A stretch of DNA of 64,000 bases from Streptomyces sp. HNM0574 (GTDB lineage: Bacteria > Actinomycetota > Actinomycetes > Streptomycetales > Streptomycetaceae): assembly GCF_012726235.1 (NCBI RefSeq), contig NZ_JAASAH010000004.1:310001-374000 (forward strand). Reading direction: 5' to 3'. The notes under the pieces were generated by a model, which was not told the origin of the DNA, did no database searches, and saw only the letters and a program-made list of their open reading frames with translations. Below are positions 1 to 64,000 of this stretch, piece after piece (position 1 is the first letter of the stretch; the number at the start of each line of letters is the position of its first letter). The position numbers and the translations under genes are program-made.

Positions 1-122
1 GCCCGCTGGTCGTACGGCCGTCGTACCCCCGTGGTGTCGTGGTTTCGTCGCCGTGCCGGTGCAGCGGGCATGATGGCGCTGCGCCGCGCCCGCGGCGCCG
101 GAGCGGAGACGACGAGGTGGGC

Positions 123-1424
123 ATGACGGACGGCACGGAGGCGGCCCCGGCGCCGGAGACGGGCCGGGCCACCGGGGACGGCACCTCTGCGGGCACCCCG
201 CCCGCGGGTACGGGACGCCCCGCGCCCGTCTGGCCGGTGCGGGCCGTGTGGCTGGTGACCCGGGCCGCGCTGCTGCTGTGCGTGTTCCGGGTGGTCACGC
301 TGCCGGGCCCGGACGTCACCAGCGATGTGCACGTGATCTACCAGGGCTGGTCCGACGTGCTGCGCACCGGCACCTTCCCGCTGGACGACGAGACCTGGCA
401 GTACCCGCCGGCCGCCGCGCTCCCCATCCTCTCCCCCCTCCTGCTGTCGGAGGCGCTGCTGCCCGGGCTCGATTACCCGTCCGCGTTCTTCCTGCTGGTC
501 TGCGCCGTCGACGCCGTCGTCCTGGCGCTGCTGCTGCGCGCGGGCAGGCGGACCGGCGGGAGCCGCGCGGGCGCCTGGGGCTGGGTCGCCGGAGTACCAC
601 TGCTCGGACCCACGGCGTACGCGCGCTACGACCTGATGGTGACGGCCGTCGCCGTGGCCGCGCTGCTCGCCGCGGTACGGCGGCCCGCGGTGGCGGGGGC
701 GCTGGCCGGGTTCGGCGCGATGCTGAAGGTGTGGCCCGTGCTGCTGCTGGCCGGCATCGGGCGGGGCCGGCCCGCGCGCCGGGCCGTGACGGCGGCGGCC
801 GTGACCGCGGCCGTCCTCGCCGCCGGCTTCGCCGCCGCGCTGCCCGGCGCCTTCGACTTCCTCACCTACCAGCGCGAACGCGGCACCGAGGTGGAGTCGC
901 TGGGTTCGCTGGTCTTCCACGTGGCCCGGCACTTCGGCTGGGAGGGGCAGGTCCTGCTGCACTACGGCTCGGTGGAGTTCCTCGGCCCGTACGTGAACGT
1001 GGTCAGCGACGTGGCCCTGGCGCTGACCGCGGCGGCCTTCGGCTGGCTGCTGCTGTGGCGGCTGCGGGCCCGCACCTGGAGCGCGGCCACCCCGGCGGAC
1101 GCCGCGCTGACGGCCGTGCTGCTGTTCACCACCACCAGCCGTGTGATCAGCCCGCAGTACCTGCTCTGGCTCGTCGGCCTCGCGGCCGTCTGTCTGACAC
1201 TGCGGGCGAGCCGCCAGCGTCCGGCCGCCGTGCTGGTGCTCGTGGCGACGGGCGTCACGTTCCTGGAGTTCCCGCTGCATTTCGCGGACGTCGTCGGCAG
1301 CACCCCGACGGGCATCGCGCTGCTGCTGGTCCGCAACGGCCTGCTCGTCGCCGCCTGCCTGACGGCGGCGCTGCGGCTGTGGCGTACGACGGTGCCCGCG
1401 CCGCCGGCGGTGCCGGCAGCCTGA
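123..1424 (+). CDS. GT87-like (DUF2029) polytopic membrane glycosyltransferase
   Basis: A membrane protein of 433 residues with about ten hydrophobic helices. Residues near 170-215 carry a RYDLMVTA segment followed by a GFGAMLKVWP stretch, the arrangement seen in GT87/DUF2029 enzymes, which use polyprenyl-phosphate mannose as donor on the outer membrane face. The acceptor cannot be told from the sequence. The frame is open back to position 39. The ATG at 123 is preferred because the translation upstream is arginine-rich and low in complexity, and a GAGGTGGG ribosome-binding site sits just before it. The stop lies 12 nt from the convergent lipoprotein gene. Family call is fairly sure, substrate unknown. 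Confidence 0.75.
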   Translation: MTDGTEAAPAPETGRATGDGTSAGTPPAGTGRPAPVWPVRAVWLVTRAALLLCVFRVVTLPGPDVTSDVHVIYQGWSDVLRTGTFPLDDETWQYPPAAALPILSPLLLSEALLPGLDYPSAFFLLVCAVDAVVLALLLRAGRRTGGSRAGAWGWVAGVPLLGPTAYARYDLMVTAVAVAALLAAVRRPAVAGALAGFGAMLKVWPVLLLAGIGRGRPARRAVTAAAVTAAVLAAGFAAALPGAFDFLTYQRERGTEVESLGSLVFHVARHFGWEGQVLLHYGSVEFLGPYVNVVSDVALALTAAAFGWLLLWRLRARTWSAATPADAALTAVLLFTTTSRVISPQYLLWLVGLAAVCLTLRASRQRPAAVLVLVATGVTFLEFPLHFADVVGSTPTGIALLLVRNGLLVAACLTAALRLWRTTVPAPPAVPAA

Positions 1425-1436
1425 GCGCGGGGCGGC

Positions 1437-2717
1437 TCAGCCCAGCCGGTGCTCGACGTACGCGCGCCAGCGTGCGGTGAACTCGTCCCGGCTCAGGCCG
1501 AGTTCCGCGCGCAGCGCCTCGTCCACGGCGGCGTCCGCGTCCTTCCCCTGGCGGCCGACGGCGACGTAGAAGGCGGCCAGGCGGCTCTCGCCCCAGTCCC
1601 GCGCGATGAGTTCGCAGGCCAGCCTGCTGCCCTCGTAGGCGCGGCCCAGCACGTGCCGGCCGCCGCCGAAGCGGAAGTCCTCGTCCGAGGGCAGGGCGCG
1701 CGGCGGCCCGTCTTTCCGCAGGGCGCGGGTCAGTTCGGGCGCGGCCTCCCGGGGCGTGCGGTCCGAGCCCCGGTAGCCGATCCAGTCGGCGAGCCCCTCG
1801 GAGAGCCACATCGGCGTCGAGTCGGAGGTGTGCGTCCGGGTGGCGACGTGCACGGCCTCGTGGGTGAGCACGATCCGCCGCCCCTCCTCGCTGAGTTCGC
1901 CGTACGCGTCGGGGTTGACCAGGACCCGGTCGGCGGGGGCGTCCGGGGAGACGCCCGACTCGCCGGTGGTGACGGCGGCGATCCCCTCGTACTCGGACGG
2001 GCTCGCGTCAAGCAGCCCGGCCATCTCCTCGGCCGAGCCGGGCACTTCGAGGACGGCCCGGCGCGGCCAGCCGTGCGGCCAGGCGTCGGTCACCTCGGTC
2101 ACCGCGCGGTCGGCGTCCCGGGCGAGGGCGCGCAGCCGGGCGCGGCTCTGGCCGACGCCCAGCACGACGGAGCGTGCGCCGCGTACCGCGGTGATCTCGC
2201 CCTGTTCCCACAACTGGCGGTCGCTGCCGGAGAGTTCGGCCCGGACGTACCAGTCCTCACCGCGCCGGACGAAGGAGAGCCGCTCGGTGGAGACGACGGG
2301 CCGGTGGTCGTAGCCGCGCAGCCGGTAGCTGAGCTCCGCCTCGGCCTCGGCGCGCACCTGGCCGGTGCCGTCGCCGTCCGTCCGGCGCGGGGCCCCGGTG
2401 AGGCGGTAGGAGAACTCGGCGAGGGGCAGCCGCTCCAGGTTCGCGAAGACGCGCTGCTGCTGGAGCCGGTAGCCGCGGGCCGCGGGGTCCACGGTGGCGA
2501 GGAAGTCGCGGGCGCCGTCCGGGCCGCCCCCGGTCACGGCGGCGGCCTGGTCGTCGAGCAGGTGCTGGAGCGCGTGCCGGTCGCCCTCGGCCCGCTCGCG
2601 CCCGCCGTCGTCGCAGGCGCTGAGCCCGGCGAGCAGCGCGGCGCTCACAAGGAGGCCGATCCCCCGCCGGAACCGTCCCGTCCGCCGCACCCGCCAGCCG
2701 TGATCCACCACGCGCAC
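1437..2717 (-). CDS. Secreted lipoprotein with HExxH motif, peptidase MA-like
   Basis: A protein of 426 residues with a basic N-terminus, a hydrophobic stretch and a lipobox-like LSAC near residues 32-35, so it is probably lipid-anchored outside the cell. The middle (about 50-190) resembles an NTF2/SnoaL-like fold rich in charged strands. The C-terminal part has LTHEAVHVAT followed by SEGLADWIGY, a zinc-metallopeptidase pattern (two His and a downstream Glu) as in peptidase MA or gluzincin-like families. The start is GTG, with another GTG a few codons in. It is codirectional with the NlpC/P60 gene, whose stop lies 42 nt upstream. Activity and substrate are inferred only. Confidence 0.7.
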   Translation of the reverse strand: MRVVDHGWRVRRTGRFRRGIGLLVSAALLAGLSACDDGGRERAEGDRHALQHLLDDQAAAVTGGGPDGARDFLATVDPAARGYRLQQQRVFANLERLPLAEFSYRLTGAPRRTDGDGTGQVRAEAEAELSYRLRGYDHRPVVSTERLSFVRRGEDWYVRAELSGSDRQLWEQGEITAVRGARSVVLGVGQSRARLRALARDADRAVTEVTDAWPHGWPRRAVLEVPGSAEEMAGLLDASPSEYEGIAAVTTGESGVSPDAPADRVLVNPDAYGELSEEGRRIVLTHEAVHVATRTHTSDSTPMWLSEGLADWIGYRGSDRTPREAAPELTRALRKDGPPRALPSDEDFRFGGGRHVLGRAYEGSRLACELIARDWGESRLAAFYVAVGRQGKDADAAVDEALRAELGLSRDEFTARWRAYVEHRLG

Positions 2718-2759
2718 GATCGTACGGGGGACGGCCGGGCGGGCCGGCGGAGCCGGGCG

Positions 2760-3794
2760 TCAGCCGATGCGGACGCCGAACTGGAACGGCATGTTGTTGA
2801 TCGACTCGTACCGCACGTTGGCGCCGGGCTTCGGCGCGTGCAGGATCTGGCCGTTGCCCGCGTAGAAGCCGACGTGGTGCAGGTCGTCGTAGAAGAACAC
2901 CAGGTCGCCCGGCTTGAGCGCGTCCTGGCCGAGCCGCGAGCCGGCGTTGGCCTGGTCCTGGGAGATGCGCGGGATGGAGACGCCGGCCTGGTTGAACGCC
3001 CAGGAGGTGAGGCCCGAGCAGTCGAAGGAGCTGGGCCCGGTGGCGCCCCAGACGTACGGCGAGCCGATCTTCGTCTTGGCGGCGCCGAACGCGGCGGCGG
3101 CGCGGGCCGAGGCCGAGGCGTCGCTGCCGAGGTCGGCGCGCTCACCGGCCTCGCGGTCGGCGCGGGCCTGCTTCTCGGCGAGGCGCTCGCGCTCCTCGGC
3201 CGTCAGGGAGTTGAGCAGCTCGCGGGCCTCGGCGAGCTTGCCCTGGATCTTCTCCTTCTTCTCGCCGAGCTCCTTGCGGGTCTCGGCGAGGTCCTCCAGC
3301 TTGCCGGAGGCCTCCTCGCGCTGCTGCGCGAGGCTGCGCTGCTTGGTCTGGATCTTCTTGACCGCCTCGGCCTGCTTGGCGCTCAACTGGTCGAGCGTGG
3401 AGGCCTTGTCGAGGTAGCTGTCCGGGTCGGCCGAGAGGAAGAGCTGCACGGAGGGGTCGATGCCGCCGGTGCGGTACTGCGCGGTGGCCATCGAACCGAG
3501 GCCGTCCCGCATGCCGTTCAGGTCGTCCTGCCCGCGCGCGACGCTGTCCTGGAGGTCGCCGACCTGCTTCTGCAGGTCCTTCTGCTTCTCCTTGGCGCCG
3601 TTGTACTTCTCGGTCGCCGCCTCGGCTTCCTCGTAGAGCTTGTCGACCTTCTCCTTGACCTCTTCCTTCGAGGGCTTGCCGGGAGCGGCCTGGGCCCCCT
3701 GGGCCGTGGTGAGGGCGACGGCTGCCGCCGCGGTCGCGGTGAGCACGGTGGCACGAGTGCGACTGGGCTGCTTGGGACGACGGTGGGACGCCAC
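2760..3794 (-). CDS. NlpC/P60 peptidoglycan endopeptidase with coiled-coil N-terminus
   Basis: A secreted cell-wall hydrolase of 344 residues. A signal peptide (residues 1-37, ending after AQA) is followed by a long Lys/Glu/Gln-rich coiled coil (about 40-215) and an NlpC/P60 domain (about 230-344). The catalytic Cys lies in FDCSGLTSW and the His in HHVGFYAG, so it should cut D-Glu-diaminopimelate stems as in RipA-type enzymes; the coiled coil is the usual autoinhibitory or partner-binding part. GTG start with AAGGAGA 8-9 nt upstream. A probable c-di-AMP riboswitch precedes it, a common arrangement for actinobacterial wall hydrolases. Confidence 0.9.
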   Translation of the reverse strand: MASHRRPKQPSRTRATVLTATAAAAVALTTAQGAQAAPGKPSKEEVKEKVDKLYEEAEAATEKYNGAKEKQKDLQKQVGDLQDSVARGQDDLNGMRDGLGSMATAQYRTGGIDPSVQLFLSADPDSYLDKASTLDQLSAKQAEAVKKIQTKQRSLAQQREEASGKLEDLAETRKELGEKKEKIQGKLAEARELLNSLTAEERERLAEKQARADREAGERADLGSDASASARAAAAFGAAKTKIGSPYVWGATGPSSFDCSGLTSWAFNQAGVSIPRISQDQANAGSRLGQDALKPGDLVFFYDDLHHVGFYAGNGQILHAPKPGANVRYESINNMPFQFGVRIG

Positions 3795-3802
3795 TGGGGC
3801 GA

Positions 3803-3921
3803 TCTCCTTCTTCCTCAGCCGCCTGCCGGTCAGTCACACCGGCCCGCGTCGTCTCGACTCGGCGGAACTAGGCGGTCCTCCGCTGCCACCCCGGATGGAT
3901 GATCAACAACGCGGAGCTTCG
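3803..3921 (-). promoter_or_regulatory. Probable c-di-AMP (ydaO-type) riboswitch
   Basis: The leader of the NlpC/P60 mRNA contains the elements I associate with actinobacterial ydaO leaders, in order on the minus strand: GGGTGGCAGCGGAGGACCG, CCGCCGAGTCGAG, CGACGCGGGCC, and GGCAGGCGGCTGAGGAAG close to the ribosome-binding site. The class binds c-di-AMP and in Streptomyces lies before rpfA and other wall-hydrolase genes. The boundaries are estimates taken from the candidate promoter and the ribosome-binding site. A covariance-model search would settle it. Confidence 0.65.
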
Positions 3922-3927
3922 GGCCAG

Positions 3928-3957
3928 ACATTAGCCACGCGTATCTGATCGGATCAA
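3928..3957 (-). promoter_or_regulatory. Candidate sigma-70 promoter for the NlpC/P60 gene
   Basis: On the minus strand TTGATC is followed after 18 bp by TAATGT, placing a start site near 3921 at the 5' edge of the riboswitch. Between this promoter and the end of the NYN gene at 4221 I see no gene and no clear structure. Confidence 0.5.
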
Positions 3958-4220
3958 ATCCCCCCGGGTAAAAACCCGTCAGGGGAGAGGATTCTTTACT
4001 CAGTTCACACGCGCTGCGATGAGAGTGTCACGCACTGCGGCCGAACACCCGCCCACCGGAAGGCCGTTGACCCGTGAGGAGGCGCCCGCACCCCGCCTTT
4101 TCACCCCGCGGGGGGACACTTCACCGAACAGCGGGACGGACCTCGCACACGGCACCGGCCACGCAGGGCGACGACAGCCACAGAGGGACGAACCGGACGC
4201 AGGCCCGCGGGAGTTGCGGG

Positions 4221-5636
4221 CTACGGGTGCGCGAGCCGGTTCAGCAGGAGCGTCGAGGCCACCGGGCGGGCGCCGGCCGCGGCGCAGCCGTCGGCGACCT
4301 CGCGGTCGGAGGAGACGACCACGACGGGCCGCCCGTCGGGCTCGGCGCGCACCAGCTGCCGGATCACCTCGTCCGCCGTCTGGCCCGACTTGCTGAACAG
4401 CACCCGCACCCCGCGCGGCGGCGCGAGCAGCACCGGGGCCGCGAGGTCGGCGCCGTCGAACACGCAGGTGACCTCGGCGCCCGACTGGGCCGCGAGGCCG
4501 GAGAGGCCGCCGAGCAGCCGCAGCCGCTGCTTCTCCAGCGGCATCTGCGGATAGCCCGTCTTCGTCACGTTGTAGCCGTCGACGACGAGATGGGCCTGCG
4601 GCAGCGCCAGCAGCTGGTCCAGCAGGGCCGGGTCGGTCTCGGACAGGGCGCGCGCGGCGATGTCCTTCGGCGTCATCCGGCCCGGCTCCTCCGCGTCCAC
4701 GGTGTCGGCCGGGCGGATCGAGGCGGGCGGTACGGCCAGTTCGCGGCGCAGGCCCTGCGCCGCCTCCAGCACGGTGTCCAGCAGCAGCCGCACCCGCATG
4801 TCCTCGACGCTGCGCCCCTCACGGGCCGCGCGGCGCCCGGCCTCCAGCGCCGACTCCGCCTCGGCGAGCCGGGCGCGCAGCCGCCGCGCCTCGCTCTCGG
4901 CCGCGGTGCGGTCGGCGGCCGCCGTCCCGCGCACCGACTCCAGTTCGGTGCGCAGCTTGCGCACCTCGGCCTCGCCGCGCTTGACGTCGCTCTGCGCGCT
5001 GCGCAGCTTCCGCTGGGTGGACTCCAGCTGCCTGCGGGCCGCGTCCAGATCCCGCCGGTGCTGCTCGGCGTCGGTCCGCGCGGCGGAGCGGGCCTGTGCC
5101 AACTCCTCGCGGAGGCGGCCCAGTTCGCGCTGGGTCTCCTCACCGGCCTGCTCGGCCTGCGCCCGCTCGGCCTCCTCGCTGGCCGCCGCGACCAGCTTCG
5201 GCCAGCCGTCCGGCCGCAGGACGTACGCGAGGGCCGCGACGTCGACCGGGTCGGCGGCCGGGGGCGGGGCGCCGGACTCCAGCGCCTCGGCCAGCTCGGC
5301 CAGTTCCGGCAGCTGCTCGCGCAGCAGCTCGGCGATGCGCCGCCGGAAGACGGACTCGTTCTCCAGCGCCGTGGCCATGGCGTTGCCGCCGAAGCGAATC
5401 CGGCGTTGCGGGGTGAAACGGGCGTACTGCCGCAGCGGGAGGGGCAGTTCGGCCATCGTCAGCGCGCCGAGGACCCCTCCGGTGAGCGCCACCACCCGGC
5501 GGCGCACCTTCTCCGGCAGCGGCCGGTCCAGCGATTCGGGGCCACCCGGCACCGCCTCGCCCTCGCCGACCGGTGACGGGGCGTGCTCGTGCGCCTCGCG
5601 CCCGGGCCCGCCGTCGTCACCCGTCCGTTTCACCAC
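4221..5636 (-). CDS. NYN-domain (PIN-like) putative RNA nuclease with coiled coil
   Basis: A protein of 471 residues. The N-terminal 140 residues are helical. Residues about 140-285 are a coiled coil (repeated Glu/Arg/Leu heptads). The C-terminal 130 residues form a NYN/YacP-like domain: LVVDGYNVTK opens it, CVFDGADL and SSDREVADGC supply the acidic residues expected for metal-dependent RNA cleavage. Related Streptomyces proteins are often labelled RNA-binding; the target is unknown. It starts with GTG (a second GTG follows at once) 19 nt after the zinc-ribbon gene, so the two are likely cotranscribed. Confidence 0.8.
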   Translation of the reverse strand: MVKRTGDDGGPGREAHEHAPSPVGEGEAVPGGPESLDRPLPEKVRRRVVALTGGVLGALTMAELPLPLRQYARFTPQRRIRFGGNAMATALENESVFRRRIAELLREQLPELAELAEALESGAPPPAADPVDVAALAYVLRPDGWPKLVAAASEEAERAQAEQAGEETQRELGRLREELAQARSAARTDAEQHRRDLDAARRQLESTQRKLRSAQSDVKRGEAEVRKLRTELESVRGTAAADRTAAESEARRLRARLAEAESALEAGRRAAREGRSVEDMRVRLLLDTVLEAAQGLRRELAVPPASIRPADTVDAEEPGRMTPKDIAARALSETDPALLDQLLALPQAHLVVDGYNVTKTGYPQMPLEKQRLRLLGGLSGLAAQSGAEVTCVFDGADLAAPVLLAPPRGVRVLFSKSGQTADEVIRQLVRAEPDGRPVVVVSSDREVADGCAAAGARPVASTLLLNRLAHP

Positions 5637-5655
5637 CGCTCACACCTGCCGTTCC

Positions 5656-5895
5656 TCAGACCTCGGCGCCCGGCCGGTCCACGAGTTCGATCTCGTCCAC
5701 GGCGTTGCACCAGCGGCAGCGCACGGACTCGATGTTCTCACTGAGCACCTCCCGCTCCTCGACCTTGGGCTCACCGGCCAGGTCCAGGTGGACGTACTCG
5801 ACGACGCGGCTGGAGCGCGTCACGTCGAAGCGGGTCAGGTTGCCGCAGAGCGTGCAGCGCCAGCGGGTCTCGGCCGTGGGCGTGGGGACCGCCAT
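5656..5895 (-). CDS. Small zinc-ribbon protein
   Basis: A protein of 79 residues with two CxxC knuckles (CTLC near 14-17 and CRWC near 60-63) that together would bind one zinc ion. The start at 5895 is supported by GGAAGAGGAA upstream; a longer open frame further upstream has the composition of non-coding shadow. It is first in a two-gene unit with the NYN protein, which suggests a role in RNA handling, but that is inference. No family beyond 'conserved actinobacterial zinc ribbon' can be named. Confidence 0.75.
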   Translation of the reverse strand: MAVPTPTAETRWRCTLCGNLTRFDVTRSSRVVEYVHLDLAGEPKVEEREVLSENIESVRCRWCNAVDEIELVDRPGAEV

Positions 5896-6057
5896 CGTCG
5901 TGTTCCTCTTCCTTCTGTCGGGTTGTGACTTCTGGCCTGGTACGTGCCACGAAGACCGGCCGGCCGGGAGTGCGGGGAGCGCGGGAGCACCCACCGTCAC
6001 CCTAAGACCTGGCACCGGACTCGTGTGTCGTGGAGCCTGCCCCGTAACCGAGCAGTC

Positions 6058-6741
6058 ATGATCCCGCTCATGCCGTCGCGTCCCGTCATGACCTACACGC
6101 TCATCGGATCGTGCTGCCTGATCTTCCTCCTCAGCCCGGCCTCCGGCTTCCTCCCGGTGTACGGCTCGGGCGGGGGGCTCCACCGGGCGCAGGCCGACTG
6201 GTTCCAGCGCTGGGGCGTGCTGCCGCGGAGTCTGTGGGCGGGGGCGATCCGGCCGCTGTTCACCCCGTTCAGCGCGCTGTTCCTGCACGGCAACTGGCTC
6301 CACCTGATCGGCAACGTGCTCTTCCTGCTGGTCTTCGGCGGGCTCGTGGAACGGCGGATGGGTGCGCTCCGGTTCGTCCTCTTCTACGCGTTCACCGGAT
6401 ACATCGCGATGCTCTGCTACGCCGCCGCCTACTGGGGCTCGACCGAGACCCTGATCGGTGCCTCCGGCGCCGTCTCGGGAGTGCTGGGCGCCTTCCTCTA
6501 CCTGTACCCGGGGGCGCGGGTGACCAGTGTCTTCCCGTTCCTCTTCTTCCTGCCGCTGCGCTTCCCCGCCTGGCTGGTGCTGGTCTTCTGGCTCGCGCTC
6601 CAGTGGCTCGCGGCCCGCGAGGCCGCGTCCGGCCCCGGCGTCGCGTACCTCGCGCACATCGTCGGATTCACCCTGGGCTTCCTCTACGCGTGGCTCCGTT
6701 TCCGTACGGCTAAAGTGGGCAGGCCAGCGCCGGCGACCTAG
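6058..6741 (+). CDS. Rhomboid-family intramembrane serine protease
   Basis: A membrane protein of 227 residues with six hydrophobic helices. The catalytic Ser is in GASGAVSG (about residue 136) and the partner His in LAHIVGF near the C-terminus; the HGNWLHLIGN loop is the usual rhomboid HxxxHxxxN motif. It would cut transmembrane segments of other proteins within the membrane. ATG at 6058 is chosen because the open frame upstream lacks rhomboid character; ATG at 6070 is also possible. It ends 12 nt before the Lrp-type gene, so they may share a transcript. Region 5896-6057 upstream is short and shows nothing specific. Confidence 0.88.
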   Translation: MIPLMPSRPVMTYTLIGSCCLIFLLSPASGFLPVYGSGGGLHRAQADWFQRWGVLPRSLWAGAIRPLFTPFSALFLHGNWLHLIGNVLFLLVFGGLVERRMGALRFVLFYAFTGYIAMLCYAAAYWGSTETLIGASGAVSGVLGAFLYLYPGARVTSVFPFLFFLPLRFPAWLVLVFWLALQWLAAREAASGPGVAYLAHIVGFTLGFLYAWLRFRTAKVGRPAPAT

Positions 6742-6753
6742 GGAGAACCAGCC

Positions 6754-7035
6754 GTGATCACCTCGATCGTGCTCATCAGGACGAGCACCGACCGCATCCC
6801 CGAGATCGCCGAGCAGATCGCCGCGCTCGAAGGCGTCAGCGAGGTCTACTCGGTCACCGGTGCGCACGACCTGATCGCGATGGTCCGGGTCTCGCGCCAC
6901 GACGACCTGGCGGACGTCATCCCCGGCCGGATCAGCAAGGTCCCCGGCGTCCAGCACACCGAGACGCACATCGCCTTCCGCACCTATTCCGAGCACGATC
7001 TGGAGTCGGCCTTCGCCATCGGCCTCGACGCATGA
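6754..7035 (+). CDS. Stand-alone Lrp/AsnC ligand-binding (RAM) domain protein
   Basis: A protein of 93 residues that is only the RAM/ACT-like C-terminal half of an Lrp/AsnC regulator (VLIRTSTDRIPEIAEQIA, GVSEVYSVTGAHDLIAMV, GVQHTETHIAF). There is no helix-turn-helix, so it should bind an amino acid or a partner but not DNA by itself. GTG start with AGGGAG seven nt upstream. Its stop codon overlaps the proposed response-regulator site at 7032-7059. Confidence 0.88.
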   Translation: MITSIVLIRTSTDRIPEIAEQIAALEGVSEVYSVTGAHDLIAMVRVSRHDDLADVIPGRISKVPGVQHTETHIAFRTYSEHDLESAFAIGLDA

Positions 7036-7059
7036 AGATTTCCTCATCCGGCCTTCATG
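7032..7059 (+). promoter_or_regulatory. Candidate response-regulator operator, copy A
   Basis: Pattern ATGAAG-N6-TCAT-N6-YTCATG. The two TCAT half-sites repeat with an 11-bp period, as for OmpR-family regulators that bind head-to-tail. An equally arranged copy occurs at 9727-9754. This copy ends 35 bp before the start of the secreted-protein gene that opens the two-component operon. Confidence 0.5.
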
Positions 7060-7093
7060 AAGACGCCCTGGTACGCCGACCAGGCTTGTCCGT

Positions 7094-7420
7094 ATGGCTT
7101 TCTCACACCGCATGGCGACGCTGACGGCCGTCGTCGCCATCCCGCTCGGCATCGCCGCCACCAGCTACGCGCTGACCGACAGCCCCGACCCCCCGAAGGC
7201 ACCGGCCGAGGTCGAGCTGGACCCGAGCAAGAGCCCGTCGACGGGCTCGTCCACCTCACCCGACCCCTCGGGCAGCAAGGGCCCCTCCGACTCCCCGAAG
7301 CCCACCGGGGACGAGACCGTCCCGCCGCCGTCCCCCACCGAGGACGACGCCGACGACGACACCGGCGGTGCCGATGACCAGGACGACGACGCGGACGACG
7401 GCCCCGGTGCCGACGGCTGA
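7094..7420 (+). CDS. Small secreted or anchored acidic protein next to a sensor kinase
   Basis: A protein of 108 residues. Residues 1-28 form a signal peptide or N-terminal anchor (ATLTAVVAIPLGIAATSYAL); the rest is low-complexity, Pro/Ser-rich and then Asp-rich (EDDADDDTGG, DDQDDDADDG). No enzyme motif is seen. Its last 47 nt overlap the beginning of the histidine-kinase gene, so the two are translationally close. An accessory role for the kinase (cation or ligand presentation) is inference from position and composition. Confidence 0.65.
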   Translation: MAFSHRMATLTAVVAIPLGIAATSYALTDSPDPPKAPAEVELDPSKSPSTGSSTSPDPSGSKGPSDSPKPTGDETVPPPSPTEDDADDDTGGADDQDDDADDGPGADG

Positions 7421-8987
7421 CGGGACCGAGGACCCCGCCGCACCCGCGCGTCCGCGCGGGCGCGTCAGGCTGTCCGCGCGGGTCCGGATCCTGGTGTGGC
7501 TGCTGGTGGTCATGGCCGTGGGGCTCACCGCCGTCGCGGCGACCACCCGCTCGATCCTGCTGCGCGACATCGACCAGCGGGTGACGCGGCTGCACGCGCA
7601 GGAGGCCGGCGAGTTCGTCAACCTCGTCGAGCGCGGCCAGGACCCGGAGACGGGCCGCCCGTTCAACGACGCGGACCGGCTGCTGCGGGTCTTCCTGGAG
7701 CGGCAGTACGCCGACCCGGACGAGGAGCTGCTCGGCGTCGTCGACGGCCGCGTGATCCGGCAGACCAGGGACATCCCCAGCGCGCTGCCGCTGCACGAGG
7801 ACCGCGCCTCGCTGCGCGAGATCACCTCCAGCACCGCCTCCTCCGGGACCCTGCACCGGCCCCAGGGCGAGATCCGCTGGTCGAAGGTGGTGATCGAGCC
7901 GGGCGGCAAGGGCGCGCCGCGCGGCACGTTCGTCGTCGCCTTCCATGCCGACCGGGAGCAGGAGGGCGTGGAGGAGATCTTCCGCATCCTGCTGGCCATC
8001 TCCGGCGTGGCCCTGCTGATGACGGTGTGCGTCGGCTGGGCCGCCGCGGGGCGCATCCTCGCCCCCGTACGGCTGGTGCGGACGACGGCGGCCCAGCTGA
8101 CCGAGCAGGACCTGACCCGGCGCATCCCCGTCGAGGGCAAGGACGACATCGCCGCGCTCGCCGAGACGTTCAACGGGATGCTGGACCGGCTGGAGCGGGC
8201 CTTCGCCGTGCAGCGCCAGTTCGTCGACGACGCGGGGCACGAGCTGCGGACGCCGATCACCATCGTGCGCGGTCACCTGGAGGTGATGGGCACGGCGACG
8301 GAGACGGCGGCCGAGCGGGAGGAGACCATCCGGCTGGTGACCGACGAGCTGGACCGGATGAGCCGGATCGTCGAGGACCTGCTGCTGCTCGCGAAGTCCG
8401 AGCGCCCCGACTTCGTCTCGCCCGAGCCCGTCGAACTGGCGGAGCTCACCGCCGACGTCTTCGTCAAGGCCCGCACCCTCGGCGACCGCGACTGGCGGCT
8501 GGCCGAGGTCGCCGAGGGCACCGTGCTGCTCGACCCGCAGCGCGTCACGCAGGCCATGGTGCAGCTGGCGCAGAACGCCGTGCAGCACACGGCGCCGGGC
8601 GCGACGGTGTGGATCGGTTCCCGCCGCACCGCGGCGCCAGGACCGCAGGCCGGCACCGGACCGGCGGGCGCCCCCCTGCCGCCCGGCGGCTCGACCCTGG
8701 TCCCCCCGCCCGGACCGGCGGCCGGGGGCTGGCACCCCGGAACGGTCGAGCTGTACGTCGCCGACACCGGACCGGGAGTCCGCGCGGACGACGCCGAGTT
8801 GATCTTCGAACGATTCCGCCGTGGCACCTCCCGGCGCGGCTCGGGCAGCGGCGCCGGGCTCGGCCTCTCGATCGTCAAGGCGATCGCGGACGGCCACCCC
8901 GGCGGCGGCGTGGAGCTGCGCGCGACGCCGGGCGGCGGAGCCACCTTCGTCATCGCCGTTCCCGCGGCACCTGGAGAGGACGGATGA
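7374..8987 (+). CDS. Two-component sensor histidine kinase (HAMP-HisKA-HATPase)
   Basis: A membrane kinase of 537 residues. TM1 lies near 27-50, an extracytoplasmic sensor of about 150 residues follows, TM2 is near 205-228, then HAMP, the dimerisation helix with HELRTPIT carrying the phosphorylated His, and an ATPase domain with QLAQNAVQH (N box), DTGPGV (G1) and GAGLGLSIV (G2). A Pro/Gly-rich insert interrupts the ATPase domain near residues 420-450. ATG at 7374 is chosen; GTG at 7368 is an alternative. Its TGA overlaps the regulator's ATG by 4 bp. The signal is unknown; the adjacent carrier and glycerate kinase hint at an organic acid. Confidence 0.92.
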   Translation: MTRTTTRTTAPVPTADGTEDPAAPARPRGRVRLSARVRILVWLLVVMAVGLTAVAATTRSILLRDIDQRVTRLHAQEAGEFVNLVERGQDPETGRPFNDADRLLRVFLERQYADPDEELLGVVDGRVIRQTRDIPSALPLHEDRASLREITSSTASSGTLHRPQGEIRWSKVVIEPGGKGAPRGTFVVAFHADREQEGVEEIFRILLAISGVALLMTVCVGWAAAGRILAPVRLVRTTAAQLTEQDLTRRIPVEGKDDIAALAETFNGMLDRLERAFAVQRQFVDDAGHELRTPITIVRGHLEVMGTATETAAEREETIRLVTDELDRMSRIVEDLLLLAKSERPDFVSPEPVELAELTADVFVKARTLGDRDWRLAEVAEGTVLLDPQRVTQAMVQLAQNAVQHTAPGATVWIGSRRTAAPGPQAGTGPAGAPLPPGGSTLVPPPGPAAGGWHPGTVELYVADTGPGVRADDAELIFERFRRGTSRRGSGSGAGLGLSIVKAIADGHPGGGVELRATPGGGATFVIAVPAAPGEDG

Positions 8988-9643
8988 ACCGCATCCTGAT
9001 CGTGGAGGACGAGGAGCGCATCGCCTCCTTCGTCGAAAAGGGCCTGCGGGCCAACGGGTTCGCGACCACCGTCGCCGAGGACGGCAGGACGGCCTTCGAC
9101 TACGCCTGTACCGGCGGCTTCGACCTCGTCGTGCTGGACATCGGCCTGCCCGGCAAGGACGGCTTCACGGTGCTGCGCGAACTGCGCGAGTCCCGGGTCA
9201 CCGTGCCCGTCATCGTGCTCACCGCGCGGGACTCCGTGGGCGACACCGTCGCCGGTCTGGAGGGCGGCGCCGACGACTGGATGACCAAGCCGTTCCGCTT
9301 CGAGGAACTGCTGGCCCGGGTGCGGCTCCGGCTGCGCACCGCGGCCCGCGTCCCCGAGGTGACCCTGCTGCGCAGCGGCGACCTCAGCCTCGACCTGCGC
9401 ACCCGCAGGGCGCACGCCGGGGACCGGACGGTGGACCTGACGGCACGTGAATTCGTGCTGCTGGAGCTGTTCCTGCGCCACCCGGGCCAGGTCCTCTCGC
9501 GCGAGCAGATCCTCTCCCACGTCTGGGGCTACGACTTCGACCCGGGCTCCAACATCGTCGACGTGTACGTGCGGGCGCTGCGGAAGAAGCTGGGCACGCA
9601 GCGCGTGGAGACCGTCCGCGGCATGGGCTACCGCCTGCCGTGA
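8984..9643 (+). CDS. OmpR/PhoB-family response regulator
   Basis: A protein of 219 residues. The receiver (1-120) has the acidic pair (VEDEE), phospho-acceptor Asp in VVLDIGLPGKDG, Thr in VLTAR and Lys in TKPF. The C-terminal winged helix (about 130-219) has the usual LTAREFVLLE and VDVYVRALRKK. Partner of the kinase just upstream with an ATGA overlap. The paired TCAT sites before this operon and before the SLC13 gene are the natural candidates for its binding sites. Confidence 0.93.
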   Translation: MNRILIVEDEERIASFVEKGLRANGFATTVAEDGRTAFDYACTGGFDLVVLDIGLPGKDGFTVLRELRESRVTVPVIVLTARDSVGDTVAGLEGGADDWMTKPFRFEELLARVRLRLRTAARVPEVTLLRSGDLSLDLRTRRAHAGDRTVDLTAREFVLLELFLRHPGQVLSREQILSHVWGYDFDPGSNIVDVYVRALRKKLGTQRVETVRGMGYRLP

Positions 9644-9648
9644 ACCCC

Positions 9649-9678
9649 CGCCGGCGCCGGACGGATCCGGCGCCGGCG
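9649..9678 (+). terminator. Rho-independent-type hairpin after the two-component operon
   Basis: Perfect 13-bp stem with a CGGA loop starting 6 nt after the regulator stop. There is no strong U tract, as usual for Streptomyces. Confidence 0.7.
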
Positions 9679-9726
9679 CCCTCGTCAAGGGGCCCTCACT
9701 CCCCCGTGCGACCCCGCCGACGGCGC

Positions 9727-9754
9727 ATGAAGTCGCTTTCATACAACGCTCATG
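9727..9754 (+). promoter_or_regulatory. Candidate response-regulator operator, copy B
   Basis: Same pattern as at 7032-7059: ATGAAG, six bases, TCAT, six bases, YTCATG. It ends 34 bp before the ATG chosen for the SLC13 gene, almost the same distance as copy A from its gene. It overlaps an upstream ATG at 9752, which argues against that longer start. Confidence 0.5.
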
Positions 9755-9787
9755 GGCGACTCACAGCGGCTCGCGAGAGTGTCTTCC

Positions 9788-11212
9788 ATGACCCTCAGTC
9801 CCGGCCGTGCGGTAGCCGTGTGCGCCGCCCTCAGCGTCTGCGCCCTGCTCGCCGTGCCAGGCAACTTCCCCGGCGTCAGCGGTGACGCGCGGATCACGCT
9901 GGCCGTCTTCGCCCTCGCCACCTGCGCCTGGATCGCGACGCCCGTCGACGACACCTACATCGCGCTCGGCGCCGGGCTCGTCCTCACCGCGACCGGAGTG
10001 CTCAGCAGCGACGCCCTGTTCGGCACCCTCGGCGACGAGACGGTCTGGCTGCTGATCTGCGCCTTCGTCCTCGCCGCCGCGGTCTCCCGCACCGGGCTGG
10101 CGGCGCGGGCCGCCGCGTTCCTGGTGAGCGGGGCGCGGAACGTGCGGCAGCTGGCGCACCTCACCACGGCGGCGCTGGTGGTCAGCGCCTTCGCCGTGCC
10201 CGCCACCTCGGGACGGGCCGCGCTCGCGCTGCCCGTCTTCCTCGCGCTCGCCTCCGTGCTGGCGGAGCGCAAGCGGGTGGTGGTGATGCTGGCGCTGCTG
10301 TTCCCCACCGTGATCCTGCTGTCCGCCGTGGCCACGCTGATCGGCGCCGGCGCCCATCTGATCACCGTGAACGTGCTGTTCGAGACCACGGGCGAGCACA
10401 TCGGCTTCACCCAGTGGCTGCTGCTCGGGCTGCCGCTGGCGATCGTGGGGTCCCATCTGGCCGCCGAGGTCGTGCTGTTGACGACGACCCGCCGGGCCGA
10501 CCGGCGCGAGCCGGTGCACATCACCGCCGAGGACATCGGCCTGCACACCGAGACCCCCGTCACCGGGCCGCTCTCGCAGAACGAGGCCCGCTCGGCGCTG
10601 CTGCTGATCACCGTCGTCGCGCTGTGGTGCAGCGAGCCGCTGCACGGGGTCTCGCCCGCGCTCGTCGCGCTGATCGGCGCGGTCGTCGCCGCCTCGCCCG
10701 CGCTGGGCACCGTCCGCCTCAAGGACGCGCTCGCCACGGTGCCGTGGTCGCTGCTGCTGTTCATGGCCGCGACGATGGCGATGGGCGTCGCGCTGTCCGA
10801 GTCGGGCGCCGCGAAGTGGCTGGTGGACGGCATCTCGGCGGGCGCCTCGGTGCCGCCGTGGCTGTTCCTCGCCGTCGTCGTGGTCGTCAGCACGGTGGCG
10901 CACCTGGTGCTCCAGTCCCGCTCGGCCCGCTCCAGCGTGCTGGTCCCGCTGGTGATCGCGGCCGCGGCGGGCGCGGGCGTCAACCCCGTCGCGGCGGCGC
11001 TCGCCTCGACGGCGGCCGCCGGGTTCTGCCACACGCTGCCCGCCTCGGCCAAGCCCGTCGCGCTGTTCTCCGACATACCGGGAGTGACCACCTACGAGCC
11101 GCGTGACCTGCTGCGGCTCTCGGCGATCCTGGCGCCGCTGATGGCCGCGCTGGTGCTGGTGTTCGCGCTGGCCGTCTGGCCGCTGCTCGGCGTCCCCGTG
11201 CTCGCCCCCTGA
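9788..11212 (+). CDS. SLC13/DASS-family anion permease
   Basis: A membrane protein of 474 residues with about eleven to twelve hydrophobic segments and the two-repeat layout of the divalent anion:sodium symporter family. Repeat 1 includes GDETVWLLICAFVLA and SAFAVPATSGRAAL; repeat 2 includes STVAHLVLQSRSARSSVLVPL. Substrates in this family are dicarboxylates, citrate or sulfate; the specific one is not readable. ATG at 9788 has GCGAGAG upstream; the ATG at 9752 lies inside the proposed operator. Glycerate kinase follows after 82 nt in the same direction, suggesting organic-acid uptake and use. Confidence 0.85.
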   Translation: MTLSPGRAVAVCAALSVCALLAVPGNFPGVSGDARITLAVFALATCAWIATPVDDTYIALGAGLVLTATGVLSSDALFGTLGDETVWLLICAFVLAAAVSRTGLAARAAAFLVSGARNVRQLAHLTTAALVVSAFAVPATSGRAALALPVFLALASVLAERKRVVVMLALLFPTVILLSAVATLIGAGAHLITVNVLFETTGEHIGFTQWLLLGLPLAIVGSHLAAEVVLLTTTRRADRREPVHITAEDIGLHTETPVTGPLSQNEARSALLLITVVALWCSEPLHGVSPALVALIGAVVAASPALGTVRLKDALATVPWSLLLFMAATMAMGVALSESGAAKWLVDGISAGASVPPWLFLAVVVVVSTVAHLVLQSRSARSSVLVPLVIAAAAGAGVNPVAAALASTAAAGFCHTLPASAKPVALFSDIPGVTTYEPRDLLRLSAILAPLMAALVLVFALAVWPLLGVPVLAP

Positions 11213-11294
11213 CGCACTCCCCCGACCCGCTCCGGCGGACGTCCTCACCGGCGCCGCCTGTCACGTTCCGCCTTCCACGTTCCGGGAGTTCCGC

Positions 11295-12713
11295 ATGTCC
11301 GTACCGTCGTCCCGCGCCGCCTCCGCCCCCTCCGCCTCCTCCCGCGCCCGGGCCAGGGCGCGCGCCCGCACCGCCACCGGCATCGCCGCCGGCTCCGCCC
11401 GGGCCTCCGCCGAGGGCGGACCGCTCCGCTTCGCGGTCGCGCCGAGCGGCTTCAAGGAGTCGCTGTCGGCCCGGGACGCCGCCGAGGCCGTCGCCGCCGG
11501 CATCCGCCGGGTCGCGCCGGAGGCGGCGATCGACCTCGTCCCGCTCGTCGACGGCGGCGAGGGCACGGCCGAGGCCCTGGCCTGCTCCACCGACGGCGAA
11601 CTGCGGCCGCTCACCGCCACCGGGCCGGTCGGCGAGCCGGTACGCACGCACTTCGCGCTGCTCGGGCACACCGTGCCCGCGGTGCCCACGGCGGTCGTGG
11701 AGATGGCGGCCGTGGCCGGCCTCTCCCTGGTGCCGGCGGACCGCCGCGACCCGGGCGCGACCACCACGTACGGCGTCGGCGAACTGCTGCGCGCCGCGCT
11801 GGACTCGGGAGCCCGCCGCATCCTCGTCGGCTGCGGCGACTCCGGCACCTCCGACGGCGGCGCGGGCGCGCTCCAGGCCCTGGGCGCCCGGCTGCTCGAC
11901 GCCGACGGCGAGGAGCTCCCGCGCGGCGGCGCGGCCCTCGACCGCCTGGCGCGGATCGACCCGAGCGGGCTCGACCCGCGGCTGGCCGAGGCCGAACTCC
12001 TCGTCGCCTGCAACCCGTTCAACGTGCTCTGCGGCGAGCGCGGCGTCGCCCGCGTCTTCGGCCCGCAGAAGGGGGCCACACCGGAGCAGACCGAGCAGCT
12101 CGCGCGGGCGCTCGACCGCTGGGCCGAGGTCCTCACCCGCGACCTCCTCCCCGCCGCTGGCACCGACCTGCGGCACGGGCCCGGAACGGGTGCCTCCGGC
12201 GGGCTCGGGGCCGGGCTGGCCGCGCTCGGCGCCCGGCTCCTCCCCCGCTTCGACGTGCTGCTCGACAGCCTCGGCCTGGACGAGGCGCTCGGCCGCGCCG
12301 ACCTCGTCATCACCGCCGAGGGCTCACTGGACGGGCAGACCCCGCGCGGCAAGGTGCCCGCCGAAGTCGCCCGCAGAGCACGGGAGTTCGACACGCCGGT
12401 GATCGCGCTCGCGGGCACCCTCGGCGAGGGCGTGCACGAGGTGCGGGCCTGCGGGATCGACGCCTACGCCTCGATCCTGCCCCGCCCGCTCGCCCTGCCC
12501 GAGGCGCTCGGGCACGCCGAGGAGTTCCTCACCGACGCGGCCGAGCACGCCGTCCGCATGGTGCTGCTCGGCACCCGCCTGCCGGGCTCGCGCTCCGGCG
12601 CGGGCCGCTCGGGCACCCGCACCGGCAGCACCGACCGCTCCGAGGCGGCGGCCCCGCACACCCGCCCGGCGGACCGCGCCGGCGCCACGGCCCGCACCCG
12701 GCCCGCCGCCTGA
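11295..12713 (+). CDS. Glycerate kinase (GckA/GarK/GlxK family)
   Basis: A protein of 472 residues; the family is usually 370-390. The kinase begins near residue 45 (LRFAVAPSGFKESLSARDAAEA) and has the family signatures DGGEGTAEAL, GCGDSGTSDGGAGALQALG and ITAEGSLDGQT. It phosphorylates D-glycerate with ATP, feeding glyoxylate or serine carbon into glycolysis. Both ends carry low-complexity extensions: an Ala/Ser/Arg repeat at residues 10-30 and an Arg/Ser/Thr tail of about 45 residues. The start at 11295 has GGGAG about 9 nt upstream; a shorter start inside the Arg stretch is possible. Confidence 0.9.
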   Translation: MSVPSSRAASAPSASSRARARARARTATGIAAGSARASAEGGPLRFAVAPSGFKESLSARDAAEAVAAGIRRVAPEAAIDLVPLVDGGEGTAEALACSTDGELRPLTATGPVGEPVRTHFALLGHTVPAVPTAVVEMAAVAGLSLVPADRRDPGATTTYGVGELLRAALDSGARRILVGCGDSGTSDGGAGALQALGARLLDADGEELPRGGAALDRLARIDPSGLDPRLAEAELLVACNPFNVLCGERGVARVFGPQKGATPEQTEQLARALDRWAEVLTRDLLPAAGTDLRHGPGTGASGGLGAGLAALGARLLPRFDVLLDSLGLDEALGRADLVITAEGSLDGQTPRGKVPAEVARRAREFDTPVIALAGTLGEGVHEVRACGIDAYASILPRPLALPEALGHAEEFLTDAAEHAVRMVLLGTRLPGSRSGAGRSGTRTGSTDRSEAAAPHTRPADRAGATARTRPAA

Positions 12714-12722
12714 GCGGGGAAC

Positions 12723-12753
12723 GCGGGGGCCGCCGTACGGGACCGGCCCCCGC
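12723..12753. terminator. Hairpin between convergent genes
   Basis: 10-bp GC stem (GCGGGGGCCG with its complement) in the 40-bp gap between glycerate kinase and the class-V enzyme; it touches the latter's stop codon. Can serve both directions. Confidence 0.55.
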
Positions 12754-14142
12754 TCAGCCCTGTCCGGCGGCGCTGTCCGCGCCGCGGTCCGGGACGCAGC
12801 GGCCGTCCTCGGTGCGGTAGCTCCAGCGGGCGCCGTCGCGCACCAGCTCCTTCACCGCCCGCACGAACCGCTCGATGTGCTCGTCCGGCGTGCCCGCGCC
12901 GAAGCTGACCCGTACCGCGTTGAGCGACTTCTCGCCCGGCGCCGCCTCCGGGGCGCCGCACTCGCCGGGCTCCTGCTCCTCCGCGCCGAGCAGGGTGCGC
13001 AGCAGCGGGTGGGCGCAGAAGAGCCCGTCGCGGACGCCGATGCCGTACTCGGCCGAGAGCGCGGCCGCGAAGTGCGAGCTGTTCCAGCCCTCGACGACGA
13101 AGGAGAGCACGCCCACCCGGTCCGCGTCCTCCCCGAACAGCGAGAGCACCTTGACCTCGGGCACCTCGGCGAGCCCCGCGCACAGCCGCCCGATCAGCTC
13201 CCGCTCGCGCCGCAGCAGCGCGTCGAACCCGGCCTCGGTCAGGGCCCGGCAGGCGGAGGCGATGGCGTACGCGCCGATGACGTTCGGCGAACCGGCCTCG
13301 TGCCGGGCCGCGTTGGTGTGCCACTCGACCTCGACGGCCCCGTTCCCCTCCGCGCCGCGCACCACCTTCCGGCTCGCGCCGCCGCCCGCGAGGTACGGCT
13401 CGGCCTCGCGCAGCCAGTCGGCCCGGCCCGCGAGGACGCCGGCGCCGAAGGGCGCGTACAGCTTGTGCCCGGAGAAGGCGACCCAGTCGACGTCCAGCGC
13501 GGCGATGTCCACCGGGTGGTGCGGCGCGAGCTGCGCCGCGTCCAGCACGATCCGCGCCCCGAACCGGTGTGCCACGGCGGCCAGTTCGCGTACCGGCCAG
13601 ATCTCTCCCGTGACGTTCGAGGCGCCCGTGACGCACACCAGCTTCGGCCCCTCGGGCGCCGCGCGCAGCGCCTCCTCCAGCACGGTCACCGCCTGGCGGG
13701 GCGAGCGGGGCGCGTCGAGGAAGGTCGTGGCACGGCCGCGCCAGGGCAGCAGCGAGGCGTGGTGCTCGGTCTCGAAGACGAACACCCGGGTGCCCTCGGG
13801 GAGTACGGAGGCCAGCAGGTTCAGCGAGTCCGTCGTCGCGCGGGTGAAGACGACCTGGTCGTCCTCCCGGCAGCCGAGGAACTCCGCGACGGTCGCACGG
13901 CTCTGTTCGAACAGGTCGGTGGACAGCTGCGAGAGGTACCCGGCACCCCGGTGCACGCTGCCGTAGTAGGGGGCGTACGCGGCGACGTCGTCCCAGACCT
14001 TCTGCAGCGCGGGGGCGCTGGCGGCGTAGTCGAGTGCCGCGTAGGTGACCTCACCTCCGGTCACGAGCGGCACACGTACGTCACGGCCGAGCACGGAGAG
14101 TGACGAGGTACAGGTAGCGGTGGTCGCGGAAGCGCTGGACAT
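12754..14142 (-). CDS. Class-V PLP enzyme, cysteine desulfurase/selenocysteine lyase-like
   Basis: A protein of 462 residues in the aminotransferase class-V fold. The cofactor Lys is in AFSGHKLYAPFG, the PLP-contacting Asp/Gln pair is in IVLDAAQLAPH, and a Cys occurs at the place of the SufS-type active loop (GLFCAHPLL). It would remove sulfur from cysteine or act on a related sulfur amino acid. The start at 14142 has GGGAGATC upstream. About 270 nt upstream on the same strand lies a SAM-IV riboswitch, which places this gene under S-adenosylmethionine control and argues for a role in methionine or cysteine metabolism rather than general Fe-S assembly. No suf or isc genes adjoin it. Confidence 0.85.
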   Translation of the reverse strand: MSSASATTATCTSSLSVLGRDVRVPLVTGGEVTYAALDYAASAPALQKVWDDVAAYAPYYGSVHRGAGYLSQLSTDLFEQSRATVAEFLGCREDDQVVFTRATTDSLNLLASVLPEGTRVFVFETEHHASLLPWRGRATTFLDAPRSPRQAVTVLEEALRAAPEGPKLVCVTGASNVTGEIWPVRELAAVAHRFGARIVLDAAQLAPHHPVDIAALDVDWVAFSGHKLYAPFGAGVLAGRADWLREAEPYLAGGGASRKVVRGAEGNGAVEVEWHTNAARHEAGSPNVIGAYAIASACRALTEAGFDALLRRERELIGRLCAGLAEVPEVKVLSLFGEDADRVGVLSFVVEGWNSSHFAAALSAEYGIGVRDGLFCAHPLLRTLLGAEEQEPGECGAPEAAPGEKSLNAVRVSFGAGTPDEHIERFVRAVKELVRDGARWSYRTEDGRCVPDRGADSAAGQG

Positions 14143-14314
14143 GGTGATCTCCCGTGGAAAGAGCAGGCGAACGGAACTCGACGCACCCGGTGCCGGCAGG
14201 ACTGCGGCGACCGCGTACGGAGCGGGTGAGGGGGACGTCAACCACCCGAGGGCGGCCGGGAGTTGCCGGCGGCGCCAGGCGGAGGCGTGAGATGAGGAGC
14301 GGGGCGCTGCGGCC

Positions 14315-14335
14315 CTATCGCATTCGCTTGCTCAC
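14315..14335 (-). CDS. Six-codon leader ORF (MSKRMR) below the riboswitch
   Basis: GTG start, stop TAG, encoding Met-Ser-Lys-Arg-Met-Arg. A good ribosome-binding site, GAGGGAG, lies just upstream at about 14342-14348, and the sequence TCCCTC at 14370-14375 (at the 3' edge of the aptamer) can pair with it. It lies 172 nt before the class-V gene. Too short for homology evidence; translation is inferred from the ribosome-binding site and position. Confidence 0.4.
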   Translation of the reverse strand: MSKRMR

Positions 14336-14372
14336 GAGAATCTCCCTCAGACCCAGGACCCCTGGTAGCGAG

Positions 14373-14493
14373 GGATCCGTGCTTGCCGCAGACCTTGCGT
14401 GTCGTGCGGCCCGGTCATCACCCGGGGCACCCCACCACGGAAGGAGGGTTGCCGGACAGCGGGCCGGGGCCTTCATCGCTGTCGCTCGTGACC
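14373..14493 (-). promoter_or_regulatory. SAM-IV riboswitch
   Basis: The minus-strand sequence follows the SAM-IV consensus closely: outer helix GGTCAC with GTGATGACC, inner helix GACAGC with GCTGTC, the core CCGGCAACCCTCC, then GTGGGGTGCCCCGGG, and a 3' part with GCGGCAAGCACGG. It is about 121 nt long, matching the usual size of roughly 120 nt. SAM-IV is found mostly in actinobacteria and senses S-adenosylmethionine, repressing sulfur-amino-acid genes. It precedes the class-V PLP gene, with a six-codon ORF in between. Confidence 0.88.
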
Positions 14494-14501
14494 TGCGAAG
14501 G

Positions 14502-14530
14502 ATTATGGCACAGGGATCCGGGCACGTCAC
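14502..14530 (-). promoter_or_regulatory. Candidate promoter for the SAM-IV leader
   Basis: Minus strand: GTGACG, 17-bp spacer, CATAAT, giving a start near 14495, within a few bases of the first riboswitch base. It overlaps the last bases of the permease gene, so the riboswitch transcript starts inside that gene's 3' end. Confidence 0.55.
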
Positions 14531-15990
14531 CGGCTTTCCGGCGTGGCCGAGATCACTCCGCGGCTCCCCGTCCCGCCCCGCCGGCGCAGCTCGTACGCAC
14601 CCAGCACGAGCGCCAGCGTGAGCGTACTGATCCAGAACTGCGCCCGGCTGTCCGGGAGTACGGCCATCGCCGCCAGCACCGCGCCCATCCCGGCGATCGC
14701 CGCGTAGCTCAGCCACGGGAAGCCCCACATCCGCAGCCCCAGCCGCTCCGGCGCCTCCCGCTCCAGACGGCGCCGCATCCGCACCTGCGCGATCCCGATC
14801 AACAGGTACACGAACAGCGCGACCGCGCCGTAGGAGTTGATGAGGAACGCGAAGATCCCCTCCGGCGAGGCCCAGGCCGCCACCGTGGACGCGAAGCCCA
14901 GCACCGTCCCCGCGAGCAGCGCCCGGCGCGGCACCCCGCTCGCGCCGACCCGGGTGAACCCGCGCGGCGCGTCCCCGTTCCGGGTCAGCGCGAACAGCAT
15001 CCGGGAGGAGGTGTACAGCGCCGAGTTGAGGCAGGAGAGGACGGCGACGAGCACCACCGCGTTCATCACCGTCTCCACCGCCGGCACCCCCAGCCGCCCG
15101 AGCACCGCCGCGTACGGACTGACCTGAACCGCACCGGAGTTCCACGGCACGGCGGCCACCACGACCAGGACGGACAGCACGTAGAAGGCGACCACGCGCA
15201 GGATGATCGACCGGGTCGCCGAGGCCACGGCCCGCTCCGGCTCCTCGGACTCCGCCGCCGCGATGGTCACGATCTCCGCACCCGTGAAGAAGCCGATGCA
15301 CGGCACGACGGCGGCGAGCACCGCCGCCACCCCGAACGGCGCGAAGCCCCCGTGCCCGGTGAGGTGCGCCAGCCCGGGCCCGCCCGCGTCCCCGGCCGGC
15401 CAGGCGCCCGAGAGGTACAGGCCGCCGAGGAAGAGGAAGACCACGATCGCGGCGATCTTCACCGAGGAGAACCAGTACTCGAACTCGCCGTAGCTGCGCG
15501 CCGAGACCATGTTCGTCGCCGTCAGCAGCACCATCAGCACCAGGCTGACCGCCCACAGCGGGACGCCCGGCAGCCACAGCCGGATGATCCGCCCGCCCGC
15601 CACCGCCTCCACGGCGACGACGATCACGAAGAAGTACCAGTACAGCCACCCCGTGACGAACCCCGCGCGCGGCCCCAGGCTCTCCCGCACGTGCACGTAG
15701 AACGAGCCGACCGCGGGCCGGGCCACCGTCATCTCCGCGAGCATCCGCATCACGACGACGGTCAGCCCGCCCGCGATCAGGAAGGCCACCACGGCGGCGG
15801 GTCCGGTCTTCGCGATCACCACCCCGCTGCCGACGAACAACCCGGCGCCGATCACCCCGCCCAGCGCGATGAGGTTCATGTGCCGCCGGGTCAGCCCCGT
15901 ACGCAGCCCGCCCGATTCCGGTGCGGCGCCCGCCGGTTCACCCGCCGCCGCCCGCGCACCCGCGCCGTCCCTGCCCGTGTCGGTACTCAT
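14527..15990 (-). CDS. APC-family amino-acid permease
   Basis: A membrane protein of 487 residues with twelve hydrophobic segments after a Pro/Ala-rich N-terminus of about 35 residues. The first helix has the APC signature NLIALGGVIGAGLFVGSGVV, and SFYVHVRESLGPRAGFVTGW follows near helix 3. It resembles the GABA/aromatic/proline permease subgroup of amino acid:proton symporters. Substrate not determined. It is codirectional with the downstream class-V gene but separated by the riboswitch promoter, so each probably has its own control. Confidence 0.9.
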   Translation of the reverse strand: MSTDTGRDGAGARAAAGEPAGAAPESGGLRTGLTRRHMNLIALGGVIGAGLFVGSGVVIAKTGPAAVVAFLIAGGLTVVVMRMLAEMTVARPAVGSFYVHVRESLGPRAGFVTGWLYWYFFVIVVAVEAVAGGRIIRLWLPGVPLWAVSLVLMVLLTATNMVSARSYGEFEYWFSSVKIAAIVVFLFLGGLYLSGAWPAGDAGGPGLAHLTGHGGFAPFGVAAVLAAVVPCIGFFTGAEIVTIAAAESEEPERAVASATRSIILRVVAFYVLSVLVVVAAVPWNSGAVQVSPYAAVLGRLGVPAVETVMNAVVLVAVLSCLNSALYTSSRMLFALTRNGDAPRGFTRVGASGVPRRALLAGTVLGFASTVAAWASPEGIFAFLINSYGAVALFVYLLIGIAQVRMRRRLEREAPERLGLRMWGFPWLSYAAIAGMGAVLAAMAVLPDSRAQFWISTLTLALVLGAYELRRRGGTGSRGVISATPESR

Positions 15991-16086
15991 GGCACACGAC
16001 GCTGCCAGCCCGGTGCTAACACGGTGTTGCGGCGGCTTTGCGATCCCCTCGGACGAGGCAGCGCGCGGGCGCGCGGGGGTGGGACG

Positions 16087-17154
16087 TCAGGCCGTGCTCG
16101 CGGCCACCCAGCGCTCCAGCGCCGCCCTGGCCGCGCCCGAGTCGATGGACTCGGCCGCCGTCTTCATCGCCGTACCGAGCTGCTCGGGCAGCGGCGCGTC
16201 CGTCGGGCCGTGCAACGCGACCAGCGCGGCGGCCGAGTTGAGCACCACCGCGTCCCGCACCGGCCCGCGCTCCCCGTCCAGCAGCCGGCGCGCGACACCC
16301 GCGTTGTACTCGGCGTCCGCACCGCGCAGCGCCTCGACGGGCACCAGCTCGACGCCGACGTCCCGCGGGTCGAAGCTCTCCTTGCGGGCCATGCCGTCGC
16401 GCACCACCCAGACCGTGGACGTCGCCGTCGTGGTCAGCTCGTCCAACCCGTCGTCCCCGCGGAACACCAGCGCGGACGAGCCGCGTTCGGCCAGCACGCC
16501 CGCGATGATCGGCGCCATCCTGGCGTCCGCGACACCGGTGGCCTGGGCGCGCACCCGGGCCGGATTCGTCAGCGGGCCGAGGAAGTTGAAGAACGTCGGG
16601 ACGCCCAGCTCCTTCCGCGCCCCCGCGACGTGCCGCAACGAGGGATGGAAGCGGACGGCGAAGCAGAAGGTGATCCCCGCGTCCCGCGCGACCTCGGCCA
16701 CCCGCCGCGGGCTCAGCTCCAGATTGACGCCGAGCTTCTCCAGCACGTCCGAGGCACCGCTCGCGCTCGACGAGGCACGGTTGCCGTGCTTGACGACCCG
16801 GGCACCCGTGCCCGCGACCACGATCGAGGACATGGTCGAGATGTTGACCGTACGCGCGCGGTCCCCGCCCGTACCGACGATGTCCACCGTCGGCCCCGGC
16901 ACCTCGATCACCCGCGCGTGCTCGTACATCGCCCGCACCAGGCCGACGATCTCCTCGACCGTCTCGCCCTTGGCCCGCATGGCCACCGCGAGCCCGGCGA
17001 TCTGCGCGTCGCTCGCCTCACCCCGCATGATGCGGTCCATCGCCCACTCCGTGGAGTCCGCGCCGAGGTCCTCACCGGCCAGCAGGGCGCTCAGCACGTC
17101 CGGCCAGGTGCGCGCTGCCGTGGTGTCGCCTCCGGCGGTGGTCGCAGCGCTCAT
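16087..17154 (-). CDS. trpD: Anthranilate phosphoribosyltransferase
   Basis: A protein of 355 residues. It transfers phosphoribose from PRPP to anthranilate, the second step of tryptophan synthesis. Motifs: [16 protein letters not shown] (PRPP and anthranilate loop, about residues 100-115), [22 protein letters not shown], and [25 protein letters not shown]. The open frame runs 95 codons further upstream but that part is shadow; ATG at 17154 follows AGGAGTG. It stands alone here: no other trp genes adjoin, and the qcr terminator lies upstream. Confidence 0.96.
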
Positions 17155-17295
17155 AGGAATCACTCCTGGCGTTCGTGTCTGATCGGGCGTCTCGTCTGCT
17201 CGGCGCGCGGCTGCCGCGCCCGGCACGCCCGTGACGGGCTGGTCAAACCCTATAGGGCCGCCTGCCCTCCCGAGCACGGACCCGGACACGGCGAA

Positions 17296-17324
17296 GGGCC
17301 CCGTCCGCATCGCGGACGGGGCCC
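17296..17324 (-). terminator. Terminator of the ctaE-qcrCAB unit
   Basis: Perfect 13-bp stem GGGCCCCGTCCGC with a 3-base loop, 42 nt past the qcrB stop. Confidence 0.8.
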
Positions 17325-17365
17325 CAGCGTGGCGCTGCGCAGTGGCCGCCGGGACGGCCCGGAGA

Positions 17366-18991
17366 TCAGTGGTGGCCGTGGCCCTCGGTGATCTCCTTGT
17401 ACTCCTCGGAGGTCGGCTTCGCGATCTGCCCGTGGTCACCGTAGTAACCCTTGGAGAGCCGCGCGCGCAGCTTCTCCCGGCGGGTGATCTTCCGCTTCAC
17501 TCCGTTCTCGTCGGTCTCGGGACCGATCTCGTACGGCTGGTACTGCTCGTGCGCGGTGAGCGTGTAGCGCTCCTCCGGCGACAGCGGCTCGTGCACCTCG
17601 ATGAACTCGCCGTGCGGCAGCCGCTTGATGATGCCGGACTCGCGTCCGTGCAGCACCTTCTCGCGGTCCCGGCGCTGGAGGCCGAGGCAGATGCGACGGG
17701 TGATCCAGAAGACGATGACCGGCACCACGAAGAAGCCGATCCGCACGAACCACGTGATCGAGTTGATCGACAGGTGGAAGTGCGTCGCCCACAGGTCGTT
17801 GCCGCCACCGACGAGCAGCACGAAGTACCAGCTGATCCAGGCCGCGCCGAAGGCCGTACGGGTCGGCGCGTTCCGCGGACGCTGCGCGATGTGGTGCTCG
17901 CGCTTGTCCCCGGTGACCCAGGACTCGATGAACGGGTAGACCGCGATCGCCGCCAGCACCAGCGGGAAGATGATCAGCGGGATGAACACACCCAGCACGA
18001 GCGTGTGCCCGGCGAAGTTGACCTCCCAGCCCGGCATCACACGGATGAGGCCCTCGGAGAAGCCCATGTACCAGTCGGGCTGCGCGTTCGTGGACACCTG
18101 GTCGGGCCGGTACGGACCGATCCGCCAGACCGGGTTGATCGTGAACGTCGCCGCGATGACCGAGATGACACCGAAGACCAGGAAGAAGAAGCCTCCGGCC
18201 TTGGCCATGTAGACCGGCAGCAGCGGCATGCCCACCACGTTGCTGTTCTTCCGGCCGGGGCCCTCGAACTGCGTGTGCTTGTGGTAGAAGACCAGGATCA
18301 GGTGCGCCACCAGCAGACCCAGCATGATGCCGGGCAGCAGCAGCACGTGCGCCGCGAAGAAGCGCGGCACCATCTCGTGGCCGGGGAACTCCCCGCCGAA
18401 GAGGAACATCGAGATGTACGTGCCGACGATCGGCACGGACAGGATCGCGCCCTCCATGAACCGGACACCGGTACCGGACAGCAGGTCGTCCGGGAGCGAG
18501 TAGCCGGTGAAGCCGGTGAACATGCCCAGCACGAACAGCAGGAAGCCGAACAGCCAGTTGATCTCACGCGGCTTCCGGAACGCACCGGTGAAGAAGACGC
18601 GCATCATGTGCACGAACATCGCCGCGAGGAAGATCAGCGCGGCCCAGTGGTGGATCTGCCGGACGAGCAGACCACCGCGCACGTCGAAGCTGATGTCCAG
18701 CGTCGAGGCGTACGCCTCGGACATGTGGACACCCTGCATCGGGACGTACGCGCCGTGGTACGTCACCTCGTTCATCGACGGGTGGAAGAACAGCGTCAGA
18801 TAGACACCCGTCAGGATGATGATGATGAAGCTGTAGAGCGCGACCTCACCCAGCATGAAGGACCAGTGGTCCGGGAAGATCTTGCGCATGTTGGCCTTGG
18901 CGAGGCTGTAGATGCCCAGCCGGCCGTCGGCCCAGTCGGCGACCCGCTCACCCGCGGGCGCCTTGGGCTTCGTCTCGGTTGCAGTGCTCAT
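17366..18991 (-). CDS. qcrB: Cytochrome bc1 complex cytochrome b subunit
   Basis: A membrane subunit of 541 residues that carries the two b hemes and the quinol sites of the actinobacterial bcc complex. Helix II has [20 protein letters not shown] and helix IV has [20 protein letters not shown], each with two His spaced for heme pairs. The quinol-oxidation motif is PDWY, the actinobacterial form of PEWY. A C-terminal extension of about 120 charged residues beyond the usual cytochrome b end is typical of the phylum. Its ATG directly abuts the qcrA stop codon, so translation is probably coupled. Confidence 0.97.
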
Positions 18992-20062
18992 TTATCCGCG
19001 CTCCCAGAAGGCCGGGCCAACCGGCTCCGCGAAGTCGCCCTGCGCTTCGAGGTAGCCGTCCTTGTTGACGCTGATGTTCAGCTGCGGCAGCGGGTGGCCC
19101 GCGGGACCGAAGATCACTCGTGCACCGTCGGACAGGTCGAAGGTCGACTGGTGGCACGGGCAGAGCACGTGGTGCGTCTGCTGCTCGTAGAGGCTGACCG
19201 GGCAGCCGACGTGGGTGCAGATCTTGGAGTACGCGACGATGCCCTCGTGGGACCAGTCGAGCTCCTGCTTGTCCTTGATGTCGTCGGGCTCCAGCCGGAC
19301 GAGCATCAGGGCCGCCTTGGCGATCTCCTTCTGGAAGTCCTCGCTCTCGATCTCCAGGCCCTCGGGCATGGCGAAGGTGAGCGAGCCCACGGTGATGTCC
19401 TCCGGGCGCAGCGGCTGCATGGTGTTCTCGTTGACCAGCAGCTTGCCCTTGCTCCACAGCGTGCTGCGGAGCTTGTTCTCGGGCAGCGGGCCCAGGTCGC
19501 GCAGCAGCACGACGCCGGAGAGCGGCACGAGGGCGACCGCGCCGAACATGGTGTTGCGGATGAGCTTCCGCCGGCCGAAGCCGGACTCCTCGGCGCCCTT
19601 CTTGAAGTCGGCCTTGACCTTGGCCTCGACCTCGGGCTCCGCGGTGACGGAGTGCCGCTCGTCGACGAGCTCCTCGTCGGACATCAGCGTGCGGGCCCAG
19701 TGGACCGCGCCGGCGCCGATCAGGAACAGCGCGACACCGAGCGTCGTGCCCAGCGCGAAGTTCAGCGCACCGATCTTGCCCAGCGGCCAGATGGTGACGA
19801 TCTTGTCGATCGGGATGGCCACGTACGAGGCGATGAAGCCGATCGTGGCAAGCATGGACACGACGAAGAACAGCGCCACGGTGCGTTCGGAACGCTTCGC
19901 GGCACGCTCGTCATTGTCCTGGATGCGGTGCTCGTGCGGGGGAAGGCCGGGGTCCGCCAGCGGATCGTCCGCGACGGCCACCGCGCCGTGCGCCCCTTCT
20001 GCCTGCGCGGTCGGCAGGTTCTCGTCTGACACGTTCTCGTGTGATCCAGTCTGGCTACTCAT
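18992..20062 (-). CDS. qcrA: Rieske iron-sulfur subunit of the bcc complex
   Basis: A protein of 356 residues. An acidic N-terminus is followed by three membrane helices (about 65-175), as in actinobacterial QcrA, then the Rieske domain with CTHVGCPVSL and CPCHQSTF, the Cys/His pairs holding the 2Fe-2S cluster. It passes electrons from quinol to QcrC. ATG at 20062 overlaps the qcrC stop by 4 bp (ATGA); the frame extends 12 codons further but lies inside qcrC. Confidence 0.97.
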   Translation of the reverse strand: MSSQTGSHENVSDENLPTAQAEGAHGAVAVADDPLADPGLPPHEHRIQDNDERAAKRSERTVALFFVVSMLATIGFIASYVAIPIDKIVTIWPLGKIGALNFALGTTLGVALFLIGAGAVHWARTLMSDEELVDERHSVTAEPEVEAKVKADFKKGAEESGFGRRKLIRNTMFGAVALVPLSGVVLLRDLGPLPENKLRSTLWSKGKLLVNENTMQPLRPEDITVGSLTFAMPEGLEIESEDFQKEIAKAALMLVRLEPDDIKDKQELDWSHEGIVAYSKICTHVGCPVSLYEQQTHHVLCPCHQSTFDLSDGARVIFGPAGHPLPQLNISVNKDGYLEAQGDFAEPVGPAFWERG

Positions 20063-20871
20063 GACTTCTTGGCCTTTGCGGTCCGGGCCGCGACCCACAC
20101 GGCGACGACGACCAGGGCGCCGAGGCCGAAGACCCAGGCGAAGAGACCCTCACTGACCGGACCGAAACCGCCGAGCTTGTTGCCGCCCGGGCTCTCGGCC
20201 TCGTCACTGTTCACCGTCTTCAGGTAAGCGACGATGTCCTTCTTGCTCTTCTCCGGCATGACCGTGTCGGGGAAGGCGGGCATGTTCTGCGGGCCGGTCT
20301 GCATGGCCTCGTAGATGTGCTTCTCGTCCACGTTGCTCAGGTCCGGCGCGGTCTTGCCGTGGGTCAGCGCACCGCCCTCACCCGTGAAGTTGTGGCACTG
20401 GGCGCAGTTCGTACGGAACAGCTCACCGCCCTTGGCGATGTCGGCACCGTTCGGGTCGTACTGCTTCTTGGTGGGCTGCTCGGGACCGGAACCCAGGGAC
20501 GCGACGTACGCCGCGAGCTGGTTGATCTCGTCCTGGCTGTAGATCTTCGGCTTCTTCGGAGCCTGCGGACCCGGCTGCTGCATGGGCATGCGGCCCGTGC
20601 CGACCTGGAAGTCCACGGCGGCGGCACCGACACCGACGAGGCTCGGCCCGTCGCTGGTGCCCTGGCCGCCGGTTCCGTGGCAGCTGGAGCAGCCGGTGGC
20701 GTAGAGCTTCTTGCCCTCCTCGATGGCGAGGGACTGGCTCGACTCCTGGTCTGCCTTGGCCTCACCCGCAGGAGCGAACGCGGCGTACAGCCCCCCGGTG
20801 GCCGCCAGCGCGAAGAGTAGGACGACGAGCGCCGCCAGCGGATGGCGCCGTCGTGCGGAGAGCTTTTTCAC
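20059..20871 (-). CDS. qcrC: Diheme cytochrome c subunit of the bcc complex
   Basis: A protein of 270 residues with an N-terminal membrane anchor, two c-type heme sites (CSSCH near 61-65 and CAQCH near 157-161) and a C-terminal helix followed by Lys-rich tail. In actinobacteria this diheme subunit replaces soluble cytochrome c and wires the bc1 part to the aa3 oxidase. Methionine ligands are probably in MPMQQP and MPAFPDTVMP. It lies 94 nt downstream of ctaE on the same strand. Confidence 0.97.
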   Translation of the reverse strand: MKKLSARRRHPLAALVVLLFALAATGGLYAAFAPAGEAKADQESSQSLAIEEGKKLYATGCSSCHGTGGQGTSDGPSLVGVGAAAVDFQVGTGRMPMQQPGPQAPKKPKIYSQDEINQLAAYVASLGSGPEQPTKKQYDPNGADIAKGGELFRTNCAQCHNFTGEGGALTHGKTAPDLSNVDEKHIYEAMQTGPQNMPAFPDTVMPEKSKKDIVAYLKTVNSDEAESPGGNKLGGFGPVSEGLFAWVFGLGALVVVAVWVAARTAKAKKS

Positions 20872-20965
20872 GGATTACCCCGGTGTCAGGATCTTCTGCG
20901 TCGATGCTTACTGGCTGTGTCTGTGACGCGGCCCGGCTCTCGTCGCCAGGCCGCTGCCCGATCCG

Positions 20966-21586
20966 TTACCTGATCAGGTAGATCGTGGCGAAGAGGCCCA
21001 CCCAGACGACATCGACGAAGTGCCAGTAGTAGGACACGACGATGGCGGCAGTGGCCTGCTGGTGGGTGAACCGCTTTGCCATGTAGGTCCTGCCGAGGAC
21101 GAGCAGGAAAGCGATCAGACCGCCGGTCACGTGGAGTCCGTGGAAGCCGGTGGTGAGGTAGAACACCGAGCCGTACGGGTCGGAGGAGAGCGTGAGCCCC
21201 TCGTGCATGACCAGCTCCGTGTACTCGAAGACCTGGCCGCCGATGAAGACCGCGCCCATCACGAACGTGACGATGAACCACCCCCTCAGCTTCTTCACGT
21301 CCCCGCGTTCCGCGGCGAACACGCCGAACTGACACGTCAGGGAGGAGAGCACCAGGATCGTGGTGTTCACGCCGGAGAAGGGAAGGTTCAGCGCTTCGGC
21401 GTGTTCCTTCCAGTACTCGGCGCCCGTCACCGATCGCAGGGTGAAGTACATCGCGAAGAGGGCCGCGAAGAACATCAGCTCGGAACTCAGCCAGATGATG
21501 GTTCCGACGCTGGTGAGATTCGGCCGATTGACCGACGGGTGCGCGTGCCCGGTTTCTACTGCTGTTGCTGTCGCCACGACCGACAT
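20966..21586 (-). CDS. ctaE: Cytochrome aa3 oxidase subunit III
   Basis: A membrane subunit of 206 residues with five helices, the short actinobacterial form. [19 protein letters not shown] opens helix 1 and the last helices include [15 protein letters not shown]. It stabilises subunit I of the terminal oxidase. The ATG at 21586 lies within a perfect palindrome (21577-21597); GTG three codons in is an alternative start. First gene of the ctaE-qcrCAB unit. Confidence 0.95.
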
Positions 21587-21597
21587 TATGTCGGTCG
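21577..21597. promoter_or_regulatory. Perfect 21-nt palindrome over the ctaE start codon
   Basis: Arms CGACCGACAT and ATGTCGGTCG around one central base. The ctaE ATG is part of one arm, and on the minus strand CATAAT at the centre resembles a -10 box. It could be a repressor operator or an RNA hairpin hiding the start codon. Confidence 0.5.
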
Positions 21598-21690
21598 CTT
21601 ATCCCGGCCTCACTTCGGGGGGTCCTGTTCGGTGTGTCAGGGCGGTGTGCCCTGCTCAAACAGCCCATCGCGGGGGCGTACGAACCGGTG

Positions 21691-21717
21691 TTGACGGGTC
21701 GTCGGAAGGAGTAGCAT
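21691..21717 (+). promoter_or_regulatory. Candidate promoter for the receiver-like gene
   Basis: TTGACG and TAGCAT separated by 15 bp (16 bp if GTTGAC is taken as the -35 box), about 37 bp before the ATG at 21754, which has GCGGAGGAA as ribosome-binding site. Confidence 0.4.
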
Positions 21718-21753
21718 CCGCCGGGACGGCTCACGAGACCCAGCGGAGGAACA

Positions 21754-22164
21754 ATGCAGCCGACCGCCACCGTGCTGGTCTACAGCGACAACGCCACGAC
21801 CCGCGAGCAGGTGCGGCTCGCAGCCGGTCGCCGCCCCGCGTCCGACGTTCCCCCGATCGAGTACATCGAGTGCGCGACGCTCCCCGCCGTGCTGTCCACG
21901 CTGGACGAACGCCGCGTCGACGTCTGCGTGCTGGACGGCGAGACCGCGCCCGCCGGCGGCATGGGCGTGTGCCGGCAGATCAAGGACGAGATCTTCAACT
22001 GCCCGCCGGTGCTGCTGCTCATCGGCCGCCCGACGGACTCCTGGCTGGCGACGTGGAGCCGCGCCGAGGCCGCCGTGCCGCACCCGATCGACCCCGCGGC
22101 GCTGGCCGATCAGCTCGCCGGGCTGCTGCGCGAGCGCCTCGCCTCCGGCACCTGCCACGCCTGA
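21754..22164 (+). CDS. Single-domain, degenerate response-regulator receiver
   Basis: A protein of 136 residues that is only a CheY-like receiver. Strand 1 VLVYSDNA keeps one acidic residue, and the phospho-acceptor Asp position is present (CVLDGET). The switch Ser/Thr after strand 4 is replaced (LLLIGRPT) and the conserved Lys before Pro after strand 5 is His (VPHPID). It has no output domain, so it may act by binding rather than by phosphorylation. It is divergent from ctaE and sits between the two halves of the aa3/bcc gene set, which suggests a link to respiration, by position only. Confidence 0.8.
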   Translation: MQPTATVLVYSDNATTREQVRLAAGRRPASDVPPIEYIECATLPAVLSTLDERRVDVCVLDGETAPAGGMGVCRQIKDEIFNCPPVLLLIGRPTDSWLATWSRAEAAVPHPIDPAALADQLAGLLRERLASGTCHA

Positions 22165-22232
22165 CCCCGCGCCGCACGCCCCACAGCGGGCACAGCGGGC
22201 GCAGGAGAGGCCGTACGGCCCTGTGACACAGC

Positions 22233-22263
22233 GGCGCGGCCCCGGGGAGCCCGGGGCCGCGCC
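22233..22263. terminator. Hairpin between convergent genes
   Basis: Perfect 14-bp GC stem with GAG loop between the receiver gene and the L,D-transpeptidase gene. Confidence 0.75.
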
Positions 22264-22317
22264 GCGTGCGTGACCGCCGCTTCTGTGCGCCGGCGGCGGG
22301 GCCGTACCCGGTACGGG

Positions 22318-23583
22318 TCAGACCTGGGGGCGGAGGCGGGCGGCCGCGGCGGGGCCGCTGCCCTCGCGCTGGCCGTCGAGCACGGCGCTGCCCTCCTGCC
22401 ACTCCTTCCAGGGCATGTTCCAGTCCCCGAAGCCGTTGCCGAAGGGCGCCATCTTCTCGCCGCTGGTGTTGACGTGGGTCACCAGGTCACCCTGCTTGAC
22501 GTTGTCGAAGAACCACTTGGCGTTGGCGCTGTTCATGCCGGTGCAGCCGTGGCTGACGTTCGCGGAACCCTGGGAGCCGACGGACCAGGGGGCGCCGTGC
22601 ACGTACTCACCGCTCCAGGTGAGCCGGGTCGCCCAGCGGACGGGCAGGTCGTACGATTCCGAACTGCCCTCCGCGATACCGATGCTGGTGCCCCGCATCC
22701 GCACGAAGGACTCCAGGCCCAGGATCACCTTCGTCCCGGTACGGGTGCGGAAGCCCGCCTTGCCGGTGGTGATCGGTATCGACTTGACGGTCTCGCCGTT
22801 CTTCACGACGCGCATCTGCTTCGAACCGCCGTCGGCGATGGCCTCGACGCGGTCGCCCGTCTTCAGCTTCAGCGGCTTCGCGGCGCCGCCGTACAGCCCC
22901 TCGCGCACCTTCAGCCCCTTGAGCTCGGAGCGGACCGAAATCGAGGCGTGTGCGGGCCAGTAGGACTTGGGGCGGTAGTGGAGCTCCTTGCCGTCCACCC
23001 AGTGCCAGGCGCCCTCCACCTTCGGGGTGGACGTGACCTTGAGGGCGCCCTCGACTATCTTCCGCTGCTCCGGGTCCTTGATCTTGTGGCTCAGCTCCGC
23101 CGTGATGGGCTGGCCGACTCCATAGGTGCCGCTGTCGGGCCCGAAGGTGACGCCGATCTTCTTGGTGTCGGCGGGTGCGGTCTCGAACTCGATGGTGCGG
23201 CGCCCCGGTTCGCCGTCCTCGTTCTCGGTGCTGACCTCCGCCGTGTAACGGACCCCCGCGGCCAGTGCGCCGGTGCTGTGCCACTTGCCGCCGTCGGCCG
23301 ACAGCTCACCGGCCACGTGCCGGCCGGCCGCGTCCACCGCCGTCACGTCGGTGATCTTCCCCTCACCGCCCTTGGCGGTGACCTCGAGGGGCTTGTCCGG
23401 ATCGACGGTGCCCCCGTCGTCGCCGGTGTTGACGGCGACTTGGCTGCTGGCGTCGTACGGGGCGCTCGCCAGCGGGTCGGCACTGTCACTGCCGCAGGCG
23501 GTGAGACCGGCGGCCAGGGGGGTGAGGGTGAGGGCGCAGGTCATGGCTATGCGCCGCTTGGAACTGTTCGCACGGTGACTCAT
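22318..23583 (-). CDS. L,D-transpeptidase lipoprotein (Ig-like + YkuD)
   Basis: A protein of 421 residues. Residues 1-29 are a lipoprotein signal with LTAC as lipobox. Two Ig-like domains follow (about 60-160 and 165-250), then a YkuD catalytic domain (about 255-375) with YVHGAPWSVG and VSHGCTGMNSANA holding the catalytic His and Cys. It makes 3-3 cross-links between peptidoglycan stems, as LdtMt2-type enzymes do. It begins at an ATG after an AT-rich stretch unusual for this window. It interrupts the run between ctaE and ctaF but is probably transcribed alone. Confidence 0.93.
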   Translation of the reverse strand: MSHRANSSKRRIAMTCALTLTPLAAGLTACGSDSADPLASAPYDASSQVAVNTGDDGGTVDPDKPLEVTAKGGEGKITDVTAVDAAGRHVAGELSADGGKWHSTGALAAGVRYTAEVSTENEDGEPGRRTIEFETAPADTKKIGVTFGPDSGTYGVGQPITAELSHKIKDPEQRKIVEGALKVTSTPKVEGAWHWVDGKELHYRPKSYWPAHASISVRSELKGLKVREGLYGGAAKPLKLKTGDRVEAIADGGSKQMRVVKNGETVKSIPITTGKAGFRTRTGTKVILGLESFVRMRGTSIGIAEGSSESYDLPVRWATRLTWSGEYVHGAPWSVGSQGSANVSHGCTGMNSANAKWFFDNVKQGDLVTHVNTSGEKMAPFGNGFGDWNMPWKEWQEGSAVLDGQREGSGPAAAARLRPQV

Positions 23584-23635
23584 ATGCCCAAAATATGAAG
23601 CACCATCAATTGGGTCCTGCTGAGTGCGTACAAAC

Positions 23636-23668
23636 GGGTCGGCCCCCGGTGTGTCCGGGGGCCGACCC
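23636..23668 (-). terminator. Terminator of the ctaCDF operon
   Basis: Perfect 14-bp stem with a 5-base loop, about 60 nt after ctaF and upstream of the L,D-transpeptidase start; a short run with T's (GTTTGT) follows on the minus strand. Confidence 0.75.
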
Positions 23669-23730
23669 TTGGATATTCCGCGCGGTGCTGCTAGCGCTGC
23701 TCCGGCTTGGCGGTGCTGCTGGAGATGGTC

Positions 23731-24129
23731 CTACTGGTTCTGGTCAGCACCGTGGTAGTACTCGAAAACCCAGCCGAAGAGGCCGACGAGCAGCAGCGGT
23801 GCCGAGACGAACACCAGCCACCAGCCGAACGCGACGCCCATGAAGGCGAAGGCGCCACCGGCGGCCAGGGAGAGCGGCTGCCAGCTGTGCGGGCTGAAGA
23901 AGCCCAGCTCGCCCGCGTCGTCCGCGACGTCCGCGTTCTTGTCGTCCTGTGCGCCCACGTCCACCCGGCGAGCGGTGAACGCCAGGTAGAAGCCGATCAT
24001 GATCGACAGGCCGAACGCGAGGAACAGACCCGTGGTGCCGACCGGTTCCTTCGACCAGACGCCGTAGAGAATCGCTACGGCGAGGAGGAAGACCGACAGC
24101 CAGAGGAAAATCTTGCCCTGGATCTTCAC
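23731..24129 (-). CDS. ctaF: Cytochrome c oxidase subunit IV (actinobacterial)
   Basis: A small subunit of 132 residues with four hydrophobic helices (about 5-23, 33-50, 82-100 and 105-125) separated by a short acidic loop. It matches the actinobacterial subunit IV of the aa3 oxidase. The start is GTG overlapping the ctaD stop (GTGA), so it is translationally coupled. A much longer open frame upstream in this phase is shadow of ctaD. Confidence 0.93.
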
Positions 24130-25859
24130 TTGCCGGCCTCCTTGCCACCCGCGAGCAGCTTGTCGTCGGAGTCGACGGGGTTCTCCAGCTGCTCGATCTC
24201 GGCGATCTCGGGGTGGTGCAGATCGAACGCCGGGGATTCGGAACGGATCCGCGGCAGGGTGAGGAAGTTGTGCCGCGGCGGCGGGCAGGACGTCGCCCAC
24301 TCCAGCGAACGGCCGTAGCCCCACGGGTCGTCGGTCTCGACCTTCTTGCCGTGCTTGGCGGTCTTCCAGACGTTGTAGAAGAACGGCAGCATCGACAGGC
24401 CGAGCAGGAACGAGCTGATCGTCGAGATCGTGTTCAGGGCGGTGAAGCCGTCGGCGGCCAGGTAGTCCGAGTAACGACGGGGCATGCCCTCGGCGCCGAG
24501 CCAGTGCTGCACCAGGAACGTGCCGTGGAAGCCCACGAACAGCGTCCAGAAGCAGATCTTGCCGAGCCGCTCGTCCAGCATCTTGCCGGTGAACTTCGGC
24601 CACCAGAAGTGGAATCCGGCGAACATCGCGAAGACGACGGTGCCGAAGACGACGTAGTGGAAGTGCGCCACGACGAAGTACGAGTCGGAGACGTGGAAGT
24701 CCATCGGCGGCGAGGCCAGGATGACGCCCGTCAGACCACCGAAGACGAAGGTGATCAGGAAGCCGATCGTCCAGAGCATCGGTGTCTCGAAGGACAGCGA
24801 GCCCTTCCACATCGTGCCGATCCAGTTGAAGAACTTCACACCTGTCGGCACGGCGATCAGGAATGTCATGAAGGAGAAGAAGGGCAACAACACGCCGCCT
24901 GTGACGTACATGTGGTGTGCCCAGACCGTCACCGACAGACCGGCGATGGAGACCGTGGCCGCGACCAGGCCGATGTAGCCGAACATCGGCTTACGGCTGA
25001 AGACCGGGATGATCTCCGAGACGATGCCGAAGAACGGCAACGCGATGATGTAGACCTCTGGATGCCCGAAGAACCAGAACAGGTGCTGCCAGAGCAACGC
25101 ACCACCGTTGGCCGCGTCGAAGACGTGCGCACCGAACTTGCGGTCCGCCTCCAGCGCGAAGAGCGCGGCGGCGAGAACCGGGAAGGCCAGCAGCACCAGA
25201 ACACCGGTGAGCAGGACGTTCCAGGTGAAGATCGGCATCCGGAACATGGTCATGCCCGGAGCGCGCATGCAGATGATGGTGGTGATGAAGTTGACCGAGC
25301 CGAGGATCGTGCCGAAGCCGGACAGCGCCAGGCCCATGATCCACATGTCGGCGCCGACGCCCGGCGAGCGGACCGCGTCCGACAGCGGCGAGTAGGCGAA
25401 CCAGCCGAAGTCCGCGGCGCCCTGCGGGGTGAGGAAGCCACCCACGGCGATGAGCGAGCCGAAGAGGTACAGCCAGTACGCGAACATGTTCAGCCGCGGG
25501 AACGCCACGTCGGGCGCGCCGATCTGGAGCGGCATGATCCAGTTCGCGAAGCCGGAGAACAGCGGGGTGGCGAACATCAGCAGCATGACGGTGCCATGCA
25601 TGGTGAACGCCTGGTTGAACTGTTCGTTCGACATGATCTGCGTGCCCGGGCGGGCAAGCTCGGCACGCATGAAGAGCGCCATCACGCCGCCGAGGATGAA
25701 GAAGGCGAACGACGTGACGAAGTACAGCGTGCCGATCGTCTTGTGGTCGGTGGTCGTCAGCCACTGCACCACGACATTGCCGGGCTGCTTGCGTCGTGGG
25801 GGCGGTGCTGCCTCGGCTGTCGCTGCGGCGGCACCCTGGGATTCGTTGAGGATGCTCAC
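24126..25859 (-). CDS. ctaD: Cytochrome aa3 oxidase subunit I
   Basis: The catalytic subunit, 577 residues with twelve helices. Heme and copper ligands are seen in [28 protein letters not shown] (CuB His and the cross-linked Tyr), VWAHHMY and [11 protein letters not shown]. It reduces oxygen to water and pumps protons. The C-terminal 60 residues are an extension ending in a Glu/Asp-rich tail. ATGA overlaps join it to ctaC upstream and a GTGA overlap to ctaF downstream. Confidence 0.98.
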
Positions 25860-26818
25860 GGGTTATTCGTCTCCGCGTTCTTGGCCTCGCCGGTGGTGGC
25901 AATACCCGCCGGGATATAGCCGGTCTGGCCCTTCTTCGCCAGGTCCTCCAGGTGCTTCTGGTAGCGCTCCGGGGAGACGACCTTCACGTTGAAGAGCATT
26001 CGGGCATGGTCCACGCCGCACAGCTCGGCGCACTTGCCCTTGAAGGTGCCCTCCTTGTTGGGGGTCACCTCAAAGCGGTTGACGTGGCCGGGGATGACGT
26101 CCTGCTTCATCAGGAACGGCACCACCCAGAAGGAGTGGATGACGTCGCGCGAGGTCAGGATGAACTGGACCTTCTCGCCCTTCGGCAGCCACAGCGTGGG
26201 GCCGGGGTCACCGTTCTGCGGGTTCCGCTCTCCAGGGGTGCCGACCTCGTGGACACCCTCGGCGCCCTTGGGGAAGCTCTTGGCCATCCGGTCGGGGATG
26301 GCCTCCAGTTCCTTGGCGTCGGTGTTGTCCGTGGAGGCGTCACCGTCCACGTCCTCGATGTGGTTGAAGCCCCAGCTCCACTGGTAGCCGACCACGTTGA
26401 CGATGTGGTCGGGCTTCTTGGAGGTTTCGAGGAGCTTCGCCTCATCCCGCGCGGTGAAGTAGAAGAGCACCGCCACGATGATGATCGGGACCACGGTGTA
26501 CAGGGCCTCGATGGGCATGTTGTACCGGGTCTGCGGAGGGACCTCCACCTTGGTCCTGGACCGGCGGTGGAAGAAGACACTCCAGAGGATCAGACCCCAG
26601 ACCAGCACGCCCACGGCGAGCGCGGCAGCCCACGAGCCCTGCCAAAGGGAGAGGATCCGGGGAGCCTCGTCCGTGACGGGGGTGGGCATACCCAGGCGGG
26701 GGAAGTCCTTATATGTGCAACCGGTCGCGGTCGCCAGGACCAGGCCCGCGGCAAGCGCCTGCTGCAGCTTCCGCCGCATCGGGCGCCGCGACGAGCGGTC
26801 GGAGCCGTTGGGACTCAC
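25856..26818 (-). CDS. ctaC: Cytochrome aa3 oxidase subunit II
   Basis: A protein of 320 residues. A lipoprotein-type signal (ATATGC near residue 33) and two membrane helices (about 58-80 and 105-125) precede the periplasmic CuA cupredoxin domain. CuA ligands are in [12 protein letters not shown], with the other His in VIHSFWVV. It accepts electrons from the bcc complex. First gene of ctaCDF. The region upstream (26819-27252) is described separately. Confidence 0.97.
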
Positions 26819-27252
26819 GTAGCGCCTTCCCGAGAGTCTCGCCCGCCCATCCGGGCTCGGCCGTCTTGCGTGGTCGGGCGCGGGCCCTGGCGCGGGCAGG
26901 GGTTTGGATGTTTATGCGGACCAAACCCTACTGGACGCTATTTGGGCTTGCGCGGGGAGGGTGCGTAACGCGCCGCGAGACCCTCCGATGGGGTGGAAGG
27001 GCGCGCTCCGGGCCGGGAACTGACGGTCCGCCGGACAGTCGCGACACGCCTTGCGACCTCGTACGACTCACTTTTCCACAGCGCTCCGCAGGAGGCAGGA
27101 CCCGGCCCCCTTACCGCTCCGGGGGCCCGCGTACGCGAGCGCGTGCGCTCCCCGCGGCGGGTGATCCCCCGGGCGCGTCACCCCGCCCGGGCCGGGAGCC
27201 GGAACGGCACTCCGCGAGGGTGCGGAGGGGTGCCGCGCGCTAGCGTTCCGGC
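26819..27252. other. Intergenic region between divergent ctaC and nifS-tusA genes
   Basis: 434 bp without a convincing gene. It should hold promoters in both directions. On the minus strand TAGGGT (near 26929) is a plausible -10 for ctaC but lacks a matching -35. A small inverted repeat GGGTGA with TCACCC lies near 27159-27183. Open frames here have shadow composition. No tRNA seen. Confidence 0.4.
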
Positions 27253-28647
27253 GTGCCCTACTTCGACGCCGCGTCCTCCGTTCCCCTCCATCCCGTCGCG
27301 CGCGAGGCGCTGATGGCCTCGCTCGACGAGGGCTGGGCCGATCCGGCCCGGCTGCACCGCGAGGGGCGGCGGGCCCGGATGCTGCTGGACGCCGCCCGGG
27401 AGACCGCGGCCGAGGCCGTCGGCTGCCGGCCGGACGAGCTGACCTTCACCACCTCCGGCACCCGCGCCCTGCACACCGGCATCGCCAGCGCGCTCGCCGG
27501 GCGCCGCCGTACGGGGCGCGGGCTCGTCGTCTCCGCCGTGGAGCACTCCGCCGTGCTGCACGCGGCCGAGGCGCACCGGCGGGAGGGCGGCGCGGTGACC
27601 GAGGTCCCGGTGGACGGGACGGGGCGGGTCGATCCCGGGGTGTTCGCCGGGGCGTTGACGGAGGGGACGGCGCTGGCCTGTCTGCAGTCGGCCAACCACG
27701 AGGTGGGCACCGAGCAGCCCGTGGGCGAAGTCGCCGAACTGGCAGCGGAGGCGGGCGTTCCGTTGTTGGTGGACGCGGCGCAGTCGCTGAGCTGGGGCCC
27801 CGTCGGGGGCCGTTGGTCGCTGCTGGCCGGCAGTGCGCACAAGTGGGGCGGCCCGGCCGGCGTCGGACTCCTCGCCGTACGCAAGGGGGTGCGCTTCGCC
27901 GCGCCCTCGCCCTCGGACGAGCGGGAGTCCGGGCGGGCGCCGGGGTTCGAGAACATTCCGGCCGTCGTCGCGGCGGCGGCCTCGCTGCGTGCCGTCCGGG
28001 CCGGGGCCGAGGCGGAGGCCGTGCGGCTGCGGGCGCTGACCGACCGGCTGCGGGTCCGGGTGCCGGAGCTGGTCGGGGACGTGGAGGTCGTCGGGGACCC
28101 GGTGCGGCGGCTGCCGCACGTCCTCACCTTCTCCTGCCTGTACGTGGACGGCGAGGCGCTGCTGCACGCGCTGGACCGCGCGGGCTTCTCCGTCTCCTCC
28201 GGCTCCTCGTGCACCTCCAGCACGCTGACGCCCAGTCATGTGCTGCGCGCGATGGGGGTGTTGTCGGAGGGGAACGTCCGGATCTCGCTGCCGCCCGGGG
28301 TGGACGAGGCCGATGTCGAGCGGTTCCTGGCGGTGCTGCCGGAGGCGGTGCGCGGCGTGCGCGAGGAGTTCGGCGCGACGACGGGGACGGCCGCGCAGGC
28401 CGTGACCGGCGAGACCGGTGCGTCCGGCGAGGAGAGCGGGCTGACGGTGGACTCGCTCGGGAAGCGCTGCCCGATCCCGGTGATCGAGCTGGCGAAGGTC
28501 ATCGGGGACGTCCCGGTGGGCGGGGTCGTCACCGTGCTCGCGGACGACGAGGCCGCGCGGCTGGACATCCCCGCCTGGTGCGAGATGCGGGGCCACGCCT
28601 ACCTGGGCGCCGAGGGTACGGCGTACCGGGTGCGGCGGCTGGCCTGA
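27253..28647 (+). CDS. NifS-type cysteine desulfurase fused to a TusA sulfur carrier
   Basis: A protein of 464 residues in two parts. Residues 1-375 are a class-V cysteine desulfurase: PLP Lys in SAHKWGGPAG, Asp/Gln in LVDAAQSLSW, active Cys in the loop GSSCTSSTLTP. Residues about 392-464 are a TusA domain with the CPIP motif (LGKRCPIPVIELAK), the Cys that takes a persulfide. The fusion joins sulfur donor and acceptor in one chain, for sulfur transfer to tRNA thiolation, molybdopterin or similar. GTG start. Divergent from ctaC. Confidence 0.92.
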   Translation: MPYFDAASSVPLHPVAREALMASLDEGWADPARLHREGRRARMLLDAARETAAEAVGCRPDELTFTTSGTRALHTGIASALAGRRRTGRGLVVSAVEHSAVLHAAEAHRREGGAVTEVPVDGTGRVDPGVFAGALTEGTALACLQSANHEVGTEQPVGEVAELAAEAGVPLLVDAAQSLSWGPVGGRWSLLAGSAHKWGGPAGVGLLAVRKGVRFAAPSPSDERESGRAPGFENIPAVVAAAASLRAVRAGAEAEAVRLRALTDRLRVRVPELVGDVEVVGDPVRRLPHVLTFSCLYVDGEALLHALDRAGFSVSSGSSCTSSTLTPSHVLRAMGVLSEGNVRISLPPGVDEADVERFLAVLPEAVRGVREEFGATTGTAAQAVTGETGASGEESGLTVDSLGKRCPIPVIELAKVIGDVPVGGVVTVLADDEAARLDIPAWCEMRGHAYLGAEGTAYRVRRLA

Positions 28648-28670
28648 GCCGGCCGGGTCCGCGTGCGGCG

Positions 28671-28701
28671 CGGGCCGGGCCCCCGAGGGGAGCCCGGCCC
28701 G
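28671..28701. terminator. Hairpin between convergent genes
   Basis: CGGGCCGGGC pairs with GCCCGGCCCG, with further inner pairs, between the NifS-TusA gene and the adenosine kinase gene. Confidence 0.7.
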
Positions 28702-28720
28702 GCCGGTGCCGCGGTGCGGG

Positions 28721-29695
28721 TCAGGGCAGGTGGGCCTGGACCTCAGAGGCGGCGTCGTGGCCGTACGCCTTGGTGAAGCGCTCCAGGAAGCGGGTGCGCG
28801 AGAGCTCGTACTCCTGGGTGCCGACCGTCTCGATGACCAGGGTGGCCATCATGCAGCCGACCTGCGCGGCGCGGGTGAGGCCGACGCCCCAGGCCAGGCC
28901 GGAGAGGAAGCCGGCGCGGAAGGCGTCGCCGACGCCGGTCGGGTCGGCCTTGGCGTCCTCCTCGGGGACGCCGACCAGGATCGGCTCCTCGCCCTGGCGG
29001 TCGATCCGGACGCCCTTGGCGCCGAGGGTGGTGACGCGGGTGCCGACCTTGGCGAGGATCTCGGCCTCGGTCCAGCCGGTCTTGTTCTCGATGAGCTCCT
29101 TCTCGTACTCGTTCGAGAAGAGGTAGGTCGCGTCCGGAAGCAGGGCGCGGATCTCCTCGCCCTCCATCCGCGCGATCTGCTGCGAGAAGTCGGCGGCGAA
29201 GGGGATGCCGCGGGTGCGGCACTCCTCGGTGTGCCGGGTCATGGCCTCGGGGTCGTCGGCGCTGATGCAGACGAGGTCGAGGCTGCCGACGCGGTCGACG
29301 ACCGACTGGAGCTCGATCTGCCGGGCCTCGCTCATGGCGCCCGTGTAGAAGGAGCCGATCTGGTTGTGGTCGGCGTCGGTGGTGCAGGTGAATCGCGCAG
29401 TGTGCTTCACGTCGGAGATCCGGACCGACTGGGTGTCCACTCCGTGGCGGTCCAGCCACGCGCGGTACTCCTCGAAGTCCTCACCCGCCGCGCCCACGAG
29501 CACGGGGTTCGCGCCGAGCTGGCCCATGCCGAAGGCGATGTTCGCGCCGACGCCGCCGCGCCGGATGTCGAGGGTGTCGACAAGGAACGAGAGCGAGACC
29601 GTGTGGAGCTGGTCGGCGACGAGCTGGTCCGAGAAGCGCCCGGGGAACGTCATCAGATGGTCGTTCGCGATAGATCCAGTTACTGCGATGCGCAC
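28721..29695 (-). CDS. PfkB-family kinase, probable adenosine kinase
   Basis: A protein of 324 residues. Motifs of the ribokinase/PfkB family: RRGGVGANIAFGMGQLG near 45-61 and the catalytic DPTGVGDAFRAGFL near 253-266. The N-terminus (AVTGSIANDHLMTFPGRFS) and HTARFTCTTDADHNQIGSFY resemble what I remember of mycobacterial AdoK (Rv2202c), which phosphorylates adenosine to AMP, more than sugar kinases. Such Streptomyces genes are often named only 'carbohydrate kinase'. GTG start with GGAG 10 nt upstream; CTCCT and AGGAG at 29707-29722 can pair and mask that site. Confidence 0.85.
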   Translation of the reverse strand: MRIAVTGSIANDHLMTFPGRFSDQLVADQLHTVSLSFLVDTLDIRRGGVGANIAFGMGQLGANPVLVGAAGEDFEEYRAWLDRHGVDTQSVRISDVKHTARFTCTTDADHNQIGSFYTGAMSEARQIELQSVVDRVGSLDLVCISADDPEAMTRHTEECRTRGIPFAADFSQQIARMEGEEIRALLPDATYLFSNEYEKELIENKTGWTEAEILAKVGTRVTTLGAKGVRIDRQGEEPILVGVPEEDAKADPTGVGDAFRAGFLSGLAWGVGLTRAAQVGCMMATLVIETVGTQEYELSRTRFLERFTKAYGHDAASEVQAHLP

Positions 29696-29835
29696 GGCGA
29701 AATCTGCTCCTGACAGAAGGAGGTGCGGTCGTCGGTCTCTTGCACGCTACCCGCTGGCCCGCAGAATACGAACAGGACGTAACTACCAGATAGTAGACCT
29801 TTCCACGCAGGTCACCGGGTGCGTAGCGTCGGTAC

Positions 29836-30057
29836 ATGGAGAAATACGAGCCGGAAGCGGCCGAACCCGAATCCCTCGCCCAACTCCGCGGCGACTGCGC
29901 GCGCATGGCCTCGCGCTGGCCCGCACCCACCCGCGTCTCCCCTGCGCACGGCGGCGGCCGGGGTGCGGAATCCGTAGCGCCGGCGGCGCTGCACGGGGTG
30001 CGGGTCTCCCCGGCCTCGGCCCGGCTGCTGGACGGAATGTCCGACTACGGCGACTGA
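29836..30057 (+). CDS. Small hypothetical protein
   Basis: A possible protein of 73 residues, acidic N-terminus (MEKYEPEAAEPESLAQLR), no domain recognised. The ribosome-binding site is weak. The codon pattern is acceptable but short. It is divergent from adenosine kinase, with 140 bp between them. Confidence 0.45.
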   Translation: MEKYEPEAAEPESLAQLRGDCARMASRWPAPTRVSPAHGGGRGAESVAPAALHGVRVSPASARLLDGMSDYGD

Positions 30058-30261
30058 ACGGGACCGTTCGCCGAACGGCCGGGACCGGGTCCGCCGCGCC
30101 GCGGGCCCGGTCGCCGGCCGGCCCTGACCGTCCGCTTTCCGCACACCGGGGAACCGCTCACCGGTTCGCCCCGTCCCATCGGCGTCCCCCGCGAGAGCGG
30201 TGGGGCGGAAGGTGTCCGGCGGACAGGCGTGGACACGAGCGGACTGGACAGGAGCGATGCG

Positions 30262-31689
30262 GTGAGCACCGAAGCGTCCCCTACTCCCCCCTCGCCCGAG
30301 GGCGGGGACTCCCCGGCCTCCGGCGCGCGGCGCGGGCGGCTGCCCGTCGTCGCGGTCGCGGCGGCCGTGCTGCTGGCCGGCGGCGGTGGCGCGTACTGGG
30401 CCGCCACGGCCGGGCCGGACGGAAGCGGCGCGGCCCCTCCCCCGCTCGCGCTCGACGGGGTGCAGGCCCGGCAGGCGGCGTCCGGGCAGGAGAAGGCCGG
30501 GGCGGGCGGGATCGCGCCGGGTGAGCCTGCCGGCGCCCCGCGGCTGAAGGCCGCCGGTGAGCTGCCCGAGGGGCCGGAGTCGGCGCGGGTGCAGCGTCCG
30601 GCCGGTGCGGTCGAGCGGGCCCAAGTGGCGGCGCTGGCCGAGGCCTTGGACCTGTCGGGCACCCCGAAGAAGCAGGACGGCCGGTGGACGGTCGGGCCGG
30701 AGCGGGACGGCGCCCGGCTCACCGTGGACGCGGAGGCCGCGGGCGGCTCGTGGCGGTACACCGACGAGAGCGCCGGGGGCGACGGCGGCCCGGTCCCGGC
30801 CGAGGAGGCCGAGCGCGCGGTGCGGCCCGCCGTACGGGCGCTGGGCGCGGACGGAGCGGAGGTCGGCACCGAGCGGACCGTCGGGCCCGCGCGGCAGGTG
30901 ACGGTCGCGCCCGAGGTCGGCGGGCTGCCGACGTACCAGTGGGGCGGCAGCTTCATGGTCGGCCCGGACGGACGGGTCGGCACCGCGCACGGGGAGCTGG
31001 GCCGGCTGGAGACGGGCGACTCGTACCCGGTGATGAGCGCCGAGGAGACGCTGAAGCAGCTCAACTCGCAGCGGGCGCGGCCCGGTTCGGGTGCGGGGGC
31101 GGGGCAGGCGGCCGAGCCGGCGTCCGCGTCGTCCGGTTTCGCGGGGCAGTTGGGGAAGCGGGAGCCCGCGCGGGTGGAGAGCGCGCGGTTCGGGCTGGCC
31201 GCGCGGGAGTCGCGGGGTGAGCCCGTGCTGGTGCCGTCCTGGATCTACGAGGTGAAGCTGCCGGGCGGCGGGGGCACGGCCCGGGTGGCGCATCCGGCGG
31301 TGGAGCCGGAGCACCTGGAGCCCGGCGCGGGTGCCCCGTCCGGGGACGCGTCCGTCGAGGTTCCCGGCACTCCGCCGAAGCCGTCCGCCTCGCGGCCGCC
31401 GGCCGAGGGCGACGTGGACCCGGCCGCGCAGGCCGTGGACACCTACCGGGCCGAGGGGCGGACGCTGAAGCTGACCTTCTGGGCCGGGGTGTGCGACACC
31501 TACACCGCCTCGGCGAAGGAGACGGAGAAGTCGGTGGAGGTGAAGGTCCGGCCGGAGAATCCGGACGAGAAGAAGGTCTGCGTGAAGATGGCCAAGCGGC
31601 AGACCCTGGAGGTCCGGCTGGACGCCGAGCTGGGCGAGCGGAAGGTCGTGGACGCGCGGGACGGCGAGGAACTGCCGCGCTCCGACTGA
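30262..31689 (+). CDS. Membrane-anchored extracytoplasmic protein of unknown function
   Basis: A protein of 475 residues. A short cytoplasmic start is followed by one helix (about 28-48, PVVAVAAAVLLAGGGGAYWA) and a large outside part rich in Ala, Gly, Glu and Pro. The outside part has no catalytic motif I can name; a Pro-rich stretch near 360-390 precedes a C-terminal domain with two Cys (GVCDTY and KVCVKM) likely to form a disulfide. GTG at 30262 is chosen for GGAG 8-9 nt upstream; GTG at 30229 is possible. Terminator follows. Function unknown. Confidence 0.75.
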   Translation: MSTEASPTPPSPEGGDSPASGARRGRLPVVAVAAAVLLAGGGGAYWAATAGPDGSGAAPPPLALDGVQARQAASGQEKAGAGGIAPGEPAGAPRLKAAGELPEGPESARVQRPAGAVERAQVAALAEALDLSGTPKKQDGRWTVGPERDGARLTVDAEAAGGSWRYTDESAGGDGGPVPAEEAERAVRPAVRALGADGAEVGTERTVGPARQVTVAPEVGGLPTYQWGGSFMVGPDGRVGTAHGELGRLETGDSYPVMSAEETLKQLNSQRARPGSGAGAGQAAEPASASSGFAGQLGKREPARVESARFGLAARESRGEPVLVPSWIYEVKLPGGGGTARVAHPAVEPEHLEPGAGAPSGDASVEVPGTPPKPSASRPPAEGDVDPAAQAVDTYRAEGRTLKLTFWAGVCDTYTASAKETEKSVEVKVRPENPDEKKVCVKMAKRQTLEVRLDAELGERKVVDARDGEELPRSD

Positions 31690-31710
31690 CCGCGCGGGCC
31701 CGGCCGGACG

Positions 31711-31757
31711 ACGACGAGGGCGGCGGATCCCGGAAGGGAATCCGCCGCCCTCGTCGT
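31711..31757. terminator. Bidirectional terminator
   Basis: 18-bp arms reading ACGACGAGGGCGGCGGAT and its complement, between the convergent anchored protein and IscA/ErpA genes. Confidence 0.85.
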
Positions 31758-31787
31758 GCACGGCGCTGCGGGCTGCCGCCGGGAGAC

Positions 31788-32141
31788 TCAGCTGAAGGAG
31801 TCGCCGCAGGCGCAGGAGCCGGTGGCGTTGGGGTTGTCGATCGTGAAGCCCTGCTTCTCGATGGTGTCGACGAAGTCGATGGAGGCACCGCCGAGGTACG
31901 GGGCGCTCATGCGGTCGGTGACGACCTTGACGCCGTCGAAGTCCTTGACGACGTCGCCGTCGAGCGAGCGCTCGTCGAAGAAGAGCTGGTACCGCAGACC
32001 CGAGCAGCCGCCCGGCTGAACGGCGACGCGGAGCGCCAGGTCGTCGCGGCCCTCCTGCTCGAGCAGGCTCTTGACCTTCGACGCGGCGGCGTCGGACAGG
32101 ATGATGCCGTCGCTTACAGCGGTCTCGTCCGAAACGGACAT
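31788..32141 (-). CDS. A-type Fe-S carrier (HesB/IscA/ErpA)
   Basis: A protein of 117 residues with the three family cysteines: GGCSGLRYQL and GSCACGDSF near the C-terminus. It carries 4Fe-4S or 2Fe-2S clusters to apoproteins. The gene is divergent from nadA, whose product needs a 4Fe-4S cluster, so it is a sensible local donor. The 266 bp between them must hold both promoters. Good ribosome-binding site (GGGAGAAG). Confidence 0.93.
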   Translation of the reverse strand: MSVSDETAVSDGIILSDAAASKVKSLLEQEGRDDLALRVAVQPGGCSGLRYQLFFDERSLDGDVVKDFDGVKVVTDRMSAPYLGGASIDFVDTIEKQGFTIDNPNATGSCACGDSFS

Positions 32142-32407
32142 CTGCTTCTCTCCCGGGTTGTACGGACTGCTCTGCCGTCAGCTGCAACCGACGGCTCCCC
32201 GGATTCATTCCGGGCCGGCACTGACCGTTGCTCTCGTGGTCGTTTTCTCTCCCTCATGCTCGCACACGGCCTGAGCGAACGGGAATGCGTCACATCGACG
32301 CTATGGGCATCGTCAAAGTGACGTGAAGCGGCTATGATAGATAACGTCAGTTAGACGAGAACCCTGCGCGTGACCGCGTTCAGGGGCTACAGAAAGGGTG
32401 CGTGCAC

Positions 32408-33586
32408 GTGAACACCGCCCAGTCACTGGACGTACAGCCGACGCCCCTCGCGCTGCTCCTGCTCGGCCGTGACGCCGATGCGAAGAGCGAGCGCGGCGTG
32501 GACTGCCCCGGCGACCTGCCCGCCGCCTCCGACCCGGACCTGGTCGCCCGCGCCCGGGCCGCGAAGGAGAAACTCGGCGACAAGGTCTTCGTGCTCGGTC
32601 ACCACTACCAGCGCGACGAGGTCATCGAGTTCGCCGATGTGACGGGCGACTCCTTCAAGCTCGCGCAGAAGGCGGCGGCCCGGCCCGAGGCGGAGTACAT
32701 CGTCTTCTGCGGCGTGCACTTCATGGCCGAGTCCGCCGACATCCTCACCGGCGACGGCCAGCAGGTCGTCCTGCCCGACCTGGCCGCCGGCTGCTCCATG
32801 GCGGACATGGCCACCGCCGAGCAGGTCGCCGAGTGCTGGGACGTGCTGACCGACGCCGGGATATCCGACGTCACGGTGCCCGTCTCGTACATGAACTCCT
32901 CCGCCGACATCAAGTCCTTCACCGGCAGGCACGGCGGCACGATCTGCACCTCCTCGAACGCGAAACGGGCCCTGGACTGGGCCTTCTCGCAGGGCGAGAA
33001 GGTGCTCTTCCTGCCCGACCAGCACCTCGGCCGGAACACCGCCGTGCGGGAGCTGGGGATGTCGCTCGACGACTGCGTCGTCTACAACCCGCACAAGCCG
33101 AACGGCGGGCTCACCGCCGAGCAGCTGCGGGACGCGAAGATGATCCTGTGGCGCGGCCACTGCTCGGTGCACGGCCGCTTCTCGCTGGACTCCGTCCGGG
33201 ACGTGCGCGAGCGCGTGCCCGGGATCAACGTCCTGGTGCACCCCGAGTGCAAGCACGAGGTGGTGGAGGCGGCCGACCAGGTCGGCTCGACGGAGTACAT
33301 CATCAAGGCCCTGGACGCGGCCCCGGCCGGCTCCAAGTGGGCCATCGGCACCGAGCTCAACCTCGTCCGCCGGCTCGCGAACCGGTACGCGGAGCAGGAC
33401 AAGGAGGTCGTCTTCCTCGACCGCACCGTCTGCTTCTGCTCGACCATGAACCGGATCGACCTGCCGCACCTGGTCTGGGCGCTGGAATCGCTGGTCGAGG
33501 GCAAGGTCGTGAACCGCATCCAGGTCGACGCGGAGACCGAGAAGTTCGCCCGGCAGGCGCTGGAGCAGATGCTGGCGCTGCCGTAG
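32408..33586 (+). CDS. nadA: Quinolinate synthase
   Basis: A protein of 392 residues, the long actinobacterial type. It condenses iminoaspartate with dihydroxyacetone phosphate to quinolinate for NAD synthesis. Signatures: VLGHHYQRDEVIEFADVTGDSF, FCGVHFMAESADIL, HPECKHEV and CFCSTMNRI; the Cys residues in FCGV, ICTSS and PECK are candidates for the 4Fe-4S ligands. GTG at 32408 is preferred over GTG at 32402 by comparison with remembered homologues beginning M-x-T-A-Q. A TATGAT box at 32333-32338 is a likely -10. No nadB or nadC seen next to it. Confidence 0.96.
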   Translation: MNTAQSLDVQPTPLALLLLGRDADAKSERGVDCPGDLPAASDPDLVARARAAKEKLGDKVFVLGHHYQRDEVIEFADVTGDSFKLAQKAAARPEAEYIVFCGVHFMAESADILTGDGQQVVLPDLAAGCSMADMATAEQVAECWDVLTDAGISDVTVPVSYMNSSADIKSFTGRHGGTICTSSNAKRALDWAFSQGEKVLFLPDQHLGRNTAVRELGMSLDDCVVYNPHKPNGGLTAEQLRDAKMILWRGHCSVHGRFSLDSVRDVRERVPGINVLVHPECKHEVVEAADQVGSTEYIIKALDAAPAGSKWAIGTELNLVRRLANRYAEQDKEVVFLDRTVCFCSTMNRIDLPHLVWALESLVEGKVVNRIQVDAETEKFARQALEQMLALP

Positions 33587-33624
33587 GTTCCCCGCCTCCC
33601 CCGGGGCGCCGTAGCCTGCCGCGC

Positions 33625-34500
33625 ATGTGGGTGCGGCCGGTACGGGACAGCGAGGAGGACGCGGAGGCGGTACGCCGGATCGCTGCGGGGGCCCTCGGGG
33701 GCCCGCCGGACGGGCTGCCCGTACCGGTTCAACAGGCCCCCGGGGAGGCCGAGTTCCGCTCCCGGGTCCGCCATCTGGTGCGGACCGGGCCCGGCGGCGG
33801 GAGCTGGATCGCCGAGGACGCCGACGGCCGTCCCGTCGGCGCGGCCCAGTCGCTGGTGCGGGAGGGCACCTGGGGGCTCGCGCTGCTCGCCGTCCTGCCC
33901 GAGGCGCGGGGCGCCGGCGTCGGCCGGGCCCTGCTGGAGCGCGCGGCCGAGCAGGGCAAGGGCTGTCTGCGCGGGCTGGTCCGCGGCTCGCGGCACCCGG
34001 CCGCGGCCCGCGCGTACCGCGGGGCCGGGTTCGACCTGCACCCGACGATGCGGCTGAGCGGCACCGTCGAACCGGCCCGGCTGGCCACGCCGGACGGGCC
34101 GGTCGCCGTCGGCGGGGCGGCGCAGCGGGACCTGATGGACTCCGTCGACCGGCGGCTGCGCGGCGGCGCGCACGGGCCCGACCACAACTGGCTGCTGGCG
34201 CACCGCCGCCTGCTGGTCTCCGACGACCTCGCGGGCAGCGGCTACTGCTACCTCCGGGACGACGGCACCGTCGAGCTGCTGGCCGCCACCTCACGGCGGC
34301 TGGCGACGCGGCTGCTGACCGCCGCGCTGCTGAGCCTCCCCGAGGGCGCGCGGGCCACCGTCCGGGACCTGACCGCCGAGCAGCAGTGGGCGGTGGACGT
34401 CGGCCTCGCCGCGGGGCTGGAGCCGAGCACCGACGGCTGGGTCTGCGTACGCGGCATGCGCCCGCCCTCGCCGTACATCCCCTCGGGCGCCTTCCTGTAG
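33625..34500 (+). CDS. GNAT-family N-acetyltransferase
   Basis: A protein of 291 residues. The N-terminal half is a GNAT fold with the acetyl-CoA loop PEARGAGVGRALLERA (about 92-107) and RAYRGAGFDL. The C-terminal half (about 150-291) lacks a clear A-motif but repeats the strand/helix pattern, so it may be a degenerate second GNAT domain. Substrate unknown. It begins 38 nt after nadA in the same direction and may be cotranscribed. Confidence 0.8.
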   Translation: MWVRPVRDSEEDAEAVRRIAAGALGGPPDGLPVPVQQAPGEAEFRSRVRHLVRTGPGGGSWIAEDADGRPVGAAQSLVREGTWGLALLAVLPEARGAGVGRALLERAAEQGKGCLRGLVRGSRHPAAARAYRGAGFDLHPTMRLSGTVEPARLATPDGPVAVGGAAQRDLMDSVDRRLRGGAHGPDHNWLLAHRRLLVSDDLAGSGYCYLRDDGTVELLAATSRRLATRLLTAALLSLPEGARATVRDLTAEQQWAVDVGLAAGLEPSTDGWVCVRGMRPPSPYIPSGAFL

Positions 34501-34565
34501 CGGCGTCCTCCCGCCGGGTTGCCCAACGGCGCCTCCCCGCAACGGAGTTCCGCTTCCGGAACGGC

Positions 34566-34610
34566 CGGAGCCCCGGTCCGCTCCCTCTCGGGGTGCGGGC
34601 CGGGGCTCCG
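34566..34610. terminator. Bidirectional terminator
   Basis: 16-bp arms (CGGAGCCCCGGTCCGC) with a 13-base loop between the convergent GNAT and RND permease genes. Confidence 0.75.
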
Positions 34611-34618
34611 GTGCGGGG

Positions 34619-37600
34619 TCAGTGGCCGGCCGCCCCCGCCGGCTCCGGTTCGGGAGCCTGGACGGGCTCGGCGGGGCCGTCCCCCGGAGTGCCGTTCCGT
34701 GCGGCCCGCTTGGCCGCCTTCTTGTTGGCCCGGCGTTCCTTGCGCAGCTCGACCATCGCGTAGAGCGTCGGGACGAGCAGCAGCGTCAGCAGCGTCGAGG
34801 AGACCAGGCCGCCGATCACGACCACGGCGAGCGGCTGCGAGATGAAGCCGCCGTCCCCGGTGACCGCGAGGGCCATCGGCGTCAGCGCGCAGATCGTGGC
34901 CAGCGCCGTCATCAGGATCGGGCGCAGCCGGTGGCGGCCGCCCTCGATGACCGCCTCGACGATGCCGTAGCCCCGCTCCCGGTACTGGTTGATCAGGTCG
35001 ATCAGCACGATCGCGTTGGTGACGACGATGCCGATCAGCATCAGCATGCCGATCATCGCCGGGACGCCCAGCGGCGTGTCCGTGACGACGAGCAGGCCCA
35101 GCGCGCCGGTGGCGGCGAACGGGATGGACACCAGCAGGATCAGCGGCTGGATCAGCGACCTGAAGGCCGCGACCAGCAGCAGGAAGACGATCGCGACGGC
35201 GGCGAGCATCGCGAGGCCGAGCTGCGCGAACGCCTCGTCCTGGTCCTGGGAGACGCCGCTGATCTCGGCCGTCGCGCCCTCGGGCAGGTCCAACCCGCTG
35301 ACGGCCGACTGGAGTTCGGTGCCGACGGCGCCGGTGTTCTCCCCGGTCGGCTTGGCGGTGACGGTCGCGGCGCGGGCGCCGTCGATGCGGGTGGTCTGCA
35401 CCGGGCCCTCGACCGTCTTCACGTCGGCGACCTGGCCGAGCGTGACCTTGCCGAGGTTCAGCCGCTTCAGCTCGGCGAGGGTCGTCGCGGGCTCCGCCGA
35501 GGTGACCATGACGTCGCGCTCGGTGTCGTCCAGGACGGCCGTCCCCGCCTTGGTGCCGGTCACGGACTGGGCCACCAGCTGCCCCAGCGCCGCGTCCGAG
35601 AAGCCGTACTTCGCGGCCTCCGGCTTGGCCGTGACGGAGATCCGGGGCACCGAGCTGGACAGGTCGCTCTGCACGTCCGTCACGTCGTCGATCTCCGCGA
35701 CGCGCTTCCTGACCTGCTCCGACGCCCGCTCCAGCACGTCCGCGTCGGCGGCCTTCACCACGACGCTGAGGTCCTGGTTGCTGAAGCCGTCACCGGCGGC
35801 GAGCTTCGTCTCGCCGGCCTTCTCGCCGAGCGCGTCGAGTCCGTTCCGGATGTCCCGCTGGGCCTGCTCGGCGTCGGCGGAGTCGGTCAGCCTGATCTGG
35901 TACTGGGCCTGGTTGGCGTTGGCCCCGCCGCCGAAGGCCGCCATCATGCCCGAGGAGCCCACCGTCACCTGGTAGTCGGCGACGCCGTCCACGCCGTCGA
36001 GCAGCTTCTCGACGCGCCGGGCCTGCTCGTCGGCCGCCGCCAGGCTGCTGCCGGGCTCCAGCTCCTGGCTGAGGCTGAGGGTGTCCTGCTCGCCCTGGTC
36101 GAAGAAGTTCGTCTTCAGCAGCGGGGCCAGCGCGAACGTCCCGGCGAGCACCGCCACCGCCAGCACCAGGCTGGTGAACCGGCGGCGCGTCGCGAAGCGC
36201 AGCACCGGCACGTAGGCGCGCTGGAGCCGGCTGCGCGCCTCCTTCTCCTCGGCCTCGCGCCGCAGCCGCTCCGGATCGGGCGTCCCCGCAAGGGACTTGG
36301 GCGCGCGCAGGAACCAGTACGAGAGCACCGGCACGATCGTCAGCGAGACCAGCAGCGAGGCGAGCAGCGCGACCGTGATGGTGACCGAGAAGCCGCCGAA
36401 GAGCGCGCCGACCATGCCTCCGACGAAGGCCATCGGCAGGAAGACGGCGACGGTCGTCAGCGTCGAGGAGGTGATCGCGCCGGAGACCTCCTTGACGGCG
36501 TCGAGGATCGCGGTGGTGCGTTCCTTGCCGTAGCCGAGATGCCGCTTGATGTTCTCCAGCACGACGATCGAGTCGTCCACGACCCGGCCGATGGCGATGG
36601 TGAGCGCGCCCAGCGTCAGCATGTTCAGCGACAGGTCCTGCCACCACAGCACGAGCAGCGTCAGCACCACGGACAGCGGGATGGACACCGCCGTCACCAG
36701 CGTCGAGCGCACCGACAGCAGGAAGACGAGGATGACGACGACGGCGAAGACCAGCCCGAGCACACCCTCCGTGGTCAGCGACTTGACCGACTTGGAGACG
36801 GCCGGGCCCTGGTCGGAGACGACCGTCAGGTCCGATCCCTTGCCCAGGTCCTGGCGCATCTGCGGCAGTTCGTCCTGGACGGCGTCCGAGATGGCGACGG
36901 CGCTGCCGTCGTTGTCCATGGTGATGTTGACGGCGAGGCTGCGTTCGCCGTTGGTGCGGGTCAGCGAGGTCGCGGCGGCCGGCTTCTCGGTCACCTCGGC
37001 GACGTCACCGACGCGTACGGCACCGCCCCGGCCCTTGGCCTGGAGCCGCAGGTCCTCGATCTGGGCGACGGAGGTGTAGCCCGAACCGACCTGCACGGTG
37101 CGGCTCCTGCCGTCCTCGGAGAAGGAGCCGGCGGGCAGCGAGGCGCCGCCGGCCTCCAGGCCCTTGGAGAGGTCGGCGGGCGTGAGCCCGGCCCGCGCCA
37201 GCTTCGCGTCGTCGGGGGTGACGGCGACGATCCGGTCCTGCACGCCGTCCACGGTGACCTGGCCGACGCCCTCGATGTCCTTGAGGACGGGGACGACGGC
37301 GGTGTCCAGCCGGTCGGCGAGGGACTGCTGGTCCCGGGTGTCGGAGGAGGCGGCGAGCACCACAGCGGGGAGGTCGTCGGTGCCGCCGGAGACGACCTGC
37401 GGGTCGACGTCCTGCGGGAGCTTCGCGCGGGAGCGGTTGACGGCCTGCTGGATGTCGGCGGTGAGCCGGTCGGTGTCGTCCCCGTAGTCGAACTGCGCCA
37501 TGACCACGGCCGAGCCCTCGCTCGCCGTCGACGTCACGCCGGTGACGCCGTTGACGCCCTCGATGCCCTCCTCCAGCGGCTCGACGACCTGCTTCTCGAC

Positions 37601-37777
37601 CACGTCGGGCGAGGCGCCCTGGTACGGCGCGACGACCGACACCATGGGGAGCTCGACGGACGGCAGCAGCTGCTGCTTGAGCTGGGGTATCGCGATGGCG
37701 CCGAAGACCACGGCGACGATCGCCATCAGCGCGATCAGGCCACGCTGCACGAGGCTGATTCTGGACAGCCAGGACAT
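34619..37777 (-). CDS. RND-family efflux permease (AcrB/HAE1-like)
   Basis: A protein of 1052 residues with two repeats of six helices and two large extracytoplasmic loops (about 35-325 and 570-840). Helix 4 has AIGRVVDDSIVVLENI, the Asp pair of proton relay in AcrB-type pumps. The closest known Gram-positive relative by layout is Bacillus SwrC/YerP. No membrane-fusion or outer-membrane partner is nearby, as expected for a Gram-positive. It lies 177 nt downstream of the two-component genes on the same strand, so they may regulate it. Substrates unknown. Confidence 0.93.
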   Translation of the reverse strand: MSWLSRISLVQRGLIALMAIVAVVFGAIAIPQLKQQLLPSVELPMVSVVAPYQGASPDVVEKQVVEPLEEGIEGVNGVTGVTSTASEGSAVVMAQFDYGDDTDRLTADIQQAVNRSRAKLPQDVDPQVVSGGTDDLPAVVLAASSDTRDQQSLADRLDTAVVPVLKDIEGVGQVTVDGVQDRIVAVTPDDAKLARAGLTPADLSKGLEAGGASLPAGSFSEDGRSRTVQVGSGYTSVAQIEDLRLQAKGRGGAVRVGDVAEVTEKPAAATSLTRTNGERSLAVNITMDNDGSAVAISDAVQDELPQMRQDLGKGSDLTVVSDQGPAVSKSVKSLTTEGVLGLVFAVVVILVFLLSVRSTLVTAVSIPLSVVLTLLVLWWQDLSLNMLTLGALTIAIGRVVDDSIVVLENIKRHLGYGKERTTAILDAVKEVSGAITSSTLTTVAVFLPMAFVGGMVGALFGGFSVTITVALLASLLVSLTIVPVLSYWFLRAPKSLAGTPDPERLRREAEEKEARSRLQRAYVPVLRFATRRRFTSLVLAVAVLAGTFALAPLLKTNFFDQGEQDTLSLSQELEPGSSLAAADEQARRVEKLLDGVDGVADYQVTVGSSGMMAAFGGGANANQAQYQIRLTDSADAEQAQRDIRNGLDALGEKAGETKLAAGDGFSNQDLSVVVKAADADVLERASEQVRKRVAEIDDVTDVQSDLSSSVPRISVTAKPEAAKYGFSDAALGQLVAQSVTGTKAGTAVLDDTERDVMVTSAEPATTLAELKRLNLGKVTLGQVADVKTVEGPVQTTRIDGARAATVTAKPTGENTGAVGTELQSAVSGLDLPEGATAEISGVSQDQDEAFAQLGLAMLAAVAIVFLLLVAAFRSLIQPLILLVSIPFAATGALGLLVVTDTPLGVPAMIGMLMLIGIVVTNAIVLIDLINQYRERGYGIVEAVIEGGRHRLRPILMTALATICALTPMALAVTGDGGFISQPLAVVVIGGLVSSTLLTLLLVPTLYAMVELRKERRANKKAAKRAARNGTPGDGPAEPVQAPEPEPAGAAGH

Positions 37778-37954
37778 GGGCGTCAGTGCTCTCTCTCCGG
37801 TTGTCGGTGGTGCATGGACATGCGGACAGTCCGCGTGCCGCGTACACCTTCACCCACGACGAGGCCGGATCCTGTCGCCCGCAGGTCCCCTTTCCGCCAC
37901 CGCGCCCGTACTCCAGCCGCAGTACGGCAGCCCCCGGCGCATGCTGCGGCCGGT

Positions 37955-38632
37955 TCAGCTGCCGGGCCGCACCAGCCCGCTCTCGTACGCGGCGACCACC
38001 AGCTGCGCCCGGTCGCGCGCGCCGAGCTTGGCCATGGTGCGGTTGACGTGCGTCTTCACCGTGAGCGGGCTGACCGAGAGCCGGGCCGCTATGGCGTCGT
38101 TCGTCAGCCCTCCGGCGACGAAGGTGAGCACCTCGCGCTCCCGCCCGGTCAGCGCCTCCAGCCCCGCGCCCGCGGGCGGTTCCTCCTCGGCCCGGCCGCC
38201 GCCCTGCGCGAGGAAGGAGGCGATCAGTCCCTTGGTCGCGGCGGGCGAGAGCAGCGCCTCGCCCCTCGCCGCGGTACGGATCGCGGCCAGCAGCTCACCG
38301 GGCTCCGCGCCCTTGCCGAGGAACCCGGAGGCCCCGGCGCGGAGCGACTGCACGACGTAGCTGTCGATCTCGAACGTGGTGAGGATGACGACCCTGACCC
38401 CGTCCATCGCCGGGTCCGCGCTGATCGCCCGGGTCGCCTCCACCCCGTCCGTGCCGGGCATGCGGATGTCCATCAGGACGACGTCGGCGCGCTCCGCGCG
38501 GGCCACGGCGACGGCCTCGGCCCCGTCGGACGCCTCCCCGACGACCTCCATGTCCGGCTCCGAGTCGACCAGCACCCGGAACGCGCTGCGCAACAGCGCC
38601 TGATCATCGGCGAGTACGACCCGAATGCTCAC
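37955..38632 (-). CDS. NarL/LuxR-family response regulator
   Basis: A protein of 225 residues. The receiver has LADDQALLR, VVLMDIRMPGTDGVEA (phospho-Asp), and GKG at the usual KP position of helix 5's start. The LuxR DNA-binding domain (about 155-215) includes LTGREREVLTFVAGGLTNDAIA and VKTHVNRTMAKL. GTG start overlaps the kinase stop (GTGA). A longer open frame upstream is shadow of the kinase. Confidence 0.93.
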   Translation of the reverse strand: MSIRVVLADDQALLRSAFRVLVDSEPDMEVVGEASDGAEAVAVARAERADVVLMDIRMPGTDGVEATRAISADPAMDGVRVVILTTFEIDSYVVQSLRAGASGFLGKGAEPGELLAAIRTAARGEALLSPAATKGLIASFLAQGGGRAEEEPPAGAGLEALTGREREVLTFVAGGLTNDAIAARLSVSPLTVKTHVNRTMAKLGARDRAQLVVAAYESGLVRPGS

Positions 38633-40014
38633 TCCGCCGCCTCCTTCCACTCGGTCCCGCCCGGCCCGTACCGGCTCAACTCCGTTCCGGGCGGCCCCGG
38701 TTCCGGCAGCCCCGACTCGGCCGCCCGCGCCGCCTGCCGCCGCGCGCCGCCCGGCGGGAGCGGCAGCCGGACCCGGACGTGGAAGCCGCCGCCGGGCAGC
38801 GGCCCCGTCTCGCACTCGCCGCCCAGCGCGGCGGCCCGCTCCCGCATGCCCACCAGCCCGTGCCCGCCGCCGCTGTCCACCGCCGACTCGGTGACCCCGG
38901 CGCCGTCGTCCGCGACCTCGACCTCCAGCGCGTCAGCCCCGCGGTCGATCCGCACCCGCGCGTGCGCCCCGGTACCGACGTGCTTCTGCACGTTGGTCAG
39001 CGCCTCCTGCACCACCCGGTACGCGGTGAGGTCGATGGCCGAGGGCACCTGCGCCCCGGGCTCCGGCGGCGCCTCCTCCACCTCGACGTCCATGCCCGCG
39101 TGCCGGAACCCGGCCACCAGCTCGTCGAGCACGGCCAGCCCGGGCGCCGGTTCGGTCGGGGCCGTGCTGTCGCCGCTCTGCCGCAGCAGGCCGACGGTGG
39201 TCTGCAGCTCGTCCAGCGCGTTCCGGCTGGCCTCGCGCACGTGCGCGAGGGCCTGTTTGGCCTGGTCGGGACGCTGGTCCATGACGTGCGAGGCCACCCC
39301 GGCCTGCACATTGACCAGGGCGATGTGGTGCGCCACGACGTCGTGCAGCTCCCGCGCGATCCGCATCCGCTCCTCCGCGACGCGGCGCCGCGCCTCCTCC
39401 TCGCGGGTGCGCTCGGCCCGCTCGGCCCGCTCCCGCATCGCGTCGATGAAGGCCCGCCTGCTGCGTACGGCCTCGCCCGCGGCGGCGGCCAGCCCCGTCC
39501 AGGCGAGGATGCCGATGTTCTCCTGGGCGTACCAGGGCCTGGTCCCGAAGACCATCGCCGCGGCGGTGAGCGCGACGACGGTGACCGCGCCCACCCGCCA
39601 GCTGGTCAGCCGGTCGGTGCGGTTCGAGACGGTGTACAGCGCGACGACGGCCGCTATCACCAGCGGGGACCGGCTGTCCGGCGCCGACCCCGCGTACGGC
39701 CCGCCGGCCAGGGAGACCAGGGCGACCAGCACCGTGGCGCCCAGCACCGGCATCGGGGCCCGGCGCCGCAGCACCAGGGTCGCGCAGGAGACCAGCGCGA
39801 GCAGCACCGTCTGCGCGCTCAGCTCGCGCTCGCCGAAGCGCGGGTAGCCGCCCCGGCCGTACGGCTCGGTGGCGGCGCCGAGCAGGATCACCACGAAGGT
39901 TCCGGCCGCGATCAGCACATCGACGGCGTACGGGTGCGCGCGCAGCGTGCGGCGCAGCGCGCACAGCGCACCGGGACCGGAGTCCCGGGGGCCGGTCGCG
40001 GGGTTCGTTGTCAC
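38629..40014 (-). CDS. NarL-type sensor histidine kinase (HisKA_3)
   Basis: A protein of 461 residues with four to five membrane helices in the first 170 residues and no large outside loop, the 'intramembrane-sensing' style. The HisKA_3 helix has IARELHDVVAHHIALV with the phosphorylated His, preceded by an Arg/Glu coiled coil. The ATPase domain carries VVQEALTNVQKH, VADDGAGV and GHGLVGMRERA. GTG start with a weak ribosome-binding site. Partner of the regulator downstream; PspAA lies 64 nt upstream. Confidence 0.93.
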   Translation of the reverse strand: MTTNPATGPRDSGPGALCALRRTLRAHPYAVDVLIAAGTFVVILLGAATEPYGRGGYPRFGERELSAQTVLLALVSCATLVLRRRAPMPVLGATVLVALVSLAGGPYAGSAPDSRSPLVIAAVVALYTVSNRTDRLTSWRVGAVTVVALTAAAMVFGTRPWYAQENIGILAWTGLAAAAGEAVRSRRAFIDAMRERAERAERTREEEARRRVAEERMRIARELHDVVAHHIALVNVQAGVASHVMDQRPDQAKQALAHVREASRNALDELQTTVGLLRQSGDSTAPTEPAPGLAVLDELVAGFRHAGMDVEVEEAPPEPGAQVPSAIDLTAYRVVQEALTNVQKHVGTGAHARVRIDRGADALEVEVADDGAGVTESAVDSGGGHGLVGMRERAAALGGECETGPLPGGGFHVRVRLPLPPGGARRQAARAAESGLPEPGPPGTELSRYGPGGTEWKEAAE

Positions 40015-40078
40015 ATCAGGAACGGTACGACAGCCGCGGAACCCGCCGGTCCGGTCACCGGAACCGCGGGGGCCGCCG

Positions 40079-40357
40079 TCAGTCCGGGATCAGCCCGTCC
40101 TCGCCGAGCATCGCGCGCACCTCGTCCAGCGAGGACTCCGGGGAGGGCAGGATGAGCTCCGAGGGCTCCAGCGCGTCGTCGGCCAGCGGGGTGCCCAAGG
40201 ACCGTACGGCGTCGAGCAGTTGGCCGAGGGTCCGCCGGAAGCCGGCCTCGTCCTCGGCCTCCATCTCGGCCAGCAGTGCGTCGTCCAGCTTGTTGAGCTC
40301 GGCGAAGTGGCTGTCCTCCAGCTTCACCTGGCCTTCCCCCATGATCCGTACGATCAT
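40079..40357 (-). CDS. PspA-associated protein PspAA
   Basis: A protein of 92 residues of the small family found next to actinobacterial pspA (MIVRIMGEGQVKLEDSHFAELNKLD, then an acidic middle and LPSPESSLDEVRAML). The family name rests on this neighbourhood. It follows pspA by 135 nt in the same direction. Confidence 0.88.
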   Translation of the reverse strand: MIVRIMGEGQVKLEDSHFAELNKLDDALLAEMEAEDEAGFRRTLGQLLDAVRSLGTPLADDALEPSELILPSPESSLDEVRAMLGEDGLIPD

Positions 40358-40492
40358 GCCGCTCTCCTTCGCGCGAGGGCCGTTCCACCGGGGACGCCGT
40401 ACGAGGTGGCGGCCCGGCGGACGCCGCGTCCCCGTCCGAGTCCACCACCGTCACCGGGGAACCGCACCCCGTCCGCCGCCCGCACGGCGCCG

Positions 40493-41296
40493 TCAGGGCT
40501 TGTCGAACCGGGGGGTGTCCTGCGACTGGGCCTGCTGCTGGCCCTGCTGCGCGCCGTTGCCGCCCTCCAGGGCCTGCTGGCCCTCGGAGCCGCCGCCCGC
40601 GAGCTCGGCCTTCATCCGCTGGAGCTCCAGCTCGACGTCCGAGCCGCCGGAGATGCGGTCCAGCTCGGCGGTGAGGTCGTCCTTGGCCGTGCCGGACTGG
40701 TCGTCGAGCGCGCCGGAGGCGAGCAGCTCGTCGATGGCGCCGGAACGGGCCTGGAGCTCGGCCGTCTTGTCCTCGGCCCGCTGGACGGCCATGCCGACGT
40801 CGCCCATCTCCTCGGAGATGCCGGAGAACGCCTCGCCGATGCGGGTCTGGGCCTGGGCCGCGGTGTAGGTGGCCTTGATCGTCTCCTTCTTGGTGCGGAA
40901 GGCGTCGACCTTGGCCTGGAGGCGCTGCGCCGCGAGGGTCAGCTTCTCCTCCTCGGCCTGCAGCGTCTGGTGCTGCGTCTCCAGGTCGGTGACCTGCTGC
41001 TGGAGCGCGGACCTGCGGGAGAGCGCCTCGCGGGCGAGGTCCTCACGGCCGAGCGAGAGGGCCTTCTTGCCCTGCTCCTCCAGCTTCCCCGACTGGTTCT
41101 GCAACTGGCTGAGCTGAAGCTCCAGGCGCTTGCGGGACGTCGCGACGTCGGCAACACCGCGGCGCACCTTCTGCAGCAGTTCGAGCTGCTTCTGGTACGA
41201 GTAGTCGAGAGTCTCACGCGGGTCCTCGGCCCGGTCCAGGGCCTTGTTGGCCTTCGCGCGGAACACCATCCCCATACGCTTCATGACACCGCTCAT
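40493..41296 (-). CDS. pspA: Phage-shock protein A / IM30 homologue
   Basis: A protein of 267 residues, almost all coiled coil (helical hairpin from about 25 to 225), starting with the amphipathic MKRMGMVFRAKANKALDRAE that binds stressed membranes. It forms ESCRT-III-like assemblies that protect the membrane. The C-terminal 45 residues are Gln/Gly-rich. It is the first gene of a leftward block that continues with PspAA, a two-component system and an RND pump. Confidence 0.95.
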   Translation of the reverse strand: MSGVMKRMGMVFRAKANKALDRAEDPRETLDYSYQKQLELLQKVRRGVADVATSRKRLELQLSQLQNQSGKLEEQGKKALSLGREDLAREALSRRSALQQQVTDLETQHQTLQAEEEKLTLAAQRLQAKVDAFRTKKETIKATYTAAQAQTRIGEAFSGISEEMGDVGMAVQRAEDKTAELQARSGAIDELLASGALDDQSGTAKDDLTAELDRISGGSDVELELQRMKAELAGGGSEGQQALEGGNGAQQGQQQAQSQDTPRFDKP

Positions 41297-41538
41297 GGGC
41301 CTCGCGCGCCCCCTTCGTCAACGGACTCGAGCCTCAGCACATCTGACAGCCCCCAGCCTACGGGGCCTGATTCCATTACCGCACTGTCCGGACGCCTCTG
41401 TGCTCCTCCTCGAGGACGATCGCCGCGGCGCTCTCTCCGGCTCAGGGAGTAGCCGCCGCGCGGCCCGGCCCCACAGCGTTGTCATATCGTTCCCCGCCTG
41501 GCTGTGGGCCACACCGGCGCACACCGTACGCTGGAGGC

Positions 41539-42138
41539 GTGTTCCGAAGCCGTTCGAAGGACGGGCAGGCCACCGACGCCACGCAGGCACCGGCCGCCGA
41601 GCCCCAGAAGACCCGCGACCCCGAGGCCCCGAAGGGCCGCCCGACGCCGAAGCGGAGCGAGGCGCAGAGCCAGCGCCGCTCGCTCGCGCAGGCCCCGGCC
41701 AACCGCAAGGAGGCGGCCAAGCGCCAGCGCGAGGCCCGCCGTGCCGACATGGCGAAGCAGCGCGAGGCGCTGGCCAGCGGCGACGAGCGGTACCTCCCGG
41801 CGCGCGACAAGGGCCGCGTGCGGCGCTTCGCCCGGGACTTCGTCGACTCCCGCTGGTGCGTCGCGGAGTTCTTCCTGCCGGTCGCCATCGTGATCCTGGT
41901 GCTCAGCATGGTCCCGTCGCAGCAGATGCGGAACATCTCGCTGCTGCTGTGGCTGTTCGTGATCGCCGCGATCATCCTCGACTCGATCGGTCTCGGCCTG
42001 CGCCTGCGGAAGGCGCTGAACGAGCGCTTCCCCGACGAGTCCAAGCGCGGCGCCGTCCGGTACGGCCTGATGCGTACGCTCCAGCTGCGCCCGATGCGCC
42101 TGCCGAAGCCGCAGGTCAAGCGCGGCGAACGGCCCTGA
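41539..42138 (+). CDS. DUF3043 membrane protein
   Basis: A protein of 199 residues. A long basic, Gln/Ala-rich cytoplasmic start (1-95) is followed by RRFARDFVDSRWCVAEFFLP and two helices (about 112-130 and 135-155), then a short basic tail. This is the actinobacterial DUF3043 layout. Function unknown. GTG start has CTGGAGGC just upstream. Divergent from pspA; the 240 bp between hold the promoters. Confidence 0.85.
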   Translation: MFRSRSKDGQATDATQAPAAEPQKTRDPEAPKGRPTPKRSEAQSQRRSLAQAPANRKEAAKRQREARRADMAKQREALASGDERYLPARDKGRVRRFARDFVDSRWCVAEFFLPVAIVILVLSMVPSQQMRNISLLLWLFVIAAIILDSIGLGLRLRKALNERFPDESKRGAVRYGLMRTLQLRPMRLPKPQVKRGERP

Positions 42139-42830
42139 TCGCGCAGGAGCTGGCAGCCCGCCAGCTCACCGAGCAGATCACCTCCCGCCTCGGCACCGGC
42201 CGCGAGCTGCGGGTGCTGGACGCGGGCCCGGGCCGGGGTGAGCAGATCCTGCGGCTGGCCCGTTCCGGGCACCGGGTGACCGGTCTCGCCGACCCCGATC
42301 TGCTGGACGTCGTCCGTGCCGCGCTCGACGGGGAACCGGAGGAGACGGCCGGGCGGGTCGACCTCGTCGGCGGTGCCGTCGCGGAGGCCGGGGCGCGCTT
42401 CGCGCCCGGTTCCTTCGACGTCGTGCTGTGCCACAGCGACCTGACCGAGGCCCGCGAGCCGGGGAACACGCTCGCCGGTCTCGCGCGGGTGCTGGCACCC
42501 GGCGGGCTGCTGTCCGTCGTCGTCCGCAACGACGACGCGCTGGCCGTGCACCCCGCGCGCCTGGGCGACTGGGACGCGGCGCTGGCCGCGCTCGACTACC
42601 CGGCGCGCGCCGAACACCCGCTGCGCCGCGAGACGTTCGCGCGCGCCATGTCGGGCGCCGGCACCCCGCTGAGCGCCTGGTACGGGATCGGCGTCTTCTC
42701 CTCGGGCCCGTCCGGCGACGGGCCGGACGAACCGGACCCGCGGATGCTGGACGCCGAGGAGCGCGCGGGCCGCACCGACCCGTACCGCTCCGTCGCGGCC
42801 CTGCTGCACCTGTGCGGGGTACGGGGCTGA
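42135..42830 (+). CDS. Class-I SAM-dependent methyltransferase, start codon unusual
   Basis: A Rossmann methyltransferase of about 231 residues. SAM-binding motif I is VLDAGPGRGEQIL; motif II region is VTGLADPDLL; a post-I SFDVVLCHSDL and GLARVLAPGGLLSVV follow. No ATG, GTG or TTG lies in frame between about 41,950 and the motif. The likely start is CTG at 42135, overlapping the DUF3043 stop as CTGA, like the ATGA/GTGA couplings elsewhere in the window. Alternatives are a start deep inside the preceding gene or a sequence error. The substrate is unknown. Confidence 0.8.
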   Translation: MIAQELAARQLTEQITSRLGTGRELRVLDAGPGRGEQILRLARSGHRVTGLADPDLLDVVRAALDGEPEETAGRVDLVGGAVAEAGARFAPGSFDVVLCHSDLTEAREPGNTLAGLARVLAPGGLLSVVVRNDDALAVHPARLGDWDAALAALDYPARAEHPLRRETFARAMSGAGTPLSAWYGIGVFSSGPSGDGPDEPDPRMLDAEERAGRTDPYRSVAALLHLCGVRG

Positions 42831-42831
42831 C

Positions 42832-43704
42832 TCACCCGCCGAGGACGGCGGGCCCGGACGGGACGACGGGGGCCGTGCACAGCAGCTCCAGCACCGCGCC
42901 GTCCAGCGGTCCGCGCCCGGTGAGCCCGTCGTAGTCGGTGGTGACGAGCATCGTGCCGCCGGTGAGGCAGACGCCCGAGGGCTGCCAGGCGGGGACGGGG
43001 ACGTCGAGGAGGACGCGGCCCTCCGGCGCGAAGCAGCGCACGGCGGCGCCGCCGCGCAGCGCGCACCACAGCCGCCCGAACCCGTCGGCGGCCATCCCGC
43101 ACGGCAGCCCGTCCGCCTCGGCCACCCGCGCCAGGGTGCGCGAGGGACGCCGCAGGGCCCCGGTGTCCGGGTCGACGGGATGGGCCTCGATGTTCCGGCC
43201 CGCGAGGTAGAGCGTGCCCCCGTCCGGGGCGAAGGCGAGGCCTCGGGGTGCGGGGCGGCCGCCGGGCGGCAGGGCCTCGGTGACGCTCCCGTCCGGGCCG
43301 AGCAGCAGGACGCCGCCCGCCTCGGTGCCCGCCCAGACCCGGCCGCGCGGATCGCTCGCGGCGCAGCTGAGCGGTTCGGTGCGGGTGAGCCACCGCGCTC
43401 CGGCGGCGGGGTCGCCGTCCAGCACGGCGAAGCCGCCGCCGCAGGCCACGAGCCAGTCCGCGCCGTCCCCGGCGAGCGGGGCCGCGGCGAGCAGGTGCGC
43501 GGGGAGCCGTGCGGGGCCCGCGAGTTCCTCCAGGTCCGCCTCGGGGCCCGGCTCGTCGGGGATCTTCAGCAGCCGCCCGCCGGTGACGTCGGCCAGGACG
43601 ACGGTGCCGTCGCCGAGCAGCCGCGGGCCACCGCCCCTCTCCAGCCGGCCGGACGCGACCGGCCTTCCAGAACCCGGTGGTGAGGCGGACTTCTCGGGCA
43701 GCAT
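42832..43704 (-). CDS. SMP-30/gluconolactonase-like beta-propeller protein
   Basis: A protein of 290 residues made of repeated strands with sequences such as GRVWAGTEAGGVLLLGPDGS, GLAFAPDGGTLYLAGR and GFGRLWCALRGGAAVRCF, typical of SMP-30/NHL propellers that bind a divalent metal and hydrolyse lactones. ATG at 43704 is strongly supported by GGAGGAAG ten nt upstream. It is convergent with the methyltransferase, one base apart. Exact substrate unknown. Confidence 0.8.
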   Translation of the reverse strand: MLPEKSASPPGSGRPVASGRLERGGGPRLLGDGTVVLADVTGGRLLKIPDEPGPEADLEELAGPARLPAHLLAAAPLAGDGADWLVACGGGFAVLDGDPAAGARWLTRTEPLSCAASDPRGRVWAGTEAGGVLLLGPDGSVTEALPPGGRPAPRGLAFAPDGGTLYLAGRNIEAHPVDPDTGALRRPSRTLARVAEADGLPCGMAADGFGRLWCALRGGAAVRCFAPEGRVLLDVPVPAWQPSGVCLTGGTMLVTTDYDGLTGRGPLDGAVLELLCTAPVVPSGPAVLGG

Positions 43705-43912
43705 GAGCGGTCTTCCTCCTCCGGCCCGTGCCGCGGGCCGTCGCACCGGGGGTGCCGCCCCGTACGCAGGTGCGGCCGTTCCCGGGACCGTACCCGCCCG
43801 CGAGCCGGAGGCACCGCACTCCGGCGGCGTGCTCCGGCGCGCGGGAGCGGTCACGGGCGGGCGCCGCGAGCCCTCCCCGTCGGGGCCTCGCGGCGCCCCC
43901 GCCGCGGGGCCG

Positions 43913-44128
43913 TCAGCCCGCGGCCTCCTCGGCGCTGAGGCTCATCGGCCCGTACACCGTGCTGCCGTCCTCCAGGAGGGTCACCTGTTCGGTGCCGCCC
44001 TCCAGGAGGTCCTTCCAGACCTCCCCGATCCAGGACTCGGCGTCCCCCTGCGTGGGGAACTCCTCGGGCGTGACCGCCGGTTCGGTCTCCGTCCCGTCGG
44101 CCTTCTCGAATCGCCACGTCCACGCCAT
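43913..44128 (-). CDS. Small conserved hypothetical protein
   Basis: A protein of 71 residues (AWTWRFEKADGTETEPA, SWIGEVWKDLLEGGTEQVTL, STVYGPMSLSAEE). I recognise it as a conserved Streptomyces small protein without known function; it is acidic and soluble. Clear GGGAGGCGC ribosome-binding site. It is divergent from the cob genes. Confidence 0.75.
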   Translation of the reverse strand: MAWTWRFEKADGTETEPAVTPEEFPTQGDAESWIGEVWKDLLEGGTEQVTLLEDGSTVYGPMSLSAEEAAG

Positions 44129-44211
44129 GTGCGCCTCCCGACATCGACAGTTGCCTTCGGCAGACTAATGCCGGGTGCGCGGCCCACGTCCGGTCACGAG
44201 ACGATCGTGGT

Positions 44212-45447
44212 GTGGAACTCACTCTGCTCGGCACCGGCGCACCCGCCGGACTCCCCCGCCCCGGCTGCCCCTGCGCGAGCTGTGCGGCCGCGGTCGGCGA
44301 CGCCGCACGCGCCGCCACCGCACTGCTCGTCGACGCCACGCTGCTGCTCGACCTGACCCCGGGACCGGCCTTCGCCGCGGCCCGCGCCGGGCAGTCGCTG
44401 AACGGCGTGCGCCAGGTGTTCCTCTCCCACCCGCACAACGGTCCGGCGCGGGAGATCCCCGCCGGGCTCCCGGCCCCCGTCCGCGTACCGGACCGGCAGG
44501 AGCTGGCGCTGATCAGCGGTCACCGGGTGCGGGCCGTCGCGCTGGACGCGCCGGGCACCGGCTACGAGGTGACGGGCCCCGGCGGCGAACGGCTGCTGTA
44601 CCTCCCGCCGGGCACGGCCCCCGCCGGGCTGGGCCCCGCGCCGGACGGCCCCGACGACCAGGACGCGCGGGCGGACGGCACCGGCCCGTACGAGATGGTC
44701 GTGCTGGACGTCGTCGGGCGCCCGGACGCGCTGGCCCGGCTGCGGGCCTCCGGCGCGGTGACCCCGACGACCGACGTCGTCGCCGTCCACCTCGACCACG
44801 ACGTCCCGCCGTCCGAACTGCCCCGCAGGCTCGCCGCGGCGGGCGCCCGCGCGGTGCCGGACAGCACGACGCTGACGGTCGGCGAGTACCACGAGGTGCC
44901 GGACGTGCCGCGGCGGACGCTGGTCCTCGGCGGCGCCCGCTCGGGCAAGTCGGTGGAGGCGGAGCGGCGGCTGGAGAGCTTCCCCGGCGTGGTCTACGTC
45001 GCCACCGGCGGCACCAGGGACGGGGACCCGGAGTGGGCCGAGCGCGTCTCCACGCACCGCGAGCGGCGGCCCGCCTCCTGGCGCACGGAGGAGACCCGCG
45101 ACCTGGTGCCGCTGCTCGCCGCGGAGGGCCCGCCGCTGCTCGTCGACTGCCTGGCGCTGTGGCTGACGTACGCGATGGACGAGGTCGGCGCCTGGGACGA
45201 CGCGCGCTGGGCGGACGGCGGCGCCGGGGCGCTGGCGGAACGGGTCGCGGCGCTCACGGCGGCGGTGCGGGAGACGCCGCGCACCCTCGTCGCGGTGAGC
45301 AACGAGGTCGGCTCCGGCGTCGTCCCGGCGACGGCCGCCGGGCGGCGCTTCCGGGACGAACTGGGGCGGCTGAACGCGGCGTTCGCGGCCGAGTGCGAGC
45401 ACGTACTGCTCGTCACGGCGGGCATCGCGCAACCACTGCGCGGCTGA
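44212..45447 (+). CDS. cobU: MBL-like domain fused to adenosylcobinamide kinase
   Basis: A protein of 411 residues. Residues about 240-411 are CobU: P-loop VLGGARSGKS, then YVATGGTRDGDPEWAERVSTHRERRP, LVDCLALWLT and VSNEVGSG; it phosphorylates adenosylcobinamide and attaches GMP. Residues 1-220 look like a metallo-beta-lactamase fold (LTLLGTGAPAGLPRPGCPC and VFLSHPHNG), but the HxHxDH metal motif is degraded to SHPHNGPA. Vitamin B12 lower-loop assembly with cobT and cobS downstream. GTG start, 100 nt before cobT. Confidence 0.9.
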   Translation: MELTLLGTGAPAGLPRPGCPCASCAAAVGDAARAATALLVDATLLLDLTPGPAFAAARAGQSLNGVRQVFLSHPHNGPAREIPAGLPAPVRVPDRQELALISGHRVRAVALDAPGTGYEVTGPGGERLLYLPPGTAPAGLGPAPDGPDDQDARADGTGPYEMVVLDVVGRPDALARLRASGAVTPTTDVVAVHLDHDVPPSELPRRLAAAGARAVPDSTTLTVGEYHEVPDVPRRTLVLGGARSGKSVEAERRLESFPGVVYVATGGTRDGDPEWAERVSTHRERRPASWRTEETRDLVPLLAAEGPPLLVDCLALWLTYAMDEVGAWDDARWADGGAGALAERVAALTAAVRETPRTLVAVSNEVGSGVVPATAAGRRFRDELGRLNAAFAAECEHVLLVTAGIAQPLRG

Positions 45448-45546
45448 CGGCACCGGCGCGCGTGCCTCCCGCGCCCGCGCGGACGGGCCCGCGGCGCCCG
45501 CCCACGCGTACCGGCGCACGCGGGTGGTGCCGTACGCTTCGCGACC

Positions 45547-46680
45547 ATGAGTGACCGCACCTCGGACCGCGACCGTGCCCGTGACCTGGACCTGGACGAC
45601 TTCTCCGATCTCATCGAGCGCCCGCACGGCGGACGCCGCCGCGAGGCCGAGGAGCGGCGGGCCCGGATGGAGCTGCCCCCTCGGGCGCTGGGCCGGCTGG
45701 ACGATCTCGCGGAGTGGCTGACGGCGGCCCAGGGCCGCGTCCCGGCCGAGCCGGTGCGCAGCCCCCGCCTGGTGCTCTTCGCCGGTGACCACGGCGTCGC
45801 CGGGCAGGGCGTCTCGACCCGGGCCGCGGGCAGCGCGTCCGAGCTGGTGCGCGCCGCGCTGGACGGCACCTCGGCCGAGGCGGTGCTGGCCCGACGGGCC
45901 GGAGTCCCGGTGCGGGTGGTCGACATGGCGCTGGACTGCGATCCGGACGCGTTCCCCGAGGAGGTGACGCGGTACCGGGTGCGCCGCTCCTCCGGCCGGC
46001 TGGACGTCGAGGACACGCTGACCGCCGAGGAGGCGGAGCGGGCCTTCCGCGCGGGCATGGCCGTCGCCGACGAGGAGGCCGACCGGGGCACCGACCTCGT
46101 CGTCCTGGGCGACCTGTCGGTGGGCGGCACCACGGCGGCGGCGACGCTGATCGCCGCGCTCTGCGGAACGGACGCCTCCGTCGTCACCGGCCGGGGCAGC
46201 GGGCGGATCGACGACCTCGCGTGGATGCGCAAGTGCGCCGCCGTACGGGACGGTCTGCGCCGGGCCAGGCCGGTGCTGGGCGACCAGCTGAAGCTGCTGG
46301 CGGCGGTCGGCGGCGCCGACCTGACGGCCGTCACCGGCTTCCTGCTCCAGTGCGCGGTGCGGCGGACGCCGGTGATCCTGGACGGCGTGGTGTCGGCGGC
46401 CTGCGCGCTGGTGGCGCAGCGGGTCGCCTTCCGCGCGCCCGACTGGTGGGTGGCGGGCCACGTGAGCGGCGAGCCCGCGCAGGAGAAGGCCCTCGACCGG
46501 CTCTCCCTCGACCCGCTGCTCGCCCAGGACGTGGCCCTCGGCGGCGGCGCGGGCGCCCTGCTGGCGCTGCCGCTGGTGCAGGCCGCCGCCCAGCTCACCG
46601 CCGAACTGCCGGTCGCGGACGCGCCGTCGGCCGAGGACGGCGCGGCGGACGAGGCCCTGGACGCGGTCGACGCCACGTGA
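45547..46680 (+). CDS. cobT: Nicotinate-nucleotide:dimethylbenzimidazole phosphoribosyltransferase
   Basis: A protein of 377 residues. It makes alpha-ribazole phosphate for the cobalamin lower ligand. Family motifs: LVLFAGDHGVAGQGVS, VLGDLSVGGTTAAATLIAAL, VGGADLTAVTGFLLQCA and GHVSGEPAQEKALDRL. The motif that normally reads LGEGxGA, with the catalytic Glu, is LGGGAGA here. The first 45 residues are an Asp/Arg-rich extension. The stop overlaps the cobS start (GTGA). Confidence 0.92.
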   Translation: MSDRTSDRDRARDLDLDDFSDLIERPHGGRRREAEERRARMELPPRALGRLDDLAEWLTAAQGRVPAEPVRSPRLVLFAGDHGVAGQGVSTRAAGSASELVRAALDGTSAEAVLARRAGVPVRVVDMALDCDPDAFPEEVTRYRVRRSSGRLDVEDTLTAEEAERAFRAGMAVADEEADRGTDLVVLGDLSVGGTTAAATLIAALCGTDASVVTGRGSGRIDDLAWMRKCAAVRDGLRRARPVLGDQLKLLAAVGGADLTAVTGFLLQCAVRRTPVILDGVVSAACALVAQRVAFRAPDWWVAGHVSGEPAQEKALDRLSLDPLLAQDVALGGGAGALLALPLVQAAAQLTAELPVADAPSAEDGAADEALDAVDAT

Positions 46681-47492
46681 CCGCGCAGGACCCCGCCGCT
46701 CAACTCCCCTCCCCCGCCCGCCCGTCCGAGGGTCTGCGCTTCGCGCTGGGCACGCTGACCGTGCTGCCCGTACGGGTGGAGCGCTGGGACCGCCCGGCCG
46801 CCAGGACCGGGATGCTGTGCGCGCCGGGCGCCGGGCTCGTCGTCGGCCTGGCCGCGGCGGCCGCCGGGTGCCTGCTGCTGGTGCTGGGCGCGTCGCCGCT
46901 GCTCGCGGCCGTGGTCGCCGTCGCCGTCCCGGCGGCGCTGACCCGGGGGCTGCACCTGGACGGGCTGGCGGACGTCGCGGACGGGCTCGGCAGCGGGAAG
47001 CCGGCGGACGACGCGCTGCGGATCATGAAGCAGTCGGACATCGGCCCGTTCGGGGTGATCACCCTCGTCCTGGCGCTGCTGGGCCAGATCGCCGTGCTGA
47101 GCGAGCTGTTCGCGCGGGGCTGGGCGGCCGGGGGCACGGCCGTCGTGGTCTCCGCCGTGGTGGCCCGTACGGCGCTGACGCTGGCCTCCCGCTCCGGTGT
47201 CCCGGCCGCGCGGCCCGAGGGGCTGGGCGCCGCCGTCGCCGGAACCGTCCCCGCCGCCCGGGCCCGCGCCGCGGCGGCCGTGGTCGCGCTGCTCGCCGCG
47301 CTCGCCGGGGCCGCACTCGGCGGCGTCCCGGGGGCCGTGGCGTACGCGGCCGCCGCCGTGCTGGGGCTCGCCGCGGGCGAGGCGCTGCTGCGGCACTGCC
47401 GCCGCCGCTTCGGCGGGGTCACCGGCGACGTCTTCGGCGCGCTGGCGGAGACCGCGGCCACCGCGACGCTGGTCGTCCTCGCTCTCGGCTGA
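46677..47492 (+). CDS. cobS: Adenosylcobinamide-GDP ribazoletransferase (cobalamin synthase)
   Basis: A membrane enzyme of 271 residues with about seven helices. It joins adenosylcobinamide-GDP with alpha-ribazole phosphate, the last step of the nucleotide loop. Signatures: RGLHLDGLADVADGLGS with the acidic cluster, and DIGPFGVITLVL near 120. Start is GTG overlapping cobT. No cobalamin riboswitch is seen before the operon. Confidence 0.94.
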   Translation: MTAQDPAAQLPSPARPSEGLRFALGTLTVLPVRVERWDRPAARTGMLCAPGAGLVVGLAAAAAGCLLLVLGASPLLAAVVAVAVPAALTRGLHLDGLADVADGLGSGKPADDALRIMKQSDIGPFGVITLVLALLGQIAVLSELFARGWAAGGTAVVVSAVVARTALTLASRSGVPAARPEGLGAAVAGTVPAARARAAAAVVALLAALAGAALGGVPGAVAYAAAAVLGLAAGEALLRHCRRRFGGVTGDVFGALAETAATATLVVLALG

Positions 47493-47753
47493 GCGGACCG
47501 CCCGTTCAGGGATACCGATCCGCCTGCCGGGTACGGGAGTTGACCGGCGGCAGGGGCGCCGTCCCCGTCGCGGGCCGGGGCGGGACGGCGTACCGGCCGG
47601 CGGCCCGGGAACGGGCGAACAGGCCGGTACGGACGGGCCGGTAGCGCATAGGGTCGCGAAAACGCCCGGGATCACACGGGCATACCATGCCCGAAGTGCC
47701 CGAAGCCGTCCCAGAGATACCCGGCTTCATCAAGGAAGAAGGTCTCCCCCACA

Positions 47754-49334
47754 GTGTCTGCACTGACTCTCAGCACCTCGTCCGCCGCGACGCTGCGCGC
47801 GGACGCGGTCGTCATCGGCATCGCCAAGGGCCGCCCCTCGGGCAAGGCCGCCGTCTCCGTCGCCCCCGGCGGCGAGGCCGTGGACACGGCGTTCGGCGGG
47901 AAACTCGCCACCACGCTGGACACGCTCGGGGCGAGCGGCGCCGAGGGCGAGGTCACCAAGGTCCCCGCCCCGGCGAGCGGGGTGAAGGCGCCGGTCGTGC
48001 TCGCGGTCGGGCTCGGTGAAGCGCCCGCCGAGGGCGAGCCGTTCGCGCCCGAGGTGCTGCGCCGCGCGGCCGGTTCGGCGGCGCGCGCCCTGTCCGGTAC
48101 CAAGAAGGCCGCGTTCGCGCTGCCCGTCGAGGACGTCGCGGCCGTCGCCGCCGTCGCCGAGGGCGCGCTGCTGGGCGCGTACGCCTTCACCGCGTACCGC
48201 GGCAACAGCGGCGACGCCGGCAAGGACGCCGCGGGCAAGAAGTCCGCGAAGGCCGAGAAGGCCGGTGACGCCTCCGCGCCGCTCGCCGAGATCGCCGTCG
48301 TCGGCGCCAAGCCGCGCGACAAGGAGCACAAGGCCGCGGTGGAGCGCGCCCAGGTGCTCGCGGACGAGGTGCACCGCGCGCGCGACCTCATCAACACCCC
48401 CTCGAACGACCTCACCCCGAAGACCTTCGCCGCGCAGGCGCAGGCCGCGGCCAAGGAACACGGCCTGAAGGCCGAGGTGCTGGACGAGAAGGCGCTGGCG
48501 AAGGGCGGCTACGGCGGCATCCTCGGCGTCGGCCAGGGCTCGGCCAACCCGCCCCGGCTGGTGCGGATTTCGTACACCCACCCCAAGGCGGAGAAGACCC
48601 TCGCGCTCGTCGGCAAGGGCATCACCTACGACTCGGGCGGCATCTCGCTCAAGCCCGCCGGGCACAACGAGACGATGAAGTCCGACATGAGCGGCGCCGC
48701 CGCCGTGTTCGGCGCGGTCGTCGCGGCCGCCAGGCTCGGCGTCCGGGCCAACGTGACGGGCTGGCTGGCCCTCGCGGAGAACATGCCCTCCGGCACCGCC
48801 ACCCGCCCCGGTGACGTGCTGACGATGTACAGCGGCAAGACCGTCGAGGTGCTCAACACCGACGCGGAGGGCCGTCTGGTCCTGGCCGACGCGCTGACCC
48901 GCGCCTGCGAGGAGTCCCCCGACGCGCTCGTGGACGTCGCGACGCTGACCGGCGCGATGGTGCTGGCCCTCGGCAAGCGCACCTTCGGCGTGATGGCGAA
49001 CGACGAGGCGTTCCGTACCGCGGTGCACGAGGTGGCCGAGGACGCGGGCGAGGACTCCTGGCCGATGCCGATGCCCGCGTACCTGCGCCAGGGCATGGAC
49101 TCGCCGGTCGCCGACATCGCCAACATGGGCGACCGGATGGGCGGCGGCCTGGTGGCCGGGCTGTTCCTCCAGGAGTTCGTCACCGAGGGAACCCCCTGGG
49201 CGCACCTGGACATCGCGGGCCCGTCCTTCAACGAGTCCGGCCCGTACGGCTACACGCCCAAGGGCGGCACCGGTTCGGCGGTCCGCACGCTGCTGCGGCT
49301 CGCGGAGGAGACCGCGGAGGGCGGCCTCGGCTGA
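47754..49334 (+). CDS. pepA: Leucyl aminopeptidase (M17)
   Basis: A protein of 526 residues. The catalytic domain (about 200-526) has LVGKGITYDSGGISLKP and NTDAEGRLVLADAL, carrying the Lys, Asp and Glu residues that bind the two metal ions, with Arg in the second motif. It releases N-terminal residues from peptides; in some bacteria PepA also binds DNA. GTG start. The 261 bp upstream contain a short GGGCA/TGCCC repeat but no clear promoter boxes. Confidence 0.96.
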   Translation: MSALTLSTSSAATLRADAVVIGIAKGRPSGKAAVSVAPGGEAVDTAFGGKLATTLDTLGASGAEGEVTKVPAPASGVKAPVVLAVGLGEAPAEGEPFAPEVLRRAAGSAARALSGTKKAAFALPVEDVAAVAAVAEGALLGAYAFTAYRGNSGDAGKDAAGKKSAKAEKAGDASAPLAEIAVVGAKPRDKEHKAAVERAQVLADEVHRARDLINTPSNDLTPKTFAAQAQAAAKEHGLKAEVLDEKALAKGGYGGILGVGQGSANPPRLVRISYTHPKAEKTLALVGKGITYDSGGISLKPAGHNETMKSDMSGAAAVFGAVVAAARLGVRANVTGWLALAENMPSGTATRPGDVLTMYSGKTVEVLNTDAEGRLVLADALTRACEESPDALVDVATLTGAMVLALGKRTFGVMANDEAFRTAVHEVAEDAGEDSWPMPMPAYLRQGMDSPVADIANMGDRMGGGLVAGLFLQEFVTEGTPWAHLDIAGPSFNESGPYGYTPKGGTGSAVRTLLRLAEETAEGGLG

Positions 49335-49348
49335 CGTCCGCTCCGCAC

Positions 49349-49389
49349 GGGGCGGTTCCGCCGGGCGCACGGTCCGGCGGAACCGCCCC
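49349..49389 (+). terminator. Terminator after pepA
   Basis: Near-perfect 16-bp stem (GGGGCGGTTCCGCCGG) with an 8-9 base loop. The rest of the 373-bp gap before lpd holds a smaller GGCCGG hairpin (49383-49404 region) and presumably the lpd promoter; no clear -35/-10 pair seen. Confidence 0.8.
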
Positions 49390-49707
49390 CGGCCGGGGTG
49401 AGAGACCGGCCACACCGCGCCGGACGTCCGCGCGCGTGCGGGAGCGCGCCCGTACGGCACCGACGCCGGTGTCACCAGGCACGGGAGAGGCGTGATCGCT
49501 CTGGGCGAACGGGCCCCCGGAGGCCACTTCACCGGCCCGGCGTCCCGGCTCCGGCCGACAAGTGCGAAGATGGATCCCCGGCAGGACAGGGCCCCAGCGC
49601 ACGGCTTCACCCAAAGCCGAGTCAGGGCCGAGTAAACAGCGGCCGCACATACAGCCGCCCGGTCACAGGAGACCGGCTCCGGCGTACCCATGCATGGAGG
49701 ACGTGAC

Positions 49708-51096
49708 GTGGCGAACGACGCCAGCACCGTTTTCGACCTAGTGATCCTCGGAGGCGGTAGCGGCGGTTATGCCGCTGCCCTGCGCGGGGCGCAGCTGGGT
49801 CTCGATGTCGCCCTGATCGAGAAGAACAAGCTGGGCGGTACCTGCCTGCACAACGGCTGCATTCCCACCAAGGCGCTGCTGCACGCCGGCGAGCTGGCCG
49901 ACCAGGCCCGCGAGGGTGCCGAGTTCGGCGTGAAGACCACCTTCGACGGCATCGACATCGAGGGCGTCCACAAGTACAAGGACGGGGTCATCTCCGGCCT
50001 GTACAAGGGCCTGCAGGGCCTGGTCGCCTCCCGCAAGGTGACCTACGTCGAGGGCGAGGGCAAGCTCACCTCCGCCACCTCCGTCGACGTCAACGGCCAG
50101 CGCTACGAGGGCCGCCACATCCTGCTGGCGACCGGCTCCGTGCCCAAGTCCCTGCCCGGCCTGGAGATCGACGGCAACCGGATCATCTCCTCGGACCACG
50201 CGCTGAACCTGGACCGCGTGCCGAAGTCGGCCATCGTCCTCGGCGGCGGCGTCATCGGCGTCGAGTTCGCCTCCGCGTGGAAGTCCTTCGGCACGGACGT
50301 CACCATCGTCGAGGGTCTGCCGCACCTGGTCCCGGCCGAGGACGAGAGCAGCTCCAAGCTGCTGGAGCGGGCCTTCCGCAAGCGGGGCATAAAGTTCCAG
50401 CTCGGCTCCTTCTTCGAGAAGGCCGAGTACACGGACGGCGGCGTCAAGGTCTCCCTCGCCAACGGCAAGGAGTTCGAGGCCGAGGTCCTGCTCGTCGCGA
50501 TCGGCCGCGGCCCGGTCTCCCAGGGCCTGGGCTACGAGGACGCCGGGGTCGCCATGGACCGCGGCTTCGTCACCGTCGACGAGTACTGCCGGACGAACGT
50601 TCCGACGATCTCCGCCGTCGGCGACCTCATCCCCACGCTCCAGCTGGCGCACGTCGGCTTCGCCGAGGGCATCCTCGTCGCCGAGCGGCTCGCGGGCCTC
50701 AACCCCGTGCCGGTCGACTACGCCGGTGTGCCGCGCGTGACCTACTGCCACCCCGAGGTCGCCTCCGTCGGCCTCACGGAGCAGCAGGCCAAGGACGCGT
50801 ACGGTGCGGACAAGGTCGTCACGCTCAAGTACAACCTCGCGGGCAACGGCAAGAGCAAGATCCTCAAGACCACGGGTGAGATCAAGCTCGTCCAGGTCCG
50901 CGACGGTGCCGTGGTCGGCGTCCACATGGTCGGTGACCGCATGGGTGAGCAGGTCGGCGAGGCCCAGCTGATCTACAACTGGGAGGCGCTGCCCGCCGAG
51001 GTGGCACAGCTCATCCACGCCCACCCGACGCAGAACGAGGCCCTCGGCGAGGCGCACCTGGCCCTCGCGGGCAAGCCGCTGCACTCCCACGACTGA
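49708..51096 (+). CDS. lpd: Dihydrolipoyl dehydrogenase (E3)
   Basis: A flavoprotein of 462 residues. FAD-binding [17 protein letters not shown], redox disulfide [16 protein letters not shown]-binding [13 protein letters not shown], and C-terminal His-Glu pair in [13 protein letters not shown]. It reoxidises dihydrolipoamide on the E2 protein encoded 58 nt downstream. GTG at 49708 is preferred over ATG at 49690 because GGAGG lies between them at the right distance. Confidence 0.97.
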
Positions 51097-51154
51097 CCGT
51101 ACGTCGGGCGCGACGCACGACCACATCCGCACTTTTAAAGGAGCAACCGAAACC

Positions 51155-52873
51155 ATGGCGGTTTCCGTATCCCTGCCGGCGCTCGGCGAGAGCGTCACCG
51201 AGGGCACCGTCACCCGCTGGCTGAAGGCCGAGGGTGAGCACGTCGAGGCCGACGAGCCGCTGCTCGAGGTCTCGACCGACAAGGTCGACACCGAGATCCC
51301 GGCCCCCGCTTCCGGGACCCTCTCCTCCATCAAGGTCGCCGAGGACGAGACCGTCGAGGTCGGCTCCGAGCTGGCGATCATCGACGACGGCTCCGGCGCC
51401 CCCGCGGCCGAGGCCCCCGCCGCCGAGCCGGCCCCGGCCGCCGAGCCGGAGCCCGCGGCCGAGGCCGCCCCGGCGCCCGCCGCCGAAGCCGCTCCGGCAG
51501 CCCCGGCCGCCGGTTCCGCCGAGGGCACCGACGTGGTGCTGCCGGCGCTCGGCGAGTCCGTCACCGAGGGCACCGTCACCCGCTGGCTGAAGCAGGTCGG
51601 CGAGGAGGTCTCCGAGGACGAGCCGCTGCTCGAGGTCTCCACCGACAAGGTCGACACCGAGATCCCGGCCCCGGCTTCCGGCACCCTGCTGGAGATCACC
51701 GTCGGTGAGGACGAGACGGCCGAGGTCGGCTCGAAGCTCGCCGTCATCGGCGCCGCCGGTGCCGCCCCGGCCGCCGCCGAGGCCCCGGCCGCTCCGGCTC
51801 CGGCCGCCGAGCCCGCGCCGGCCCCGGCTCCGGCTCCGGAGCCCGCTCCGGCTCCGGCCGCCCCCGCGGCGCCCGCCGCCCCGGCTCCGGCCCCGGCCGC
51901 CGCTCCGGCTGCCCCGGCTCCGGTCGCGGGTGACGCCGAGGGTGCGTACGTCACGCCGCTGGTGCGCAAGCTGGCCGCCGAGCACGGGGTGAACCTCTCG
52001 CAGGTCCAGGGCACCGGCGTCGGTGGCCGTATCCGCAAGCAGGACGTCGTGGAGGCCGCCGAGGCCGCCAAGGCTCCGGCCCCGGCTGCCGCTCCGGCCG
52101 CCGCCGCTCCGGCCGCCGCGTCGAAGGCTCCGGTCATCGAGGCGTCGCCGCTGCGGGGTCAGACGGTGAAGATGCCGCGGATGCGCAAGGTCATCGGCGA
52201 CAACATGATGAAGGCCCTGCACAGCCAGGCCCAGCTCACCAGCGTGGTCGAGGTCGACGTCACCAAGATCATGAAGCTGCGCGGCCGCGCCAAGGACGCC
52301 TTCGCAGCCCGCGAGGGCGTGAAGCTCTCCCCGATGCCCTTCTTCGTCAAGGCAGCCGCCCAGGCGCTGAAGGCCCACCCGGCCGTCAACGCCCGCATCA
52401 ACGACGACGAAGGCACCATCACCTACTTCGACGTCGAAAACATCGGCATCGCCGTCGACGCCGAAAAGGGCCTGATGACCCCCGTCATCAAGGAGGCCGG
52501 GAACCTCAACCTGGCCGGCATCGCCAAGAAGACCGCCGAGCTGGCGGGCCGGGTGCGCAACAACCAGATCTCCCCCGACGACATGTCCGGGGCGACCTTC
52601 ACCGTCAGCAACACCGGTTCGCGCGGCGCCCTGTTCGACACGGTCATCGTGCCGCCGAACCAGGTCGGCATCCTCGGCATCGGCGCCACCGTCAAGCGCC
52701 CCGTCGTCGTGGACCACCCGGAGCTCGGCGAGACCATCGCCGTGCGCCACATGACCTACCTCGCCCTCTCCTACGACCACCGTCTCGTGGACGGCGCCGA
52801 CGCGGCCCGTTACCTGACCACGGTCAAGCAGATCCTGGAGGCCGGCGAGTTCGAGACCGAGCTGGGCCTGTAA
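51155..52873 (+). CDS. sucB: Dihydrolipoamide acyltransferase (E2) with two lipoyl domains
   Basis: A protein of 572 residues: lipoyl domain 1 (1-78, lipoyl Lys in [10 protein letters not shown]), Ala/Pro/Glu linker, lipoyl domain 2 (about 127-203, same motif), a long Pro/Ala linker, a peripheral-subunit-binding domain ([15 protein letters not shown], about 267-303) and the catalytic core (about 345-572) ending with [16 protein letters not shown]. Traditionally called 2-oxoglutarate dehydrogenase E2. Placed between lpd and aceE with no odhA nearby, it may instead serve the pyruvate dehydrogenase, as DlaT does in mycobacteria. The two lipoyl segments are almost identical at the DNA level. Confidence 0.95.
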
Positions 52874-52904
52874 GGACCCGCTCGGCTCGCAGCCGCAGCA
52901 CCTC

Positions 52905-52940
52905 GGCGCCCCCGCCCGGACATGTCCGGGCGGGGGCGCC
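52905..52940 (+). terminator. Perfect 36-nt palindromic terminator after the E2 gene
   Basis: Two 18-base arms (GGCGCCCCCGCCCGGACA and its complement) meeting without a spacer. The remaining 315 bp up to the GntR gene hold no gene; a possible -10 (TATCGT near 53217) precedes it. Confidence 0.8.
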
Positions 52941-53255
52941 GTCGTCGTATCCGGCCGAAGCGGCCCGTTCCGGTCTGCGGGGCGCGTACGGTGTCGTCGC
53001 TGCTCGGGGGCCGGGTCGGCGCGTACGGGCGGCACAGGGGCGCTGAGGGTGCGGCTCGCGCCCCCGCATCCGTTCGACTCCGGCGGCCCGGACCGGGGCC
53101 GGTGGGGACATACGTACGGGAGCACCGTCGGGACCAGCTGATCCGTACGAAAAGCCGTGCGGGGGATCACAGTGTGCGCTGCGACCAGCACGTACTGCCG
53201 TGGCCTGTGCACCGATATCGTCTAGTCATCCGTCCCCGCGCTGAGGAGCACCTCC

Positions 53256-53879
53256 ATGACCCCGCCCGTCGTCCACTCGCTGCGCGAGCAGATCCACGAG
53301 CACATCGTGGACGGGATCGTGAGCGGGCGGTGGAAGCCGGGCGAGCGGATCGTGGAGCGGCGGATCGCGGCGGAGCTGGAGGTCAGCCAGACGCCGGTGC
53401 GGGAGGCGCTGCGCGAACTGGAGGGGCTGCGGCTGATCGAGTCGGCGCCGAACAAGGGGGTGCGCGTGCGGGAGCTGTCCGCCGCGGACCTGGAGGAGAT
53501 CTACCCCGTGCGGGCCGGTCTGGAGCAGATCGCGGCCGAGCTGGCGGCGCCGCTGCTGGCCGAGGACACCTCGGCACTGCGGCCGCACGTGGAGGCGCTG
53601 TACGCGGCGGACCGGGAGAGCGACGGGGAGGCGCAGGTGCGGCACACCGTGGGCTTCCACCGGGAGCTGGTGCGCGCCTCGGGGAACAGCGTGCTGCTGC
53701 ACACCTGGGAGTCGCTCGGGATCGAGGTGTGGACGGCGCTGTCGATCCGCTGGCTGGGCACCCGGCAGCAGAGCTACGCGGAGGAGCACCAGGCCGTGGT
53801 GGAGGCGTTCGAGCGGCGGGACCCGGACATCGGCCCCCTGGTCAAGCGGCACGTGCTGGGCTGCGCGCCGCGCGCGTAG
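53256..53879 (+). CDS. GntR-family transcription regulator (FCD/FadR type)
   Basis: A protein of 207 residues. Winged helix (about 1-75) with GERIVERRIAAELEVSQTPVREALRELEGLRLIES, then an all-helical FCD effector domain (80-205) that in this family binds a carboxylate and often a metal through Asp/His residues (HTVGFHRELVRAS). It lies between the E2 gene and aceE, all in the same direction. E. coli PdhR, a pyruvate-sensing repressor of aceEF, is of the same class, so control of aceE is a reasonable guess. Confidence 0.9.
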   Translation: MTPPVVHSLREQIHEHIVDGIVSGRWKPGERIVERRIAAELEVSQTPVREALRELEGLRLIESAPNKGVRVRELSAADLEEIYPVRAGLEQIAAELAAPLLAEDTSALRPHVEALYAADRESDGEAQVRHTVGFHRELVRASGNSVLLHTWESLGIEVWTALSIRWLGTRQQSYAEEHQAVVEAFERRDPDIGPLVKRHVLGCAPRA

Positions 53880-53960
53880 CGGGTTCGGCGCGACCCCTCC
53901 GAGGCGCCCTGAGGGCGGTATGCGGGACGGGACGGCAAAACGGGCGAAGCCCTGCAAAAC

Positions 53961-54020
53961 GTGAGGCACTCGGTGCACCCTTCCGGGGCACGGAATGCCA
54001 ATTTCGCCTTGTGAGGCACT
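53961..54020 (+). repeat. Two copies of GTGAGGCACT spaced 50 bp upstream of aceE
   Basis: Exact 10-bp direct repeat at 53961-53970 and 54011-54020, both upstream of the candidate aceE promoter. The 50-bp spacing is close to five helical turns, so both would face the same side. Possible activator or repressor sites. Confidence 0.45.
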
Positions 54021-54036
54021 TTTTCACCCCCAAGCT

Positions 54037-54066
54037 TTGATCGATCATCGATCGTGGGCGTACAGT
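54037..54066 (+). promoter_or_regulatory. Candidate aceE promoter with overlapping palindrome
   Basis: TTGATC, 18 bp, TACAGT, giving a start near 54073. A perfect inverted repeat GATCGAT-C-ATCGATC (54039-54053) covers most of the -35 box and half the spacer, where a bound repressor would block RNA polymerase. The GntR regulator encoded just upstream is the obvious candidate. Confidence 0.5.
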
Positions 54067-54074
54067 CCAGTCGC

Positions 54075-54119
54075 TGGGGCTCTCCCCTGTCCTGCCCCTT
54101 CAGGGAAAACCCAGCCCCA
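54075..54119 (+). other. Hairpin at the 5' end of the aceE leader
   Basis: Outer arms TGGGGCT and AGCCCCA, inner arms CCCTG and CAGGG, beginning at the predicted start site. About 85 nt remain to the ATG. It may protect the mRNA end or be regulatory; no known riboswitch class fits. Confidence 0.4.
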
Positions 54120-54205
54120 CCCCCAAACTTCTTTCTAGGAGAGCGCTGAAGGTGGACCCCCGGTCCTCAGCACACCCCTAGCCGTCCGTCCGGAAGGTGG
54201 CCACC

Positions 54206-56920
54206 ATGCCCGACCCCGTCGACGACGTGCAGGCCCAGGCCGCACGCAACCGTCCGAGCGAGCTCGATCAGCTCCCGGACCGCGACCCTCAGGAGACCGC
54301 CGAGTGGCGCGAGTCGCTGGACGCCGTGACCGAGAACGCCGGTCCGCACCGCGCCGCCTACCTGATGCGCCGCACGCTCGGGCACGCGCGTGAGACCGGC
54401 CTGAACGTTCCGGACGTCCTGGAGACGGACTACGTCAACAGCATCCCCACCGCCGCCGAGCCGGAGTACCCCGGCGACGAGGCGATGGAGTCCCGGATCA
54501 CCGCCTGGAACCGCTGGAACGCGGCGGCCATGGTCTCCCGCGGCTCCAAATACGGCGTCGGCGGCCACATCGCCACCTTCGCGTCCGCGGCCTGGCTGTA
54601 CGAGACGGGCTTCCAGCACTTCTTCAAGGGCAAGGATGCCGACGGCTCCGGCGACCAGATCTACGTCCAGGGCCACGCCTCCCCAGGCGTCTACGCCCGC
54701 GCCTTCCTCGACGGCCGGCTGACCGAGGACAACCTGGAGCACTTCCGCCGCGAGTCCGGCGGCAACGGCCTGCCCTCGTACCCGCACCCGCGGCGCCTGC
54801 CCTGGCTGTGGGAGTTCCCCACGGTCTCCATGGGCCTGGGCCCGATCTCCGCGGTCTACCAGGCGCGGTTCAACCGCTACCTGGCCAACCGCGGCATCAA
54901 GGACACCGCCGCCTCGCACGTGTGGGCCTTCCTCGGTGACGGCGAGATGGACGAGCCGGAGTCGACCGCCTCCCTCGCCCTGGCCTCCCGCGAGGGCCTG
55001 GACAACCTGACCTTCGTCATCAACTGCAACCTGCAGCGGCTCGACGGTCCGGTGCGCGCCAACTTCAAGATCGTGCAGGAGCTGGAGGCCCAGTTCCGCG
55101 GCGCCGGCTGGAACGTCGTCAAGTCCCTGTGGGGCACCGCCTGGGACGAGCTGTTCCAGCTCGACACCACCGGCGCCCTGGTACGCCGCCTCCGCGAGGT
55201 ACCGGACGCGCAGATCCAGACGTACCAGACCCGCGACGCGGCATACATCCGCGAGCACTTCTTCGGCTCCGAGCCGGCGCTCGTCGAGATGGCGAAGCTG
55301 CTGTCCGACGACAAGATCCTGGACTGCTTCCACAACTCCCGCGGCGGCCACGAGCCCCGCAAGGTGTACGCCGCCTACAAGGCCGCGGTGGAGCACAAGG
55401 GCGCGCCGACCGTCATCCTCACCCAGACCGTCAAGGGCTGGACGCTGGGCGACGGCTTCGCGTCGAAGAACGCGAACCACCAGATGAAGAAGCTCTCCGG
55501 CGACGAGTTCCGCGACATGCGTGACCTGCTGGAGCTGCCGATCCCGGACTCCGCGCTGGAGGGCGACACCGTCCCGTTCTGGCACCCGGGCGAGAACTCC
55601 CCCGAGGTCCAGTACCTCAAGGACCGGCGCTCGCAGCTCGGCGGCCTGGCCCCGGCCCGCAAGGTCGCCCCGAAGCCGCTGCCGGCCCCGGCCGAGAAGG
55701 CGTTCACCTCCTTCGACAAGGGCTCCGGCAAGCAGTCGGTCGCCTCCACCATGGCGTTCGTCCGCCTGGTGAAGGACCTGCTGCGGGACAAGGAGACCGG
55801 CAAGCGCTGGGTGCCGATCGTCCCGGACGAGGCGCGCACCTTCGGCATGGAGTCGCTCTTCCCGTCCGCCGGCATCTACTCGCCGAAGGGCCAGACGTAC
55901 GAGCCGGTCGACCGCGACCAGCTGATGTACTACAAGGAGGCCAAGGACGGCCAGGTCCTCAACGAGGGCATCACCGAGGCCGGTTCGATGGCGGACTTCA
56001 TCGCCGCCGCCACGTCCTACGCGACGCACGGCGAGCCGATGATCCCCTTCTACATCTTCTACTCGATGTTCGGCTGGCAGCGCACGGCCGACCAGATGTG
56101 GCAGCTCGGCGACCAGCTCGGCCGCGGCTTCCTCATCGGCGCCACCGCGGGCCGCACCACCCTCACCGGTGAGGGCCTCCAGCACGCCGACGGCCACACC
56201 CCGCTGATCGCCGCCACCAACCCGGCCGCGCTCAGCTACGACCCGGCCTTCGCGTACGAGGTCGCGGCGATCGTCAAGGACGGTCTGCGCCGGATGTACG
56301 GCGAGGACCCGGAAGACGTCTTCTACTACCTGACGGTCTACAACGAGCCGATGCCGCAGCCGGCCAAGCCCGAGGGCGTGGACGAGGGCATCCTCAAGGG
56401 CCTGTACCGGTTCAACACCGCCGAGCAGGCCATCGAGGGCTCCTCGCTGCCCGCCAACGCGCCGCGCATCCAGCTGATGTCCTCCGGCACGGCGATGCAC
56501 TGGATCCTCAAGGCGCAGCAGATGCTCGCCGAGGAGTGGGGCGTCGCCGCGGACACCTGGTCCGCCACCTCCTGGACGGAGCTGCGCCGGGACGCCATGG
56601 AGTGCGACGCCGCCGCGATCCGCGGCGAGGAGCGCACCCCGTACATCCAGCGCGCGCTGGACGGTGCGCAGGGCCCGGTGCTGGCCGTCTCGGACTACAT
56701 GCGCCAGGTGCAGGACCAGATCGCGCAGTGGGTCGAGCAGGACTGGACCTCGCTCGGCACGGACGGCTTCGGCCTGTCCGACACCCGTGACGACGCGCGC
56801 CGCCACTTCGGCGTCGACGCCGAGTCCGTGGTCGTCGCGGCGCTGGCCCAGCTGGCCAAGCGCGGCGAGGTCAAGCACGAGCAGGTGAAGCAGGCGGCCG
56901 AGAAGTACGGCCTGGCCTGA
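54206..56920 (+). CDS. aceE: Pyruvate dehydrogenase E1 (homodimeric)
   Basis: A protein of 904 residues of the homodimeric E1 type. Residues about 85-330 bind thiamine diphosphate pyrophosphate (GHIATFASAAWLYE, WAFLGDGEMDEPES with the GDG motif, then NCNLQRLDG); the middle and C-terminal transketolase domains follow (GATAGRTTLTGEGLQHADGH). It decarboxylates pyruvate and acetylates the lipoyl group of E2. ATG at 54206 follows GGAAGGTGG; GTG at 54197 is less likely. Last gene of the lpd-E2-GntR-aceE stretch but with its own promoter. Confidence 0.97.
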   Translation: MPDPVDDVQAQAARNRPSELDQLPDRDPQETAEWRESLDAVTENAGPHRAAYLMRRTLGHARETGLNVPDVLETDYVNSIPTAAEPEYPGDEAMESRITAWNRWNAAAMVSRGSKYGVGGHIATFASAAWLYETGFQHFFKGKDADGSGDQIYVQGHASPGVYARAFLDGRLTEDNLEHFRRESGGNGLPSYPHPRRLPWLWEFPTVSMGLGPISAVYQARFNRYLANRGIKDTAASHVWAFLGDGEMDEPESTASLALASREGLDNLTFVINCNLQRLDGPVRANFKIVQELEAQFRGAGWNVVKSLWGTAWDELFQLDTTGALVRRLREVPDAQIQTYQTRDAAYIREHFFGSEPALVEMAKLLSDDKILDCFHNSRGGHEPRKVYAAYKAAVEHKGAPTVILTQTVKGWTLGDGFASKNANHQMKKLSGDEFRDMRDLLELPIPDSALEGDTVPFWHPGENSPEVQYLKDRRSQLGGLAPARKVAPKPLPAPAEKAFTSFDKGSGKQSVASTMAFVRLVKDLLRDKETGKRWVPIVPDEARTFGMESLFPSAGIYSPKGQTYEPVDRDQLMYYKEAKDGQVLNEGITEAGSMADFIAAATSYATHGEPMIPFYIFYSMFGWQRTADQMWQLGDQLGRGFLIGATAGRTTLTGEGLQHADGHTPLIAATNPAALSYDPAFAYEVAAIVKDGLRRMYGEDPEDVFYYLTVYNEPMPQPAKPEGVDEGILKGLYRFNTAEQAIEGSSLPANAPRIQLMSSGTAMHWILKAQQMLAEEWGVAADTWSATSWTELRRDAMECDAAAIRGEERTPYIQRALDGAQGPVLAVSDYMRQVQDQIAQWVEQDWTSLGTDGFGLSDTRDDARRHFGVDAESVVVAALAQLAKRGEVKHEQVKQAAEKYGLA

Positions 56921-56946
56921 TCCGGGTGGGCCCGGGGCCCGCACAC

Positions 56947-56993
56947 ACGGCGGCGGCCGCCGTCCCCTTCGGAAAGGGGGCGGCGGCCGCCGT
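56947..56993. terminator. Bidirectional terminator
   Basis: Long GC stem (ACGGCGGCGGCCGCCG with complement, about 18 bp) with a TTCGGAAA loop between aceE and the convergent metS. Confidence 0.8.
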
Positions 56994-57013
56994 TCGTCCT
57001 GCGCGGGCGCGGA

Positions 57014-57127
57014 TCAGTCCGCGCGCTGCTCGTCGGGGTGGCTGCGGATCTTGAGGATCGCGGCGGCCAGCCCGCCCCAGACGATGGTGATGGCGATGAT
57101 CATCATCACGATGGCACCGGTGGACAT
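57014..57127 (-). CDS. metS: Small subunit of a methionine/alanine importer (MetS family)
   Basis: A protein of 37 residues with one membrane helix (AIVMMIIAITIVWGGLAAAIL) and a charged tail (KIRSHPDEQRAD). This fits the MetS family required by the NSS transporter MetP of Corynebacterium glutamicum. Its ATG overlaps the stop of the transporter gene (ATGA), so the pair is coupled. Confidence 0.88.
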   Translation of the reverse strand: MSTGAIVMMIIAITIVWGGLAAAILKIRSHPDEQRAD

Positions 57128-58686
57128 CAGCGGTCCTCCTTCGTGGGTGCGACGGGCTCGTCCCCCGCCGGGGCGCCGGACTCGTCCCCGGCGCCGATGG
57201 CGGTCTCCCGCCGCCACGGGATCAGCGAGAGCAGGATGCCGATCGCCAGGGCGCCCCCGGCGACGGCCCAGCCCGCCCAGGCGACGAAGCTGTCCGGATA
57301 GCCGCCGTAGTTCTCCGCGAACTCGCCGCGCAGACTGTCGAACAGCATCCAGCCGAGCATCACCGGCGTGACGACACTGAGGCAGATCCGCCACAGGAAG
57401 CCCATCGGGACGGCGGACGTCGCGTTGATGTCGTCCTGCTGCGCCTTCAGCCTGCCGCGCAGCATCCAGCACACGACGATCAGGAAGACGAACGCGGCCA
57501 GGACGATGCCGTACTGGTTGATGAAGTGGTCGGCCGAGTCCAGCAGCGACAGACCCTGGTTCGTCGGGAAGAGGAGCAGCGAGACGAGGGCCATGGCACC
57601 GCCGACGATCAGCACGGCCGGGACCCGCTTCATGCCCGTACGGTCGCGGACCGCGGAGATGACCACCTCGACGATGCTGACCAGCGAGGTCAGGCCCGCG
57701 ATGGCCAGCGAGACGAAGAAGCAGACGCCGAAGAAGGTGCCGAGCGGCATCTGCGAGATGACCGTCGGGAAGGCGATGAAGGCCAGGCCCACGCCGTCGC
57801 TCACGACCTCGCCCACGCCGACCCCGTTGGCCTGCGCCATGAAGCCCAGCGTCGCGAACACGCCGATCCCGGCGAGGATTTCGAACGAGCTGTTGGCGAA
57901 CCCGGCGACGAGCGCGGAGCCCGACAGGTCGGCCTTGCGGCCCAGGTACGAGGCGTACGTGATCATGATGCCGAAGCCGATGGACAGCGAGAAGAAGATC
58001 TGGCCGTAGGCCGCGACCCACACGCTGCCGTCGGTGAGCGCGCCCCAGTCGGGGCGGAAGAGCGCGTCGAGGCCCTCGGCAGCGCCGTCCAGGGTGACGG
58101 CCCGGACCACCAGCGCGACGAAGAAGACGAGCAGGGCCGGGATGAAGACCATGTTGGACTTCTCGATGCCCTTCCGCACGCCCAGCGCGATAATCGCCAG
58201 GATGACGACCCAGACGAACAGCAGGGGCCAGAAGACCCCGCCGACGAACTCCGAGGGCATCCCCGGACTGTCGGAGGTCTGGAGGAAATCACCGCCGAAG
58301 AACGCCTCGGCGTCCTCGCCCCACTGCGAGCCGAAGGAAAATCCGGTGTACCGGACGGCCCAGGCCACGATGACGGCGTAATAGATGCCGATGACGGTAC
58401 AGACCGCGACCTGCCACCAGCCGATGAACTGGGTGGGACGGGACATCTCCCGCATCGCGGCCGGCGGTGACTTCCGGTACCTGCGGCCCACCGAGTACTC
58501 GAGGATGAGCAGCGGGAGTCCGGCGGTGAGGAGCGCGACGAGATAGGGCAGCAGGAAGGCCCCGCCGCCGTTCTTGTACGCCTCCGCGGGAAAGCGCCAG
58601 ATGTTTCCGAGACCGACGGCCGAGCCGATCGCGGCCATCAGAAATCCGGCTCTGCTCCCCCACTGTTCACGGGGTTGATTTGCCAT
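57127..58686 (-). CDS. metP: Sodium-dependent NSS-family amino-acid transporter
   Basis: A protein of 519 residues with twelve helices. Helix 1 has SRAGFLMAAIGSAVGLGNIWRFP, the unwound segment that binds sodium and substrate in LeuT-fold carriers. Together with the MetS-like subunit it probably imports methionine or alanine. ATG at 58686 with AAGGAA upstream. The 308 bp upstream include the right end of the TnpB element, which stops about 180 bp short of this start. Confidence 0.92.
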   Translation of the reverse strand: MANQPREQWGSRAGFLMAAIGSAVGLGNIWRFPAEAYKNGGGAFLLPYLVALLTAGLPLLILEYSVGRRYRKSPPAAMREMSRPTQFIGWWQVAVCTVIGIYYAVIVAWAVRYTGFSFGSQWGEDAEAFFGGDFLQTSDSPGMPSEFVGGVFWPLLFVWVVILAIIALGVRKGIEKSNMVFIPALLVFFVALVVRAVTLDGAAEGLDALFRPDWGALTDGSVWVAAYGQIFFSLSIGFGIMITYASYLGRKADLSGSALVAGFANSSFEILAGIGVFATLGFMAQANGVGVGEVVSDGVGLAFIAFPTVISQMPLGTFFGVCFFVSLAIAGLTSLVSIVEVVISAVRDRTGMKRVPAVLIVGGAMALVSLLLFPTNQGLSLLDSADHFINQYGIVLAAFVFLIVVCWMLRGRLKAQQDDINATSAVPMGFLWRICLSVVTPVMLGWMLFDSLRGEFAENYGGYPDSFVAWAGWAVAGGALAIGILLSLIPWRRETAIGAGDESGAPAGDEPVAPTKEDR

Positions 58687-58876
58687 ACATCAATTCCTTA
58701 CACGGATGAAGTAAGCGAACGTTAGCAGCGGGTACCGCGGAATGCGCCCCTCCTGCTTCCGCCGGATCAGCCTCAACTCCCGCCACCGGTACGCCCGCTG
58801 GGCACGCCGGGCCCGAGCGGCCCCGACGCACGACAGGAGGCAGGAAACCAGCCGGAGAACACCATTGGGCTCCACT

Positions 58877-59060
58877 CGGGTAACGAGCGGGCCGCAGCCG
58901 CCCCGCTCCACGTGCGCACGGCCTGCTGAGGCCCGATCCTGGTCGCGTGGTGACTCCGCCCATGACTGACGTCGCGGGCTTTCTGGACCGGTGGCTAGGC
59001 ACCGTCACAGAGGGCCAGCCCGGCCCTGTGCAGGACGTTCAACGCGCCGACGCGGTCCGC
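58877..59060 (-). ncRNA. Putative omega RNA at the tnpB 3' end
   Basis: In TnpB elements the guide RNA spans the 3' end of tnpB and the right end. Here this stretch on the minus strand folds into a short hairpin (GGCCT with AGGCC, 58920-58933) and the right-end hairpin at 58885-58908. The guide would be read from the flank beyond the right end. Location is by analogy; limits are approximate. Confidence 0.4.
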
Positions 59061-60215
59061 GTCGGCCACCAGGCCGCATCTGACGCACTCGAACTCGGCC
59101 CGGGTGACACGGTTCTCCCCGCTGACGTGCCCGCATCCGCCGATCCGCAGCGGGCACGTACGGGAGGTGTTGCGGGCGTCCACCGGAATCACACGGCGAG
59201 CGGCACTCTCAGCCTTCTGCGCCAGGATCCCCAGGAACTGCCCCCAACCCGCGTCGAGGATGCTGCGGTTGAGCCAGGCCTTCGCGGCGGCCCCGTTCGG
59301 GAGGAAGGCGCCGTCGTTCCCGGGGTCGGGCCTGGGTGCGGGCGCCTTGGTCATGCCCGCGGTGTTCAGCTTCTCGTGCCCGACCACGTCGTGCTGCCGC
59401 ACGAGGCCGAGCGCGGTCTTGTGATGGTGGTCGAGCCGCTGACGGCGGATCTTCGCATGCAGCCCGGCGACCTTCCGCGCCGCTGCCCGGTGCTTCTTCG
59501 TGCGTTGCCCGGTGCGCCTGGGGAATGTCGACAGATGCCGCTGGGCCTTGGCCAGTTCGTCGGCCATCGTGGCGAGGAACCCGGGGTTCTCGGTGTGCTC
59601 GCCGCCCGAGTCGGTGAGGAAATGCACCGTTCCCATGTCGATGCCGACAATGCTGCCCGTCTCGGGCAGAGGTGCGACGGGGACTTCGTCGCAGGAGAGC
59701 ACGACGTACCAGCGACGGCCCTCCCGCTTGATACCGACCGTCTTGACCCGGCCCCGCACCGCGCGGTGCCGGTGCACGCGGACGTGCCCGACACCTTGCA
59801 GACGCACGCGGGTCTGCTTGTCCTGCGGAGTCGAGTCCCAACGGCAGCCGTCCCCGTCCTTGGGGAAGGTCACGGTGTCGAAGTGCCCGACGCCCCGGAA
59901 ACGGGGGTATCCAGGGGCCAGTCCGGCCCTCACCCGCCGGAAGAATGCCTGGAACGCCCTGTCCAGCCTGCGCAAGGTGGCCTGCTGCGAGCTGAACGAC
60001 CAGCGCCCCTGATGCTTCGGGTCAAACGCCCTGATCTCCCTGAGCTGCGCGGACTGCTCCCGGTACCTCACACTCGTCCTGGAGACGTGCCGGTAGGCGT
60101 CACGTCGCTCCTGCAACGCGCCGTTGTAGAGCGAGCAGTGGTCCCGAAGCATCTCCGCGAGAGCCGTCTCCTGACGGACGGTGGGACGAAGCAAGAACTT
60201 GTAGGCACGCCTCAT
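58995..60215 (-). CDS. tnpB: TnpB-family RNA-guided nuclease
   Basis: A protein of 406 residues. N-terminal beta-barrel/helical recognition part (MRRAYKFLLRPTVRQETAL), then a RuvC nuclease split over three motifs: IVGIDMG (first Asp), VVGHEKLN (Glu) and DADRVGALNV (last Asp). All three acidic residues are present, so it may be active. The zinc ribbon before the last motif is odd: CPLRIGGC instead of CxxC in the first knuckle, CVRC normal in the second. TnpB uses an omega RNA to cut DNA next to a short flanking motif and helps retain the element. Confidence 0.93.
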   Translation of the reverse strand: MRRAYKFLLRPTVRQETALAEMLRDHCSLYNGALQERRDAYRHVSRTSVRYREQSAQLREIRAFDPKHQGRWSFSSQQATLRRLDRAFQAFFRRVRAGLAPGYPRFRGVGHFDTVTFPKDGDGCRWDSTPQDKQTRVRLQGVGHVRVHRHRAVRGRVKTVGIKREGRRWYVVLSCDEVPVAPLPETGSIVGIDMGTVHFLTDSGGEHTENPGFLATMADELAKAQRHLSTFPRRTGQRTKKHRAAARKVAGLHAKIRRQRLDHHHKTALGLVRQHDVVGHEKLNTAGMTKAPAPRPDPGNDGAFLPNGAAAKAWLNRSILDAGWGQFLGILAQKAESAARRVIPVDARNTSRTCPLRIGGCGHVSGENRVTRAEFECVRCGLVADADRVGALNVLHRAGLALCDGA

Positions 60216-60364
60216 CCCCGCCTCACCTCCACGACCAAAGCCAGCGCGATCACGCTACCGGGCTCCACTGACAACACCCCCAGATCCGTGCAGAAAGCGG
60301 AGGTCACACCAGTGAGAGCAGTCGTTCCCCACCCCGCCGAAGCGGGACACCCCCGGGCCACACG

Positions 60365-60886
60365 ATGATGGAAGAGACGGAGTTCTGGGAGCTGATCGAC
60401 TCCGCCAGGACCGCGGCGGACGGGGATGCCGACGAGCAGGGTGAGCTGCTCGTCGACCGGCTGGCGCAGCTCGATCCGGATGCGGTGACCTGCTTCGCGC
60501 AGCACTTCGAGTCCCGGTACAACCGGGCGTACCAGTGGGATCTGTGGGCCGCCGCGTGGATTCTGCTGGACGGGGCCAGTGACGACGTCTTCTCCTCCTT
60601 CCGGTGCTGGCTGATCGGGCAGGGCCGGGAGGTCTTCGAGAACGCGGCGCACGACGCGGACACCCTGGCCGGGCTGCTCGGCGAGTTCGACGCGGACCTC
60701 GACGGGGACGGCGAGGAGCTCGGCTTCACGGCCGACGACGCGTACGAGCAGCTGACCGGGCAGGAGCTGCCCGAACTGGGCCTGCCGGAGCCGCCGGAGG
60801 AGCCGGTCGGGGTGCCGCTCGACCTGGAGGACGAGCGGGCGCTGGCCGAACGGCTGCCCAAACTCTGGGAGCGTTTCCGGGCCTGA
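60365..60886 (+). CDS. DUF4240-domain protein
   Basis: A protein of 173 residues with the DUF4240 signature (ETEFWELIDSAR near the start, then HFESRYNRAYQWDLWAAAWIL and CWLIGQGREVFE). The C-terminal half is acidic. The family is common in actinobacteria and has no known function. Two ATGs in a row open it. The TnpB element's left end lies about 100 bp upstream, so the promoter may have been altered by the insertion. Confidence 0.85.
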   Translation: MMEETEFWELIDSARTAADGDADEQGELLVDRLAQLDPDAVTCFAQHFESRYNRAYQWDLWAAAWILLDGASDDVFSSFRCWLIGQGREVFENAAHDADTLAGLLGEFDADLDGDGEELGFTADDAYEQLTGQELPELGLPEPPEEPVGVPLDLEDERALAERLPKLWERFRA

Positions 60887-60965
60887 CGGCACGTAGGGGT
60901 TGCCGGGGCGGGTCGCGCGCGGGCCGGTGGCGCGGGCTGGGGCCGCTCGCGGCAGGATGTGCGGC

Positions 60966-61856
60966 ATGCGTATCGCGGTCACCGGTTCCACCGGTCTCAT
61001 CGGGTCAGCTCTCACCCGCTCGCTCCGCTCCGACGGGCACGACGTCGTACGCCTCGTCCGCCGTCCCTCGGAGGCGGGCGACGAGGTGGAGTGGGACCCC
61101 AAGCGGCAGTACGTCGACACCGCGGGGCTCGTCGGCTGCGAGGCCGTCGTGCATCTCGCCGGTGCCGGGGTGGGCGACCGGCGGTGGACGGCCGCGTACA
61201 AGAAGGAGATCCGGGACAGCCGGGTGCTGGGGACGGCCGCCGTCGCGGACGCGCTGGCCTCGCTCGACACCCCGCCCGCGACGCTGGTCGTGGGCACGGC
61301 CGTCGGCTACTACGGGGACACCGGGGACCGGGCCGTCGACGAGAGCGCCCCGCCCGGGCACGGCTTCCTCGCCGACGTCTGCCAGGAGTGGGAGGAGGCC
61401 GCCGCCGAGGCGGAGGAGGCGGGCATCCGCACGGTGTACGCGCGTACCGGTCTGGTCGTCGCGCGCGGCGGCGGGGCCTGGGGGAAGCTGTTCCCGGTCT
61501 TCAAGGCGGGGCTCGGCGGGCGGCTGGGGGACGGCAGCCAGTACTGGAGCCACATCGCGCTGCACGACCACATCGCCGCGCTGCGGCACATCCTCGACAC
61601 GGAGGAGCTGACGGGCCCGGTCAACCTGACGGCCCCGGACCCGGTGACCAACCGCGAGGTGACCGCGGCGATGGCCCGGGTGCTGCGCAGGCCCGCGCTG
61701 TTCCCCGTCCCGGCGGCCGCGCTGCGCGCCGCGCTCGGCGACTTCGCGGAGGACGTGCTGGGCAGCCAGCGGGTGCTGCCGACGCAACTGCTGGAGTCCG
61801 GCTTCGACTTCGCCTTCCCCGGGATCGAGGAAGCGGTACGGGCCGCGCTGCGCTGA
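60966..61856 (+). CDS. TIGR01777-family NAD(P)-binding epimerase/sugar-nucleotide-like protein
   Basis: A protein of 296 residues of the extended SDR fold: nucleotide loop GSTGLIGSAL near 7-16, HLAGAGVGDRRWT, VGTAVGYYGDTGDR in place of the usual catalytic Tyr region, and YWSHIALHDHIAALRHIL. This matches the TIGR01777 family (E. coli YfcH), whose reaction is unsettled; a role near cell division has been suggested in cyanobacteria and plants. ATG at 60966; the longer frame upstream is unlikely coding. Confidence 0.9.
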   Translation: MRIAVTGSTGLIGSALTRSLRSDGHDVVRLVRRPSEAGDEVEWDPKRQYVDTAGLVGCEAVVHLAGAGVGDRRWTAAYKKEIRDSRVLGTAAVADALASLDTPPATLVVGTAVGYYGDTGDRAVDESAPPGHGFLADVCQEWEEAAAEAEEAGIRTVYARTGLVVARGGGAWGKLFPVFKAGLGGRLGDGSQYWSHIALHDHIAALRHILDTEELTGPVNLTAPDPVTNREVTAAMARVLRRPALFPVPAAALRAALGDFAEDVLGSQRVLPTQLLESGFDFAFPGIEEAVRAALR

Positions 61857-62024
61857 CCGTCGCGGCCGGGCCGGGTGCGACCCGGTGTGCGCCCGTGCCC
61901 CCAGGCGTGCGCGGCCCGTGCGGCGGCATGGAAGGGCGGCCAACTCGGGTATGAGACGGGCCGGTTGAGCAACAGGGGCGTCATCGGGGACGCCTCCGGC
62001 GCGCGTCGACCGCGGGGAGGCACC

Positions 62025-63443
62025 GTGCTCATCAGCAGCGCAGCAGGCACCGGCCGCACGCAGGACGCCGACGTCGTCGTGGTGGGCGCGGGGGTGTCCG
62101 GGCTCGCGGCGGCGCACCATCTGGCCCGCGCCGGGGTGCGGGTCCTCGTCCTGGAGGCGGAGGACCGTACCGGCGGGCGGATGGCGACCGACGGCGTCGA
62201 CGGCTACCGGCTGGACCGCGGCGGCCAGTTGCTCTGTCCCGACTGGCCGGAGCTGGCCCGGCTGCCGGCGCTCGCCCCGCTCGCGCTGCGGCCGTTCGCG
62301 CCGGGCGCGCTGCTGCGGGCCGGGGAGCGCACCTACCGGGTGGGCGATCTGCGCCACCCGGGGCTGCCGGGCCGTCCGGCGGGCGGGGGGCGTGCGCCGG
62401 TGCCGGGCCAGGCCGCGCGGGGCGAGCGGGTGCAGCGGGGTTTCGGGGCCGCCCGTGCGCAGGCGACGGCGCGGACCCGGTGGGCGATGACGGGCGCGCT
62501 GGACGTGGTCCGGCTGCGGACGGCGCTGACCCGGTTCGCGGCGACCTCGCCGCAGCGGCTGCTGTCCCGGCCCGAACTCCCGGCGGGGCAGGCGCTGTCG
62601 GCGCGGGGGCACAGCGTGCACATGGTCGAGCCGCTGATCCGTCCGCTGCTCGCGGCGCTGCTGTCCGACCCGGGTCTGACGACGTCGAGCCGGATCGCCG
62701 ACGTGACCCTGCGCGGCTTCGTCCGCGCGGGCCTGTGCCTGCCGGCGGGCGGGCTCGACGCCGTGCCCCGGCTGCTGGCCGGGGCGCTGCCGGAGGGCAC
62801 GGTGCGGACGGGGGTGCGGGTGACGGCGGTGACCACGAACAGCGTGACGACCGAGGAGCACGGGGTGCTCTCCTGCCGTGCCGTGGTCATCGCGACGGGG
62901 GCGCGCGCCGCCGCCGGGCTGCTGCCGGGGCTGCGCGTCCCGGACTTCCATCCGGTGACGGTGCTGCACCACGCGGCCGACGAACCGCCGCTGCTGTCCC
63001 CGGCGTTGGTGGTGGAGGGCGGGACGCGGCGCGGTCCCGTCTCGCACACCTGGGTGGCCTCCGCCGTCGATCCGACCCGGTCCCGGCCGGGGCTGCCGCT
63101 GGTGACCTCGGTGGTGCTGGGCGCGGCCGCCGGTGATCCGCCGTCGGTGCTCGACAAGGCGGCCCGGGCCCAGCTCGGGGCGCTGTACGGGGCGTCGGCG
63201 GAGCGCTGGTCGCTGCTGTCGGCGACGCGTGACGACTGCGCGGTACCGGCGATGCCGGCGCCGCACGACGTACGGCGTCCGGTGCGGGTTCTGTCGGGTC
63301 TCTACGTATGCGGGGACCACCGGGACACGAGTACGGCGCAGGGTGCGCTGACCTCGGCGCGGCGGGCGGCGCAGGAGGTGCTGCGGGACTTCGGGCTGCC
63401 GCTGCCCACTCCGGGAGGCCGGGCCGAGAGGGCTGCGGCCTGA
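62025..63443 (+). CDS. FAD-dependent amine oxidase/desaturase-like oxidoreductase
   Basis: A protein of 472 residues. N-terminal FAD motif VVVVGAGVSGLAAAHHLARAG followed by LEAEDRTGGRMATD; C-terminal motif near GLYVCGDHRDTSTAQGALTSARRAA closes the FAD site. It belongs to the NAD(P)/FAD-dependent amine oxidase and phytoene-desaturase-like superfamily; the substrate is not readable. GTG at 62025 follows GGGGAGGCACC. The 168 bp upstream show nothing specific. Confidence 0.85.
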   Translation: MLISSAAGTGRTQDADVVVVGAGVSGLAAAHHLARAGVRVLVLEAEDRTGGRMATDGVDGYRLDRGGQLLCPDWPELARLPALAPLALRPFAPGALLRAGERTYRVGDLRHPGLPGRPAGGGRAPVPGQAARGERVQRGFGAARAQATARTRWAMTGALDVVRLRTALTRFAATSPQRLLSRPELPAGQALSARGHSVHMVEPLIRPLLAALLSDPGLTTSSRIADVTLRGFVRAGLCLPAGGLDAVPRLLAGALPEGTVRTGVRVTAVTTNSVTTEEHGVLSCRAVVIATGARAAAGLLPGLRVPDFHPVTVLHHAADEPPLLSPALVVEGGTRRGPVSHTWVASAVDPTRSRPGLPLVTSVVLGAAAGDPPSVLDKAARAQLGALYGASAERWSLLSATRDDCAVPAMPAPHDVRRPVRVLSGLYVCGDHRDTSTAQGALTSARRAAQEVLRDFGLPLPTPGGRAERAAA

Positions 63444-63585
63444 GCCGGGGAACGGGCTCACCACGCACCCCAGGAGAATCGAACACCTCTCCCAACTCCC
63501 CTTTTCACCAGGGAGTTTTGTCAGTGGTGGCCAGTAAGGTGGATACCGAACCGCTTGGGGTTCCGATTCTTGAGGAGGTCCGCCG

Positions 63586-63924
63586 ATGACCGCTGCCCGC
63601 ACCCTGACAGCACCGAGGACAGCTCCCCGCACGTCCGGCTCCGCCCCGTCCCGCGCCCGCGCGGGTGCCCAGCGTCCGCTGCCCGGCATGTCCGTACTGC
63701 CGGTTCTCCCGAAGAAGCCGCTCCCGGCCGGAATGCCGCGCGAGTGGTACGAATCCCACAACCGCAGGCTGAAGGCGATGCGGATCGCCATCGCCCTGCT
63801 CGACTCCGGCGTCTACACCCCGTACCAGGCGCGCAACCGCGCGATACGCCGGGCCGCGGCCCGGATCGGCGTGCGTCCGCCGTCCAACACCACGTGCCGG
63901 ATGGTCCGTTCACTGCTGCCGTGA
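63586..63924 (+). CDS. Small basic conserved protein of unknown function
   Basis: A protein of 112 residues. The first 45 are Ala/Arg/Pro-rich and disordered; the rest is basic and helical (REWYESHNRRLKAMRIAIALL, YTPYQARNRAIRRAAARIG). It may bind nucleic acid, but no family is recognised. Strong ribosome-binding site GAGGAGGT. Possible -35 TTGTCA at 63514-63519 with a weak -10. Confidence 0.7.
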   Translation: MTAARTLTAPRTAPRTSGSAPSRARAGAQRPLPGMSVLPVLPKKPLPAGMPREWYESHNRRLKAMRIAIALLDSGVYTPYQARNRAIRRAAARIGVRPPSNTTCRMVRSLLP

Positions 63925-63943
63925 CACCTCCTCCACGACAGTC

Positions 63944-63979
63944 CGGGGTCCCGTCGCCCGCCGGGGCGACGGGACCCCG
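63944..63979 (+). terminator. Terminator near the right edge
   Basis: Perfect 16-bp stem CGGGGTCCCGTCGCCC with a 4-base loop, 20 nt after the last gene. Confidence 0.8.
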
Positions 63980-64000
63980 TCCGTCCTCTTCGGGGCCGCT

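Follow-up and report, generated by a model that had tools for sequence, protein, structure and literature searches.

The SAM-IV locus of Streptomyces sp. HNM0574

The DNA analyzed here (the window) is a stretch of 64,000 nucleotides from Streptomyces sp. HNM0574. On its reverse strand, a SAM-IV riboswitch lies behind a permease gene and is followed by a six-codon ORF (the mini-ORF) and by a gene encoding a class-V PLP enzyme. The features considered below are the following.

14502-14529, (-): likely promoter by match to the consensus, with the -35 element TGACGT at 14529-14524 and the -10 element CATAAT at 14507-14502
14374-14493, (-): SAM-IV aptamer (Rfam RF00634, 100.8 bits, E = 2.6e-17)
14356-14378, (-): hairpin H1, GGATCCCT/AGGGGTCC, arms 14378-14371 and 14363-14356, from the comparison of 105 loci
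14343-14375, (-): candidate helix sequestering the Shine-Dalgarno (SD) sequence, TCCCTCG (14375-14369) with TGAGGGA (14349-14343), 7 bp, mutually exclusive with H1
14315-14335, (-): mini-ORF GTG AGC AAG CGA ATG CGA TAG (MSKRMR), conserved in 76 + 12 spaced loci
14302-14315, (-): hairpin GGGC-CGCAGC-GCCC, whose first pair is formed with the G of UAG, the stop codon, with a pyrimidine-rich tract after it
12754-14142, (-): class-V PLP enzyme (cysteine-desulfurase-like), with its own ribosome-binding site GGGAG at 14153-14149

The riboswitch, recognized in an earlier note from the sequence alone, is borne out by cmscan: the match at 14493-14374 is full-length, covering positions 1-116 of the model, and its score compares with an Rfam gathering cut-off of 38. 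It is the only Rfam match in the window and the only SAM-IV copy in the whole genome. As in the RF00634 model, the 3' pseudoknot strand is complementary to the P3 loop, with CCGTG (14440-14436) facing CACGG (14381-14377), as read from the sequence. The same note placed a promoter of the riboswitch inside the permease gene; a promoter-like pair of elements is indeed present, but further downstream, since the stop codon of the permease (14529-14527) lies within the -35 element, and the -10 element follows just past the end of the gene. Transcription is expected to start at about 14496. Among the relatives, 41 of 105 loci have a -10-like TANNNT in the 25 nt before the aptamer, mostly at a spacing of 13-15 nt, as compared to 4 of 1463 control windows. 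The S. lividans orthologue SLIV_26975 is listed with its own 5' end and with SAM-IV in its 5' UTR, and the passages on this leader do not mention the mini-ORF (PMC8079986).

The PLP enzyme matches the NCBIfam model TIGR01979 (SufS family) with an E-value of 3.5e-77, but below the model's cut-off. Its orthologues appear as class-V aminotransferase or cysteine desulfurase in the annotations given for S. clavuligerus (PMC8269248) and S. lividans (PMC8079986). The gene starts with the ATG at 14142-14140, 172 nt after the mini-ORF stop, and a search of this gap for a second, degenerate SAM aptamer found none.

A conserved six-codon ORF behind the riboswitch

The earlier note identified MSKRMR (14335-14315) as the first ORF downstream of the aptamer and suggested that the riboswitch gates this ORF rather than the enzyme gene. 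Both the ORF and its distance to the PLP gene are as described there, and comparative analysis strongly supports the order of elements, with a conserved mini-ORF and not the enzyme gene next to the switch. The 80 orthologues that best match the PLP gene, drawn from 84,980 species genomes, all have a SAM-IV core upstream. Together with the window they comprise 76 loci with the mini-ORF and five in which the PLP gene directly follows the expression platform. The start codon of the 76 spaced loci is GTG in 75 cases and ATG in one, whereas codon 4 (CGA), codon 5 (ATG), and the stop codon (TAG) are the same in all of them; the search pattern fixed CGAATG, and the unfiltered sequences contain no spaced locus without it. 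Codon 2 is variable, AAG or CAG predominate at codon 3, and in all but three cases codon 6 is one of CGA, CGC, and CGT.

Of 150 Streptomyces genomes, 132 carry the mini-ORF motif, usually in one copy; in the HNM0574 genome, a search for the same mini-ORF found it only at this place. As a control for bias, the 18 Streptomyces genomes without the strict motif were examined, and SAM-IV is present in 15 of them. Twelve of the 15 PLP-type loci from these genomes retain CGA-ATG-NNN-TAG and three are direct. The peptides are MSKRMC, MSKRMP, MSKRMS, MSRRMS, MIQRML, MTQRML, MSTRMR, MNTRMR, MSNRMR, and MRMRMR; the last of these, in locus L234, is encoded by GTG CGA ATG CGA ATG CGG TAG and contains the CGA-ATG pair twice. 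Thus CGA-ATG-NNN-TAG behind an SD sequence is found in 88 of 88 Streptomyces loci where the PLP gene is separated from the switch (76 orthologous loci and 12 from the motif-negative genomes), these loci being phylogenetically related and hence not independent counts. Other genera of Streptomycetaceae add ATG and TTG starts, and departures from the core in this family are MSKRM* (L182), MMA* (L202), and MQMMR* (L209).

Since the start codon varies only among GTG, ATG, and TTG, and the frame and the stop are fixed while neighboring letters are free, the pattern suggests that the mini-ORF is translated. CGA accounts for 22 of 2371 arginine codons (less than 1%) in the 80 PLP genes and is invariant at codon 4, which implies selection on the codon or its letters and not on arginine alone. 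The conserved letters could also be read as a hairpin AGCG-AATG-CGCT; this was rejected, because one of its pairs is lost wherever codon 6 is CGA, as it is in roughly half of the loci, and because the hairpin is missing from relatives beyond the family. The mini-ORF of the window has no Cys codon, and therefore lacks the run of Cys codons typical of cysteine attenuators; a single Cys at codon 6 occurs in a few Streptomyces relatives only.

Natural variants complete this picture. Eight loci (L004, L015, L041, L059, L079, L225, L229, and L233) have neither the mini-ORF nor the hairpin that follows it, and the PLP gene lies immediately behind the switch. In L041, L079, and L233 the PLP gene begins with GTGAGC exactly where the GTGAGC of the mini-ORF is found elsewhere, as though deletion of the remaining leader had joined the switch to the gene. 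In the spaced loci, the gap between the mini-ORF and the PLP gene ranges from about 60 to 360 nt, which makes coupling by termination-reinitiation unlikely.

The expression platform

The SD sequence of the mini-ORF, GAGGGA (14348-14343), lies within the expression platform downstream of the aptamer, as in riboswitch-uORF leaders of the Mbox and B12 type. H1, with the consensus GGAYCCCT/AGGGRTCC, is found in 98 of the 105 loci; positions 3, 4, and 7 show compensatory pairs, and the GG of H1 overlaps the pseudoknot strand of the aptamer. In the seven loci where H1 is lost, the SD sequence is found directly behind the pseudoknot strand.

The competing helix was in part foreseen: GAGGGA was proposed to pair with TCCCTC (14375-14370), so that SAM could control translation of the mini-ORF. 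The complementarity is real and extends to 7 bp, and the 5' arm of H1 doubles as the anti-SD in about 71 of the 105 relatives, but in the others an SD helix is missing, weaker, or built in another way, and folding of the window does not reveal control by SAM. In partition-function calculations with the pseudoknot strand blocked or free, the accessibility of the SD sequence in the window is 0.29 versus 0.26, no real difference. It is more open in the apo-like fold in 44 loci and less open in 10, and its mean is 0.27 with the strand free and 0.28 with the strand blocked (0.34 versus 0.27 for the full leader), which gives no clear signal. The folding lends weak support to SAM-dependent exposure of the SD sequence. 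By its sequence, the arrangement of H1, SD, and pseudoknot is that of a translational OFF switch, with H1 as a possible anti-sequestor. SAM riboswitches generally repress, and the direction of the response assumed below is deduced from this fact and from the platform layout.

A hairpin fused to the stop codon

A feature absent from the earlier note is the hairpin that starts at the G of UAG. A stem of at least 4 bp from this G can be formed in 103 of 105 loci (98%), compared to 36% of shuffled sequences and 19% of other offsets; for at least 5 bp the values are 74%, 12%, and 8%. The stem varies in a compensatory manner (GGGCC, GGGCG, GGGCT, GAGGC, GCCG, GGCCG) and the loops vary as well; further variants read from the sequences are GGCGC in L230 and GAGCG in L234, where the stem is changed yet intact (GAGCG/CGCTC). 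Pairing of the stop-codon G may be the reason that no stop other than UAG is used. As in cysteine attenuators, the hairpin adjoins a leader ORF in such a way that a ribosome could mask it.

The letters directly after the stem are C/U-rich, and the 70 nt after the hairpin contain 44% C and 24% G. With 4-5 bp and a mixed C/U tail, the hairpin would be weak as an intrinsic terminator, and other pairings compete with it when longer parts of the window are folded. In the Term-seq data for S. clavuligerus, the orthologue CRV15_21540 is reported as a premature transcription unit with SAM-IV, and its decrease in read count is described as among the most extreme; premature ends were defined there between TSS+70 and the start codon (PMC8269248). 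The earlier proposal that the leader peptide acts on downstream transcription fits both this published termination and the hairpin at UAG.

SAM-IV and leader ORFs in other actinobacteria

Of the 297 genomes sampled from the class, 188 contain SAM-IV, with two recurrent layouts: either a PLP or metY-like gene follows at once, or a short ORF comes first. The leader ORFs preceding metY-like genes, which come from several actinobacterial families, are MARSPMRCCCQ, MRASLHPLTRCCCR, MCIRRMCCR, MSCQRMPRR, MRCCPLTRSH, MLCCRNTHR, MTCRMPF, MTCRMRR, MNHHRMRR, and MCRCRMTGVAGA, and in other actinobacterial families such ORFs are often rich in Cys. Wherever they encode Arg-Met (six of six cases), the codons are CGA-ATG, so that this pair is common to the metY leader ORFs of L085, L087, L092, L097, L169, and L170 and to the Streptomyces mini-ORF. 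The window ORF therefore looks like a reduced form of a wider arrangement of SAM-IV with a leader peptide. The stop-fused hairpin is claimed for Streptomycetaceae only, since outside this family a stop hairpin is clear only in L098, L137, and L170, and the remaining loci are not clearly better than shuffles.

Second SAM-IV riboswitches in Streptomycetaceae (L200, L208, L213, L214, and L217-L219) precede leader ORFs that are longer and carry a VDLLRVxSALC-like motif. The one in L200 matches the NCBIfam family NF042934, 'putative leader peptide' (33.9 bits, cut-off 27), and in loci of this type the riboswitch and a leader peptide of the Cys type stand in series. One genus of the family has pairs of SAM-IV aptamers that lie back to back, a few hundred bases apart and divergently oriented.

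G475:C169:14065-14177 and 14393-14498, (-) and (+): divergent SAM-IV pair
G465:C1:1096541-1096651 and 1096796-1096906, (-) and (+): divergent SAM-IV pair
G455:C2:180862-180972 and 181152-181262, (-) and (+): divergent SAM-IV pair

A proposed ribosome-operated attenuator

We consider it somewhat probable that SAM-IV, by means of a translational platform, controls the six-codon leader ORF, which serves as a ribosome-operated attenuator of the PLP gene. The elements of this model, that is, the aptamer, H1, the SD sequence, the ORF frame, CGA-AUG one codon before UAG, and the hairpin at the stop-codon G, come from the comparison of loci; we infer that the mini-ORF is translated, that it responds to SAM, and that transcription terminates at the hairpin.

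At low SAM, the SD sequence would be open and a ribosome would initiate on the mini-ORF. CGA, very rare here, is generally a slowly decoded codon, and the ribosome would be slow at CGA-AUG and at the stop. The ribosome footprint extends about 15-16 nt from the P codon, so a ribosome holding CGA in its P site and AUG in its A site would, with a normal footprint, reach into the 5' arm of the stem, and the leading edge of the ribosome would prevent the hairpin from forming or acting. RNA polymerase would then read into the enzyme gene, to be translated from its own ribosome-binding site. At high SAM, the aptamer pseudoknot would take the GG of H1, and the freed CCCTCG would pair with the SD sequence. 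As no ribosome loads, the hairpin with its pyrimidine-rich tract would form, and transcription would end early, either intrinsically or with Rho. Masking by the ribosome is suggested mainly by the fixed geometry of stop and hairpin. Apart from Arg-Met, the peptide itself is probably unimportant, and AUG may add sensing of the charging of Met-tRNA.

Rho could play a larger role. If no ribosome occupied the mini-ORF, Rho might load on the C-rich untranslated leader, the hairpin only shielding the 3' end from exonucleases. This is rather unlikely in our opinion: the base composition after the hairpin agrees with it, the Mbox-uORF system of M. tuberculosis is described as Rho-dependent (PMC12810186), and stem-loops at the 3' ends of Rho-terminated transcripts are among the subjects discussed in the S. 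clavuligerus Term-seq paper (PMC8269248), but a mini-ORF of this length leaves the C-rich stretch untranslated in either state, and the fusion of hairpin and stop at a fixed spacing is left unexplained.

The codons themselves could be the sensor, with AUG, or Cys codons in relatives, responding to charged Met- or Cys-tRNA and the riboswitch being a second input in series. The Cys-codon-rich leader ORFs of metY-like genes outside Streptomycetaceae (MARSPMRCCCQ, MRASLHPLTRCCCR, MCIRRMCCR, MLCCRNTHR), the use of CGA-ATG for Arg-Met in those ORFs, MQMMR in one relative (L209), and the NF042934 match of a SAM-IV leader ORF all speak for such a sensor. A single AUG, however, would sense poorly, the window ORF is free of Cys codons, and the unusual codon is CGA and not AUG, so we regard this explanation as improbable. 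Finally, that the mini-ORF is a remnant or decoy, its letters an untranslated RNA element and SAM acting elsewhere (on mRNA decay or the enzyme RBS), would agree with conservation beyond the peptide (CGA, UAG) and with the eight loci that manage without the ORF, but we consider it very unlikely in view of a start that varies only among initiation codons and of the variation of codons 2, 3, and 6 within a fixed frame and stop behind a properly spaced SD sequence.

Comparison with known systems

The attenuator model has close precedents, and the relay is less unusual than the earlier note supposed, as riboswitch-gated uORFs are already in the literature for two switches of M. tuberculosis, Mbox and B12. 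SAM-IV with a leader ORF would be a variant of these. In the Mbox-rv1805A-pe20 leader (D'Halluin et al., RNA 2026; PMC12810186), a translational platform of SD, anti-SD, and anti-anti-SD is described as acting directly on a short, conserved uORF, and transcription ends prematurely before the gene is reached; the counterpart of this ending here is the S. clavuligerus Term-seq result. The ligand, the aptamer, and the conserved uORF are different, Rho dependence is shown there, and the passages on that leader present no hairpin fused to the uORF stop. In the B12 riboswitch-uPPE2-ppe2 locus (Kipkorir et al., NAR 2024; PMC11260477), the riboswitch controls a translated uORF needed by the downstream gene, as proposed here for the mini-ORF; coupling there depends mainly on reinitiation after termination at closely overlapping stop and start codons, in contrast to gaps of tens to hundreds of nucleotides in loci of the window type.

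Cys-rich leader peptide attenuators of actinobacteria (Seliverstov 2005, PMC1262725; Canestrari 2020, as cited in PMC13236596; NCBIfam NF042934 and NF042936) are similar in having a short leader ORF upstream of sulfur genes, and SAM-IV precedes such ORFs in relatives. Unlike them, the window ORF contains no Cys codon, has an SD sequence, and stands behind a riboswitch; the leader ORFs of Canestrari are described as leaderless. Direct SAM-IV riboswitches share the aptamer and often an H1-like hairpin with an SD platform, and differ by the absence of a leader ORF between the switch and the class-V PLP or metY-like gene. Our literature search found no paper joining SAM-IV to a leader ORF; earlier remarks are possible in Weinberg 2008 (SAM-IV), D'Halluin 2023, and Canestrari 2020.

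It is conceivable, and we put it forward tentatively, that SAM-IV in actinobacteria is part of a general two-input device, in which initiation (SAM) and decoding (charged tRNA) are converted to a transcription decision through CGA-AUG, the stop, and a terminator-like hairpin, with the six-codon unit as its reduced form in Streptomyces.

Riboswitches are usually described as acting directly on their gene. Here, a very widespread actinobacterial switch would act on a tiny ORF that is kept nearly letter for letter across the genus and whose stop codon is built into an RNA hairpin. This suggests that SAM levels are converted to a ribosome-controlled stop-or-go signal for transcription of the PLP gene. 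The locus offers a small and easily mutated test case both for the conversion of initiation control to transcription control in high-GC bacteria and for the effect of an invariant rare CGA before AUG on the ribosome. In annotation, the targets of SAM-IV have probably been read too simply.
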